In this document: positions 1-64,000 of the stretch, piece by piece | Numbering within the stretch: position 1 is the first letter of the stretch | How the letters are laid out: every line of letters begins with the position of its first letter | Source of the DNA: Schizochytrium sp. TIO01 | Taxonomy: Eukaryota; Sar; Bigyra; Thraustochytrida; Thraustochytriidae | Length of the DNA: 64,000 nucleotides | NCBI GenBank assembly: GCA_004764695.1 | Contig: SMSO01000034.1 | Location: 2,798,501 to 2,862,500, forward strand | Direction of reading: 5' to 3' | Translations under genes and position numbers: made by a program | Notes under the pieces: generated by a model | What the model saw: only the letters and a program-made list of their open reading frames with translations | What the model was told of the DNA's origin: nothing | Databases searched by the model: none

Positions 1-1103
1 ATAGCATTGTAAAGAGAGATTTTACCAGCTGATCCAGCCACTGCAAAGAGACGGCCATCCGGATGCCACAGAGCACAGCTCAGGTCATCATCCTCAGCGT
101 TTTTCAACTCAGAGTTTCCGCTTTCTAGGCTGGTCACGGTCCAGAAGCTGTCACCACCCGCTGTAAGCAAAACACGGTTGCTCGGGTGAAGACGAGCAGA
201 AACCACTGCCTTCGCATGCAACTTGAGTGTATGCTTGAGTTTAATAGACTCAGGGTCTGCGAAGTCACCTGTGCAAACGTTCACATTCTTGTCGTAGGCA
301 CCAGAGACAAGAACCCCTTCAGCAACACACATGCTGATGTCGCTAACACGTCCCTTGTGTCTGCTAGGAGTAGCGAGAATCTGTCCTTCCCGCGCATCAA
401 TAAGCTTTACCTCACCGTCAACGCCACCCGACGCAACGTACTTAGTTGGTTGAATTCCGCATTTAATGCTAAATTCATCAACGGCGACGCATGAAACACC
501 AGGTTTACTAGCCTTGTGGGGATTGAGTGATTTTTGTTTCCCCCAAGAACCACCATCAGTCTTGAGATCGGCCAACGTGCCATCTCCTGGTTTGGGAGCC
601 TTCCATGCGGTACGTATGTTTTGCAGCTCATCTGCCGTAGCACGAATGAGGACACCCAACCGCCCATTATCATTGTCAGTGTCCATGGCAACTGCGCCAC
701 CGGCGCGCTGCAAATCCTCCTTGAGCTGCTTATTTTCGGACATCAAGCGAGCAATCACAGCACCGGCAGCTTCACGCTCATAGAGGGCTGTGGCCAAGTC
801 TTTACGCGTCTCCAGGAGCTCCTTTCGCAGGTTGACCTGCTCCAACAGTAAACTATCCCATTCATTTTGCAGCGTAGACAAGATTGTCGGGAAAGAGTTG
901 TTTGCTGGAGGTCTAGGGAGTGTCACTTGACTCGTTTTCACCTTGTGAAGATCACTGCTCGGGTCCAAAGAAACTCCAGTTACAGGACATTTGCCACCGT
1001 CTGCTTCCAGAGCCTTGCGCAAAAGACGTTCTTCATAGATTAAACCGGTCTTCGGGCTGAAGACAGGCTCTTGCACTACCTGGCCCGAAATTGCACAAAA
1101 CAT
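1..1103 (-). CDS. PRP19: Pre-mRNA-processing factor 19 (Prp19), 5' part, cut by window edge
   Basis: Core subunit of the Prp19/NineTeen complex, a U-box E3 ubiquitin ligase needed for spliceosome activation. Reading minus from the ATG at 1103-1101 gives 367 uninterrupted codons to the window edge. Residues 1-70 form a U-box that starts MFCAISGQVVQEPVFSP and contains the IYEERLL segment typical of Prp19. Residues 75-135 look helical (LLLEQVNLRKELLETRKDL, then MSENKQLKEDL) and match the coiled-coil tetramerisation region. From about residue 205 WD40 blades follow, for example ASGGVDGEVKLID, VSGAYDKNVNV and LSCALWHPDGRLFAVAG. The family is about 500 residues long, so roughly 130 residues of the C-terminal propeller lie outside the window. 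No intron is needed. It is divergent from the K+ channel gene, with 1.3 kb between them. Identity is very likely; the start is supported by direct alignment of the first residues with the known U-box. Confidence 0.95.
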   Translation of the reverse strand, partial: MFCAISGQVVQEPVFSPKTGLIYEERLLRKALEADGGKCPVTGVSLDPSSDLHKVKTSQVTLPRPPANNSFPTILSTLQNEWDSLLLEQVNLRKELLETRKDLATALYEREAAGAVIARLMSENKQLKEDLQRAGGAVAMDTDNDNGRLGVLIRATADELQNIRTAWKAPKPGDGTLADLKTDGGSWGKQKSLNPHKASKPGVSCVAVDEFSIKCGIQPTKYVASGGVDGEVKLIDAREGQILATPSRHKGRVSDISMCVAEGVLVSGAYDKNVNVCTGDFADPESIKLKHTLKLHAKAVVSARLHPSNRVLLTAGGDSFWTVTSLESGNSELKNAEDDDLSCALWHPDGRLFAVAGSAGKISLYNA

Positions 1104-2385
1104 TTTTCCTCTGTACGATTTTCAATCCAGCGATTACCTAGGCTCTGTTCTGTCAACAGAGGCAGAAGAAGAAAGTAGCAGCAACAGCCGTCAGGCAATT
1201 GGTTTGTTTATATTAACGATGCCTTCGTGTCGCAGAAAAGCGACGCAAATAAGATAAAAATGTCTCGGGCTGTTTGAATGTTGAGGCCCGTGCAGCGATA
1301 TCAATGGATAGTTGCACAAACACAACCAGGCCCTTCAGCCCTGCCTGTACAAGCACCACTGCAAACGCTTAATGCAGAGCTTGTAGTAATCTTACACCTC
1401 TCACGCAAGGTTGAACCCCCACGCAAAGCAGAGTCTGCGCCCGTAGACAATTGGACGCCTAGATTGTGCTTTTGCAGCTGTCCTCATTCATTCATTCATT
1501 CATCCTATTTTTCATGATACTTTGCATAGTCACCCATCTACCTATTGTGGTAGTAGATGGTACAGTAGCAGTACCTGACATACATAGGCTTTTAATTAAT
1601 ATAATAAGAAGCGGCGATTCCTTCACTCTTTCAAGTTCACTCATTTATACAATTCATCACTCTGTAACAAGTCACAAATCTACTGCTAAGTAAGTACGTA
1701 GTGTTTCTACGGTGTCGATAGTATTAGAAGGCACTAGTTTGAAGGTAAGCACCGCTACCTACTACTAATCCTGACATTTCCAAGTTAAGGGTGCGTATTT
1801 TAACATGCTATTTCAGACGTAACGTGCGTATTTTATTAAAATTGTGCACGACATATAGGTAGGCAGGAGCCTAGTGCTAATTGATCAGTAGTTTGTTACT
1901 GAGGAAGAATATATTGTGTTCTAGAGTAAACAATAAGTAGTAGATAGCAGTACTCTATTTTTGATAAGCAAGAATATCCTTGCTTTGTATCCGTTGTGAT
2001 TTCAGTCTCCAAAAGGTACTTTCATGATTGCTGAAGCAGAGGTAACATAGATACGAAAATGTTTTGAATATTATTCCTCAATTTCAAAGTGAATCCTACC
2101 TAAGCAAGGGTTTTTACGTATTCATAAAGGCGAATCAATATAACAGCCTTTAAATAACTGCAGATTTTAGAAGCACTTGCTTACAGAGTGATTGAAGGAC
2201 GGTGTTTGACGCTTCAATATAACCATAGAGACAACAACACGCCTCGCAAGAGTGGAGGCGTAACTTCTCAGACTCAAAGGAGATACAGCAAGAAGCAACG
2301 CTTGGAGTCGTTTAAGATTAATTGGTTTTGCGTGGCAGGTTTTCAGATAAAAGGTTGATCGAGACATGCGGAGAGTGCTATAGAC
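1104..2385. other. Intergenic region between divergent PRP19 and K+ channel genes
   Basis: No convincing gene seen. It must hold both promoters. A short ATTC microsatellite lies at about 1484-1503. Open frames here are short and composition-driven. Confidence 0.6.
2366..2383 (+). promoter_or_regulatory. Five-codon upstream ORF before the K+ channel start
   Basis: ATG CGG AGA GTG CTA TAG ends two bases before the channel ATG at 2386. If the transcript starts further upstream, ribosomes would meet this short frame first. Reinitiation or leaky scanning control is an inference. Confidence 0.35.
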
Positions 2386-4536
2386 ATGCGACAAGATGCC
2401 ATCGATACATGGCTTCATGAGTGTGTCCTTCGAGATGAAGCCCCTGTTAATTTGCAAGGTACACTTGCGAGAATAGGGGCAAAGCAGGTAAAATACTACG
2501 AAAGTCTCTTTGATCTTGTCAGCACAGATAAGAGCGGATCCATCACAGTGGAGGAGATCTTTAGCTTTCGCAAAGTTTTGGGCATATGTACAGATTCTAT
2601 TATTCAAGTAGAGGATTGGATCTCTGCTGTCGATCAAAGCCGTGATGGAGAGATTCAAAAAACAGAATTCATTGTCTTCATGCATATTGCGCACCAAAAG
2701 GGAACCTTAGAAGACATTGAATTTCTTCGAAACGCTGGCCCCTTCAGTGCACAAAAACGAGCAAGCAGCGAAGTCAAATGGCGAGATTACATTCTTCAAA
2801 CCCTAGAAGACCCCTCGTCGTCATCGGTGGCCGGTCTTTTGAGTTTTTTCATCATCATTCTTATTTTATTGTCAGTTGTTGCATATTGTATGGAGACAGT
2901 TCCACGTGTGGAGGAGTGGGATTCTGTTATGCAGGCCCTTACCATAACTGAAATTGTGTCTGTTGCTGTCTTCACTGCTGAGCTTGTTGCTCGCTTTGTA
3001 TGTACAAGAAATCGCTTACGCTTTGTCCTGAATATTATGAATATTATTGACCTTCTTGCGATTGTGCCATTCTATGTGGACTTATATCTAAGTGCAAGTA
3101 ATCAGGACACAGGAAGTAATAGTTCACGAGCCTTGCGAGTCGCGCGGCTTACTCGAATTGCAAGAATATTTAAACTTTCACGTTATCTGAGCTGGCTAAG
3201 GCTCTACAATAGCGCACTCACAAAGGCTCGTTTTCCTTTAGGTATGGCATTCTTTGTTACACTTATCAGCCTCATAATATTTGCCTCCATTATCTATTTT
3301 GCAGAAAGAGGAACCTATGACGGCACACAATATGTGGATGAAACAGGCGCAAGGAAAGATTTTCAGAGTATTTTCGATGGTTTATACTGGGCTGTGATTA
3401 CTGTTACGACGGTGGGTTACGGCGACCTGACACCAGAAACATCCTTAGGACGTATTATTGGCGTTGTTGCACTAATAACTGGTGTACTCATTCTCGCTAT
3501 CCCAATCTCTATCTTCAGTACACATTTTGAGTACGAATACTCTGAGCTGATCAAACGGAGGCAACGTATGCAGCAGCGCAAACGAGAAGAAGAGCATCTC
3601 AGAGCGCTTCCTTCGCACGCTGAGGCAATCTTTGATGGTGTAAACCAGATTTATAATCGTCACATAAGACAGAGAAGTACTCAGTTAACAACAAACATAC
3701 GTAACAGTGCCTTTCTTGGATTGGATCGCCAACTATCTAAACTTAAGCTGGTGGCCACACGGATCTCCTCCCGGCAACTCCTCAGTCGCACAGCAAGTGA
3801 ACAAGTAAGTCTTCCCGAAAACAAAGAAAAGTTGAATACTTCAGGTGAAGAAGACCCCAACACGACTTTACTCCCGAGTTTAAGTGCACGACCAAGTCGT
3901 ACAGAGTCGCAGAACATTCAAGATGATGTTGCCCTTGCTGCTGAGTTTGTTGCGCATCTTGATGATCAGGATTTACCACCGCGTGTGGCTCTTCTTGAGG
4001 GTTTCCGTGCCCTAGAAGAAGCTCAAATCATGAGTTTGAAGCAGCGCAATAAGCTTCGCCAGATTATGTTGCAGCGCCAGATGCAGCGTATTGTCGATCG
4101 TCGTCGTGAAAAGCTTTGGCTTGAATGTAGAATTCTAGAACGAAAATTTCGCCAGGATATTATTCAGGGTATGATTGAAAGATATAGTACGTGGTTCATC
4201 AAGAGCGACGATGAATTTGAACAAGAAATTCTTCAAGCCGTTCTGCGTATTCAAAGGGTTATTCGTGGGGGAATGGCGCGCGTTGTATACTCTACCAAAA
4301 TGGTAGCCTACAGAGAGCAAGTTAGAAAACGCAATAGTCTTGTTGCTACAGAGAACCCACCCAAAGAACAGGCATTGCCCTCTGCATTTCCATCAAAATC
4401 TAAAGCTGCCGCCTCAACGGCGACCGCAGCAGCTTCAGCAGCCGTATCAGTTGCTGCATCAGCTGCAAAAACAGTAGCGCTTCAATCGTCCAGAAATTTG
4501 AAGAAAGTATCTAAACAAAATGCAAATATGCACTAG
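2386..4536 (+). CDS. Voltage-gated K+ channel with N-terminal EF-hands and C-terminal IQ motif
   Basis: A 716-residue pore-forming subunit of a six-helix voltage-gated potassium channel in a membrane. The N-terminus carries an EF-hand pair: loop 1 at residues 46-57 (position 1 is Ser rather than Asp, D48, S50, G51, E57) and a canonical loop 2 at 83-94 (D83, S85, D87, G88, E94). S1 is about 148-170, S2 182-206 and S3 212-236. S4 at 248-266 has a positive residue at every third position (R248, R251, R254, R257, R260, K263, R266). S5 is about 284-306, the pore loop 327-350 has the K+ filter TVGYGD at 342-347, and S6 is about 356-380. The cytosolic tail is long and basic, with a perfect IQ motif (IQxxxRGxxxR) at 622-632, a likely calmodulin site, and an Ala-rich end. 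Ca2+ control through both ends is inferred. Single exon; no tetramerisation T1 domain was recognised. Confidence 0.92.
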   Translation: MRQDAIDTWLHECVLRDEAPVNLQGTLARIGAKQVKYYESLFDLVSTDKSGSITVEEIFSFRKVLGICTDSIIQVEDWISAVDQSRDGEIQKTEFIVFMHIAHQKGTLEDIEFLRNAGPFSAQKRASSEVKWRDYILQTLEDPSSSSVAGLLSFFIIILILLSVVAYCMETVPRVEEWDSVMQALTITEIVSVAVFTAELVARFVCTRNRLRFVLNIMNIIDLLAIVPFYVDLYLSASNQDTGSNSSRALRVARLTRIARIFKLSRYLSWLRLYNSALTKARFPLGMAFFVTLISLIIFASIIYFAERGTYDGTQYVDETGARKDFQSIFDGLYWAVITVTTVGYGDLTPETSLGRIIGVVALITGVLILAIPISIFSTHFEYEYSELIKRRQRMQQRKREEEHLRALPSHAEAIFDGVNQIYNRHIRQRSTQLTTNIRNSAFLGLDRQLSKLKLVATRISSRQLLSRTASEQVSLPENKEKLNTSGEEDPNTTLLPSLSARPSRTESQNIQDDVALAAEFVAHLDDQDLPPRVALLEGFRALEEAQIMSLKQRNKLRQIMLQRQMQRIVDRRREKLWLECRILERKFRQDIIQGMIERYSTWFIKSDDEFEQEILQAVLRIQRVIRGGMARVVYSTKMVAYREQVRKRNSLVATENPPKEQALPSAFPSKSKAAASTATAAASAAVSVAASAAKTVALQSSRNLKKVSKQNANMH

Positions 4537-5111
4537 CCATACATATCTGTGTCATATTATACCTTTCAGGTACTGAAATTTTTATATTGTGATCAACTTA
4601 AGTCATACAAATTCAATTCTTTCTTATAAGTTGGCATTACCTTATTATGCGCATGAAGGATGCACTAAGGGGGCGCAGCTATGTACTACATATAGTGCCT
4701 ACATATGTGGAGTCTGTTAAGCATAACCAATAAACGATTATCATCAGCGGTGATTGTGACGTAATGACGAATGTTTCCGATATAGATTATAAGGCTGTCT
4801 AGGTTTTGTCTGATAGCGCATGATTCCCTTTAAGGATAAGAACAAGGTTCATGGAAAATCCTATGCTCAGAACGAATCCCAAGACTTTTAAACTAAAGAT
4901 AAGTCTTTCTTGTTCTGTGAGGATATTTTATTTGCCAACATCGTCGCATTAACTACCTTGGCGTGATTGAATATTCTACCTGGCATCGCTAATAACAGAC
5001 ATCTCCCTCTAGAGGTACCTATGCAAGCAAAGAAAACAGCAAAAAATCAAATAAGCAGATAAAAGCAAACATGCAAAACAACTGAGAAACTCAGAAACCG
5101 ACAATCAGAAA
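4537..5111. other. Intergenic region, nothing recognised
   Basis: 575 bp between two plus-strand genes. No open frame, RNA gene or repeat of note was seen. It should contain the channel 3' end and the HIT gene promoter. Confidence 0.5.
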
Positions 5112-5774
5112 ATGCTTGACGGAACCCGAAGAGAGAGCGACCCTCTCGTTGATAGCCGCTATGCACAATCTTCTCCCGCAACAGTGAGTTCTTCTCAAAG
5201 ACGTGAAGAGACTATGAAAGGTCGTGAGGCCGAGCGATGGCGCACCTTCTTATACGTCATCTGTACTGGCCAGATCTTTTGCGGTCCCAAAATTTCCAAC
5301 TTAGTGGAGGACCCCCGAGAGCAAAGACAGAGTGATGAAACTTGTGTGTTTCGTCATCTCGTCGAAACTCCTTCTGCGGAGTGGCCAGAAGGTCAAGAGC
5401 GTATAGTCTTCGAGACAGAACGTGTTGTTGTTGTAAAAGATAAATTCCCAGCCATTGAGAACCATCTTTTGGTATTGCCTAGGACACCAATTCGGAGCGT
5501 TAAAGCTCTTCGTCGGACGAAAGAAGATGCAGCTCTCCTTCAAGATATGATTGAGGCAGGGCGCCAGGCTCTTCGAGACGTGGGAGCTCCGGGTCCAGAG
5601 TCTTCGTGGAAAATCGGGTTCCACATTCCGCCTTTTAACTCAATGGATCACTTACACATGCACTGCGTAGCTGGGGAGCGCTCATGGAGGGGAACTCTAA
5701 AATTCGATTTGAACAAACGCTTCTTCGCAGATGCAGACGATGTTCTGAGCGAGCTCCTGCGTACAAAGCTATAA
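5112..5774 (+). CDS. HINT3-like histidine triad (HIT) nucleotide hydrolase
   Basis: A HIT-fold protein of the HINT/aprataxin branch, which hydrolyses nucleoside phosphoramidates or acyl-adenylates. The intact histidine triad HLHMHCV has His at residues 180, 182 and 184. It is preceded by GFHIPPFNSMD, a signature closest to HINT3. The first beta strands (ETCVFRHLVE, then VVVVKDKFPAIENHLLVLPR at 105-124) also fit, although the CxxC zinc pair often seen in HINT proteins is reduced (CVFR). Family members are about 130-180 residues. The first 75 residues here (RES..SSSQRREETMKGREAERWR) are extra, so a start at the internal Met35 (5214) is possible. No signal peptide is obvious. The domain call is sure; substrate and exact start are not. 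Confidence 0.88.
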   Translation: MLDGTRRESDPLVDSRYAQSSPATVSSSQRREETMKGREAERWRTFLYVICTGQIFCGPKISNLVEDPREQRQSDETCVFRHLVETPSAEWPEGQERIVFETERVVVVKDKFPAIENHLLVLPRTPIRSVKALRRTKEDAALLQDMIEAGRQALRDVGAPGPESSWKIGFHIPPFNSMDHLHMHCVAGERSWRGTLKFDLNKRFFADADDVLSELLRTKL

Positions 5775-6860
5775 TACTTCCCCATAACATAATATGTAAG
5801 ACCATGCCTTTGACCAAATCTATCCATCGGCATTCTCGACAGCGCACAACCATATAACTTTACGCTTATCAAGAGCAATCAGGCAAAGGTTCGTCATACC
5901 TAAAACACCACATGACCCGTCAGAAAACCTAGGAGGGTAAATATCTCTATTTGTGTATATATATTCTTCAACTTTCTTGAGAAGGCTGACGAAATAACAC
6001 TAGAAAAACTGGCCAACACAATTTCCTCTTCCAATTTGGACATAAAAACGCTCGATGACCAAATTGATCCAAATAATTAAAAGTTTATGCTATTTTATGC
6101 GGAACAACACGATCCTGCACTCATTGATGACAATCACAGTACCGAAAAATCGCGCCTAATGATGAACAACTTAATGATTAATGGACAATGCAAAAACTAG
6201 CAAGAGGATAATTTCATCATGGATTTTCATTTATATGTAAGTAGTAGTTTAAAGTTTTTTTGATAGGCATGCATGAATATATGTATGTGTCGTAGATCTG
6301 ACGGTATTTGGACTCCACGTCCTGATCATAGGTTTTACTTGGAACTACTACGTCACCTTCATCGAAAACACAACTGAGACAATACAGGAAAGTGCACCTG
6401 TCCAACAGTCAATACGATAACGAGCTGCTAGCTGATCATGTTGACTGCTGGACCATCGGGCACACATGACAGGATGTGAAAAACAGTCACGGATGATATT
6501 AGTTAGAGTCTGATCGTCGTCGTTGTGTTTTTTCAGGTTTTTCTCAACGCGAGAAAAGGCGCTGTTGGTATTAGAGGGATTGTAGTTGGCGCCGACATGA
6601 GATGAAAAAAAAAAAGAAATAGAAAAAGAAGGTGATGGAGAAGAAGGGTTCAGGAAGGAGAGATTGAGCAATAGGATGAGGACGAATGAGAGATAGATAT
6701 CGTGGTCGAGATCCAAAGTACGCAAAAGATGAAGAACATGTAAGTAGGTAAGGCAAAGTTATGTATGTGTTGGATGTGTGTTGTGTCACAATGAGAGGAA
6801 TATACGGTGGTGAAGAGGCACAGACAAAGAATAAATCAGATTTTACTCACCAACCCCTTC
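5775..6860. other. Intergenic region between convergent HINT3-like and LARP genes
   Basis: About 1.1 kb, AT-rich, with a purine run near 6606-6660. No gene seen. It must contain the 3' ends of both flanking genes. A GTGAGT donor-like site lies at about 6850 on the minus strand just beyond the LARP stop and could belong to a 3'UTR intron. Confidence 0.5.
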
Positions 6861-9800
6861 TCATTGCCTTCCCGGGCGGGAAGGGGGCTGCTGAGATGAG
6901 CGCCAGTTACCGTCAGACTTGGAGCCAGTGGACACAAGGTTAGGCTTCGAGACGGCGGCAATTGCAGCCGGTGCTTGAGCCGGAGCAAGTGTAGTAGTCT
7001 GCTGAGCGGTCGGCTTGGATTTGATAATGTCAGCAAAAGACTTCTTGGCACCCCAAGAAGCGTTACCAGCTGAAGAGTCTGAGGACTCATCTTTAGCACC
7101 TGATGCATTAACTTCAGACTTCTCCTGAGCTTGCTGGCCTTCCTCAGCCTCCTCAGCTTGCTCATCTTGTCCAGCAGCAGGCTGTGCCTGTGCAGACTTT
7201 TGTTGTTTCACGGACTCTACGACCTCATCTTCTGCCTCTTCAGTGGCACTGTCAATGACATCAGAAACGATCTCCTTTACATCGGAAACCTTCGCTTTGC
7301 TAATCATGCCTGGCTTCTCCCAGCCACGCTTGGGTCGCTCCGCAGGCTTGTCGAACCCATTTCGCACGCCTGTAGCACCCTCACTAGCAAGAGAAGACAC
7401 AGTAGATCCAGAGGCAGCTCCGGCTGAGGCAGCACCTTCGCCGACATCTTTGGCAGGGGTAGTTTGCTCCGGAGATGAGCGGCTCGGGGACGGTGATTTG
7501 TCTTGCGTGTTTCCAGAGGGTTGCTGGGTCTCCTGGGACTGCTGTTGCTCGGCGGGAGCATCCTTGCTTGAAGCAGGCGCAGATGCGGCAGGTGTGGGTC
7601 TTGGGGTAGGCGGGGCCTTGGCAACGGCTGCAGCCCAGCTAGTCTTCTGAGCATCACTCTCGCTGGTTGTTACAGAAGCCTGTTTAGTTTGTATTACGTG
7701 TAGTCCCAAAAGTTAGTCCCAATGTTTACTTCAATAACTTCGCATTACTTAAACACATCACAAAGAGTTCATCATCCATCCAACCCATCCGCTAAATTGT
7801 GAAGTAAATACTATATTGCATCACAAAGCTTCAGGAAAAGCGCGAGTATTTTGTTTCTTCATCTGGGCGGAGGAGATTTTCGGACTCTTACAAGAAAGAA
7901 ATATCGACACCGCAACCGCAGTTCGAAATAGTCCCGTTCTGGATTTACAAAACATGATAATATCTTCGGTAACCACTACTCAACCCATCAGCCAAACTGT
8001 GAAATAAATACTATAGCATCACTTTCATTCAGGAAAAGCGCGAGTATTTTGCATCTTCATTTGGGAGGAGTTTCTTGATACAAATAAGGTATCGAGAAAT
8101 TTGGCATACAAACCAAAGCAGGTAATAGAATGATATTATCGCACATAAAACCTCTGAACGCCCTTTACCATTATGTCAAAGAGACATATATCCTGATCAG
8201 CAGCATGTGCCTGTGCTATTTCGCTTATTATCAAGCCACCCAACTCTCTCTCTCTTCAGTGCAACAAAGTATGCACTACTTGAACCAAATTTACTTACCT
8301 GCTGCTGTTCTTGCTGCTGCTCAACCACTGGGGTCTCACCTGCGGGAATCTCTGGGCTAACTTCGGCATCAATAGAGGGTTTCTTCTCATCCGAAACAGA
8401 CTTACGACCCGACAGAGACGGAAAATCCTGCGGTTTAAACACGGGCGGCTTGGCTTGTATAGAGCCCTGTCGTTTGGCACCTGGACCTTGCTGTGTGCTG
8501 TTGCTCGGACCTTTGTTCGACTTCTTACGGTTCTGGCTTGAACCCGGTGCGCCGGCACGACGCGAGCCTCCACGCGAGCCAGTGCCCGAAGCGTAGGAAT
8601 AAGACTGGGCATCGCCATACTGAGAGCCAGAACCTGAAGCAGTGGCGGAGGTAGAACGACGCCGGTCACCGCTGCTGTTTCCAGCACCACGGCCCTGACG
8701 TTGGCTACCGGAGCTTCCAGAGTACTTGCCTGACATGGAACGGTTTGCGCGGTTGCCAGCGCCACCCTGAGAGGCATTAGCACCACCAGCTTGCTGTGCT
8801 TGTGACGGATCAACCTGTAATTAGAAATTCGAGTGATTGAATCTATGTTAGTCTCCCTATTCTGCAACTTTTGACGATGCTACTATTTCCAATGATAGAA
8901 ATAACCCCCCATATATGCTGCCTGCAATGTTCATAGTTATAATCACATGTCATCCGTGTGATTATCATTCATTGTCTCCTGGTTTCGTGTAAGTATAGCC
9001 CATCATTAGAACGAAAGTATTTGTTCGTCACAACGGATCAGAGATTGTTCACATAAAGAATCATCGGGCAACGAAAACCTTATCCAAGCGGATAGTAGGG
9101 GACAAGAAGTTACAATGAAAGCACCAATACACGAATACTACACCCTGCACCCCTCGATGAGAACTCTTTGTTAATTTGAAAAGTGCTGTAGAAGTGTTGT
9201 TGGTTTTCCAACATTTCAGTGTTTGCTCAGAAAAAGCCCATCATTAGAACGAAAGTATTTGTTCGTCACAACGGATCAGAGATTGTTCACATAAAGAATC
9301 ATCGGGCTTTTCACACACAGCACTTCAATAACACCTTTTCAAAAGTAAGCAATGGTACTAAAATTCTCCATCTTCAATAGCTCCGTACTAAGTATGAGAG
9401 CGTTTAAACACGGATCAAATGCAACCAACACTAATTATTCTCAGCTTTTGCACCCCCTCTTTAAATACATTTGCCAGGTGATCCCTCTGTTTTGTTTCAG
9501 AAAGTGGCTCTGTCTTTGTCATTACTTACCTGGTACCCCCAGTTCTGGACTTGGGAATAGTTTACCATGTTGCCGTAGCCATAGTATGGAGCATAAGATC
9601 CAGGAGGCACGGCGCCGTACTGCTGGACAATCTGTGGTAATGGGCGGATGGCCTCGGACTTAAGCCGTGCCTTAACAGCCTGGCCATGCAAAGTCTTACC
9701 GATGAGATGAATGACGGCGTTCTTAGCGTCCTCTTCGGTCTCCATGGTGACAAACCAGGATTGGCCGACCTCACTACGCACGGATTGGACTGCGAACTCG

Positions 9801-10357
9801 GTGTCTTGGAAAAGGGACTGGATGTCCTCCTCCTTGGTGTCTTCAGGCACCTCGCGGAGGATAATGGTGGTGCGAGCGGGGCGTTTCCAGAGGGTCTTAA
9901 TTTTGGACTTGTCTTCGCTGAGCTGACAGATTGTGGAGTCTGCGATGGCATCGGCAATCATTTCTTCGCTGTCGGTGAGCTTGCTGACCTTGCGAAAGTT
10001 TGCGATGACAGAGACGGGGATAAATCCGTCGCTATCCATCTGCGAGATCATGTAAGCATCGCGGTTCAAGTTCTGTTGGCTGAAGTAGTACTCAACCTGA
10101 GCTTTGATACGTGCCTTAAGCGTAGCGGGGTCCAGTTTTGACACATCAACGGCCTCGGCGCTGCTGTCTGAAGAGTATCCGCCACTGCCGCTGCCAGTAG
10201 GCGAGACGGGGCGTGTGGCGTTGTCGTTGTTGATGTCTTCTTGGGTGGTAGAAGTGGAAGTAGCGAGTTGGTCTTCCATGGTCTTGGAGTTGGCTTCGCT
10301 GCTTTTGCTTGTTGTGGCTGCACTCGTCGAGGATAGAACCGGTTCAGAGCTTACCAT
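6861..10357 (-). CDS. LARP4-type La-related RNA-binding protein, three exons
   Basis: Spliced gene: exon 1 10357-9530 (276 codons), exon 2 8814-8299 (172 codons), exon 3 7679-6861 (272 codons plus TGA), giving about 720 residues. Both introns are phase 0, start GTAAGT right after a CAG codon and end in CAG (TTACAG, AAACAG). Residues 77-160 form a La motif (KAQVEYYFSQQNLNRDAYM, then FRKVSKLTDS). Residues 163-233 form an RRM-like domain (TTIILREVPEDTKEEDIQSLF split over strand and helix, ending HGQAVKARLKSEAI). This La module with the TTIILREVPE strand is closest to LARP4/5, which bind poly(A) and stabilise mRNA. Exons 2 and 3 are disordered and rich in Gly, Ser, Gln, Ala and Pro, with a short VFKPQDFPSL segment and GNWRSS near the end. 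Exon joins were deduced by eye; the three frames fit without any adjustment. Confidence 0.85.
7680..8298 (-). other. LARP intron 2 (619 bp)
   Basis: Bounded by GTAAGT at 8298 and ...AAACAG ending at 7680 on the minus strand. Phase 0. Contains an imperfect duplication with 200-bp period, listed separately. Confidence 0.8.
7781..8075. repeat. Imperfect direct repeat, 200-bp period, inside LARP intron 2
   Basis: The segment starting at 7781 (CAACCCATCCGCTAAATTGT) recurs at 7981 (CAACCCATCAGCCAAACTGT). Both continue through a shared block AGGAAAAGCGCGAGTATTTTG and a TCTTCAT.TGGG.GGAG block. Each copy is about 95 bp, with roughly 85 percent identity judged by eye. Confidence 0.8.
8815..9529 (-). 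other. LARP intron 1 (715 bp)
   Basis: Bounded by GTAAGT at 9529 and TTACAG ending at 8815 on the minus strand. Phase 0. Contains a perfect 73-bp duplication, listed separately. Confidence 0.82.
8997..9307. repeat. Perfect 73-bp direct repeat inside LARP intron 1
   Basis: Bases 8997-9069 and 9235-9307 are identical (begin AGCCCATCATTAGAACGAAA, end CATAAAGAATCATCGGGC), offset 238 bp. The unit ends are weakly inverted (GCCCATCATT against AATCATCGGGC). The second copy is also bracketed by an inverted AAGTGCTGT at about 9181 and ACAGCACTT at about 9317. Confidence 0.92.
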
Positions 10358-10976
10358 ACTAGTCTCTTTCTTGAGGAAAGAAGGCGCGAAAGTAAGAAAG
10401 CGAAGTGGACTTTCTTACTTTTGATGACTGTGAGTGAAGAAAATAGACGCGAGAGGAAAAGACTCAACGTCTGTGACTCTACCCGTGCAATAGGGTGGAG
10501 TGAAATATATCTAAGCCTTGTTTTCGCGTCAAGTCTCGTCGGCTAACGAGACGCACGCGAACGCGACGAAGATGAACAACAAGAGATGGATCAACAGATG
10601 AGGTCTGCTGCGGACCGTCGTCTGGAGCGAGGTCCGGTGCAGCCAGCCCCAGAGGCTCTTCTCTCGCTCACTCCGATCCAGCGTCTGTCCCTAGGACGCT
10701 CTCGTATGCTTGGTCGCGCGCCTCTGCGCAGCCAGCACGAGAGAAAGAGACTGACTGGCCAAGCAATCAACCGATCGATGCGATCGATTGATTGATTGAC
10801 GATTGATTGGTCAATGCTCTCTCCTCTTCTCCTCCTCTCTTCTCGTCCTTTAATTTCCTTTCTCTTTCTCTTTCTTCTCTCCTGACAGATAGCACCCGCT
10901 AACTAATTGCTAAGGCACCACTTCCTTCATCACCATTTATCGACTAATTCATGGTTGTTGTGGATGCTCTTATTAT

Positions 10977-11078
10977 CATTCATTCATTCATTCACTCATT
11001 CATTCATTCATTCATTCGTTCATTCACTCATTCACTCACTCACTCATTACTGATAGAATGAGTGAGTGAGTGAGTGAG
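10977..11078. repeat. CATT/CACT tract ending in a perfect hairpin with a GAGT tract
   Basis: CATT and CACT units run to 11048, then flip to GAGT units from 11057. Bases 11033-11048 and 11057-11072 are a perfect 16-bp inverted repeat with an 8-base loop (ACTGATAG). Confidence 0.9.
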
Positions 11079-11698
11079 TACTCACTATGGATATATCAAT
11101 CATTCAATCATTTATTTCATTCATCCTTTCTCATCATTCATTTGTTTCATTTTGGAAACATACAGAGCTCTCTTGGTCTTGCTAGCAGTGGCAATATCAT
11201 TTACAATAGGAGTCAGAATAGTGCGAGTGGCGATGCACGAAGGCTAGAGATAAGACTAATGGGGGTTAGTCCATAGTATTCGTGAGATCATCAGGGATGG
11301 TGAATAATAAGAATGAATAATAGGTGACGGGGTGGGGTAAGAGCGATATAGAGCGAAAGTAGGAGTCAAGTGAGAGTAAATAGCTTGTCAATTTGTTGGT
11401 TTGCTTGGATGGCTGAGTGGTTACTAAGCCCTCGTTCACTCACTCTCACTCACTCACCCATTCAATCACTCACTTCATCTCTTAATCAATTCAATTCACT
11501 TATTCTTCACTCATTCACTGCCATTGTTGCCACTGTTTAGCGCAATCACTGATCGCCACGCTCAATTCATCGTTCAATGCCTTTGGTTCGTGGTTTATTT
11601 CTTTGCAGAGTACGTATGATGAATGAATGTTTGTAGAAGTACCTACTGTGATGAATGATGGCAGCCTGAACTTAGATTAAGGCCAGGAACAAAGTATT

Positions 11699-11704
11699 AG
11701 CAGT

Positions 11705-11751
<47 letters not shown>

Positions 11752-11765
11752 CAGTAGCAGCAGCA
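11699..11765. repeat. CAG trinucleotide repeat
   Basis: (CAG)14 uninterrupted at 11707-11748, flanked by TAG-interrupted CAG units. No supported gene reads through it. Confidence 0.95.
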
Positions 11766-14700
11766 TATTATAAAAGCAGTGGCCCTTTGGCTTTGCTCCT
11801 TGATGCTGCTTCGATAGGTGGCTCTAAGAGCGCAATAACTGCAGTAAAGAAAATGAAACAGATCAAAAAACAAACAAAACAAATCAATCCAAATCAATCC
11901 AAATCAAAGCATTCTAGCCGTAGAAGAAAGGCGCTAAGACTTTAAGTGAGTAATCAAATAAAACATTCGCATGGAATGGAGCCATGACTAGAGCAAGAAC
12001 TGCAGAGTTTGTGGTTGATTAATTCAATTGATTTAATCTATTTGAGTTCGCTTCCACGTAGGCACGCTGCAAGCAAAGATGGTCGAGAATATCAACTTTA
12101 AAGCAACGCAACTCGAGGAATGAATGCAATAACTAGATTTTTGAAGCTACAGCAAAGATGAGAATGATACCAAGATGATAGATAGCCCATTGAATATATG
12201 ATTGACGTCAGAATGATGAATTTCGTGGCAATGATGGAGGATTAAAATTGCAAATGAGCGGATGACCTGAGATTAAAAGTGCCTTCCTCCTGACCCCTCC
12301 CCGCCACTCAATGAATTTGGGTTGGTTATTGTTTACTTGCTGCTGCGTGAGGAAAACCCCTCTTCCCTGACCTGGCCTTATTTTTTGATGAATGTTCAGG
12401 TGGTTGATGTTTTTATACTAGTTTCTTTCGTCTTATCAAAATAATACGAAAAAAAGAAAATGAGATAGAAAAAAGAAAAAAAGAAACAGCCATATTACGA
12501 AGCGTCTGTTGTATAACAGCTACTACTAGTTGCTTTCGCGCTAGTGCAACGAGTAGGGCTCTGTTAGGAGTTAGGGTGGAAGAGCAAACGTATGGAGGAG
12601 AATCAATGAGTATGAATGAGCGCAAAAGAGCTTCAAAAATCAGAAACCAATAAGTAGAGGAAGAAATTTTAGTCTTAGGAGGCACTGCTTCATGTAGACA
12701 AAAATAGGTATACCATACCTACCAATAGTTGTTTTGAGAAATAGTAGTAGTGATTCAAGTTAGATTAAACTATTAGAATGATACCTCAGCGAAGAAATGA
12801 AAGTATCAGCAACAATTTGCGAAGGAAACGATAAAACTGACATAAGGCCTTTGCAAATAAAAGCAGCAGAGTAGTAGAGCTTTCACCTTGGCCGCTTTCG
12901 TCATGTGACCCTGGTTAGGTCAAATAAAAAACACATTTTGTCATCTTAAAATACTACTTCTAAACTTTTTAGACAAAGGGGATCGTAGCAAATGACAGAA
13001 TGAACCAATGGAGGGGAATCGTTGGCAAAGGCACTGATTCTCGCTCTTCCGCATAATTTCCCAAGGTGGGCTTGACATGGGCCTTGATGCAGATTTTTCA
13101 CCTACCTATCTAGGCAATGGAGACTTTCTCACGATTTGTTGCAAGTGGATTGAGCTACTTCAAGAGTTCTTTCAAATAGATTACGCGCGAAATTTTGTGA
13201 GGGAAAATCACAATGGTGGGGCAAACCTGTGTAGGCTTCACAGATGTCAAGGGGCCCCCGTGTGCCAAATAACAAACGCCTAAAGGAAGGCTTTGGCACT
13301 CCAGATTTCCGCTCCAATGCGTAAAATGCAAAATATGGCCTCGGATGAGCTGATCAAAATCACAGGATGCAAAATTACTTTATTCGCTGACATCTCACAA
13401 TTGAAACGGTTCATTTTAAAGAAACGGACCTCAGGGTTGCTGCTTGAAATTTGGAGAGACCTATGTTGTTACATTTACGTCTGGACAATCATCTCAAATG
13501 GTGTTGGGCGGTGCTACACGCGCGCACAACCACCAGATTTTGCGATTTCAGGTTGCCCTCAGACTACCGAGCGTCTTATCGTTTCACTTTCCTGTTCTGT
13601 TCTCTTTGATTTCTTCTGAGAGCGTCCAATTACCCCCGTTGCTGTGTATCTGTAGAAGCAGTGCACGCTAAAATTTAATGTCAAAAAAACTGGTGTTGTT
13701 GCTCACCCTCTAATCTCATAGACTCTTCCGTTTCATCTTGTATCATCAATAAGGCCAATATACGGCCATCTGCAAAAAACTCGAATTATGTTTTGATTAT
13801 ATGTTATCAAATTCAACTTGGTAGGCAATTTGAACCCCCTGGTTGACAGCACCTTCCATAGTCTTTGTTTTGCGATTGGAAAATTTTGAAATGAAATATA
13901 CACCATAGGTCACAAGGCATTTCCGAAAATATTAACAAAGAATGACATCGAAAGAATAGTGGATACTGGGATATTTTTGTTTGTTTGTTGCTGTTGCCGT
14001 TGTTTTTGGATACAGTCTTCTGCAAAACTTGCATGGGGTCTTTTATAAACCTCTAAATTTTTCTCTATTGCTTGTATGTTTCTTTCTTTATTGTCGAGCA
14101 TAGCTATATAAGTTTTAGAAAAAACTAATTTGCACGCACTCTGTTTATGCACGAGTAGAATTTCTATTTTCTACTTCTAAAATGACAATTTTCAATTATA
14201 AAAAAGAAAAGGAAAAGGAAAGAAACCCTGTGATTCGAAGAGAGGTTTGAAGAGGCTTTCCTCTGGTCTCCACTGGGCCATTGAATGCGCCATAAGGGGC
14301 AGTGGCGTGTGCTGCCTCAAAGGGTGCCAGAGCCGCAGTGGAGTGCGGTACATGTGCTCTCTTTGAAGTGCTGTGGACTCAGCTCCCTCACGTTCTACTG
14401 AGTAATGACCTCCTAGGTATCTCCTGGTTGATGATGATGCAAACTTTCAACGAGGCCATTTGTGGGAGCAAGCGAGCACAACCACTCAAACCGCAATCAC
14501 ATAGCACTTGCATAGCCCCAGCTATCCAAGAATAAGAGAGAACGAACAGAACGGAACCTGAACTGCTCGAAGACATTTGATACGAATGTTGTTGTAAAGC
14601 TTCCCATGGACTAAGTTACGAACTATGTAGGGTGAGAAGTTGAAGTAGTAGTAACTGTTGTGGTGGTATTTGATGTGGTTCGATGATTCTTAAAAGACAA

Positions 14701-16526
14701 GAACGCCCCCTCATGCTTGTAGTGAGAGTTCGCGGCGCCGCGACCGCATATTTTTGTTTTTCTGTTAATCTTTTTACTAATTATTTTAAAATCCTTATCT
14801 TTTTCTTTTCCCTTTTTTCAAAAATTTTATTCAGAAAATGAGTTCTGGCATGCAAGCCCAATGAAAGTAGAAGATAGCATACTGGCGGACAAAGCTTCAG
14901 GTTATCTGCATAACATAGTACACAGGTCCTACTCTTTGTAGGGACGTATGTAGATAGCTAGGTTGCAACAATATAAAATTGCAAAGTCCGCTGATGTCTG
15001 TATTACAGAGTACGGCTGGAGCAAAGCCAAGCTTGCAAGCAATTTGTGGAGGTCACTGAAGTAGTCCGTTCACCTTGCTTTGGAAAACACAGGAATGTAT
15101 GGCGCAAATCGCTAGTTTCGATTCTCATCCGTGGTTAGGTAAACCTAGCTCTTTGTAATTCAATGAACTTGGCATAGTTTGGTAGTTTCACTGTTTTTCC
15201 CTACGAATGGTGGTTGCGCAGTTCGCCAGCGCTATCCTTTGTCAAATTTAGACGTCACTTTTACCTGAATGGTTTGGCAGTTCTTGCTGAGTAGGTAGGT
15301 TGGTATCTTTTTCAAAATTGAATAAATTCATTGTGTCAGTAACATTCTTTTTAAAGTTATTGTCAATAGCTTTCACTTCGCTTGCACTAACTTCGACTTC
15401 TCGTTTTCATTGAGGATGGACACTTTCAATTTAGCTACTCCTGCTTAAGAAAAATTATAAACCTAGAGAATCGAAGCAAGGTGTGGACAGGTATTGCACT
15501 GTAGGACAATACAGGCCTAAACCTCGACGAATACTAGTTAGCTATGTCGTAGACGGAGCTTCAATGATATAAATGGCAGTATGTAGATGTAGGCTTCTCT
15601 ACATTTCATTATCTACCTCGAAGATTGGGGCACGTTGCTACGATGAAGCTCTGATCAGCCATCAAGGGGGCTAGAAAGGAACTACCTAGGTCCCAAGTAA
15701 GGCAGGTATTACGAGAAAGCACAGGAGTAATTTATACTTCAGTATCCATTATTTTCTGACATATATTGGTACAAAGAGAATTGTTGTAGCCTTGCCTGGT
15801 CAAAAGCCCAACCCAGCTGCTTATCATATGCGGAGGTCAACCGAAGAGTCGTCGGATGATCTTGGCTTCAGTCTACACCTCAGAGTAGAAGTCGCACGTT
15901 TGGATATCGTCTTCAATCTCTTAGAAATTCAATACTGATAACAGATACACTGTACACCCTATAACTCGTGAGGTCATTTCCGGAGAACATGAGCAAAGGT
16001 AATATTGATACTCTTTTCATCACTGTATCCCATTCGTAGTGTTGCCCAAAATTGGTAAACTCGTTATCTGCCCACTTCTGAAGCTGTAGTGCACTCAAGC
16101 TTTAGGCAAGACGTTGTCCTTAGGCCCATACCCAAAATACATAAACAGTTTGGATGCGTTTGCCTTTACATCAACGAACATTAGCTTCAAAGTGATATCC
16201 CAACCTATTCAGAAACTAGATGTGGTGATTGGGAGAAACCAACCATGAACTGAAACGCTGAAGACAGGTGAGTATGGGCAACGATTTATATAGATACAGG
16301 TTTAACAGCAACTTCGCGAGACAGGTAACAGATTTGACTTCAAGATTGAATGAGAACAGCTTGACCTGACAAATTTATTTATCTAAATGGGCCTGCCCAA
16401 AGTGGGTGGGCTCAAGGTTGTCATCTCTGCTTCTTTGAAACATAAACTCAAAGACTCAGATTACTGAGAGCTCTTTCTGCATTTTAACCCTGACTGATAA
16501 CTTCGTCTGAGTACAGCGGGACATGT

Positions 16527-16547
16527 GCAAGCAAGCAAGCAAGCAAG
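16527..16547. repeat. GCAA tetranucleotide repeat, five units
   Basis: (GCAA)5 followed by G, about 175 bp before the TBCK start. Confidence 0.9.
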
Positions 16548-16721
16548 TAAGCGAACTTTACCAAGAGGGACATATTACATATGTACCTATAAGAACACAT
16601 AGGAGTCTAACTTGCTTCTCTTCGATCTATGAGTAGAGGTCAATCTTTGTCCTTTTTGTCAAGAAATAGAAGCACAAACAACATGTAAGCTGGTGTGGGC
16701 AGGGTGTCTGCTGCGCAAGCC

Positions 16722-19700
16722 ATGGCAAATCTTGCTCGAGTAATACAAATTCCTCTTCTAGACAACGCCCCTTTCCTGAGCCAAGGCTCTGCTTCCTACA
16801 ATGAAGATGTGGACGACCGGGACACCGAAGAAGTTGAACTTCAGTCCATCGACTCCGAGACAGAGCGCAACAAAGACGAGGCACATGATACTTCAGGGAC
16901 GGGTACTCGAAGACAGAAACAATGGATGAGACTTGGACGCAAACAGCCCCGCGACTCGCCTTTTGGTGGGTTCATTTCGCGATACGGCTGGTTAGTTCGC
17001 AAAGCTAGCCAATGTCCATTCCTACTCCCGTATCTTGGCCATCCTTTCGAAACGCCACGAGATCTAAATTCCTTCCTAGACCATGGTGTCGTTTATGCTG
17101 TACATGCATACCCAGACTCTAAACAGAGCCTTCGCAACGTATTTTTCTGCAAACTGCAGGACTGGACGTCAAAACATGAGAATCCTGAAATGTCACACCC
17201 TGGAGTTATTCGAGAGTTAATCTCAGATGTCGTGAGGTCTACACCAAATCAAATTCTGTCTCTCTTACGGAATATCATTGCGCAAATACTCAGCGCTTTA
17301 CTATTTCTTCATGAGAACGGAATCAGCCATAATTGTTTGCACATTAACGACATTCTTGTCAGTGGCTCAGAAGACCAATCTTTTGACAATACTACGCAAG
17401 CATCAACGAAGTCTTGCATCCATATACAAATTTGCAATTACAGTCTTCCCTGGCTTGCGGGGCGCAACGTGACCCGTGGGAACATCCTGGAAGAGCACAC
17501 CCAGACATGGCTTGAATTTGCTGCTCCCGAGGTTCTGTTTCTCGAGCCAGGGAGTATGTGCGCACCAGAAGATACATTTCACCCGCAAGGCGACGTTTGG
17601 GCCCTTGGCATGCTCCTTGCCTCTTTAGTAGGCTTTAGTGGAGACATCAAGGGGTCAGAGAGTCTTGCACTTGATCAACTCGAGGACTTTGCAAATCGAG
17701 CAGCAAAATTGGGGCAAGAACCCTACTCTTTAGCTGACGAAGTTTTGTGTGAGCTCAAAGGTGTGGATATAAACTTTCACGATCTTCTCCGTCGATGTCT
17801 TTACTTCAATCCTCAGCATAGAGACTCAGTACGGCAGCTTTTATCACACCCTTTTCTCGCTGGATACAAATTGCCGCGCATCCCAAGATATTCACTTTGG
17901 AGTGAGGCAATTGCTTGCCCTGTAAAACCGTCGTCAGTTCCTCCTCCGGCGTCTGCAATCAATCAACTATTTCAACTACGTGGATGCGGTGCTAGACTTG
18001 GAGTGCAAGATCACTTGTTGAACCAAAGATACTCAGGACAAGTATCTGAGGCTACCGCACTTCTCGAAGAAGAGCTCCGCCGAGCCATTTTTGAAGTCTC
18101 TGAGGGGAAGCCTGTCAACGATGCACTGCACAAAAGTTTAAGTGAGCCCGAATCATTAACCAAAACGGATGAGCTTAAAAACGATGCCAATAATATTTCT
18201 GAAAACCCTGAGGTTGAGGGAACCGTATCTTCTCAGCTGTGGAAGCGTGCATTAACTGGCTTGAAGTTCAGTGGTTCAAAAGTGAACCAATTGGCTTTCA
18301 AACAAGCTACAGGTGAAAACGAGCCGCTTAGTAGTACTCAGGCAAGTAACACCTCAAGTGTTCGATCTCGAGTGTCTGGACCAGCATCTGCTCACCGACA
18401 CTTTCTTCTCCGAAGAATTGTTGAAATTCAACAAGTCATTGCTTTGCTATGTTTGAACCAAGGAAACTTGCAACTTAATGTAGAGCTTCGACGACTTGTT
18501 GAACGTGCGAGCGTGGCAGCTACGGTAGATGGCGATGCGAGTCTGTCAGTCTCGTTTCGCTCTTTGACATGGCTTGCCCTCCTCAATATCCCTCTCCATC
18601 CGGCAACACCAGGATCCGAACAAGACTCCACCTCGGGCGCCCCTCTGGATGTGGCTGACTCTATTTATTTAGAGTATGATATTCTCAAGCCCCTTCTTCG
18701 AGGGGCTCACCCAGTTAATCATCAACTGGTTCAGGATATTCCCAGATGCCATCAATATCACCCGGCTCTACAATCTGGGGAAATGCGAAAGCAAATTGCA
18801 AATGTACTTAAGGCATGGGTCCTAAGTAACCCAAAAGGTGCTTATTGGCAAGGTATGGATTCTCTTGCTGCTACGATATGCGTAATGTTCCCCGGTAACG
18901 AACCCGTAGCATTTACTGTATTCAATAAATTTGTTGCAACGCATCTGGCGGGTCTCTTCACAGCGGCTTCAACAATAGATGCTAAGGTTCATGATCAACG
19001 GATTCACCAACGTCTGAGTGCACTTGAGCAAATGCTTACCTTTCATGACCCCGTATTAGCTGCTCACTTGCAGAAGCTAGGTGTGGAAATGGAGCATTTT
19101 GCGCTTCCCTGGATCTTGACAATGTTTGCTCATGTTTTGCCAATTGAAACAGTTTGGCGCATGTGGGATTTCTGCATGGTCAGGGAACCTGGCCGCGGAG
19201 TGTCCCTTCTTTGTGTGACAATGCTCGTTGAACTTCGGGAAGTTTTATTTAACTTTACAGAGTTTGGTGAAACTGTATCATTCCTTACCCGTTTACCCAT
19301 TTGTCTTGACGAGCTTGCACATCGCTGTTTAGTTCTTGCCCGGGCTGCTGACAAGCTATCACCCGAGCTTGCGCCACTCTCATGGAGTGCTGCAATATCT
19401 AAGAATCCTTCAATCACTTTACAGTCTCCATCAATCTCCTGGGAAGCAGTTTTACGTTACCGTCCGAAATTGTTTTTGGTCCGCATTGACAGCTCGGATG
19501 AAAGTCAAGAAGTAATTTCTTCAGCTACAGAGCCACGTTCAAATAAGGATGCATTTTCACCGCTTCAAATTAAAGCAGATCCCGATTTATGTTCTTCTAA
19601 TCTCGAAGAAATCGTCGCGCGATGTAGAGAACTGAGCAAAACGCAGCATGTAATTGCGCTTTTTAGCTTTGAGCAGGAATTGATCACGCCGGTTATTGAG

Positions 19701-19766
19701 CACCTGGTTACAGATCTCCATTTTCCTTTCGTATGTCTTTTAGAAGGAGTCTCGCGAGAACAGTAG
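16722..19766 (+). CDS. TBCK-like protein: pseudokinase, TBC Rab-GAP and rhodanese-like domains
   Basis: A 1014-residue protein with the TBCK order of domains; TBCK acts in membrane traffic and mTOR-linked signalling as a putative Rab GTPase-activating protein. Residues about 95-390 resemble a protein kinase but with the catalytic loop HNCLHIND at 203-210 in place of HRDLxxxN and CNY in place of DFG, so it should be inactive; the APE (FAAPEVL) and D.WALG segments are kept. The TBC domain (about 655-870) keeps both catalytic fingers: R675 in QDIPRCH and Q710 in AYWQGMD. The C-terminus (RPKLFLVRIDSSDES, HVIALFSFEQ) fits the rhodanese-like fold. The open frame extends 9 codons upstream to a GTG at 16695; the first ATG, at 16722, is taken as start. 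Single exon. High confidence in family. Confidence 0.9.
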   Translation: MANLARVIQIPLLDNAPFLSQGSASYNEDVDDRDTEEVELQSIDSETERNKDEAHDTSGTGTRRQKQWMRLGRKQPRDSPFGGFISRYGWLVRKASQCPFLLPYLGHPFETPRDLNSFLDHGVVYAVHAYPDSKQSLRNVFFCKLQDWTSKHENPEMSHPGVIRELISDVVRSTPNQILSLLRNIIAQILSALLFLHENGISHNCLHINDILVSGSEDQSFDNTTQASTKSCIHIQICNYSLPWLAGRNVTRGNILEEHTQTWLEFAAPEVLFLEPGSMCAPEDTFHPQGDVWALGMLLASLVGFSGDIKGSESLALDQLEDFANRAAKLGQEPYSLADEVLCELKGVDINFHDLLRRCLYFNPQHRDSVRQLLSHPFLAGYKLPRIPRYSLWSEAIACPVKPSSVPPPASAINQLFQLRGCGARLGVQDHLLNQRYSGQVSEATALLEEELRRAIFEVSEGKPVNDALHKSLSEPESLTKTDELKNDANNISENPEVEGTVSSQLWKRALTGLKFSGSKVNQLAFKQATGENEPLSSTQASNTSSVRSRVSGPASAHRHFLLRRIVEIQQVIALLCLNQGNLQLNVELRRLVERASVAATVDGDASLSVSFRSLTWLALLNIPLHPATPGSEQDSTSGAPLDVADSIYLEYDILKPLLRGAHPVNHQLVQDIPRCHQYHPALQSGEMRKQIANVLKAWVLSNPKGAYWQGMDSLAATICVMFPGNEPVAFTVFNKFVATHLAGLFTAASTIDAKVHDQRIHQRLSALEQMLTFHDPVLAAHLQKLGVEMEHFALPWILTMFAHVLPIETVWRMWDFCMVREPGRGVSLLCVTMLVELREVLFNFTEFGETVSFLTRLPICLDELAHRCLVLARAADKLSPELAPLSWSAAISKNPSITLQSPSISWEAVLRYRPKLFLVRIDSSDESQEVISSATEPRSNKDAFSPLQIKADPDLCSSNLEEIVARCRELSKTQHVIALFSFEQELITPVIEHLVTDLHFPFVCLLEGVSREQ

Positions 19767-20418
19767 TCTCACAAATATTCTTCTAAATATTAAAAGAGTT
19801 GTTGCTTTTTATTTATATAGCTACACAAAAGCAAAATAAAAATACTACCTAGGTATTGATTGCCTTGCAAGGAGGCTCTGCGACTTCTGTTCTCCAGTAC
19901 CTTTAGCTAGTACTATCTCAATTTTGCCGAGGGTAACATTTTCAAAAGTTCCAACTAGGTTCATGGGACTTTTCATGATGTCAAATTTGTAAACGTCCCT
20001 GCTGCTGCTGCTGCTGCTGCATTATCAATAATGATGAATTCCGCGAACTTCGAAGGTTCATGGCTCGACGCACTTGATACTAACATCACTTAGAGGGATC
20101 TTGATAGTAACGAGGTTGTACAGACCTTTCACCGATTCTTGGTCTCCGCTCCAACATCATATCATGCAGTTCACAAATAGTGCAACAGGAATTCGCACTA
20201 CTCGCAACTTCTACTGAAGCTTCTAGAGGGGTTTCTAGTACATGCTTTTTGCACCCCTTTCTGCCGCAATAGGTATTACTAAGACCGCTTAGCTCACTCT
20301 AGTATTATTCATGAGTACAATTAATAGGTAGTGCATTTGTCCCAAAATCATAAATACAACTTCTTATTGTGGCATTCTATAAGGTGAGAAAAAAACAAAA
20401 ACAGAAAACATTGCTCCG
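19767..20418. other. Intergenic region with a short CTG tract
   Basis: 652 bp after TBCK. (CTG)7 lies at 19999-20019. No gene seen. Confidence 0.55.
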
Positions 20419-20885
20419 ATGTCACACCAGATGCGAACAGCCCTTGCATATCGAGGGTCAATGCACGTTTCAGAGCAAGCAAAACCAAATCATCAAACTG
20501 TGAAAAAGGGATATCTTACGCTTGCAAAACACAGTCTCAACATAGAGGTTGTTTTAAAGGTTCTTTCTGACCGTTCAGTTATATGTCTTTTGATTGAGAA
20601 GAATCGTGTTCTAGGGCTCGGACGGTCAGGAACTTCTCCAGGATTGGCGAAACCAGCATCAAAGGCAAGGTAAACTAATATTTAAGTGGGGTTGAGTGTG
20701 TGACATATAGCTGCACGAGGGAGCAATCAATCGAACTCTGGGCAGGCAGGCTCCGTACTCCATTCGCTGCCATAGCGAGACACGGAAAGGCAAGTTCTTC
20801 TTTCAGCAAAAGAGACGAAAACACAACACCTCCTTCAGAAAGCAAAAAAGAATCGGCGTGCCCCTTCTTCACAGCTTTGCTGTAA
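20419..20885 (+). CDS. Possible small gene of unknown function, maybe with a 41-nt intron
   Basis: An ATG frame at 20419-20673 gives 84 residues (KKGYLTLAKHSLNIEVVLKV in the middle) that match nothing I recognise. The last codons run into GTAAAC at 20669. If bases 20669-20709 (GTAAAC...ATATAG) were removed, the frame would continue to a stop ending at 20885 and give about 140 residues. The second half (SCTREQSIELWAGRLRTPF, ending CPFFTALL) is also unrecognised. It stops 43 bp before the PIN-like gene start, so this could equally be that gene's promoter or 5'UTR. There is no homology to support it. Confidence 0.25.
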
Positions 20886-20928
20886 ACTATATAGCCCTCA
20901 GCTTTAGGAAAACTGGCATTGTAAGATC

Positions 20929-22635
20929 ATGACAAGCGCATTGGACCTGCTGTGGACGAGTGTCAAGGCAATCTTACCAGTGTTTTTGATTCTGGCATGT
21001 GGCGTCTTTGGTGTGCGCAAGGGCGTGTTTGACCAGCGCACGGGCGCGATGCTCTCTTGGCTAGTCAAGTTTGTCTTTGTCCCATCCCTTATGTTCATTC
21101 GTCTCGGAGAAGGCCTTTCGCAGGAACTTTTTGCAGAGGTCTGGATCCTCATGGTGATGGGTCTTATCGTGCTCCTTATTAATTGGGTGCTGGGAGCAAT
21201 GTTAGTGCCTATTGCCAAACCAACGCGATCGTTTCGTGTATGGTTTATCTATTCAATGACGTTTCCTAACATTACAGCCTTGCCTCTTGCTTTTATTGGT
21301 GCAGTTTGCGCCGGAAGTAAGATTCGGAGACCAGCTCGAACTGCTATTTTAGGCACCGTTGAAGGAGAATTCTATACTGCAACGGAGTGTGTTGAAGTTG
21401 GAGAACTGTATTTGTTTATCTACATCATTTTTCCTAATGTGCTTATCTTCGCAGCACCAACCATGCTCAATGCATTTTACAAACCTGATCCCGAAGCTGT
21501 TGATCAGGGCATTCAAGACCAATTCCACTCCAACGAAGATGAAATAGAGCCTCAACGTTCCGAAAGTCTTTCTTATCCTAAATCACAGATTAGTTCGGGC
21601 TTGGCTGATGTAGATGACTCAGAAGCCAATTACGGAGATGTGGAGCTTGCTTTACCTGCTCCAGAGACTCAAAGTCCTGAGGCCAAAAACAAACAAATTC
21701 CAGGGAGTGATTTGCAGAACAAGGACCCAACTTGCGCTATGGCTGACTCGGGAAGTTCCTTTTCTACTTCCAGTGAGGATATTGCGCACGACGGGTCTCA
21801 AAACGAAACGAGGGAGGTGCAAATAGAAAGTATTGAACAGTTGCCCAATCAGGCTGTCTCAGAAGCATCTGGTAAAGAGACACGAAACCTGGGCCGTATC
21901 TGGGGCCAGATTTTGATTGATACTGTGGTTCAGCCAGCAGTCTCCGGTCAGATAATAGCAATTATAATCTCCTTGATCCCTCCTCTTCAATCTTTCGTCT
22001 TTAGCAGCAACAGCTTTGCTACACCCTTTATTAGCGTTCTTCGCCTCTTTGCACCTGGCCTCGTTTCCATTATTACACTTGCGTTGTCCATTATTCTTGG
22101 CACCAAGCTCCTCAAAACTAAATATAAAGACCTTTGGGGAGGGAATGAAGCTGACACTGGTTTCTCGAAAAGGACATTGCTCTTCTTTGTGTTGGGTCGC
22201 ACAATTATTCTTCCGGGGATCGAGTTCGGCTTGCTTTATGCTGCTCTTGATATATTCCCAAATGATCAGATGCTATTAATTATCCTGTAAGTTTATCGCT
22301 AGTGGTTTGTGTTTGAAGGTAGAAAAGGTACCTGGATATCTAGACAAATTTGAAGCAGTTAATTTCACTGTAGTCATGCTGTGATGAGTGACAAGGAAAA
22401 GGCATCATGACGACTAACTCACTGATGACTGAAACGCTAATTTTTGAAAAACAGGTTTTTTGAGGCTTTTGTTCCTACGGGTAATATGTGTGCGATTTGT
22501 GCCCCCCCAGCCCAGGGCCAAATTATTAGCCTTGGCATGATTAATCAGTATCTTGTTGGCATCTTAACCATGACATTCTGGTGTTTCTTAACACTGTCCA
22601 TTACTACGGCAGTGACAGACCCATATTCTGTTTAA
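20929..22635 (+). CDS. PIN/PILS-like auxin efflux carrier family membrane transporter, two exons
   Basis: A 512-residue member of the membrane transport protein family that includes PIN and PILS carriers; the substrate in a protist is unknown. Exon 1 is 20929-22286 and exon 2 is 22455-22635. The 168-bp intron begins GTAAGT, ends AACAG and is phase 2, restoring LIILFFEAFVPTGN across the join. The N-terminal half has about five membrane helices (ILPVFLILACGVFG, WILMVMGLIVLLINW, SMTFPNITALPLAFIG). An acidic, Ser-rich cytosolic loop of about 130 residues follows (about 185-315). The C-terminal half has about five helices (ISGQIIAIIISL-like, FISVLRLFAPGLVSIITLAL, MINQYLVGILTMTFW). This two-bundle layout with a central loop is that of the family. 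Read-through of the intron would stop at 22288-22290 and lose the last helices. Confidence 0.85.
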
Positions 22636-23948
22636 AGGACCACCCTAATTTACACTGTAGCTTTTGCAATTCCTGGGATGATATCACATTTAACCGCTTA
22701 TTTTTTTTGTTGAACCCTTGACAAATATTCATTTTCCAAATATATTAAATTTATTTCGGAAATGCTTCAATTTGAGTCCCTTCACCTATAATTTGTTGAG
22801 AATTAGAGGTATTGGAATAAAATAAGATTACCCTATTTTGAATGTATGCTTAAACCGATGAATACCGTTTGTCATATTTGACGTCGTCCATTGAAAAAGA
22901 GCCTTAAACAGGGTCCCAAGGTTCATGGAATAATATTGCTGAATGCTGGCGATGATTCATATCTGGTTTGACCAGTTTATTGCATCCCCTACTTTTCATC
23001 TCTCGATTTGTCCACCACGCTACGCACTACAAGCCTGAGGTTACGACTAGATCAATATAGCTTGAGCATTCACAGAGATGTAATTACGAGTAGATGCTAT
23101 GCGATGGTATCTTCATTGGCATGCTAGTAGTCCTATATAGCTTCTACTTGTATCCTCTCTGTCTCTTTGCTTCAATGCTCTGCTACCTATATCTTTCTCT
23201 GTCTATCTCTCTAAGTAGGCAGTATATTATTGTTGTTTATACAAAATATCATTTATATATTATCATTGTTTCTCATGTTGATTGCTACTGAAGTCTATCT
23301 GATCCTATTGATTGCCATTCTCTATATCTGTCTGTGTGCCCGCGTGGCGCTGCAAAACAGAGTCCTCGTGCAGAGTCCGGGGCCGAGAGTGCCGCGACCT
23401 TGCTCGCGAGAGGGGTGCTGTCAAGGCCTGCTCGGAGGCCCAGTCTTTAGCTCCGCACGCTCGTCGGTCTTCCGCGAGCCCCCGCAAGCAAGCGGGCATC
23501 CATTGAACGAAGCCGGTCGGCGGCTACGTCTCTCTTCGTTGTACCGCTTCTGTGCTGCTTGTGGACGCGCTTCTCTCTCTTGAAATAAGTTCAAGGGGGC
23601 TTTGCACAAAGACACCAAGCAGAAAGAGCAATCGAAAAGGGCTCGGCTTCTCGCGTAGCTACCTAGCAGTGAGATAGTAAGTTTGGCGAACCATCCTACA
23701 CATGTGAAGAGAACAATCAAGGCAATTACGCTATCCTACCGTTGATTGGAGCCTTCTGAGTCGTCGTGAGACACGTAGTAGGCCAGAGTGGAATCTTCTC
23801 GTGCAAACATGATCTTTGAGACAAAGATTTTTCATACGAACCTTGTGTGAAGACAGTTGGTAACTAACGAATTGTGGAGTTTTGTTCATCCACGCGGAAT
23901 TGAATTGTTAACAGGGAATAGAACTTTTGTGTGTGCTATTACTGCACC
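22636..23948. other. Intergenic region with a GC-rich patch before AP-1 gamma
   Basis: 1.3 kb. The first 650 bp are AT-rich. Bases about 23338-23600 are clearly GC-richer and contain a CTCGCGAGAG element, consistent with a promoter-proximal region of the downstream gene. No gene is supported. Confidence 0.5.
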
Positions 23949-26588
23949 ATGTCGATCAAACTTAGGGACCTGATCCGCAATGTGCGGGCCTGTAAAACTG
24001 CCGCTGAGGAGCGCGCAGTAATTGCCAAGGAATGTGCGCTGATCCGCACCTCTTTTAAGGATGAGGATGCCACCTTCCGCCACAGAAATGTCGCAAAGCT
24101 TCTCTTCATCCATATGCTTGGCTACCCTAGTCACTTTGGACAAATGGAGTGCTTGAAGTTGATTGCAAGCCCCCGCTTTCTTGATAAACGTGTGGGATAT
24201 CTTGGACTCTCGATTCTCGTGGAGGAAAGCGCCGAGGTGCTGACCTTGGTAACTAACTCACTCAGCACTGATCTCGAGCACCGTAACCAGTTCATTCAGG
24301 GTCTAGCCCTTTCCGCGCTTGGTAACGTGAGTAACAAAGATATGCTCCGTGATCTCTCCAACCAGGTGCTTAAGCTTCTTTCGCACTCCAATGTCTATGT
24401 ACGCAAGAAGGCAGCTCTTTGCGCTGTGCAAATCATGAAGAAGGTGCCTGACATGGTGGAGGATTTTGTCCCGGCAGCTATCCAAATGATGCAGGATCGC
24501 AACCACTCAATCCGGCTCACCGCAATTACTTTGCTCACAGAAATTGCGCACAGCTACCCGAGCTTTATGAAGAAGATGCGAAAGGCTGTGCCACACCTTG
24601 TCAAGCTTCTAAAGGACCTTGTGCTCAGTGGCTACTCACCTGAGTACGATGTGAATGGTATTACAGATCCGTTCTTGCAGGTGCAGACGCTTCGCCTTCT
24701 AGGACTTTTGGGTAAGGAGCACGCAGGCGCATCGGAGCAAATGAACGATATTCTCGCGCAGGTTGCCACAAACACAGAGGGCAACCGTAACTCTGGCAAC
24801 TCTATCCTCTATGAGTGTGTTCGTACAATTCTTACAATCGAATGCGAGGATGGCTTGCGCGTGCTTGCAATTAACATTCTTGGTCGTTTCCTTCAGAACC
24901 GCGACAACAACATCCGTTACATTGCGCTTTATATGCTCAACAATGTTGTGGAAATTGACAAGGATGCAGTGCAGCGGCACCGCGAGACAATCGTTGAATG
25001 TTTGCGTGACTCGGATTCTTCAATTCGATCCCGTGCCATTGAGCTCGTGTTCGCACTCCTTAACAGGGATTCTATTGTGCAGCTCTCGAAGGAGGTCCTT
25101 AACTACCTTGTCGTGGCACCCGAAGAACAAAAAGAAACCATTTGCACGCGCCTACATGACGCATCTTTTCTGTTTGCACCGTCCAAGGCGTGGCAAGTTC
25201 ATACTCTTGTTTCGATTCTTTGCATCGCCGGTGGCAAGGTGCGCGACCAGGTTTGGCACTCAGCTGTAGCACTCATTGGCCAGCCGGAGAGTGAATCCTT
25301 CCGCCCCCAGGTGGTACACCGTCTCCTTGATGCCCTTAGCGAGGATAAGAGTCAGCGTGGACTAGTCTGTGTCGCTGTATGGACTCTGGGTGAGTTTGGC
25401 ACGCTCGTTTTCGCGCCTGTGGAGAAGGAGGAGTCCACGGATATGTATTCACCGCGTTCTGAGGACGAGGTTCTTGACCTTCTTGAATCCACTCGTCGCA
25501 GCCATGACGCCACCTCGCAGATCAAGGCTATGGTCCTCAATGCCTATGTTAAACTAGCTGTGCGGTTTCAGGAGACCCGTCCGCGCGTCCATGAGCTCCT
25601 CAAGACTTACGAGCAATCGATGAACGCTGATCTTCAGGCCCGATCCACTGAGTACTTTGCCATGGTCAGCGGCGACTTTGACTCCACCATGAAGAACGAA
25701 TGGCTTGCGCAGATGCCAGCACCTACTGATGAGGAGATGGCTGAGCGAAGAGTTCGCGCTGCCGAAGCAGTGCTCGATGTTGATGAGTACATGCTTGACG
25801 GTGATGATGGGGAGGACAGTGACGATGATGACGACGATGACAGCGACGATGATGACAGCGATGAGGAAGAGGCAGCAGCCGCTCGTCGTCGTGCCAAGGC
25901 GAAAAAGTCCAAGGCCTCTGCTGGCGCCTCGGCACCTGCGAAGGAGTCTTCCAACTTGCTTGACCTTGATGATATCTTTGGCGGTGGTAGCAGCACCGGC
26001 GGCAGCGCTCCTGTTGCCGCTAGCTCAGGTTCTAGCGCCAATCAGATAGACCTCCTGTCAGACATCTTTGGTGGTAGTGCCCCGGCCCCGCAGCCATCAG
26101 CGGCTCCGGCCCCGCCTATGAGCTCTTCGCTTGGCGGCGGGGATGACTTGCTGGGGGTCTTTGGTGGGTCCAGCAATGGCACCTCTAGCAACATAGATGT
26201 CTTCGGAGGCAATGTTGGTGGTGGAGAAAGCTTCCCCACTCTCAAAGCCTTTGAGAAGGATGGTATCTCAGTAGTGATGGATTTCGCACGTGGCTCTGCT
26301 GATAAGGAGGTCATTGTCACAGCTACATATTCCAACAGTAATGCAGAGGAGGTCTCCGGTTTTGTACTGCAGAGTGCTGTGCCCAAGTTCATCTCTCAGC
26401 GGATGGAGTCTCCCTCAGGCAACGTCCTCCCAGCTTTTAACTCTGGTAGTGTGCAGCAACGCATCGTTCTTGTTAACTCAATGCAAGGATCGAAGCCAAT
26501 TGTCATGAAGATCAAAATTACCTACAACCGCAACGGCCAGCAGGTTGTTGAGCAGGCCACTGTGCAGGGGTTTCCATCAGGACTCTAA
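23949..26588 (+). CDS. AP1G1: AP-1 complex subunit gamma (gamma-adaptin)
   Basis: Large subunit of the AP-1 clathrin adaptor, which sorts cargo at the trans-Golgi and endosomes. The 879-residue product starts MSIKLRDLIRNVRACKTAAE and shows strong gamma-adaptin trunk signatures: RHRNVAKLLFIHMLGYPSHF, SGYSPEYDVNGITDPFLQV and LRVLAINILGRFLQNRDNNI. The flexible hinge (about 615-760) has a long Asp/Ser/Glu run, then clathrin or adaptor-binding boxes NLLDLDDIF (669-677), DLLSDIF and DDLLGVF. The gamma ear follows from about 767 (ISVVMDFARG, VSGFVLQSAVPKFISQRMES) to the end. The open frame begins six codons upstream at GTG (23931); ATG at 23949 aligns with known starts. Intronless. An AATAAA lies at 26605, very close to the stop. 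Length is close to the usual 820-880 residues. Confidence 0.96.
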   Translation: MSIKLRDLIRNVRACKTAAEERAVIAKECALIRTSFKDEDATFRHRNVAKLLFIHMLGYPSHFGQMECLKLIASPRFLDKRVGYLGLSILVEESAEVLTLVTNSLSTDLEHRNQFIQGLALSALGNVSNKDMLRDLSNQVLKLLSHSNVYVRKKAALCAVQIMKKVPDMVEDFVPAAIQMMQDRNHSIRLTAITLLTEIAHSYPSFMKKMRKAVPHLVKLLKDLVLSGYSPEYDVNGITDPFLQVQTLRLLGLLGKEHAGASEQMNDILAQVATNTEGNRNSGNSILYECVRTILTIECEDGLRVLAINILGRFLQNRDNNIRYIALYMLNNVVEIDKDAVQRHRETIVECLRDSDSSIRSRAIELVFALLNRDSIVQLSKEVLNYLVVAPEEQKETICTRLHDASFLFAPSKAWQVHTLVSILCIAGGKVRDQVWHSAVALIGQPESESFRPQVVHRLLDALSEDKSQRGLVCVAVWTLGEFGTLVFAPVEKEESTDMYSPRSEDEVLDLLESTRRSHDATSQIKAMVLNAYVKLAVRFQETRPRVHELLKTYEQSMNADLQARSTEYFAMVSGDFDSTMKNEWLAQMPAPTDEEMAERRVRAAEAVLDVDEYMLDGDDGEDSDDDDDDDSDDDDSDEEEAAAARRRAKAKKSKASAGASAPAKESSNLLDLDDIFGGGSSTGGSAPVAASSGSSANQIDLLSDIFGGSAPAPQPSAAPAPPMSSSLGGGDDLLGVFGGSSNGTSSNIDVFGGNVGGGESFPTLKAFEKDGISVVMDFARGSADKEVIVTATYSNSNAEEVSGFVLQSAVPKFISQRMESPSGNVLPAFNSGSVQQRIVLVNSMQGSKPIVMKIKITYNRNGQQVVEQATVQGFPSGL

Positions 26589-26990
26589 ACGAGAAAATTT
26601 TCTAAATAAAACGCTACTCTAGCAAACCACAACTTATATTGCATGTTGCAGACATGGTTTCATTCCACTTCATCTGTTCGTTAACTCAAACTCTGTGAAA
26701 AATGAACCTTTCCAGAAATACCTAGGATAATCTGCGACGTCATTCTCATATGATATTTGTCGTACTTGCCTCCCCACATGAGATTGAAGTCCCTCCACAT
26801 ATGCAATCTTGAAATTTACTTTTTTCGATAAAAAGGTCACGTGAGCAGAAGGTCAGAGTGCTTACCTTTCAAAACACAAAGTGAAACACTTAGAACACTT
26901 AGAATAGTACTATCCATGTACAACCTTGTCTCACAAAAAACAATAATAATAAAATCCAAGTGACCAAAACACATTTATGAACAATAAATA
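26589..26990. other. Short intergenic region between AP-1 gamma and the A-T-R enzyme
   Basis: 402 bp, AT-rich, with an AATAAT run near 26940. Nothing else seen. Confidence 0.5.
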
Positions 26991-29900
26991 ATGAACCTTG
27001 CAGCAAGCTTTGAGTATGCTCTACGTTCGCACGGCAACTCACCTGCCATTTTGCCCTGGAGGCAACCTGAAGAAAGAGATGCCTTCTTTATCGAACAAAC
27101 CCAAGGTGATACAGCAGTGCAGGAGGGCAAAGACACAAGCCCTAGCAGCATTTCCCATGCAGAGCTGGACGTCCAGACTACCCATCTTGCCTACAAGCTT
27201 GCACTCCTCGGCGTGAAGGCAGGGGATGTCGTTGCAACAACTGTTGAAGCCGAAGCTCTAGTATTTGTTTATTTAGCACTGTTAAAGGTTGGTGCAGTGT
27301 TTTGCCCTCTCTATGCATCTGATAAAACTTTAGAAGAAAAAGCTTTTGAGGTGCGTGCCGTTCTTGGCATCTACGCCTTTGAGGATCCGCCTGTTCATTT
27401 GACCCAAGACAAGACTAGGCAGAACGATGGTCAAAGTAATGAGAGCCTTACGCAATGGATCCCCTTTGAAGAGCTTATGGCAGCATCAAATCCACCTAAT
27501 GATAACATTGTTTTGGAAGGCTGTACTGTGAACCCTCAGTCACCTGTGCATATTATTTTCACGAGCGGGAGCTCCAGCGGACGGGGTAAAGCAGTGGTGT
27601 GTGACCATTTTGGATCACTTTACTCGCATGCTCATCGCAATAACATCTTAAAGCTCGATAAGCATAATGATGTCGTCGGATGTAGCTTGTTTGGAATCTG
27701 GGATGTGGCTGCAGCATTACTTGTTGGTGCACCGGTAGTTATGATTCCTTATGAGATCACACAATCCCCCGCACAATTGGCAAAGGTTATCGAGCGATCT
27801 GGAATTACACGTATCATGTTAACTCCAAGTTTGGCTAGCCAAGTATGCCCTCTGACATGTAACTCTGCACTTCGAGAAGTAACACTGTGTGGAGAACAAG
27901 TCAACGCAAGCCTTGTGAACACTATTCTACAAAGTTTAGGATCCCGAGGTCGCGTGTTAAATTTGTATAGCATATCAGAAGCCCATGACGTGGCGTTAGG
28001 GTGCTGGGATGCAAACACGGAGCTGTATGATGACCAACCTCTCCCATTGCAACTGTTTCCGCATGTAAATGTTCAAATTGACAATGAAGAGATCATTATA
28101 TTAGGTGAGCATGTTGCGAAGGGTTACCTGAGTGAATCTGATACGCTTGCTCATTCAAACATACAAGTTGGCCTTTCTGGGTCTTCATCAGCATTTGGCA
28201 TTGATCATTCCGGGCAGAGAAGGTATAAGACAGGAGACAAGGGCTACCTTACAGAAGAAGGTGCTTTAGTTGTCGAGGGAAGATTAAAGGATGCTCGTGA
28301 AGTCAAGGTGCGAGGTTATCGTGTGAGCTTACCCGATTATGAGACACAGCTGGTGGATGTACTCAATTTGCATAGTTGCGCAGTGTTATTTGACCAAGAT
28401 AAAAATGCTCTGTATGCCTTTATAGTTCCAGAACACGCGGCAAAGTGCAACAAGTCATTGGAGTTGACTGCGTTGGAGTGTCTCAAGCGCGAAAAGATTA
28501 CACCGCTTCCAAGTTGTTTAGTTTCTCTTGCAGCTCTGCCATGCAAGCCTGGGTCGGGCAAACTGGATACTCCTGTTTTGCAGTCTATTTTATATAAACG
28601 CATTCAATCTAAAGGAGACGAACAAGTGCTATCAAATATCGAGAAACAGGTGGTTTCGACGATAGCTAAAGTTTTGAATTGGGATGATGAAAGTGCGAGC
28701 CTGGACTCCTGCACTGACTTCTTTACAATTGGTGGCAGCTCATTGACTTATTTTGCCCTTCTCCAAAACCTAGAACACATTTTCAAGGTGCCCATCCCTG
28801 CTGAAGAAGTTCTCACGCTCAGCAGGGTAAAAGAGCTTGCTAGCTATATTGAGGTAAAGACAACTTTGAAGGCAAACTCAGGCCATACTCACCAAAGCGC
28901 CAGCCAAGATCAGGATGAAAAGAAAAAGGAGGTAGATGATAGACTTCGCTCGGAAATGATCCAGAGGCTCTTAAAAGATACAATGCTGGGGGATAACATC
29001 AACTTTCCAGGTCCATCAAGCACCCAAAGTCGTGTTGCATTGGTTACAGGTGCATGCGGCTTTATTGGTGCAGCAACGGTGGCGAAGCTTCTTGAAAGCG
29101 GTTGGGACAATGTTTATTGCCTGAGCCGTCGACGAATAGAAAGTAGTTCCGAGCTTTGGGCAATTCTTGAGAAGAAGCTTGAGAAACCACATCCTCAGGT
29201 GAAGCACCGTATCTTACATGAAGGCGCAGCAATACCTGTTCAAGCTTCACTGTCTCAATTGTCAAACATCGCACTGAGCTGGCAAAGTATTGGTATAGAC
29301 TGCATTGTTCATTTGGCTGCTCGTATTGATACATGTGCAAGCTATAATGCACTAGCAGATACGAACGTTATGGGTACAACTCATGTATTAGAACTTGCGA
29401 GCTCGCTAAGCCCTCACCCACGGATTGTGATAATGTCATCAAGCGCTGCACTACCGCCCCGCGGATCAGTATACGAAAAGAATCTTGGGGAAGGTGATAT
29501 GTGGCCTGCTAGTCTTCTTGACAAAGAAGCTACAGTAGGAAGCATTTGCACCAGAGATCTTTACCATGGGACTTACGAGGGTTATTCACAGACCAAATGG
29601 GTTTGCGAGCAGCTAGCTGCTCAAAGTTTACTCCGCGGGGCAGCGTGCCATGTAGTCCGCGCGTCTCAAGTCACTCCTTGCTCTCGCGAGCATGCCATAA
29701 GACTTGCACAGTTGTCTGAAAATTCTGATTCTGTTCATGCTTCTTTATTGTGCGACCTTCTTGCTGCATCAAGCTATGCTCCTGAATTACCCTCATCTGC
29801 AGCGATTTCGTTCGCACCAGTGAGCAAGGTGGCGGCAGTGATAGTAGCAGCTGCCAATTCCTCAATGAAGTATAACGAAGACTCTAAAGTTGTATCGCAT

Positions 29901-30290
29901 GCAGTATTAGCACCTGTGCCACTGGACACGTTACTTGCTCGCCTTGGGCCTCGTCCAAGGCTATCGCCTCATGAGTGGCTCTGCGATGCGCTAGATAAAC
30001 TTTTTTTAAACGACAAGGAGACTTATGGGGAAGCCAAGAGCAGATTGGCAATTGAGGAAGGAGCTTCAACGACACGGGAATATTGTAAAGTCAAGGGTGG
30101 AAGTCATGGAACATCCCCCAAAGAGGATCCAGACCACGCTAATTTGTCTTCTTCTCGCTTTGCTAATAGTCTGGCAAGACTGCCCCTTGGCGCGGAAGGG
30201 CTTTTGGGTGCTGCAGAGCGACCTTTGAGCAGTGATGCTTCCGGTGGCCTCGAGCATCTTCTTGCTTTGTGTGGCAGTGATGTAACGTAG
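26991..30290 (+). CDS. NRPS-like adenylation-carrier-reductase (A-T-R) enzyme, alpha-aminoadipate/carboxylic acid reductase type
   Basis: A 1099-residue single-exon protein with three domains. The adenylation domain (1-about 530) has FTSGSSSGRGK at 190-200 (phosphate loop), YKTGD at 412-416 with a following GRLKDAREVKVRGYRV, and a PGSGKLD lysine motif. The carrier domain has DFFTIGGSSL with S584 as the phosphopantetheine site, so a PPTase is needed in trans. The reductase domain has GACGFIG at 687-693 (NAD(P) site), VHLAARID, and the catalytic YSQTK with Y865 and K869. Enzymes of this build activate a carboxylate with ATP, hold it as a thioester and release it as an aldehyde or alcohol. Lys2 aminoadipate reductase is a relative but is about 1400 residues with an extra N-terminal part absent here. 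The A5 region reads NLYSISEAHD rather than the usual NxYGPTE. Substrate is not predictable by eye. No neighbouring biosynthetic genes. Confidence 0.9.
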   Translation: MNLAASFEYALRSHGNSPAILPWRQPEERDAFFIEQTQGDTAVQEGKDTSPSSISHAELDVQTTHLAYKLALLGVKAGDVVATTVEAEALVFVYLALLKVGAVFCPLYASDKTLEEKAFEVRAVLGIYAFEDPPVHLTQDKTRQNDGQSNESLTQWIPFEELMAASNPPNDNIVLEGCTVNPQSPVHIIFTSGSSSGRGKAVVCDHFGSLYSHAHRNNILKLDKHNDVVGCSLFGIWDVAAALLVGAPVVMIPYEITQSPAQLAKVIERSGITRIMLTPSLASQVCPLTCNSALREVTLCGEQVNASLVNTILQSLGSRGRVLNLYSISEAHDVALGCWDANTELYDDQPLPLQLFPHVNVQIDNEEIIILGEHVAKGYLSESDTLAHSNIQVGLSGSSSAFGIDHSGQRRYKTGDKGYLTEEGALVVEGRLKDAREVKVRGYRVSLPDYETQLVDVLNLHSCAVLFDQDKNALYAFIVPEHAAKCNKSLELTALECLKREKITPLPSCLVSLAALPCKPGSGKLDTPVLQSILYKRIQSKGDEQVLSNIEKQVVSTIAKVLNWDDESASLDSCTDFFTIGGSSLTYFALLQNLEHIFKVPIPAEEVLTLSRVKELASYIEVKTTLKANSGHTHQSASQDQDEKKKEVDDRLRSEMIQRLLKDTMLGDNINFPGPSSTQSRVALVTGACGFIGAATVAKLLESGWDNVYCLSRRRIESSSELWAILEKKLEKPHPQVKHRILHEGAAIPVQASLSQLSNIALSWQSIGIDCIVHLAARIDTCASYNALADTNVMGTTHVLELASSLSPHPRIVIMSSSAALPPRGSVYEKNLGEGDMWPASLLDKEATVGSICTRDLYHGTYEGYSQTKWVCEQLAAQSLLRGAACHVVRASQVTPCSREHAIRLAQLSENSDSVHASLLCDLLAASSYAPELPSSAAISFAPVSKVAAVIVAAANSSMKYNEDSKVVSHAVLAPVPLDTLLARLGPRPRLSPHEWLCDALDKLFLNDKETYGEAKSRLAIEEGASTTREYCKVKGGSHGTSPKEDPDHANLSSSRFANSLARLPLGAEGLLGAAERPLSSDASGGLEHLLALCGSDVT

Positions 30291-32408
30291 TGCGCTGGGT
30301 TATTTTCTCTGGAATCCCAAACATATTGCACCTAAAATGTTGATTTTTGTGCTGCAACGCTTCTGAACTCCTGCTTATAAAATCTCTACTCTACCTCTGT
30401 TTTTTGTTTTTGTTTTTTGTTTTTCATATAAAGAGGACAGTGCCTTGTACTGTATAACCCTTGCAGATTCTTTTTCGGCTGGTTTACAGTGTTTCATACC
30501 ACGGGATTTTTGCTAGATGTCAAGATGCATTCCGGCACACGGGGTTAAAACCTTAATTACTACAGGCCTTTAAGTAATATATTGTTCTTTATGTACAAAT
30601 AGAAAGCTCTGAAATATCCGAAAGAATGTGAGAGCATTGAAGCGTTGGCTCATGCTATAATTTCAAAAGCTTTGATATTTTTGAGCGAACATTGCATAAC
30701 CGCAATACAAGAACATCTTTACAGCCTTGATTGAAGCGTGTCCCATCTATTTGCAATCAGCTAGGAAGACTTCAAAATCTCTTTGCGAGTTTCAAATTAA
30801 AAGTTCGAAAAGAAATCACCGTAGAAAGACTCAATCGGGCAACGAAAGGGCTTGCAAAGGTAATTTGCTCTTCCCGAGGCAAGTCCTCAAAGAGGTTTCG
30901 CTCAGGTGTTGCTCAGTAGCCTGGTGCCATAAAATGAATTTCAGCTCTGCGGATGAACGCGAAAGTTGATAAACTCCCTCGCAGCTCTCTTCGATGGTAG
31001 GGCTAAAGGATTGGAATTGGAATCACTCGTAATCCTCAAATAGCTTGAGAGAAGTCTTTCCGCAGGGATATTTTCTGAGTTGAGCAAAACAAAGGAGTTC
31101 TGACGAATCTATTTGTTTAGTTCCCCCACTACCAAAATCTCAATGCTTTGGCTTGAGCTTTTACTCAGGTGCAATATATTGATAGGAGTCAGAGGCCTCT
31201 GCCAAGTCAAAAGCGTGGATTTTATGCTAGGTCTTAATAACAACAGAGTTGTATAACACTCTGACTTTCTAATGCCCTATTAGTTCAGTTAGGCCACTAG
31301 AGTAACATCAGAAGTTAAATTACCAATAATAAAATGACAACTTACCCTCTTATCCATATATTGCATCAGCTCCACCGAAGGGTGCACAAAACACGGATTC
31401 TGTATCAACCCCAGTATGAAATCAAACCCCTTTGGCAAGAATATCTGATGACGAAGTTATAAATCATGATGTCAGAACATGATTCAGGGCATCTTAATCT
31501 TACTTATTCCAGAGCGAGTACGTACCACCTGGCAACTCACGAGCTAGTGCGTACCTACCTTGCTTGCTTGTTTGCTTGCTTGCTTTGTGCACAGTCTTCC
31601 CGGAAAGAATCCAGAGAAACGAACGCAGCGAAAAACACACTCGCTCACAGCTCCCTCGCAGACTTCCTTTTCTTCGTTGCTGCTCGATTGAGCAAACCCT
31701 CACGAGAATTATGCACCAAGCGAGAATAATTTATTGCACGAGTCCTAGGCAGCGAAGCATCAACCAACTTGAAGGAATGGAGCACACTCCAAAGATCTTG
31801 AAGACAGAGAGCGTCATCATCGAAGCCATCATGAGTGTGTTTTTTTAGGTATGATTCCTAAGTTTAAAGCGTCAAACCGTCTGAGTAGTACTTTAGAGGT
31901 CTATAGGATAGGATAGAATAGCAATAGAATAGTATAGAATGTAATTGCTGCGCAAATTCGTTCAACGCACGCTGCGAAATCCATTCGATTCGGACCTTTT
32001 CACGGTAGGCCCTCTGGTGCTGTTGCTCGTGCTGTTGCTGTTGGTGGTGTTGTTGATGATGGTGAGATTCACTCTGGCTCATGAAGGAATGAGAAGGTAA
32101 GAGCATAGCTACCTACGAGAATGATATATATATATATGATCAACATGACCATCATCGGAGATTTTTTTAATTGAAAACTTTCTGCAGAAATATATAGCCA
32201 AGCTAAATTCCAACAGACGGACATTAGCTCGCTGCTCGCAGTCTCGGTCTCCCATGGCGGCGCTCTGGTCTGCGTCTGCGTAATCACCTCTCTCTGAGCT
32301 TTCACCTCTCTCTCTCTCCACCTCGACTCCTCGTCTTTGTCGTGGTCATCCTTGCAGATTCTAACTCAGCTTCTTGAACCGTTCTGCGTCGTTGATCTTC
32401 TTCTCGCT
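30291..32408. other. Intergenic region between the A-T-R enzyme and ALG11
   Basis: 2.1 kb. T/G-rich runs near 30400-30425, a TTGC tract near 31558-31585 and a TA run near 32125. A nine-codon upstream ORF (ATG GCG GCG at 32254 to TAA at 32283) and a pyrimidine-rich stretch at about 32287-32340 precede the ALG11 start. No gene supported. Confidence 0.5.
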
Positions 32409-33908
32409 ATGGAGCTTCTCGCAACAATTGTCTCCCTCATACTGGCCGTCGAAGTCGTCTTCGGCCTCTTCGTCCTCGTTGTTTCTCTCAAAATCGCTCA
32501 CTTGCGTCTCCTCGCGAATCGTCGTCCTCCGCCCTCGTCTTCATCCCCATACACGCAAACGGTGGGCATCTTTCATCCGGAGTGCCACGCCGCTGGGGGA
32601 GGCGAGCGCGTTCTATGGTATGGTGTTCGTGCAATTCTTGAAAGCGACCCTCACTGCCGTATCGTCATTTTTGCTAAGCTCTCTTCCAGTGAAGAGCCTT
32701 CTGCCGTTCTCGAGCGCGCTTCGGTCCGCTTTGGCGTAAAAGGCCTTTTGGACTTTTTGCACCAAGGCCGCGTGACTTTCGTGCGCCTACGATGGGCAGG
32801 CCTGCTTGAGCCCGAGGCATACCCTCGGCTCACGCTTGTGGGCCAGAGTTTGGGAGCCATGGTCGTTGCCGCAGAAGCCCTTTGGAAGTTCGTTCCAGAT
32901 ATTTGGCTTGACACAGTTGGCCACGCATTCACGTATCCTGTTGCTTGGTCGTGTGGGTGCAGAGTGGCGTGCTACACGCACTACCCTACTGTCAGTACAG
33001 ATATGCTCGAACGTGTCTGGGCACGCAGACCTGCATACATTTCTGAGAACGCTGCAGGACCAGAGCCTAAGGGATCTTCATCTTCAACAACAGGAACAAA
33101 TACACCTTCTTCAGCCTCTGCGCGTGCAGTTGTGAACTCGCGGGCAAAATATGTGTACTATCGACTCTTCAGCTGGGCGTATCTGGCGGCAGGGCGGTTT
33201 GCAGAGGTTGTTATGGTGAATTCTACATGGACTCAAAATCATATTGAGCAGCTTTGGGGTCGCGAAGCTCTTGTAGTGTTCCCACCTTGTGCTATTGACG
33301 AGTTTCAAGCAGCGTGCAAGCCCAAACGAGAGCGTATCATTGCCAGTCTAGGCCAGTTCCGCCCAGAAAAAGACCATCGGCTGCAGATCCTTAGTCTTGT
33401 ACAACTGAAAGAGCGTCTCAAGGGTCGACTTGTCCCAAAATTGGTACTGTTTGGATCATGCAGAGGCTCTAGCGACGAGGCTCGAGTTGAGGAACTTCGG
33501 GAGTTTGCGAAGAAATACGAAGTTGACGAATTTGTGGAGTTTGCTCTTAACGTTCCCTTTGAAGAATTGAAGGATCGGCTGGGTGGAGCTTTACTGGGCA
33601 TTCACACGATGTGGAACGAGCACTTTGGTATCGCGCTGGTTGAAATTATGGCTGCTGGAAGTATCCTTGTCGCACATAACTCTGGTGGTCCCAAAACTGA
33701 CATTATCAAGCATCGTGAGACTGGATATCTTGCATCTACAGCAGAAGACTATGCTGATGCTATGCTTGAGGTTCTTGATATGCATGACAACGGTAAAGTC
33801 GAGGCTCTTGAGGCCATGCGTACTCGCGCTCAGGAGTCGCTTGACCGCTTCTCAGAACCATCATTTACCATCAAATGGAATGCCGCCATGAAAGCATTGC
33901 TGTGCTAA
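32409..33908 (+). CDS. ALG11: ALG11 GDP-Man:Man3GlcNAc2-PP-dolichol alpha-1,2-mannosyltransferase
   Basis: Adds the fourth and fifth mannoses to the lipid-linked oligosaccharide on the cytosolic ER face. The 499-residue product is close to the human length (492). An N-terminal membrane helix (about 1-30, LLATIVSLILAVEVVFGLFV) is followed by the family signature GIFHPECHAAGGGERVLW from residue 53 and PVAWSCGCRVACYTHYPTVS. The GT4 domain has FRPEKDHRLQ and the catalytic EX7E pair E404/E412 in WNEHFGIALVEIMAAG, then AHNSGGPKTDII. A low-complexity Ser/Thr insert (about residues 218-240, GSSSSTTGTNTPSS) interrupts the N-terminal domain. The open frame starts 24 codons upstream at a TTG (32337); the first ATG at 32409 gives the family-like N-terminus. 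Intronless. Confidence 0.95.
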   Translation: MELLATIVSLILAVEVVFGLFVLVVSLKIAHLRLLANRRPPPSSSSPYTQTVGIFHPECHAAGGGERVLWYGVRAILESDPHCRIVIFAKLSSSEEPSAVLERASVRFGVKGLLDFLHQGRVTFVRLRWAGLLEPEAYPRLTLVGQSLGAMVVAAEALWKFVPDIWLDTVGHAFTYPVAWSCGCRVACYTHYPTVSTDMLERVWARRPAYISENAAGPEPKGSSSSTTGTNTPSSASARAVVNSRAKYVYYRLFSWAYLAAGRFAEVVMVNSTWTQNHIEQLWGREALVVFPPCAIDEFQAACKPKRERIIASLGQFRPEKDHRLQILSLVQLKERLKGRLVPKLVLFGSCRGSSDEARVEELREFAKKYEVDEFVEFALNVPFEELKDRLGGALLGIHTMWNEHFGIALVEIMAAGSILVAHNSGGPKTDIIKHRETGYLASTAEDYADAMLEVLDMHDNGKVEALEAMRTRAQESLDRFSEPSFTIKWNAAMKALLC

Positions 33909-35100
33909 TTTAGATGGAATGCATGTAACGAAGCGGGGGCGTAGAATAGTTTTACTGTTTTAAGAGGGTAATTCGAGTTATCTTGGTACGGGACCCAAGA
34001 TAAATCACACAATTGAAAGTGTAGAAGAGTAGCAAATATTATATAGAGCTATTGCAGGCTCTATATGGTCTCTCTTTTTCATTCCTTCTTTGATCTGTCC
34101 TGCAGATCTTTTTCGATCAATCAAAAATGAAACCTCAATATGAGGAGTGTATCTGGTGAATGTAATGTATCTTGATTATAAGTATATTCTAGTGCTGCCA
34201 ACTTTCTTTGGATCAAGTGCTTCTTTGCACACGCTTTTAACTGTTGTTTTCTTTTCTTATTCAATTGTAGATCTCCCGCTTGGTATTTGTAGACATTTTG
34301 GTATTCTGGTAGCTCCTGCGCGAATGAAAAAGGGGCATAAACATGCGATTCTTGCTTTTACTAAACCTAACCAGAAGTTTCGCAAAACTAATTAGCGTAC
34401 AATAATGAAGCTCACTCCTTTACTTTTTCTCTTATATTTCTTTACAAAGAAGGAGTGCGTTAAAACTCAAACACTTAGCTCTCTTTATAGATAGGTGCCT
34501 GTAATTTGGCTTTCTCCAAAATATATTTTAAAGACTTTTTTGCAACCTCTGTTACTCGTTTACGTCGAAAATGTGGCGAATTACAGAGCGGGTTGTCTAG
34601 AAAGGTTAACTAAATCATGTAAACTTTGCTTCAACAAAACCAAGAGTGTTAAAACGCAAAACCTTTTAGAACGGGAGTGACCTATATATCAATCGCTTAC
34701 ATACATTTACACACATGTTGCTATTCTTATACCTATATTTAGCAGTAGAACGGCTAGGTCTTGTTCATATTTTATTTCCCTTTTGAAACTCAAGTAAATA
34801 CAACTCAATCAAAGAGGGGCGCGCGCGTGTACCCGATCAGATATCGATCCCCCTAACCAGGCAAAGAAAGAGTGACGAAAACCAAATCAAGATATTTCAC
34901 TCAGAAATTGTGTCATTGAGTTCCTTCACGGCAAAACAAGCTCTGAGGAAAAAAACAATAAAGAAGGTTGTAGGAGGTGAACCCAAGTTTGCAAGGCTTC
35001 AGCCACTCCTATGAGCTTGTTTGAAATTTACATTTTGTACATTCTTTAATTATACTTAAAATACTCCTTCATGCGTTTATCTTTAAAACATGTTGTGTAG

Positions 35101-35301
35101 GAATTTGGTGAGTTGAAGGGTGTCCTGCAATCTGTTTCGAGTGTAAATCTCAATCTCTACTCACTTTCTAAATTGAACCATCACATAGGTTACGAGAATT
35201 GGGAATACGAGGGGAGGGAGCAAATAAAGGATACAAGAAATAATATCTACTATTTATTCAAATATGGGATTTTACGAATTTCATTAAAGTGCAGTCAGTA
35301 A
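35101..35301 (+). pseudogene. Weak possible Ty1/copia polyprotein remnant
   Basis: One frame reads GVLQSVSSVNLNLYSLSKLN and later NNIYYLFKYGILRI. The pattern V-L-x-V-x-x-x-N-L-x-S-x-S-K-L is the conserved region just before the integrase of copia elements. No protease, integrase or reverse transcriptase was recognised next to it, so this may be chance. Confidence 0.2.
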
Positions 35302-36342
35302 CTGTGCTGATCTTAGACAATAATCATGATTAATATTATTGCAACCAAGTATATGAATTCCGCTCTAACTTTACAACTAAAAAATTAAAATACGGCCATT
35401 CTCCCTTCGTTGGTCTTTCGGAAAGGGCAACAACAAATTCATTCAGAAAGATAAATATCATCGTTTTCTCTTTCTAAGTAGTTCAAAAACATGTAAACTC
35501 CCTAACTTTGGTAAGGCTCTTCTTGAACGTTGTAAATATTCTCTGGAAGCATCGGCACAACGCAAAATAATCTCCGTGACATGCGCGATGCGAAACATGT
35601 TTTCCCATAGTACTGCTCCTATACAACCAGTTCATTCGATTGCTGTACTGTTATTATTTTTTTTTCTCATCTTTTACTTAATATTTTGATACTGGTATTG
35701 GTGGTGCTTTGGTTGAGAACAAAAAATCAAAAAATGTGCAAGAGATAGTTGCGATAAGGCATAATGGATTAGGCTAACCTACAAATTAAAATTTACAAGT
35801 CCCAAATCTGGAGTGAACGAAGATTGCAAAAAGTTCATTTTATTTACAATGTTTTTATATTAAACATGGTGAATCAGTTCTTACCCTTTCGTTCAAGTTG
35901 AATTATTACAATAGTAAAGCTAAAAAGGCACGGACAATTGAACCTCCGCCCACATTTTATTTTTTTTCGAAACCTCCAAACAGTTATATTGTGCACTTCG
36001 CACAACTGTTTACACATTTCAATAAACAATAAAAATCCACCAAAAGGCTAGAGTGAAGGAAGGTGTCTGTTGTAATATCATCATGGTGCAGAACAAATTT
36101 TGACCCTGTGATTTATGGCAACTGTAACCACTGTTTTATGGGAAATGCTAATGCAGCACTTATATACTTGACTTTGAATTGGCTATGCTTTATTCGGTTA
36201 ATACAAAGAGGTTTTTAAAGTCAAATAGATTACCAAGTCTTCGAAAACGAATAAACAGCTATTCCATTTGGTTTTGGAGCTGATCTCTAATGGGGCGACG
36301 CTCGAGCACTGCCATGAAGCTAGAACACTGGGCTTAAGCACT

Positions 36343-36369
36343 GTCGGTTCTGACGGTTCTGACGGTTCT
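36343..36369. repeat. Three tandem 9-bp units (GACGGTTCT)
   Basis: The first unit is GTCGGTTCT, followed by two exact GACGGTTCT units, in a GC-richer patch inside AT-rich DNA. Confidence 0.85.
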
Positions 36370-39300
36370 ATACTACCAACTTAAGCGGGTGGAGGTCGGT
36401 CAAGGAACACCATCGTCGTTCTATGAAGGGCCTAAGCAGCCAGCGCGGAAAGCACAACTTTTTACTTGTAACAGGGAAACACGTGTTGTTCCTACTATTA
36501 AAGCTAGCCGATTCCCAGTAAGTTATCAAAACATTCCTCACGAACAATTTCCTTGAAAGGAGGCAATATCTAAGGGACCTTGGACACGAAACCAGGAAGG
36601 CCCCGTATTCAATGTGCTTGTAACCAATATAAAATGAGAGGTAGTCAAGGCTTCGTAAGCTTCATGACTTGACTTGAGAAACAGCTTAGATCAAATTGTT
36701 TATGGGCCATAATTGAATTCTTCATTTGGTGGCAGGTTTCAAGATAAGCAGCATTTCTCTGAGCATTTGAGTAAAGAAAATTCGCTGTGCATTGTCTCTA
36801 TATATTGGTATTCGTTGTACGAACCGAAAAAAAAAGGGCTTTATAAAGCAGGATTTGAAAATAAACCAAACACTATTAGTAACCAATTCGAAGTGAGGCT
36901 TTTTTACTTTTACGTTTTCTATAACACTCAAAATGGATGTGCAATTATGGGGTTTTAAATTTTAGTATTGCAAACTTCTTCCGCCCACCAGCTCCCTCGC
37001 TCGCTTCCTCGCGCGTGCTTGTTTGACTTCGGTAGGTCTCCTCATCTATGCACTTAACCAAACTTATGTCTTCACTTGAGGTAGCGTCTGGTAGTGAGTG
37101 CACTATGAACTTTAAGCTTCGGTGTGCAGGGCAGGTGAACGTTGTATTCCGAGATCATTTAAGAAATAGTTGAATTTGCTAAATTTCAATCTCTGATGTG
37201 TTGAGTGTAATGTTTAGTACCATTTTGAGCATTGAAATCGAAATAAACAATGAAAATCAAAATGGAGACATCACTATTCTTATTGACTGAGTTTCCACTA
37301 ATAAGAGACATAAAATCGAATCCGACTTTCTCCAGCACTTTACACTTATGTAGCATTGCTACTAGCATCATTTCAGGAGAGTTTTTGTCGTCAAGCTTCG
37401 CTGGGTTGTACAATACTTAATTTCTATTCTTTAAATTTAATAAATAAATAAATACATTAAAAAAAAACATTATTACCACTTGCATCTCAAGTTAATATAT
37501 TTTATTTATAAAAGAAGAAAGAAAGAAGTGAAAAGAGTAGAAAGAGTAAAAAGTAAAAGTAAAATAAACATTTTCTATAAGATTTTTTATTTATTTTTTA
37601 AAGTTTGATTTTATAAAAATGGTGAGGGGGACGAATTGAGGCAGGGACGACGTTTTCTTCGTCGTGGCACTTGAATCCATCCAGACCACTTAAGACCCTG
37701 TCTCGATTCCACAAGTGCTTCGCATGGAGCTTTACTTATCCCCATCTGCTTCTTCAGTACCAATAATGGCTTCTTGATGTTCTGTAGCGTCTCTCCTTCG
37801 CTTTCATCGATCTAAACATGCATTGTTGCAAGGCTTGGTTTCCTCTGTCCAAGCGCGTGGCATCCATCTTATTGGATTAAGTATTCTCTTCTCACTTGTT
37901 CTTCAAAGACCCTTACTTTCTTTCTTTCTACACCTCCTTCGCAACTTCCCATGGACTGAGAGCTTTTGAGTAGTGCCTATGCCATGCGAGAAGAAGCACA
38001 TTGCATTGCTCGCACCTGCTGCGAACGAATAGTTCGATTGATGCCTTCGAAGGCTCCAGAGGGAGCATCTGTCCTTTGGTGGAGATCTCACCCTTCGAAT
38101 GAAGATTTAGGACAACGAGAAAAAAGGTAACTAACCAGCTTTTCCACTTGCGCTGGCTGTCTGCGCTGAGCTTATCGACTACCACGATTTCAAGAAAAGA
38201 CTTCCAACTAACAAACCAAGCAGAAATAACAGACCGCCGCATTGGCTTCACTATCCATTGCTATGGGCACGGCAAGCGCAAGTGCGGCCAACCGACGTTG
38301 CGCATCACAATCTCTGTGGCACCCGTATGTGCAGCTAGCTAGCTCACTTCAGGAGGGTCCCGCCTCGTTATCTGTGATGCGGATATGTATGCAGGATATA
38401 ATATTCACGCTGTAAGTTAGCAGGCGAACTACTGCAATGTACGAGACTGTTTGTTTGTGAGCTTTCTTCTTGAGGTTCTTCGATCGCCAACAGTCGCCAA
38501 TCTGCACCTTTGGTTTGGCTGCAATTGGCCCGTGATCATTTCTTGCGTTTCAAGAGTTTAACGAGAGAGAGCATCAATCTTGAATTTCTGGCGACCCCAA
38601 CTCACTCTAAACTCCTCAGCTGAGGGATAAAGGTTTCGCCTCTTAAATGGATGGAATGCAATGGTCGTTCGTTCTCTCTCGCATGGTAAGCATTATAGTT
38701 TGGGAAGCACAAGTTCTGCTCGCACCGTTCTTTCAGGGGATTCTGCAAAATTCAGACAAGCCAAGCGCGAAAGCCAACCGAAGGAAGGGTCGTGGGAAGG
38801 CATTGAGAACCTGAATGCCCAGCGAAGCACTTCACCGACTCCGAGCAGAATTCGGAAGATCTTCTGCGGATGTCTGCGCAGCTTTCATTCATGTTTTCTG
38901 GGAAAACTTGGGCAGAAGTGTAACACTTTCCGAAGAAATCGCACGTTCTCAAGGGATAACCTGTAAGTATTGTTGAAGTCTTGTCCTGGAAACAGGAGGC
39001 AAAGGTCTCTTGTCATTGCTTTAGCGCAAACGATTTCCCAAACCGAAATGATAGCGATTATTTTGCTCAAATCCTGATATATTTATTGTGAAACAATGAA
39101 ATAAACTTAACATATCTTTTTGTAAATCCTTTTAATACCAAAATTTAAAATACTCGTACTAGGTACTTACGATGCTTTCGATAAAGAAACAGAAAATCAA
39201 AATGCTTTAACTGTAACTTTCATGTTAATGAGTAATAAGACATCTGTTTACTAATTAAAATAAAATAGAATAATATATATTATTATATTTTTTAAAAAAT

Positions 39301-41026
39301 ATTACCATTATTATTCAAAACTGTATGCTTGTTCTTGGATTTTAAAAAGTGTACTTGTAAAAATTAAAATTTTATTCTAGTTAAAATTTTATATTAAAAA
39401 ATGTTGCACTTTGAAAAGTACAATATTTTATTTAAAAAAGAAAAGAGATAATAATAAAAGCTACACTTCATCATAAAGTCAGCTGCCTAAGAATTATCTT
39501 GGCAATTGAAAGAATGATTCCAGAGAGAGCAAGCAAAGTAAGCAAGCGAGCACCACATGCAAGGAAGCCATCACCTCCCTAAAGAGACCGTCATGCCCGC
39601 CTCATTCATACGTACGAGCATCTATTATTTTCATAAATCTTCGTACAAACCAACAAATAAAGGTAAATAAAGCGTCTTCGCCATTCAACCTGCTACAACT
39701 ACTGATCGACGCAAAGACGGCATTTCTTGGAAGCTGCCATTGTTTTCATTGTCTCAGGGCGCCGCCCGCCACGCGCCAAGCCTCGGCCCAGCCCTCTCTC
39801 AAAGCTACTAGCTTGGAGCTTGCTTCTCGGGTGCTTCCAAATGGCCGTTTCTGTGGGTTCTTTACCGCGTAGCTACTATGGGAGCCGGTGCCAGCTGCGG
39901 GGTACCGTGGGAACCCGTTGTTTGCTCCGCCACGGCTGTTTCGTTTGCGCTGCTACGCAGAGAGAGCGCTTCTCTTCACGCAAACGCGGACATGGTAATT
40001 GCGGAGAGGGGCCTAGTGGGGTCCTAAGGAAAGGCATGGGCAGAAAGATAGGGCTGATAATGCGGGAATGGGTAGGTAGGTAGTAGGAGGAAGGAAGCGT
40101 AGTAGGTCAGTAGCAGCTTAGTAGAACTAGTTTCGATCGAGCATGAATTCGAAGGAATAGTACGGTGATGGATAGAGAGAGACAGGTACGGACCTATGAA
40201 GTTGAAGATAGATGATGGATAGATGGATGGATAGATAGTAGATAGATAGCACCCATCACGATCGTTATGACGATGGGGGGCGATTGCCAAGGGACTGACT
40301 GGGTAGTGAGCGAGGAATCGCAATGATGGAGATCGCGATGGAAATCGGTGCTTGAACGGAGGAGAACTCATCGAAGTTTTGATGGATGCCGAAATGGCCA
40401 TCACGATCGGTGAAAAGGAACAGAGGAATACCGAATCGAAAGAGAAGAAGAAGAAGTCGATGGTGCCCTAGATACACGAAAACTAGCTACCTAGGTATAC
40501 TAGAGCAGGGTTCATCGAAGAGGAGGTCAACACATTTTTCAAGTTTAGTCATCGTGATGACAGAACATTGCAAGCGAAAGTATGAGTTGTGATGAAAGAA
40601 CGAGGCACCCATTTGTCAGTGAACTGCTTGGTTCAAGTTGTCAAGGGTTCCTCTCCTGGTTACCTACTTCAACATTCAAGCTTCGAACGATGGGGAGCCA
40701 ACTGAGTGACCGACTATTCTGCTCGAAAGGGTTGTGACGAACTCTAAATTTTAACAAAGCTATTAGGAAGAGATAGGAGGTAAAGAATCCCTCGCTCGGA
40801 ACCAGAATGCGAGCAGAAGCTAATTGAAGTTCAAGTTATGGGTACCTATACCTACCTACCTTTGAAACTACTTGAAGGAAGAAGTATTGAGTAGTCTGAT
40901 CTTAAATTAGCATGATGCACGCACGTTAGCTAGAAGGTAAACTTTATCATCACTCAACTTTAGCTTCAACTTTCAAGAAATCCTCAAGTGCAGCGTTTGA
41001 CATATACTGTTCTATAGTATTTCATT

Positions 41027-41104
<78 letters not shown>
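41027..41104. repeat. (CTA)26 perfect trinucleotide repeat
   Basis: 78 bp without interruption, followed by an AAT-rich run to about 41130. Confidence 0.97.
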
Positions 41105-41105
<1 letters not shown>

Positions 41106-41756
41106 CAATAATAATAATAATATCAATAATAAAGTAAGCTCGAGCAAAGCGTTCCCATTGGGCTGTGTTTGTTTGTTGACTATACTATGATTCGTTCTAT
41201 GTCGTACACGGCGGTGTTTTTGTGACGTGCAATTAATTCGATGTTCTTCATCGTGATGCTTTAGTCGCCAAACTGTCGCAATTATTTCATTTCATTTTCA
41301 TTTCACTTTTTATCCAGTACTAGAATGTATTTTTATCAACCTGAATTTTACAATAATGAACTTGAAGGAAGACGTGAGCAGTAGCTAAAGCAATTCCAGA
41401 GGACCGTTCTTTACAAAGGACTTCAAGTTGAGACCTCGCCAAATGAGACTACCTGCGGGCACACTGTTCCCCTCCTGGCGCGCGGCGGCTCGAATTCTCA
41501 ATCCGCAATAAACCCTGTCTCCATATCACCAGCACAAGATCGATTCAAGATCGATCGCCTTGTGAGTGATTTCTTTAACTAGACGGGTCTACTCCTTCTT
41601 CACTGACGTGCTTGTTTGTTTGGTGCTTTCTTTAGTCCCTCGCTATACAGTCGTTCCATGATCAGGCTTGTGTCTGCTTGCGTACTTATTTTTTCTGATG
41701 CCTATAATGCCAAGCCAAACCTCGCGAGAGGAAGGATCGCAACGCCGTCGGTCTGT

Positions 41757-41905
41757 GATTGATTGATTGATTGATCGATTGATTGATTATTTGGTTGAGT
41801 GAGTGAGTGAGTGAGTGAGTGAGTGAGTGAGTGAGTGAGTGAGTGCGTTAGTTAGTTAGTTAGCTAGCTAGTTAGCTAGCTAGCTAGCTAGCTAGCTAGA
41901 TAGTT
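41757..41905. repeat. Mosaic tetranucleotide tract GATT to GAGT to TTAG to CTAG
   Basis: GATT units (41757-41790) pass into (GAGT)12 at 41797-41844, then TTAG and CTAG units to about 41905. Each block differs from the next by one base per unit. Confidence 0.93.
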
Positions 41906-42059
41906 CGCTCCTCTGCCAGTCTTCTCTTGTGTCGAGAATGAGATCGGAGAGGAAAACGACTTCTCATGTAGAATGCGCCAAGCTTTGGGCGATGTTCGCG
42001 CTGCTGCCTGGCTCGACATTCTTGCGCTTTCATGCTCTTTTAACAACACTTGTTTGTAG

Positions 42060-42087
42060 TTTATTTATTTATTTATTTATTTATTTA
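42060..42087. repeat. TTTA tetranucleotide repeat
   Basis: About seven units. Confidence 0.9.
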
Positions 42088-43440
42088 CTAATTTATTTAT
42101 AACTTTGAAATAAATACACGTAAGTCAATCAATCAATTAATTGTTCAATGAATCAAATTATCGATAGAACCCATCGGGCCAAACAACTTACTCAACGCTG
42201 CAAGCAAGCAAAGTAAGCGAGCCACGCCGAAGAAGAGCCCCCAAGGAGACGCGACGCATTATTGTGGGCACTCTGGGAGTGAGTTGCAATAGGTTGGTTC
42301 TATGACGGGTGTGCGCGAAGGGCATCTTTCTTTCTTTCTCTTCTTTTTCTTTTCTTTTTGCAAGATTTGGTTTATTGAAATAAAGTAAAAGCATCAGAAG
42401 ACAAGAATAACATTACTCTTCTCGAAATGCACCGCGCCACAGAGGTTCGAAGATGTGCCGTCCTCCTCGGACCTCTGCCTGGCCTGATCTCAGGTCGAGC
42501 TTACGGGGCAGACATTGCGAGTGTGTTCTTCACGGAGTCTTTGTGCTCACTCGCTGAGCGGTTTAGTCTCGCTAAAGGGAGGAAGAGACCCAATGCTGTG
42601 CACATCTAGAGTTAGTTGCCTTTCGCATTTGCCTGCTCGGACGAGGCATTTCCTTATTTATTTATTAGTTAGCTAGCTCGCCACCTACGATCATCATCAC
42701 TCAGGCCTTGAGAGCAGAGGGTTCGCGAGGAGCCCCAAAGGTGCACATGAAGATGCGGCTTGGGCGCGTTAGCTCGAGAGCGAGCAAGTCTCCGAGCAAA
42801 GTCGCGAGCAGCCCAAGTTCAAGGAGGTCTCGTCAGGCTCTCGCGAACAGCAAATTGTCTCACTGCTTCAAAGGCGAACGAACACTCAGTCAGAGGGAAT
42901 TGGAAAAAACAAAACAAAAACAAAGCGAAGGACATTCTTTTCCTGCTTTCCTTCCTCACACCAACACTAGTAGGTAGATAGATGCTTATTTACTTTCTTA
43001 CTTTCTTATTTTCTTACTTGGTGTGATCAAATTGTTGATGGAGTGAGTCCGGTGATCCTTTTCTCTGCCTTGCGCGAGGGATTGGTTGAAGAGCGGGCAC
43101 TCGAACAGATCCAAGAAGTTGAGTCATCTCGAGGTTTAGTTAAATATATATAAGTAAGTCATGAGTTGAGTCATGTGCTCTTTGCCTGGATCAATCAATC
43201 TGTGACACATCTGTAAAGTGATTATTTTTTTTCTACTTCTCTCAATCTCTTTCCAGAAGTCCCAAATCACTCCTAGATCTTAACCCAAAACCATCTATTT
43301 AATTTAATTTAATTTATTTTTTTTTTTAAACTAAAAGGAATATATTGCTTTTGCTTCCTTTCTTTTAGTTCTAAAAGTTCAAACCAGTTTTAATTAGAGT
43401 TGTTTATTTTTCTAATTTAAAAACTCTATAAAATAGCATA

Positions 43441-43467
43441 TTTTATTTTATTTTATTTTATTTTATT
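43441..43467. repeat. TTTTA pentanucleotide repeat
   Basis: About five units in an AT-rich island. Confidence 0.9.
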
Positions 43468-43812
43468 CTAAAAATAAGTTACTATTTGCTTTCATAGACT
43501 TCAAAATTAATATTAATAGTTTAATTAAGTGCATATCTCATCCATCACAGGCTCAATTCTATCACGATTGAAAAAAGCCAAGATAACAAACACCTTCTGG
43601 TACGCACCTCACGATATCTTTCCGGGCAGACGAAGATCGAAAGCCCGCAAGAATGAAGAGCCACCTCTGAAAACCATGCGATATTCTCATTTCAGCCCGC
43701 ATGATGCTCATCCACAAACAGAAAAATAAGCGCCAGCTAGACATCGCACATCCGCAATGGCATACAAACTTGAAGTTGCATCCATAATAACATCCATCCA
43801 TGCATCATCATG

Positions 43813-43923
43813 ACATACATACATACATACATACATACATACATACATACATACATACATACATTCAATGATTCAATGATTCAATCATACATACATACAT
43901 ACATACATACATACATACATACA
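43813..43923. repeat. Two CATA tracts split by ATTCAATG units
   Basis: CATA/ACAT units at about 43813-43864 and 43885-43923, separated by three GATTCAAT-type units. Confidence 0.93.
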
Positions 43924-44610
43924 ATGATACATCCATAGTAACATGCGTAGCATACACTAACTACTCCAGCAGTAGCCTCTTCACGTGGCCAGCGGCCCTT
44001 TTGGAAGGAAGCCGTCGTCGCGAACGAAGCTGCCGAAAAGCCGCAAAAGTGCCACCACAGACACCGCAAGCATCGAAGAGTTTTCGTCGCCAATGCGGCG
44101 CCACATTTGCCGTCATCACCCAAGTCAGAATGTCTCTTGAGCTGTCTCTGAGTCATAGGCAGTGCTAGCAAGCGAGGGAGAGGAGATCAATCAGCCAGCG
44201 CAACCACGACCATGATCGGCATCTCGAGCGAGACCGCGATCGACCAAGCGGCGGCGGCATCGGTCGTCTGTATCCATCCATCCATCGATTGATTGATTCA
44301 TTGATTGATTAATTCATTGATTCATTGATTGATTCATTGATTCATTGATCTTGAAATGCGAGTTCTGCGGACCTTCGTTCTCTCACCTGCGCTGCAAAAG
44401 GGTTGCGCTTCTCGTGGAGGACTGTCGCTTCACGATCGTCCATGACTAAAGCCGCCTGACTGACTGACTGACAGCATTGGCGGCATTGGCAGCATTGGCA
44501 GCGTCTCGAGGTCTGCGGACCATTTGCTGTGCGGACTGGGGCGGGAACGATGAAATCAATCGCCTCCGACATTTGGGGTCAGAGAGTGAGCGAGCGCCCT
44601 CTTCGTCTGC

Positions 44611-44640
44611 GAGCACTGACGAGCACTGACGAGCACTGAT
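44611..44640. repeat. Three tandem 10-bp units (GAGCACTGAC)
   Basis: Two exact units and a third ending GAT. Confidence 0.9.
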
Positions 44641-44802
44641 TGCAGGCCTTCAGACTGCTTATCTATCCGCAACGACGGCTCTCCAAACAAGATCGCTCGG
44701 AGCGCGAGAGACTATCGTTAGTAGTGCGGATTGATTGACTGGTTGCTGATTGATCGATCGATTGATTTACTTCCTTCCTTCTTTACTTATTCATCCATCA
44801 AT

Positions 44803-44880
44803 TTACTTACTTCAAGTTATTCATTAATCTACTTACTTCAAGTTATTCATTAATTTACTTACTTCAAGTTATTCATTAAT
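44803..44880. repeat. Three tandem 26-bp units
   Basis: Unit TTACTTACTTCAAGTTATTC plus ATTAAT; only one base differs among the three copies (C at 44829). Confidence 0.93.
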
Positions 44881-47800
44881 TTACTTATTTATTTATTTAT
44901 TTGTTTGCTTCTTTGCTTCTTCCTTGTTTACCCAAGTAAACTGCCTCTACCAGAATGTGGTTGACTTGTTGCTCTGTAAGATCCGCCGGTCAGTGCGCAG
45001 AAACAAACACACAGACAATGTTAAAGAACGAGATCACTTTCTGCGTGTGTTCTCTGATTCCTTTGTTTCTTCGTTTGGTTGTCTGTCTTTTGGTCTGCTG
45101 AAAACTTCTCCGTATGCGGCCGCGGAGCAGAAATTCGCGCCGCCTCATCGAATTGAAGGCGGAGAATCGAGAAAGGATGGATTGGATGGATGGAACCTCT
45201 CTCGCTCAGACATTCCTCGTACGCACCTATCGCGCTGTGCTTCCTGCTCTGCCACGAGGTTTGTCATGAAGTAAGTAGTTCTGAGGAGGTCGATCTGGAG
45301 CAAAGGTTGTTTCAAGGGATCGGCGAGGAGGACTGACTTCCTTACTCTCTGAGAGCGAAAGCATTTGGCGATGCAGGAGGAAGCGAACTAGCAAGGATAA
45401 GCAGCAAGTTGGGAACCATGGAGAGCAACATCAGACCACCAAGTGGAAAGCAGTTGGCGCCTTGAAAGTGGGTTCTGGCCAAGTCCCAAGGCAGGCAAAT
45501 GATCGATCTTGCAGAGAGGTGTGCTACGCTATGCAGGAATTCTTGCCCGATTGCAGGCTCATTTGGGCTGGACGGTAAGCGGAGTTGGTTGCAAAGGAGC
45601 ACCTCGAGGATATGCGCAAAAAACCTCGTCAGATTTGCTCAAGATTTCAAGAAATTGCACAGTGTAGGAACTTCACGATAACTAACGCTTATGATATGCA
45701 GGGATGACGGAATTGCAGCGCAGGCTCTCTTTTGCACGCATTTTACAGTTGCCCTTTTGCCAAGAAGGAAAGGAAGAAGCATCAGGCGAGTTCTTTCTTC
45801 GATTTGTATGTCTGTCAACAATGCATCGCTCAAAATAAAAATCGGCAGCAGAAGAATGTGACGCATACCTACTTTGAAACAGCGGTGACAGTTGTTGGAA
45901 TTCGCATTTTTCCGGATCTCTGAAAACCGTAGTTCCGTGCAAAGTAGAAAAGGGCGCAGACGAGTGAAGAGTCATCCTACAGATTTGATTTCACAGATGT
46001 GCGTTCTGACTCAAACTAAATTATCTTTTCAAGAGACTCGTCTTCGTGATCACTTTAGTATATACGAAACATGCACCTTTTTACGAGGGGTCCCGGAGCT
46101 TGGGTGCAGTAGCGGGAGTGTTAAACCAAGGAAGATGAATTACAGACGCTCGTCTAGCTAGAGAATTCTGAAGATTTACTTTGTTTTTATTAAAATAATA
46201 GTAATAATAAGAAACAATGATAATTTAATGTTTTGCACGATCGCAAAGAGGAGCAGGAACCTATACTACGTAGCTGTATATCCCCTCCTAATCATGGTGC
46301 ATGCTGCTGCCAGAACGCATAATCATTCACTGAAGGTGTGAACTTTAAGTAGTTTTTGTTTTTTGTTTTTGTTTTTTTCTCGTGCTCTCTCTTTGCTTTC
46401 TTTCCATCCTAACAGCTTTTCACCACTCAACCTTTGATTCATTTTTCTTTTTGAAATGATGTTTCTGTCCCTCTTTTTATTTTTTTATTTTTTAATATTT
46501 TCTAACTTGAAAATACATATATATATTATGTATGTAGAAGCAAAGATAAAAGTTTCCTTTTTTATTTAAGTTTTTATTTATTTTTTTATTTTTTTTGGGG
46601 GGGGGGTTTAATGCTGACTACACTGCACACGAAATTACTCTTTCGATTTTTTCTTTCTGTAAAAAACAAAAACATAAAATAACAATACTGCATCAACAGA
46701 TAAATAAAGTAGAAAAATGCGAAAACTACCACCACCCCAACACTCGCTTACTACGCACGCATCTACGCGATGATCTATAAGTTCGAAAACTCTTCATCTT
46801 AGCTTTAATACAACTCACTCTGTACTACCTATGTTCTACTATGTATCCGTGAAAAGGTGCACCCTTCTTACCCAGACAGAAAGCCCATAGGCGAGTGAAT
46901 AGGTACCGCCTGCCTTCTAGCTCGTGAGGCAACAGCTGCCACAAGGATCAAACAACAGGTGTGGATGGATGTCAACTGCAGACGTTGGGTGGTGCCCTTG
47001 GCTGTGCAAACCTCAGCTGCAGAGTCCTTCTCGCCCATCCAAACTTCGCGGGTCTGAGTACTACCCCCCATCCCTGTTATGAATCTTGAGCTGTGCAGCA
47101 GCGTTGGATTGGCATATCTGCCCTCTTGAAACTAAAACAGCCGTGTCTCTGTGCACAGTCCTCAACCTAAAGGAACCAGTTGCCGCATATCCGTTCCCAA
47201 GCGGGTTCTCGCTGTTCGAGTTAGTTGGACATTGGAAGTCAGTCGTCACTTGCTTTGATTTCTGCAGAAAGCCAACTTTGGCATTGCCGCAGCAGTTTCT
47301 CCAAGCAAGCGCAACAGCCCTACGAAAAGGCCGTTTCGGGCAACTCGCAGCTAGCAACAACTGCCGATGTAGTCTGCTGTCACACACCGCTGCGATCGGT
47401 GCCGGAGAAGGTGCACGAAAACGCCCATGAGGTGACATTTCACGAGAGACGGGAATTCCATGGCTTCGCGGGTCCTCCATCTTGAGAAGCTGTACTTCGC
47501 TTTGCTTCACTGGATGGCTAGCGAAGCTTGCTTGCTTGCTTGCTATCTAGCTAGCTTGAGTCAGCTATAGCTGGTTCAAAGCTGTTGTGGAGGTCTACGT
47601 ATGTCTGGTCCTCTGCCTCGTGAACCGCGGAAATAGTTGGCGATTTTGCTGTAACGATCGATATACCTGTTGTCATCATGATGGGTGGCGGAGCAGCAGT
47701 TGGTTGGTACGCTCAATCTTGTCTTTGCTCAGTGACTCAGCAGAGGAATCGCAGTAGTTGGCCTATTTGGCACGGAAGCAATCGCCGTGCGTCACTCGAG

Positions 47801-48292
47801 CTTCTTCGGGGAAGGCAAGAGCAGACAACTGGCCATGGTGATGATAGCGCATAATACGCTGTGAGCCAGTTCTTCAAGCGGATTGGACCGTCTCAATGAA
47901 TGAATGAATGAATGCATGCATACATGCATGCATGCATGAATAACTGCTGTTGCTCTCGCCGCACTTGTCTACGACGGGTGACCAGATGACAGCGAATCGC
48001 GGGAAGACGTTGCGAGAAGCCACTTCTACTCTAAATTCAGGCGAATACGTGCACCTCCTCGCGAAGAGCAACGCGGCGTATTCTCACGCATGCGTTACAC
48101 GCCGTGCTAGACAGACAGATCAGACAGACGGTGACTTCGCACTAAGTTTAACAGGAAAAGTGATTAGTGCAACAGCCTTGCGAGTCACCGACCTCATAAC
48201 AGTCAGCCGCAAAGGGACTAGGCCTCGGGCGTGGAGAAACCAACACTCACTCGAGTCCTCCCGGTCCTAATCGTCCGTCTGTCTGTCTGCCA

Positions 48293-48475
48293 CGCAATGC
48301 AATGCAATGCAACGCAATGTAATTTAATGTCATGTAATGCAATGCAATGATTTATGCAATGCAACGATCAATGCAATGCAACGAGCAATGCAATGCAACG
48401 ATCAATGCAATGCAACGATCAAAGCAATGCAATGATCAATCCAATGCAACGCAAACCAATGCAATGACGTATGCA
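48293..48475. repeat. CAATG satellite with a higher-order 17-18-bp unit
   Basis: AATGC pentanucleotides build a repeating AATGCAATGCAACGATC block at about 48354-48440. The variable bases cluster at the same place in each unit. Confidence 0.9.
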
Positions 48476-51400
48476 TTGCAAGCTCGAAGAAGCATCGTTA
48501 AATCAAGGCTGCGAAGTCTCAGGTGTGCCCAAAGTACCACCTCCTCTGCAGTCTTTCTGATGACCCATCCGTCTCCTTACAAAATGTCAAAATGTCAGGA
48601 GAGCCACTCGAATTGTCCTTAAACAAAGCATTGGTGAATGGTGCAATTGATCGATTGATTGACACATATCGTCGATGGACGGACCCTAAGAAGAAGCGGC
48701 GTCTCGCTTAGGAGGTTGGCCTGTGCGAGTGAGCGTGGGTTGATGGAGTGTGGATGGTGGAGGCGCAGCGACTCTTTGGAGTTGAATGGGTGAATAAAGC
48801 CGCTGCCGGTCTGACTGGTCCTGAAAGGAGAATCATATTCGATAGCATGGCAAGGGTTAACACCGCGACGATGAGAACACTGGTGGAGTCCGTGTGCTGC
48901 ATAAGCACTGCCGCCTTTGCGTGCAAGCATTGGCCAAGGAGGAGAGGAGGTGCCGGAGTGGTGAAACAAGCAGGCACACAGCTTTCACAAGGGGAGGAAA
49001 GAACTTAGTACTCATGCTACTTACTTCAACAATAGGAACAACAACAGCAAACGTAAAAATTACCATGTGATTTCGATTTTTGATTTTATTTTCAAGTTAC
49101 TCTTTTAGCATTTTTATTTTGGTTGAAGATTTTCATTTTTTCGTTTTCATAAATTGTTTTTAAGATTAAAAGTATTATAAAATAAAACCAATCACCTCTT
49201 TTTTTTTTTAAATTGAATATTTAGCTTTAAAAAAAAATACATTTTTTTTTAGACAAATACATATCTATTTCGTAGATCATGAGAAATGAATGTGAATGAA
49301 GAATTCTGACGGTACCTCAATGGGCTGGGCTCGTGTTGGCAATATCACATGCGCAGAGAGAACCGCTTGGGCAGCAGTCAGGGTGGCGGTGCGCACTATG
49401 AGGGAAACGACGGGAAGGCAGGACAATTTGCGACAACAACGGAATTCAGGTCGACGTCCAGCTATAGCACCTGAACGAGAGAGCGAGTGCTTGGAAATGG
49501 GCTTTTCATGGTTTTTGCCATTACTGAGTCAGAACGGAGAGGGAGTGGCGAGTTCAATCCGGCCTTGAGGCCATGCTTCAACCAGGAATCTGGTTGCGGG
49601 ATTTTATAAATACGCTCCGGATTCATCAGCGTGTCCAGAAGAAGATGGAATTTTGATAACTCTTCGCCAATAAGCATTAGGACACCTGCTGAAGCAAGGT
49701 TTTATGTAAAAAGTGCTCAATTCACTTTCTTCTCTCACGAATATTCTTCCGTGGTGTTCTTCTTCTTCAGCTTTTCTTGGCTTTTCTTGATTTGACATCA
49801 TCGAGCAGTACAGAGCCCAGGGAGCGAGCGATTCGATGCCTAGCTACGCAAAAACCAGAAACAAAACCATTTTGCTATGCCAACAGCATATTCTAATCAT
49901 GATTCAATCAATCTTGTGGGGCGATGCTCTAATTTGGTAAATGTCTAAAGTAAGACGCACTTGCTCTTTTATGTTCATCAGTATAAGCTGTTTACGTAAT
50001 AGTACACATAGTAATAATGTTTAGGATGGAGAAAGAAGAAAACCCCCATATGCCACTAGAAAAGCGCTTGCGCTCGACCTCATGAACCGATCCACCTATG
50101 GCGAAAAATTGGCGTCTCTGCTTTGATCTACTCTCATCAAAACGTTGGGGTGGATGGCGCTGCTCGTATGGAAGTCCGTGTACTTCTCAAATATAAGGAC
50201 AGCTTTTTCTTTTAGGGGGTTTACGCTAGCCAAGCCTCTGCACTATACGCACAGCGAGCAAGTAATAGTACTATATGTATTTCTTTTGAAGAAATGGACA
50301 GACAGAATGTTTACTGTTGACCACTTCTTTGAAAAAAAGCTGTTGAATCTGTTGTTGTAAAGCGGATAATATTGAAACTATGCAGCCTTTGGTGTATGTA
50401 AAGACAACAAAAATATCATAAAACAACAAAACAAAACATCACTATACTTACTTTTCTAGGAATACAGCAAGCCAGTAGTGTTGATTATCTTTTTAATTTT
50501 GAATTTTAGGAAGAGACTCTGAAGGCCAACGCCAAATCAGAGAATATATTACCTTTTATCACAAAAGTATGATTTACGAATGAAAGTTTCTATACTCAAA
50601 CACAATTCTAAGCTCCGCAAATTTGATTTTTCTATTTTCAAATTCGCTGAGTTAATTCAAAGTATAGCATAGCGATCCTCACGCATTGTTCAACACAGCT
50701 ACTGATTTGTTCAATCAGACAGAACTTGAGCAATACCCAAAATGTTGGAATCGTTCACGAAAATAATTTACGAATGCCAAAGGCTGGCATTATTGCGTTA
50801 CGAATCTCAAATATTTTAGACTTGAGGACTTTTTTATCACCTTATAATAGAACGTGTGTTGATACTCTACTAGTCCCTCTTACAATTAGCTCAAGTAAGA
50901 AACCCAGCTGCGTTCGAGTCACCTCCTGTTTTTGTTTAGTTTTATATAATAAATATTGTAGACAACCTGGTGAGACCTAAAAAACAACAGGACAATTTTT
51001 TTTAGTGGAAAGAATATCATCAGATTAAAGCAGCTAGGATGAAGCTTCTTTGGAAAGGCATTGTTCTAAATATATAGTTTCGACTACAGCACCATCTCAT
51101 CATTCTGAAATTTTATGCATCCTTCAGAATGGATTTATGATACCCCATAGTATGATGCGAAACCAAAATAGTTCAAATTTTCCAGCTTTTCTCTCTTATT
51201 TCATGTCATCTTAAGGAATCCAATTAAAATGTCCAGAGGCACTGCAAAGCACAAGACGGAAAACAAAACTCATATAATGTGAAAATGGATGCTTGCTGTT
51301 CTTGATGATATATTGCCTGATATATTTCCCAAGCATAAAGCATATCTAATTCCTCCTCTGGACAACTAAAGCCAGTCCTACTGCGGGAGTCGAGTCTACC

Positions 51401-52842
51401 ACATATCTAGTGTAGTACTGCTCGTAGAACGGGATACAAGAACATACCACTACCACTCAAATACCTAGTGTGGCTAGAGGTGCGTATTTACTGAAGTCCC
51501 AGAGGGGGAGTCCCCCTGACAGAGCTTTTTCTGTTCGGACCACCAGAGTTGTCAAGTTTCTTAAAGATTGAACTTTCTGTCCACAGAAGGGCCCGAGCAT
51601 GCGCAACATGGCAGCACACTCGGAGAGATCTCCCTAGCCAATATCAGACCATGATAGAAATTGAGTGTTTCATGGATGGAATGGTCCTGGTCATTCCCAG
51701 AGCATTTTTGTCTAATTCTCCAGGGCCCGTGGAAGTTAAAGATTTTTTTGGTAAAGTTTTTTTTTTAATGAAAATGAAAATGAGAAGCTTTTCCATTTTA
51801 TTTTCATATTCTATTTCATTTTTATTCGATACTAATTTGTTTAAATAAAAATAAAGTAAACTTTATAGATAAACAATAAATGTAAGTAAAAGACCCCCGT
51901 ACCTGTTTACTAATCTCTTTCTATATTGCTATATCTTTACAAGGGTGAGAAATACTTTAAAGGAGGTAAATAAGAATTATACCATTCCAGTCAAACTTGA
52001 GCTATTTCTAGTTAAACCCTTACACTCCTTCAATACCACGATAGTGCGTAAACTGATTAGTCTGCAAATACCTGTATAACACTATGAAACGGCTAACAAA
52101 ATGTTTATCTGGTGTGTTTTAGCAGATACTACTTTCAATTCGTGAGCGGCGTACTACCGGTACTCATCAGACATCATCCTCATTCACATATACATATATT
52201 ACAGTACAGGTTCAAGTAAGAAGTAATATCTATTTAATAGATTGCCAGAAGCAAACTCTATACTAGGTAGTACTGAAAGCACAAAGTTAATTTTTCATAG
52301 CATAATCTGTTCTACCCATCATACTAACTTCAGGTATTGTGCGGGAGAAAATTCAAGCCAGAATAAGGCCTTCCCAACAGTGAATTAGGATTATCTATCT
52401 GAGACTAGGGTTTACGTTAGATGTGATGGGCCAAGTTGTTCGCGGGAATACAATGAAAACCTAGATAAAACCTACCGAACCGAGGTAGCATAACTTAAAT
52501 TTAATATGTATATGTGATTTTAAATTAAAAAATAAAATGATAGGTTTGTTTTGAATGTTTCATTCCATTGTTTTCTGAGAAATGCAAACCTAAACTTGCT
52601 GCACTAGATGGCCTGCAAACCTCTTGACCTCTCTTGATCTAAAGCAAAGGTATGTGACATAACGAAGATAGGCACAGAGGAAATGAATAGGATGTTAGTC
52701 TAAGACAACTATTGTATACTGCTCATATTCTTTGCAATGAAATTGTATTGCACACGAGAATGTTGCATGCTGACGTTTTTTGCACCTAATCATGCTTGAC
52801 AAGCTGTGTCCCATCATTTTTAATCAAACTAAGCCGGTTTCA

Positions 52843-52878
52843 AAGAAGAAGAAGAAGAAGAAGAAGAAGAAGAAGAAG
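52843..52878. repeat. (AAG)12 trinucleotide repeat
   Basis: 36 bp, uninterrupted purine tract. Confidence 0.95.
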
Positions 52879-55128
52879 ACAACACATTTTGTACATTGAA
52901 CAGCTGGGTAGAGGCTTAAGCTCAGAATTATACTATTGGCTATCGAATTATCTCACGGAACAACACCAAACCATGCACCGGGTCTTTTTCAATGTCTTTT
53001 TCAATGCATGGTATTCCAACGTTGGCTAATCAAATTCTCCAAATTCGCAAGTCAGCTTCAAGTTTATAATATTCTCCTAATTATACCACCATTGAGTAGA
53101 GTAAAAACAAAGTGTGAATCATAGAAGTGCATATGCTGGGTAATAGCATAGCATTAGGCTACGGAGTTCGGAGGCGCAGAAACCAGAGAGCCCGTCTGCC
53201 ATATAAACTCTTTGCCACAAAGAGGAAGCTTTAGCCTTGTTCTTTTAGACATCAACTTGCTGTGCAGTACACTATGCATGTAGAGCCTATGATATCAAGT
53301 GAATAGCAAAAGGTATTGCTCCGCATCCTTTTTTCTCATATTCCCCCCATTCACTCACCTTTGCAAAAACATTCTCATGACGCTAGCACGCAAAAAACAG
53401 AAAGTGAGGACCATGCGTATTTTAAATCGGATTAAAAGATTAATTTTACAACTTTTACTAAAATTTTCCACTTTCCATTTGATTTTTATGGGACCCGATT
53501 TAAATGGTTTCTTCTTATTATTTCTCTTCTTCTTCTTATTGAAAACGTTTTTTAATATTGAAAACTTATATGTATGTGTATTTATCTGCGAAGTGTGTGT
53601 CGCTCCTGAAGATTTTTGTTGTTTTCCCTGGGGTTTTACAAATATTTAGAGAGTTACACCTTCGTTCTCTAAAAACGTTTTCTAAAAATTGAAAATATGG
53701 GCTTTCTTCCTATATCATATTTTACAATGCTACTACTTAAAAATTTATCATTTCCTTGCTGATCTTCCTCTTCCTAACCTCGTTCTCCAATTCCATCTTT
53801 GTTCTTCTAACAAATGCTCTAACCCACCCAACTCAGCCGACCTCAGAGCGGGTGGCAACGCTGCGAACGGGCACACGAACTAAACAGCCCAAATCTGACT
53901 TAGTTTCACGATAATATTCATAGTCTGCAGATGACCTGCGAATGGGACCAGTTGAAACTAGAACCGCTGCTTAGCTTCCCTGGGAGAACCTGCCCGCGAC
54001 AATAACTTTTCTAGTCATGCCTTTATTTTAGTTTAAACTTAGGTTGAAAACCCATTCTTCTTTTGCTTGAACGTAAACTGCCAAAACAGAGGGCTTTGAT
54101 TGTGTTGTTTCTTTTCTTTGAAACTGGTAGTGCTTCGATGAAAGAGAAATTAAGTATCGAGGCAGAGCTCCCGCTTTTCGCAAGGGGTGTTTATTACTCA
54201 GTTCTAAGTATATGTGTCCTCTCTATTACTCGAAACACAAAGAAAATTTATTCATTTTTTTCTTTCAAGTTACTTTATTTTCAACTGAAAAGTCATGTTG
54301 ATTATTTCACACTTGAATTAAAAGATATACTTTTAAAATATTTTTTTAAAAAAAACTTTATTTATTTTATAAATTTTAAAACACCAGTAAAATCAATCAG
54401 AAGCATTTTATGTAAACCTCCAAACAGAGAAACCAACAAAAACCAAACAAACAACAATCGCATCAGTCGATCGAGGCACGAGCATTTCTACTCCTGCTCG
54501 CAGACCGACGGAAGTCGCGCGAGCAATCTTGAAGCATAACCCGAACTCAGCCAGCCTCCCAGCAGCAGCTGCCATAGCCGCCGCAGGTACTGAGCTACGA
54601 GCCTGCCTATCTTGTTCCTTTCTTTCTTGTCTTCGTCTCGTACGTAGCGGCACTTTCATTTACCTCATCGTCGCGTCCCGCGTCGGGGTTGAGCAGGTCG
54701 GTCCTTATTCAGAAAGTCAAAGAAAGCAACGGGGCTTGCATCACGTCGGCCGGAGCCATTCTAGCGTCACCCAAGGATCTTCATTCGTCGCGGGCATTAG
54801 TCAACAAACTTCGACTCAGGCGACATACATACACTCAAAAGACACCTTAGCAGTGTATTACGATAGTTTCTAATTGGTTTGTAGGTCCAACATCGCAAGC
54901 AGGAACGAAACCAATCAGAAGAAAGGATATCTGCTCACCTGTGGCTGTGTATTCATCCATTCTGCTTTACAAATACACGCCGCAACTCGCTACCCAGAAA
55001 ATTCAACACAGGTGATAGAGCTGGATCATCACTTCGTGCTACTCCTACATTTGGTTTTCCTCACCCAAGAGCACACACGCTAGCTGTATCTATCACAGCT
55101 AGTTCTGCTGTGAGTAAATTAGCCTTAT

Positions 55129-56763
55129 ATGGAGATTATGAAGGCACCGAGCGATCATCAGTATTCCATGCTAAGTTCCGCACAAAAGCCTCATCCAAAG
55201 GCCCCATACGGAAACGCCATGCGCGATCTTCTCAGTGCTGAGGAGGCTGAATATCTCCACAACAATCGGGATGCAATGGCTTCTGCAGCTAAGTTCCACC
55301 CAGATGCTAGCCTAGAGGCTCTTCATCAGGCCATTTACAAATCCCAGCGCGATCGCGCATCTCCAGCAATTTTCGACGATCGTCGCGCATTCCCAAACCA
55401 TCCAGGAACCAACAAGCATTATTCTCAGGAACCAACCCGTATGGAAAATGGCACCGACGTCACATCTGATATGGTACAGAGCTTGCTCTCGCAGCTTCCG
55501 TCCGAAACTTTCCAGTCAGGAGTAGGTATTCCCGATGGTTTTGACACTCACCCAGATGGTCTTCTCCCTGGAGGCAGCCATGGAAATTCTCGCCGCCTCT
55601 CTACGCATGCTGAAGCTAGCTTCGACGGCAAGTGGCATCCTCAATCTATGATGAATATGTCTTCACCCCCAAGGCCTGAAAGTCTCTCTGGTGGCTTTTC
55701 CCACGGGTCGAACCAAACTATGTCTGCCTTAGGTCCTTTCCGTGGCAACCCGTATGAGAACCCTGGCATGGACCAGCACGGTATGAGTGGCAATGGCCTT
55801 GTTTCATTTGATTCCACAAACCACCAGCAACAACAGCAGGGTCTCTCTAGCAAGCACATCGATCTCGATGCACCTCTCGGAAACTATGGTATGGACATGT
55901 CTTCCCGGAAACGCCCTCGCAGCCACATGGAGCGCCGGTTCTCATTACTTCCTATTGACCCCTTGGGTGGACCTGGCCAGTCTATGATCAGCGATAGCAT
56001 CCACCCATACAACAGCGAGGTCAGCTCTACCGCTACGGCCAAGACCACGATACCCGGTAGCGCGCAACACGCTGAAATGGCCTCGATGGAACATGGCAAA
56101 GCATCTTCTTCGTCAACTACCGGCGAAGACTCTGATGCCACAGCCAAGGCCTCAATCCCACCTAATCTCTCGGTATTTCAACCCTCTTCGCGACCCTCCT
56201 TGGTGCGCCAGGAAAAGAAGAGGAGGGCAATTCCCGTTGGTGCTGGAGCAAAGGCCATTAAACTCCCGGCTGATGCAGAGTTCCCTATCGGTTTGCCGAA
56301 GTCCCTGATTTCTTCTTTGAACGATGGCGGCGAACCCCTCAACCCGTTGGAGTACCAGAAATTGTTGGATTCCACAACTCTCTTGCAGTCTATGGGTGTC
56401 CATGTTTTGGAACCCTTGACATTGTACACAAAACGTGAGCTTTTCGAGGTCATGGGCTCCATTGCTGAGGTCTGGAAGAACTCTGGCAAGGCAGCTATGA
56501 AGAAGAAGATCAACAAAATCCGCTCCAATGCCCGCAAGCGCAAGGCTCCTCGCAACGTCCTCGACGATGCTGAGATTAGCCAGATCCGTGCTCTTGAAAA
56601 GAAGATCAAGGAGCGTGAACACTGGGAGTCCGAGCAGCGCAAGCTTCTCCAATCTCAACGCGACAATGGAAAGGATAACCTCGAGACCTCTTCGCCCTCA
56701 CCATCATATTCCTCCACTAGCTCTTCTCATTATGGCAACAGCATGCACTCCCACATGCCTTGA
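55129..56763 (+). CDS. Unrecognised, largely disordered, nuclear-looking protein
   Basis: 544 residues, single exon, not assignable to a family. Most of it is Ser/Pro/Gly/His/Met-rich and probably disordered. The N-terminus has a compact helical-looking segment (MRDLLSAEEAEYLHNNRDAM, LEALHQAIYKSQRDR, residues about 24-75). Three basic clusters could be nuclear localisation signals: RKRPR at 260-264, EKKRRA at about 361-366 and NARKRKAPR at 467-475. The best-ordered part is about 375-530: FPIGLPKSLISSLNDGGEPL, YQKLLDSTTLLQSMG, ELFEVMGSIAEVWKN, then a charged helix that looks like a coiled coil (ISQIRALEKKIKEREHWESE). A transcriptional or RNA-related role is a guess only. Codon composition and length make it a real gene. 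A GC-richer stretch at about 54520-54830 upstream may be its promoter or 5'UTR. Confidence 0.75.
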   Translation: MEIMKAPSDHQYSMLSSAQKPHPKAPYGNAMRDLLSAEEAEYLHNNRDAMASAAKFHPDASLEALHQAIYKSQRDRASPAIFDDRRAFPNHPGTNKHYSQEPTRMENGTDVTSDMVQSLLSQLPSETFQSGVGIPDGFDTHPDGLLPGGSHGNSRRLSTHAEASFDGKWHPQSMMNMSSPPRPESLSGGFSHGSNQTMSALGPFRGNPYENPGMDQHGMSGNGLVSFDSTNHQQQQQGLSSKHIDLDAPLGNYGMDMSSRKRPRSHMERRFSLLPIDPLGGPGQSMISDSIHPYNSEVSSTATAKTTIPGSAQHAEMASMEHGKASSSSTTGEDSDATAKASIPPNLSVFQPSSRPSLVRQEKKRRAIPVGAGAKAIKLPADAEFPIGLPKSLISSLNDGGEPLNPLEYQKLLDSTTLLQSMGVHVLEPLTLYTKRELFEVMGSIAEVWKNSGKAAMKKKINKIRSNARKRKAPRNVLDDAEISQIRALEKKIKEREHWESEQRKLLQSQRDNGKDNLETSSPSPSYSSTSSSHYGNSMHSHMP

Positions 56764-57860
56764 GTTTACTCGCACCTATTTCCAAAACCACAAATCTCTT
56801 GGGTCTTCAATCTGCTAGGTTTCTGTACGCGCCAAGCACTACGGAGATATACATACCTGTATATATATCTGCCCGCTTCACCTCGTACTTGCCTGTCAAA
56901 TATTGTCTTGCTCGAAAGTCACATAAACTAAGAGCAGGAGCCTGATGTTAACTCTTATAGTCCTGCAGATTGTTGTTCTCATTGAGCATATTTCACTACT
57001 GCAGTGCATTCGACAACAAGTCTCCGTGCAAAAGATGATTTGAATATTATATAAGAGGATACAATCCTTTTTGCTGGTGATCTGTTATTGCTGTTGCTGC
57101 TGTGCGCATATTATTTTTGTCACCCTTATAATTCCCAAAAACTGATGTTGTTCTCCGTGTTTATTGATCTCCTTCGCTCCCTTGAATCAGAAGTTCTGCA
57201 GTACTACATTTCTCGATGCATTATCTTGCTCTTGCCCCAACTCATGCTCGCTTGTTATGATAATGAAGAATTAGTGGTAGTGGTACTTCCCTTTAGCTAG
57301 TTTTCTTTCATGCAAAGACCGCCTCCGCTTCAGCTTATCTCAGTTACCACAAGCTCCGACTGCAAGTCCAACTCCAACTCCAAGTCCAACTCCAGCTCCG
57401 CCAACTCTCCCTTCGTGACGCAAGCAGAGACCACCCGGCCCTCGTCCTGTTCTGGGTTTGCTTGTTCTTGTTGTACCTCTTGGTTTCTCACATCGCCGAA
57501 CTATTGGCTCTTTGTAGTGCGCAAAGTCCTCGCGCAAAGCGCTTTTCACTGCGCAAAGTCCTCGCGCAATCCACACCTTCTTTTGCGCGTTGACTCAGCG
57601 CCGGTCCGGTGTACTTTTCAACTTTCACAGGTACTTACCCACCTCCCCCCAACATTCCGCCCCTCTGCTCGCTGCGGACGTTTGGGCTCACGATTCTCTT
57701 GAGGCTTCTCCTTCGAAATTGCTACCTCGAGCCTGAAGAACTGGATTCGCTGAGATGTTTGATCTTGAATTCGAAGCTTCATGAAAGACCTTCCTACTCT
57801 GAACGACCAAGAGTCGCCACTGACTATACCTTATTTAATGATGTGGACCGAAGCTTTTAT
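56764..57860. other. Intergenic region with a GC-rich promoter-like patch
   Basis: About 1.1 kb. The first half is AT-rich. From about 57310 it is GC-richer, with Ser/Pro-type open frames that overlap one another on both strands, and a duplicated 19-bp element. No gene supported. Confidence 0.45.
57519..57569. repeat. Duplicated 19-bp element rich in GCGCAAA
   Basis: GCGCAAAGTCCTCGCGCAA at 57519-57537 and 57551-57569, exact, with 32-bp period. Each copy carries two GCGCAA cores; the reverse TTTGCGC resembles E2F sites. Confidence 0.9.
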
Positions 57861-58287
57861 AGGGGTAGGTATGTATTTACAACCTTGGCATCACCTGATA
57901 CTGCAAACCAGCCTGATCAAGACCACAGCATTGCCCCCCCCCCCCACTCTACCAAAGATGCATAAGGTACCGTCAAAGCCGCCATCGTCCTAAGTCATCT
58001 CCTGTAGTGGCTTCTTCTCCATTGGGAAAATTCGGCACAAGGTCTAAGACCGACTACTACACATGAGCAATACTACTGTACCGATGAAAGCATTAGAACT
58101 TATATAACCTCAAAATGGCAGAGTCTATTCCATATAAATGATGTATTGTAAGTATCTAGGTTGGTTAAGAAGTGAGGTAAGAAAATGGCATGGCCAAGGA
58201 ACCACCAATCTCCATACTCTGCAAGTGAAGCAAACCCAGACGCCTCAGCCGTCTACGAAGACATCGGTAACGGGGTCAACTTCAATA

Positions 58288-58654
58288 GATCGGGCTTGCT
58301 GGACTACCGAGATTCACCGCAAGCTTGCAATTTGGCTCGGTGAAAGCTACGGTATTATCCATTTGCCTAAACTTCACACCTCACCAAGTTAACACGACGA
58401 ATCTGAATCAAGACAGCTCGAATGATTTGTCTTTGGCTTTTGGCAAGCACTCATTCACAAAATCGAGCTTTTCCTTTGGTGTAAACTGGTTACTTGCCGA
58501 GAGGGTTATACTTCCACAGCATGCAATGAATGTGGCAGAAGCTCGGGACATCCAAGGTTCTCAAATTCCCAAATGCAAATACGAAATCGATCGCGATATC
58601 CACGCCACCAGAGGCATCATTTTGCACTATCTGTCCAATAACAACATGAATTAG
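58288..58654 (+). pseudogene. Decayed TnpB/Fanzor RNA-guided nuclease, C-terminal half
   Basis: Four blocks diagnostic of the TnpB/Fanzor family occur in order. Block 1 (58309-58389): EIHRKLAIWL then ESYGIIHLPKLHTS, the helix-strand H.KLA..L...Y.vI.LPkl.TS. It ends in a stop at 58390. Block 2 (58413-58436, another frame): TARMICLW, the conserved TAR segment. Block 3 (58501-58536, frame of block 1): EGYTSTACNECG, the second RuvC catalytic Glu plus the first zinc-ribbon CxxC. Block 4 (58562-58654, third frame): IPKCKYEIDRDIHATRGIIL, holding one Cys of the second pair and the third RuvC Asp region, with RG in place of the usual RN. At least three frame changes, a stop and a missing zinc Cys make it inactive. 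The catalytic Asp of RuvC I was not found with confidence. The IDRD...R.I.L.YL ending resembles the IS607-type TnpB found in protists and giant viruses. Confidence 0.82.
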
Positions 58655-58709
58655 AAATTGTCCTTGAGTCGCGGGACAGTTTTCATAGCCTGCGATCGGG
58701 TCTGAGCCC
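58655..58709 (+). ncRNA. Possible omega-RNA scaffold remnant 3' of the nuclease
   Basis: Directly after the TAG (58652-58654), bases 58655-58663 pair with 58674-58682 as a 9-bp stem (one G-U) closing a 10-base loop. A second short GC stem pairs 58698-58701 with 58706-58709 around a CTGA loop. TnpB and Fanzor guide RNAs arise from the end of the ORF and the DNA just 3' of it, so position fits. Structure read by eye; expression unknown. Confidence 0.3.
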
Positions 58710-59052
58710 ACTTGGTTACCATAGGGAATGAAGGTTTTGCAAACCTTAAAGATGATTATAAGTGATGATGCCTAATTCAAGAAGAGAAATTGGGCATAGT
58801 GAACTAAAGAAAGTACTCAAAAAGAAAGTTGTAAAGGAGATAATAAGATATGGATTTGCAAATAGGACTCAGAAAACAATTTGGTACTACCTAGCATCTA
58901 TTATCATTAATTACTAGAAGGTAGCAAGGCCTATCATAGGAATTTGATCCCTCGTCATAATGTGTCTGCTTTTGCTTCGGGTGGTGGCCGCAGAGCAGAC
59001 CTCTTGGAGCATCTCTTGGAGCATTCTTTGCATCTGAAGAGCGCTGAGAAGG

Positions 59053-60138
59053 ATGGGAAAGCGTAGTCGTGACAGAGTAAAGCGCACGCTGGCCGCTGCT
59101 CGCGCAGCCAAGCGAGGTGAGGGCAAGGATGCGTCAGAAGGACGCGATGAGGAGGTCCAGAATGAGGTTGAAGAGGACACTGAGACGTCCAAAACTACGA
59201 CTCAAAGCAAATCCACAAAAACCAAAGCCGAGACAAAATCAAATGCAGATTCAGAGCTGAGCGCCGAGGAGGACAATGGACGTGAAGAAGAGCAAGAAAT
59301 AGAAGGCAGCAGTTCTGCTGGAGAGGAAGAGGAGGAGGAGGAGGAGGAGGAGCGTCCCAGGAAAATGCCTCGCGTGAATGACGCGAAGAGCAAGGCTAGT
59401 GCGAAGAATGACCCTGAAGATGTGATTGCCAAGGGTATGGCATGGCTACGCGACGAGGAAGCTGTGAAGAAACATATTGAGGGTTTTGATCTCATCGAGA
59501 TCCTGAATTCTTCAGGAGGGCTTTCACGAATTGAGAACTTCTTGCCACCCGAAGCGGCCGAAGCTGCTCTACATATTTTGCAAAGCCTCCCAGAATCACG
59601 CTGGAGCATTCGAAGGGATGACAATGATGCCAAGCGCAACGCCACCGCCCATAGGTTCTACGTGGCTGGTGTGAAAAACAAGGATGACCCACTCTTTTTT
59701 CTGCATCGCGCTGTGCAAGGTCTGCTCCCTGAAAAGAAAATCACGCTCTCCGCTGGCAGATACAGTGATGGAGATCACATTGCCCCCCACGATGACCTTG
59801 GCTACCATCACGAAGACGGTAAAAAGTGGTCTCGTGATGTCGCTGTCATTCTGTACCTCACCAAAGACTGGCAAAAAAGAGATGGTGGTATTCTCCTAGA
59901 CATGGAGCAGAACTCAAAGCAATATGTGCCAAAATTCAACTCGCTTATCTCATTTGCTGTACCACGAAAACACGCTGTTACCGCTGTGAAGCCCCGCAAA
60001 GACCGACTTCCTCGGTACAGCCTCTTCGGCTGGTTTCTTGTTGAAGGAGACCTGTACAAGTTTAAACCGGAGCCTCTTGTTGAGGTACGCAAGCCCAAAA
60101 GACAGAAGATCCAACGCAAGAGGAAAGAAAGGCGTTAA
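59053..60138 (+). CDS. 2-oxoglutarate/Fe(II)-dependent dioxygenase (prolyl hydroxylase-like)
   Basis: A 361-residue protein. Residues 1-120 are charged and low-complexity, with an acidic run of ten Glu at 91-100 and basic stretches at both sides, suggesting nuclear or nucleolar location. The catalytic double-stranded beta-helix (about 190-340) has the iron triad H246 and D248 in GDHIAPHDDLGYH and H307 in FAVPRKHAVTAV, plus the 2-oxoglutarate-binding R321 in RLPRYSLFGWF, 14 residues after the distal His. VAVILYLTKDWQKRDGG is the typical central segment of prolyl 4-hydroxylase/OGFOD1-Tpa1-type enzymes. The C-terminus is again basic (KPKRQKIQRKRKERR). It likely hydroxylates a protein residue, but the substrate is not deducible. 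Single exon, about 400 bp downstream of the decayed nuclease. The family call is firm. Confidence 0.87.
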   Translation: MGKRSRDRVKRTLAAARAAKRGEGKDASEGRDEEVQNEVEEDTETSKTTTQSKSTKTKAETKSNADSELSAEEDNGREEEQEIEGSSSAGEEEEEEEEEERPRKMPRVNDAKSKASAKNDPEDVIAKGMAWLRDEEAVKKHIEGFDLIEILNSSGGLSRIENFLPPEAAEAALHILQSLPESRWSIRRDDNDAKRNATAHRFYVAGVKNKDDPLFFLHRAVQGLLPEKKITLSAGRYSDGDHIAPHDDLGYHHEDGKKWSRDVAVILYLTKDWQKRDGGILLDMEQNSKQYVPKFNSLISFAVPRKHAVTAVKPRKDRLPRYSLFGWFLVEGDLYKFKPEPLVEVRKPKRQKIQRKRKERR

Positions 60139-63100
60139 AAAAGGGATGCAATAGCCATCTTTTCCTCTTGATGATTTCCTTGAAGTGTAGCAATAACAAA
60201 AAGATTAGCTCAAGCGTTTAGTTCGATTGTCTTACCTCTTGCGACAGAGACGAGCTAATATCCGTCTTTAAGATGCTCTACAGTACTCAAACGCGACGCG
60301 TGGCCACTTTTCCCAGTTTAAACTGCCTCTATACTAATTGATCTTGGAGTGGCCTACTTTTAAATAATGACTTCGAGCTACTTGAAAGTAAAGTTTGATC
60401 CTGCAGATTCTTTTGCCTGGAGATTCTGCTGAGAGGATTTGATTGTCATTTCGCTCATTGACCTCTCCCACGCTTTATGTGCCCCTTCGCGTATATATGT
60501 ACATGTGCCTTGGAATGGCACATTGACTGTGACAAATTCAGAAGCCGAGCGCTCTTGTACCCGTGATATTTCTGTTCCAACCCATGACTGGCAAATACCA
60601 CTACCCAGCCTGGTTAATATGCAGACTTTAAAAGCAGGGTACATTGATTTGTTCCATGGATGAGCAGCCATTTCTCCGAATCTTCGACCGAATTGGTCTG
60701 ACTCCCTACAAATGTGATTACGTTCTGGACTATGCCGTACTCAAGTGTTTCTAAAGATCCATTCTCTGCGGCGTGTTACCTTCTTTTACTATCATGCGAG
60801 AATATAGACTTTCAACGAAAGTTCATCTTTGCAAGCCAACCATAGCTCAGTATGCTATCAAAATTCATGCAATACCTGACAAAGTCGACAAAGAACTAAA
60901 GTGCCGTACTTCACTCCTGCATTTTTTACTATAGCAAGCTTATTATTCATGCAAATTTTGTCTTTTATTTTTTTCATCGTCGTATTGGTTAGAAATGAAG
61001 TACTGAATACAAGCTTATCCAAAGCAGGATTCTTAGACGTCTTGTACATTTTAGAGAGAGTAACAGCGGTTAACTACCAGGGACAGTAAAAGGATGAATG
61101 TACAAAAGTGAACATTCTCAACCGCTGAGCTTAGCCTGATGTTTTCCTGCAGCACGTAGTGAACACATCGATTCTTCCAACATGCAAAATATTCAACATG
61201 CGTTCATTCACTCACTTGTCTCAATGTTTTCATCACTGTTTTCCAGTGATGTTTACATCATAAGATTCGATTTTCCCGTACCCTGCTCGATTTGTTGTCG
61301 CGTGGCAACTTCTGGCCAACTCGTTCTAAACTAAGGGACCTAAATATAATCTGCAGACAAGCGCGAGGCCAAAAGAAGCAGTTTCCATTCTGAAGGGAGT
61401 CGTCATCTACTATAATTGGTATGCGAAACTTAGAGGCATTCAAGTTTAGAAGACTAAGACTGAAGATCGCACTCGCGCGTTTCATTTATGAGCAGTCCTC
61501 ACAGTTTACAGGAAGGGGATTGCTCCCGACAATCCCGGAAGTATGTTTTGGCTCAATCGTATGCATGTTCATTGCATCTCGGGACTATTTCCAGGATCGT
61601 CACCACTCAACCGCACTTGGATCAGCCAGTCCCCTTTTCCATTGGATCCTCCTACCCTAGTTTGCAGCTTCGCAGAAGCCTTCGATCTGAACTAACTTCC
61701 TAGGCAGCTTTACTGAGTCAAACCTTTGTCAGCCACGCATGTCTCTTCCTGTGGTGAAATCATAGCGGTAGGTGCTGCTTAGGTACCAGTGAAATAGAGC
61801 TTTTTCTTACCTTTTCTGCATGTGCTGTTGTGCCAGCTCGTGAAATTCTGCTCTGAATCCTTTCACTACAGGGTCTTTCTCACTTTGCATCTTCTTACTT
61901 AAAGTATAAAACAAGGCATCAGCTCGTCAAGCAAGTACAGAACAGCGCTTCTATCGGAACGTGCTTTTTCATGCAGTAAGTAAAGAATGGTTGACTCGCT
62001 TTTAGCTGAAGCCCCCCACCAATCTGCTTACCGAGCGACATCTACATCTGTCAAGACCTTGCAAGTTGTTCGAAGAAGGGGACCAGAGAACGTGCAGTGC
62101 TTTCTATTCTCCACAAAGCTCGGGTTGCTCCTTGCGTCTAGTGTGTTCCTCTCATGACAGCCCTGCACAAGAATCGGGTCATCACTCATCTCTAAAAATA
62201 TTTGTACTACTTTGTTAGGTATTACGGAACACTTATGAAAGAGGATTCACTTACGAGACACAGAGTCACACGTGCAGTGATGGAATCTCGAAGAAGATGC
62301 GAAGTGGGACATCTCTCTCCATCTCTCTCCTTCTTGCTCGTTCTCAGTGTGTGTGTGAGTGAGTGAGTCGAAAGAAAAATTAGAGCTACCTGCTTACGCC
62401 TCCTATCATAACCAAGGAAGGAAGCTGCAATGAGCCCGGCGAAATCGCAGAACCAACCATCCTGTTATGCACGTGTGTAATGGATGCATGCCATGGGAAT
62501 AGTCCCTTTGTTTCATTTTGTGTTTAATGAAAAGTTGCAAGACAGGCTGCACCAAAAACAGCGTACACTCTATCGCTCGAAGAAGACTAACCAGAAGAAT
62601 ACAATGGTTGGTATAAAGGCACAAGGGACTTCTGAGCCTTTTTGCCTTCTGCTACATGCAAGGGGAGCGCTCAGACCTTTGTGAGGGCGCACGTGAATTA
62701 GCTGCACGTGCGAAAAGAAAATGAAGCTTCAAATATTTCACCATCAGAATACTATTTCAGTGAGGAGGAAGGAGAAAACGCGCAGGAGTGTGAACACCTT
62801 AGCATGATATGCCTAGTTTGAATCTGTATTAAAGCTTTGGCAGTGTATATCTTCATAAGAGTTCAAACTGATTCTTTTGATGCACTTTGATTTTTAAAAA
62901 GCAAAGGCTGAGACACGGTGGCTGGCAAACAATCTGAAAGTATGCGATGCAACCGAATATAGGGGGATTGTGAACACATGACCAAGGGCATTTCAACGAT
63001 GGTGATTAGGATTTCTCTTACTATTAGATCTGTAGCTAAAGCAAGACAAGTGATTGAGCTAACTGACGTCTAGAATGTATGGAATCTTTTCGTGGCTGAT

Positions 63101-63771
63101 CAGGTGATACTTCCGAACTTTTCTTGCAATTCACGACTAGCTTGGAAGGTGCCTCGCTAAGGTCTGTTTACAAACATAACTCCATCAAATAAGGGCACAG
63201 AGTATTCTCAGTACCAAAGAAATGATTTGCTGAGTCGTTCTCAAGAACCAAGGAAAAGTGAAAGGTAAAGAAAATCAGAAAAGAATTGTTTGCAGGCATA
63301 TTTTGATATTTTAAAATGTTAAGCATAATTGGTAATGCTCATCAAGAGTTACCCCTGTGAAGTAAGTTGAATCTCGGTTTCTAAATAGGAAAACCAGCCT
63401 ATGAAATGAGCCTTCACATTCCTTTCTATTTCAGATCATTTTTGAGCACTTCTTTCCCCCAGAGTTCAATAACGCTCCACACGATGTAATATGTGATGTT
63501 CTTCAGAATGATGCAATATTTCTTACTACCGACCAAATATAAATGCAATTGGAGTTGCTTGCAGATTCAAATAGGAAGTTTTGTAAGAGGAACCAAAAGA
63601 GGTATAACAAGTCGCAATTTGCCTGGGTAACCAATCGCAAGGCTAGCAAATCTCAAATTGCCTGCCTTTCTGACATTCATAGTTGAGCAGTATCAATTGA
63701 AATACAAAACTCTACTGCTCTTGATATCAAGACTTCTCTTGTCGACTAAGCTTGCAGCAGCAGAACGCGGC
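60139..63771. other. Intergenic region of 3.6 kb, nothing recognised
   Basis: No conserved protein or RNA was found. Short open frames (for example 60439-60663, 60901-61089, 61421-61660) have no family match. A GTGTGTGTGAGTGAGTGAGT tract lies near 62348-62368. Confidence 0.5.
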
Positions 63772-64000
63772 ATGGGGTGCGCTAGCTCAAATGAGGCGGC
63801 TGTGGTCTCAGCCGCCTCCTCTGCTGGCGTAAATCCAGCTTCGTCACGATCGGGAAGCTCAACCTCGAAGAATAGGCGTGCGTCTAGTGTTGATGCAGCG
63901 GATGACTTGCAGAGTTTTACGGGGAGGCGTCAGCGAGCTCAGAGCCCAGAAGCAAACGCACTAGTAAGCTCGAATCTGATTGATTTCCTTGCAGATCAAA
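63772..64000 (+). CDS. N-terminus of an MGCASS protein, probable N-myristoylated/palmitoylated, cut by window edge
   Basis: ATG at 63772 opens 76 codons to the window end. The start MGCASSNEA fits an N-myristoylation site (Gly2, Ser6) with Cys3 as a palmitoylation site, so membrane anchoring is likely. The rest is Ser/Ala-rich and disordered (SSRSGSSTSKNRRASSVDAA) with RRASS as a possible phosphorylation site. Kinases, phosphatases and small scaffold proteins can begin like this; the family cannot be named. The last 40 bases include GTAAGC (from 63963) followed by a pyrimidine-rich TTTCCTTGCAG; if used as an intron of 31 nt it would change frame. The start is supported by the myristoylation motif only. 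Confidence 0.6.
   Translation, partial: MGCASSNEAAVVSAASSAGVNPASSRSGSSTSKNRRASSVDAADDLQSFTGRRQRAQSPEANALVSSNLIDFLADQ

Follow-up and report, generated by a model that had tools for sequence, protein, structure and literature searches.

Results

An IS607/Fanzor2 fossil with both ends

The stretch of DNA analysed here, which we call the window, comprises 64 kb of the Schizochytrium sp. TIO01 genome (contig C33:2798501-2862500; assembly of 64.06 Mb in 37 contigs). At 58081-58765 on its plus strand lies a decayed element in which a left end, remnants of a transposase gene (tnpA), remnants of a TnpB/Fanzor gene and a right end follow each other, with two deletion junctions between them (Table 1). 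This element is denoted the window copy; EL21 denotes the intact reference element (L021:2756-4961), and L-numbers are loci of this genome unless stated otherwise.

Table 1. Features of the window copy (window coordinates) and the basis on which each was placed
Feature	Position	Strand	Basis
Whole decayed non-autonomous IS607/Fanzor2 element, ~685 bp	58081..58765	+	28 aligned short copies
Left end (LE) and 5' non-coding part	58081..58184	+	Aligned to first 114 bases of EL21
TnpA remnant, residues 1-17	58185..58235	+	tblastn, collinear, E 0.23 alone; inside DNA match to EL21 50-166
Deletion junction 1 (EL21 ~166 joined to ~437), common to L010-L013	58234..58237	+	blastn breakpoints, gap fractions
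TnpA remnant, residues ~109-130, part of serine-recombinase domain	58236..58299	+	tblastn, E 5e-7
Deletion junction 2 (EL21 ~516 joined to ~1712), common to short family	58300..58309	+	
TnpB/Fanzor remnant: RuvC-II region, broken frames	58306..58536	+	tblastn, E 4e-27; translations
TnpB/Fanzor remnant: fourth zinc-finger Cys, RuvC-III (IDRD), C-terminus, stop position	58568..58654	+	tblastn, translations
Right end (RE), hairpin remains of putative guide (reRNA/omegaRNA) scaffold	58655..58765	+	RE alignments

When the window was searched with the intact TnpB of the same genome (tblastn), this locus gave the best match (58210-58536 and 58568-58642, E 4e-27), and all other matches had E values of at least 0.22. 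The TnpA protein matched at 58224-58316 (E 5e-7) and, collinearly, at 58185-58235 (E 0.23 on its own). At the DNA level the intact element matched in three collinear pieces, 58306-58707 (142 bits), 58128-58236 (79.7 bits) and 58234-58285 (68.0 bits), with 0.27 kb and 1.2 kb of the intact element absent between them, and the best score in 200 dinucleotide shuffles of the element was 35.6 bits. Chance, which the initial annotation had already called a poor explanation, is therefore practically eliminated here, as is a mixture of remnants of unrelated proteins: three collinear pieces of one and the same element would not be expected from either.

That annotation had reported a decayed TnpB/Fanzor nuclease of IS607 type in a eukaryotic chromosome at 58288-58654, on the basis of four signature blocks. 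All four are present in the translations, on the plus strand, in the correct order and in three different frames; the family, the IS607 type, the fossil state and the eukaryotic chromosome were all upheld. The loss of a zinc-binding cysteine was also borne out, as three of the four are kept (the first pair as CNECG) and where the intact copies have their third Cys, the window copy has a codon for Phe. The signatures are real but the element is larger than the reported interval, and the description as TnpB, correct for that half, left out the TnpA remnants and both ends.

The extent of the element was also apparent from its repeats elsewhere. Window-copy DNA matched the rest of the genome with E values down to 6e-97, and with 57600-59000 as query the other scored places (40 of 197 candidates) matched only within 58069-58755; in these genome DNA searches 160-234 candidates passed the first stage and 40 were scored each time. 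The left boundary at 58081 is accurate to a few bases, the preceding TGTA being likewise common to many copies. One genome site of the 23-base LE pattern (up to 3 mismatches), C33:2856590, corresponds to window position 58090.

An intact full-length family in the same genome

A genome search for the zinc-ribbon family TNB returned 34 matches with E values up to 0.001. The 15 best places scored 54-55 bits; the open frame that holds the match measures 615-682 aa at 14 of them and 290 aa at the other. Comparison of 18 fetched loci of 9.9 kb each yielded an element of about 2.2 kb, of which 16 other long copies are 88.6-99.0% identical to the L021 copy; these include L023, without the 5' end, and L037, without the 3' end. 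The remaining locus, L038, holds a short copy. The right end of the full-length element is sharp (CTAAGAG) and its left end begins near ACAAAA, with GTATG just outside it in 5 of 15 copies.

The first gene, tnpA, encodes an IS607 transposase of 232 aa (NCBIfam transpos_IS607, 144.9 bits against a cut-off of 110; Pfam Resolvase, 72.5 bits), in which HTH_17/MerR matches below their cut-offs precede the resolvase domain and whose best solved relatives are ISC1926 and ISC1904. TnpB has 492 aa from one possible start, in a frame that overlaps tnpA; in L021 (2862-4847 and 2870-3568) it is the second part of tnpA that tnpB overlaps, in a different frame. The intact relatives that the initial annotation had expected elsewhere in the genome do exist: among 16 copies examined (L023 included) both frames are open in 8, TnpB is open and TnpA broken or cut in 6, and TnpB is broken in 2. 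This IS607/Fanzor2 family is recent, and its transposase, nuclease and right end occur side by side in intact form.

Four copies (L025, L027, L029 and L037), on four different contigs and with unlike flanks, share an insert of 294-295 bp inside tnpA (2841-3135 of the element-oriented locus in L025), which contains CCTAA repeats. The TnpB frame is open in the first three, and L037 is truncated on the 3' side. These copies are a second, young non-autonomous line in which tnpA is broken. We also considered a spliceosomal intron for the 295-bp insert and rejected it, since the insert lacks GT..AG ends where the alignment places it.

The family is also old in this genome, because full-length fossils are present: L018:1501-3470 is 69% identical to the intact element over 1960 bp, and L050 is 80.5% identical over positions 26-2206. 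At L028:2361-2571 and L034:7983-8202 old copies adjoin young full-length members of the family that point the other way.

The nuclease is a Fanzor2-type TnpB

Intact TnpB passes the Pfam cut-off for Cas12f1-like_TNB (51.1 bits, cut-off 26.3) and that for HTH_OrfB_IS605, and falls under the NCBIfam cut-offs for guided_TnpB (95.8 against 100) and IS607_TnpB (62.8 against 350). Its closest solved structure is TnpB-like protein L79 (9b0l, E 2e-18), which we take to be a mimivirus protein. The intact copies carry the C4 zinc finger of Fanzor2 (TNB domain) and the RuvC-I motif DPG, as ALDPG, in the region that is deleted in the window copy. Six residues before the zinc finger stands a glutamate, in QESYTSKTC in intact copies and in REGYTSTAC in the window copy (codon at 58501-58503). 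Passages of PMC10711439, where this alternative glutamate is defined, give DPG together with it as the fingerprint of Fanzors.

The partner gene fits the same assignment. The intact relatives encode a serine-recombinase TnpA with an N-terminal DNA-binding domain, as expected of IS607, and the window copy holds remnants of it; this is neither the Y1 (HUH) TnpA of IS200/IS605 nor the setting of Fanzor1, which is carried by eukaryotic transposons other than IS607. The IS607 association and the fingerprint together identify TnpB as Fanzor2.

Relatives were found mainly in cyanobacteria. A scan of genome contigs confirmed 31 loci, 29 cyanobacterial according to their record titles and 2 from Poribacteria, with a query alignment of host TnpB and a Microcoleus phage protein that leans the scan towards cyanobacteria; 9 of the 29 come from one Arthrospira chromosome. 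Read for motifs, 27 of the 31 carry the glutamate ahead of the zinc finger, 23 have DPG and 3 more DRG. These cyanobacterial pro-Fanzors thus resemble the protein studied here as IS607 TnpBs with DPG and the alternative glutamate, but they reside in bacterial hosts and are 26-43% identical in the best segment. The phage protein (L061:1222-2904), annotated as hypothetical, is a relative of eukaryotic Fanzor2 with 37% identity. Viral contigs gave no relative when scanned with the single TnpB protein and one (L063) when scanned with the two-row alignment. In a tree of 20 rows, whose root is arbitrary and for which the program warned of meeting long branches, the host proteins fall with the cyanobacterial, phage and viral-contig rows, and Thermus and Staphylococcus TnpB stand apart (100/100).

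A short non-autonomous family with shared deletions

Among 33 stretches compared, 28, window copy included, could be aligned as a short family. We omitted the full-length fossils L018 and L050, L019 (left part unmatched) and a single stretch from each of L028 and L034; these last two are further deleted copies with different breakpoints. None of the 28 copies has any match to the middle of the element (EL21 ~517-1711, 1.2 kb), a deletion that takes away the TnpB RuvC-I region and, from TnpA, the second part of its catalytic domain; the set was collected with short-family queries rather than at random, so that sharing of this main deletion is partly chosen. In 23 copies (type A) only the middle is missing. 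The other five (type B: L010-L013 and the window copy) also lack EL21 ~166-437, about 270 bp of tnpA, the gap fraction over EL21 180-430 being 1.00 in type B and 0.12-0.24 in the other 23 copies. The 13 junction letters of the window copy are found with at most 2 mismatches in 18 of 28 copies and in none of 28 shuffled ones (minimum 3), against 4 mismatches in the intact reference; the other 10 short copies have decayed at these letters.

The deletions are shared with unlinked copies, and the match around the window copy is confined to the element; the deletions are therefore older than the insertion. A full-length IS607/Fanzor2 element that inserted here and then decayed in place, through deletions and frameshifts of its own, would have precedents in L018 and L050. 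It is nevertheless very improbable, since independent decay would not repeat both deletions in unlinked places. Most likely, to judge from the alignment, the window copy arrived already without RuvC-I, most of TnpA and any intact gene. The "decayed nuclease" of the initial annotation accordingly stands as a TnpB/Fanzor fossil and not as a nuclease gene lost at this site, because the internal deletions are common to copies elsewhere.

The family has many copies. The 23-base core of the short-family LE occurs at 40 genome sites (up to 3 mismatches) compared with 0 for a reversed control, and the RE core at 118 places, full-length copies included (up to 3 mismatches), compared with 1.

Neutral decay, probably after a burst

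Over the right half, pairs of type A copies average 0.751 identity (253 pairs), pairs of type B copies 0.750 (10 pairs) and mixed pairs 0.749 (115 pairs). Such star-like identities of about 75% suggest a single burst. Among the short copies the three codon positions differ by.253/.214/.221 in the TnpB part and.241/.226/.232 in the TnpA part, and the intact reference differs from them by.252/.190/.401 in the TnpB part. The third-position excess against the reference, with none among the short copies, indicates a line that was coding before and neutral afterwards. Since then the short copies have decayed without coding or RNA constraint, and nothing in the present sequence of the window copy points to a function.

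The same data bear on whether the short copies encoded a useful protein, for which a repressor made by fusing TnpA to TnpB would be an example. In favour of this, stops are not in the majority at any well-filled codon of the two partial frames (highest 8 of 27). However, the codon positions diverge alike, the longest ATG frame among the 28 copies is 156 aa, and the junction measures 33 letters in 15 of 28 copies, one letter beyond an in-frame join, the rest having small indels. An in-frame fusion was rejected on this junction length, and we regard a useful protein of any such kind as extremely unlikely.

Structure of the right end

Single folds of the right end gave z scores of -4.5, -6.1 and -1.0 in the full-length copies L021, L031 and L036, of 0.3, -2.2, 0.8 and -2.8 in four short copies, and of -0.15 in the window copy, whose right end folds no better than shuffles. 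Alignment of the 17 full-length right ends (14 distinct) kept 95.8% of pairs compared with 95.0% in shuffled alignments, a value reached by 0 of 500 shuffles; on stricter measures the observed number was reached by 201 of 500 (pairs changed on both sides) and 109 of 500 (further pair types). As evidence of a functional RNA in the full-length right ends, these counts would be weak to moderate. At the gathering thresholds, Rfam gave no match.

In 22 old right ends, 21 short ones plus the old full-length L018, 78.0% of pairs are kept compared with 77.9% in shuffles, in a set that leans towards better-kept ends, L010, L015, L020, L052, L054, L056 and L060 having been omitted with hairpins lost or interrupted. 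RNAalifold predicted no pairs on the short right ends. Because of this null prediction and a pair count no higher than in shuffles, there is no support for selection having acted on the RNA of the short copies once they had inserted; the hairpins themselves are inherited, since sliding the partners lowers pairing to 34-44%.

These results also weigh on a second role that could be proposed for the short elements, namely as parasites that supplied an RE guide RNA to TnpB in trans rather than gaining TnpA mobility alone. The founder did keep the right end with its hairpins and some 400 bp of tnpB that TnpA would not obviously need, and the RE core places (118, as above) far outnumber the 15 strong TnpB places. 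The right end is needed for TnpA anyway, though, one founder deletion cannot show selection, and pairs in short copies are kept no better than in shuffles, so that we consider this role unlikely. Put most specifically, the short family would have been gene-less guide donors to a living Fanzor2, each with its own flank as guide, and the window copy a dead member; we give this a small chance. In that case the Fanzor guides of a single genome would have formed a dispersed array.

Ends and flanks

Inspection of the ends revealed no terminal inverted repeats, as in IS607 and unlike MITEs. An inverted-repeat scan found none joining the ends of the L021 element among the 25 of 36 pairs listed, and one 15-nt pair of 80% near the ends of the window copy. 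The end-to-end complement score was 11 for L021 (reached by 6 of 300 shuffles) and 7 for the window copy (96 of 300); pairing between the ends of the element is at most weak and imperfect.

The two flanks of one copy have slightly longer words in common than re-dealt flanks do, with a mean length of 4.13 compared with 3.33 for 15 full-length copies (reached by 1 of 1000 re-dealings) and of 3.75 compared with 3.30 for the 24 short copies (reached by 6 of 1000). Their place changes from copy to copy, and we saw no duplication of constant length or place. The excess counts against a clean IS607 insertion; it could reflect irregular short duplications or simply a similar composition of both flanks. 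The full-length copies L022, L031 and L026 have short direct repeats close to their two ends, in excess of what re-dealing produces, with an 8-base direct repeat in the flanks of L022; these are perhaps irregular target duplications or crossovers at left-end-like sites. IS607 elements are expected to insert through crossover at a matching dinucleotide, with no duplication of the target site; GT or TG lies near both ends in part of the copies. A joined-flank search for empty sites of 4 copies found none and matched only the copies' own flanks, which implies that the flanks of these 4 copies are unique.

Discussion

We propose that 58081-58765 very probably belongs, as a dead copy, to a short non-autonomous family of IS607 elements and was once mobilised in trans by TnpA. 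The genome holds a 2.2 kb element with an IS607 serine transposase gene and an overlapping Fanzor2-type tnpB, for an RNA-guided nuclease of the CRISPR-ancestor type; its copies are nearly identical, and part of them are intact. A short version has lost 1.2 kb between both genes, and a sub-type, to which the window copy belongs, lacks another 270 bp of tnpA. TnpA from full-length copies may have recognised both ends of this short version and carried it to other sites in a single burst, presumably by the serine-recombinase route that passages of PMC4058570 and PMC6188088 describe for IS607. Movement in trans is supported by the four copies with the tnpA insert, because they lie on different contigs. 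As the IS607/Fanzor literature would suggest, intact TnpB guided by an RNA of right end plus flank may cut target DNA, favouring retention of the element.

Eukaryotic IS607 elements with Fanzor2 are already known, among them ACa-1/-2, ISvMimi and ISvAR158 (passages of PMC3627910 and PMC10711439). The present family resembles these elements in combining a TnpA serine recombinase with a TnpB-type nuclease without terminal inverted repeats, in having DPG with the alternative glutamate, and in its foldable right end. It differs from them in its host, in the short, gene-less and decayed state of the window copy, and in irregular flank repeats at some copies. The non-autonomous Fanzor1 families CRe-1,2,3 of Chlamydomonas are, in the sections of PMC3627910 that describe them, likewise internally deleted derivatives of a Fanzor-carrying element; those are Helitron-type elements with Fanzor1 and TSDs, however, whereas the family here has Fanzor2 in IS607. 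MITEs are likewise short, internally deleted, multi-copy and presumably moved in trans, but have the terminal inverted repeats that the short family lacks. Our literature search returned no paper combining thraustochytrids and Fanzor, and eukaryotic IS607 families with internal deletions are not described in the titles and passages searched.

On its own the fossil is unremarkable transposon debris, and the full-length family is the more useful discovery. An intact family stands beside relatives with a broken TnpA and beside an older, many-copy non-autonomous family, which offers a natural setting in which to ask what an RNA-guided nuclease does for a eukaryotic transposon.

Scanned against Pfam, 8 of 9 window frames match, with adaptin, ALG11 and RabGAP-TBC among the families found. 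Upstream of the element lies an open frame of 544 aa (55129-56763) with no Pfam match. The frame at 26991-30290 combines AMP-binding, carrier and NAD-binding reductase domains and presumably encodes a protein like carboxylic-acid reductase, and a single frame at 16695-19766 has Protein-kinase and TBC domains, which we take to be TBCK-like. In this genome two PfaD-type domains lie in frames of 2044 and 1647 aa, which we assume to fit the PUFA synthase of thraustochytrids.
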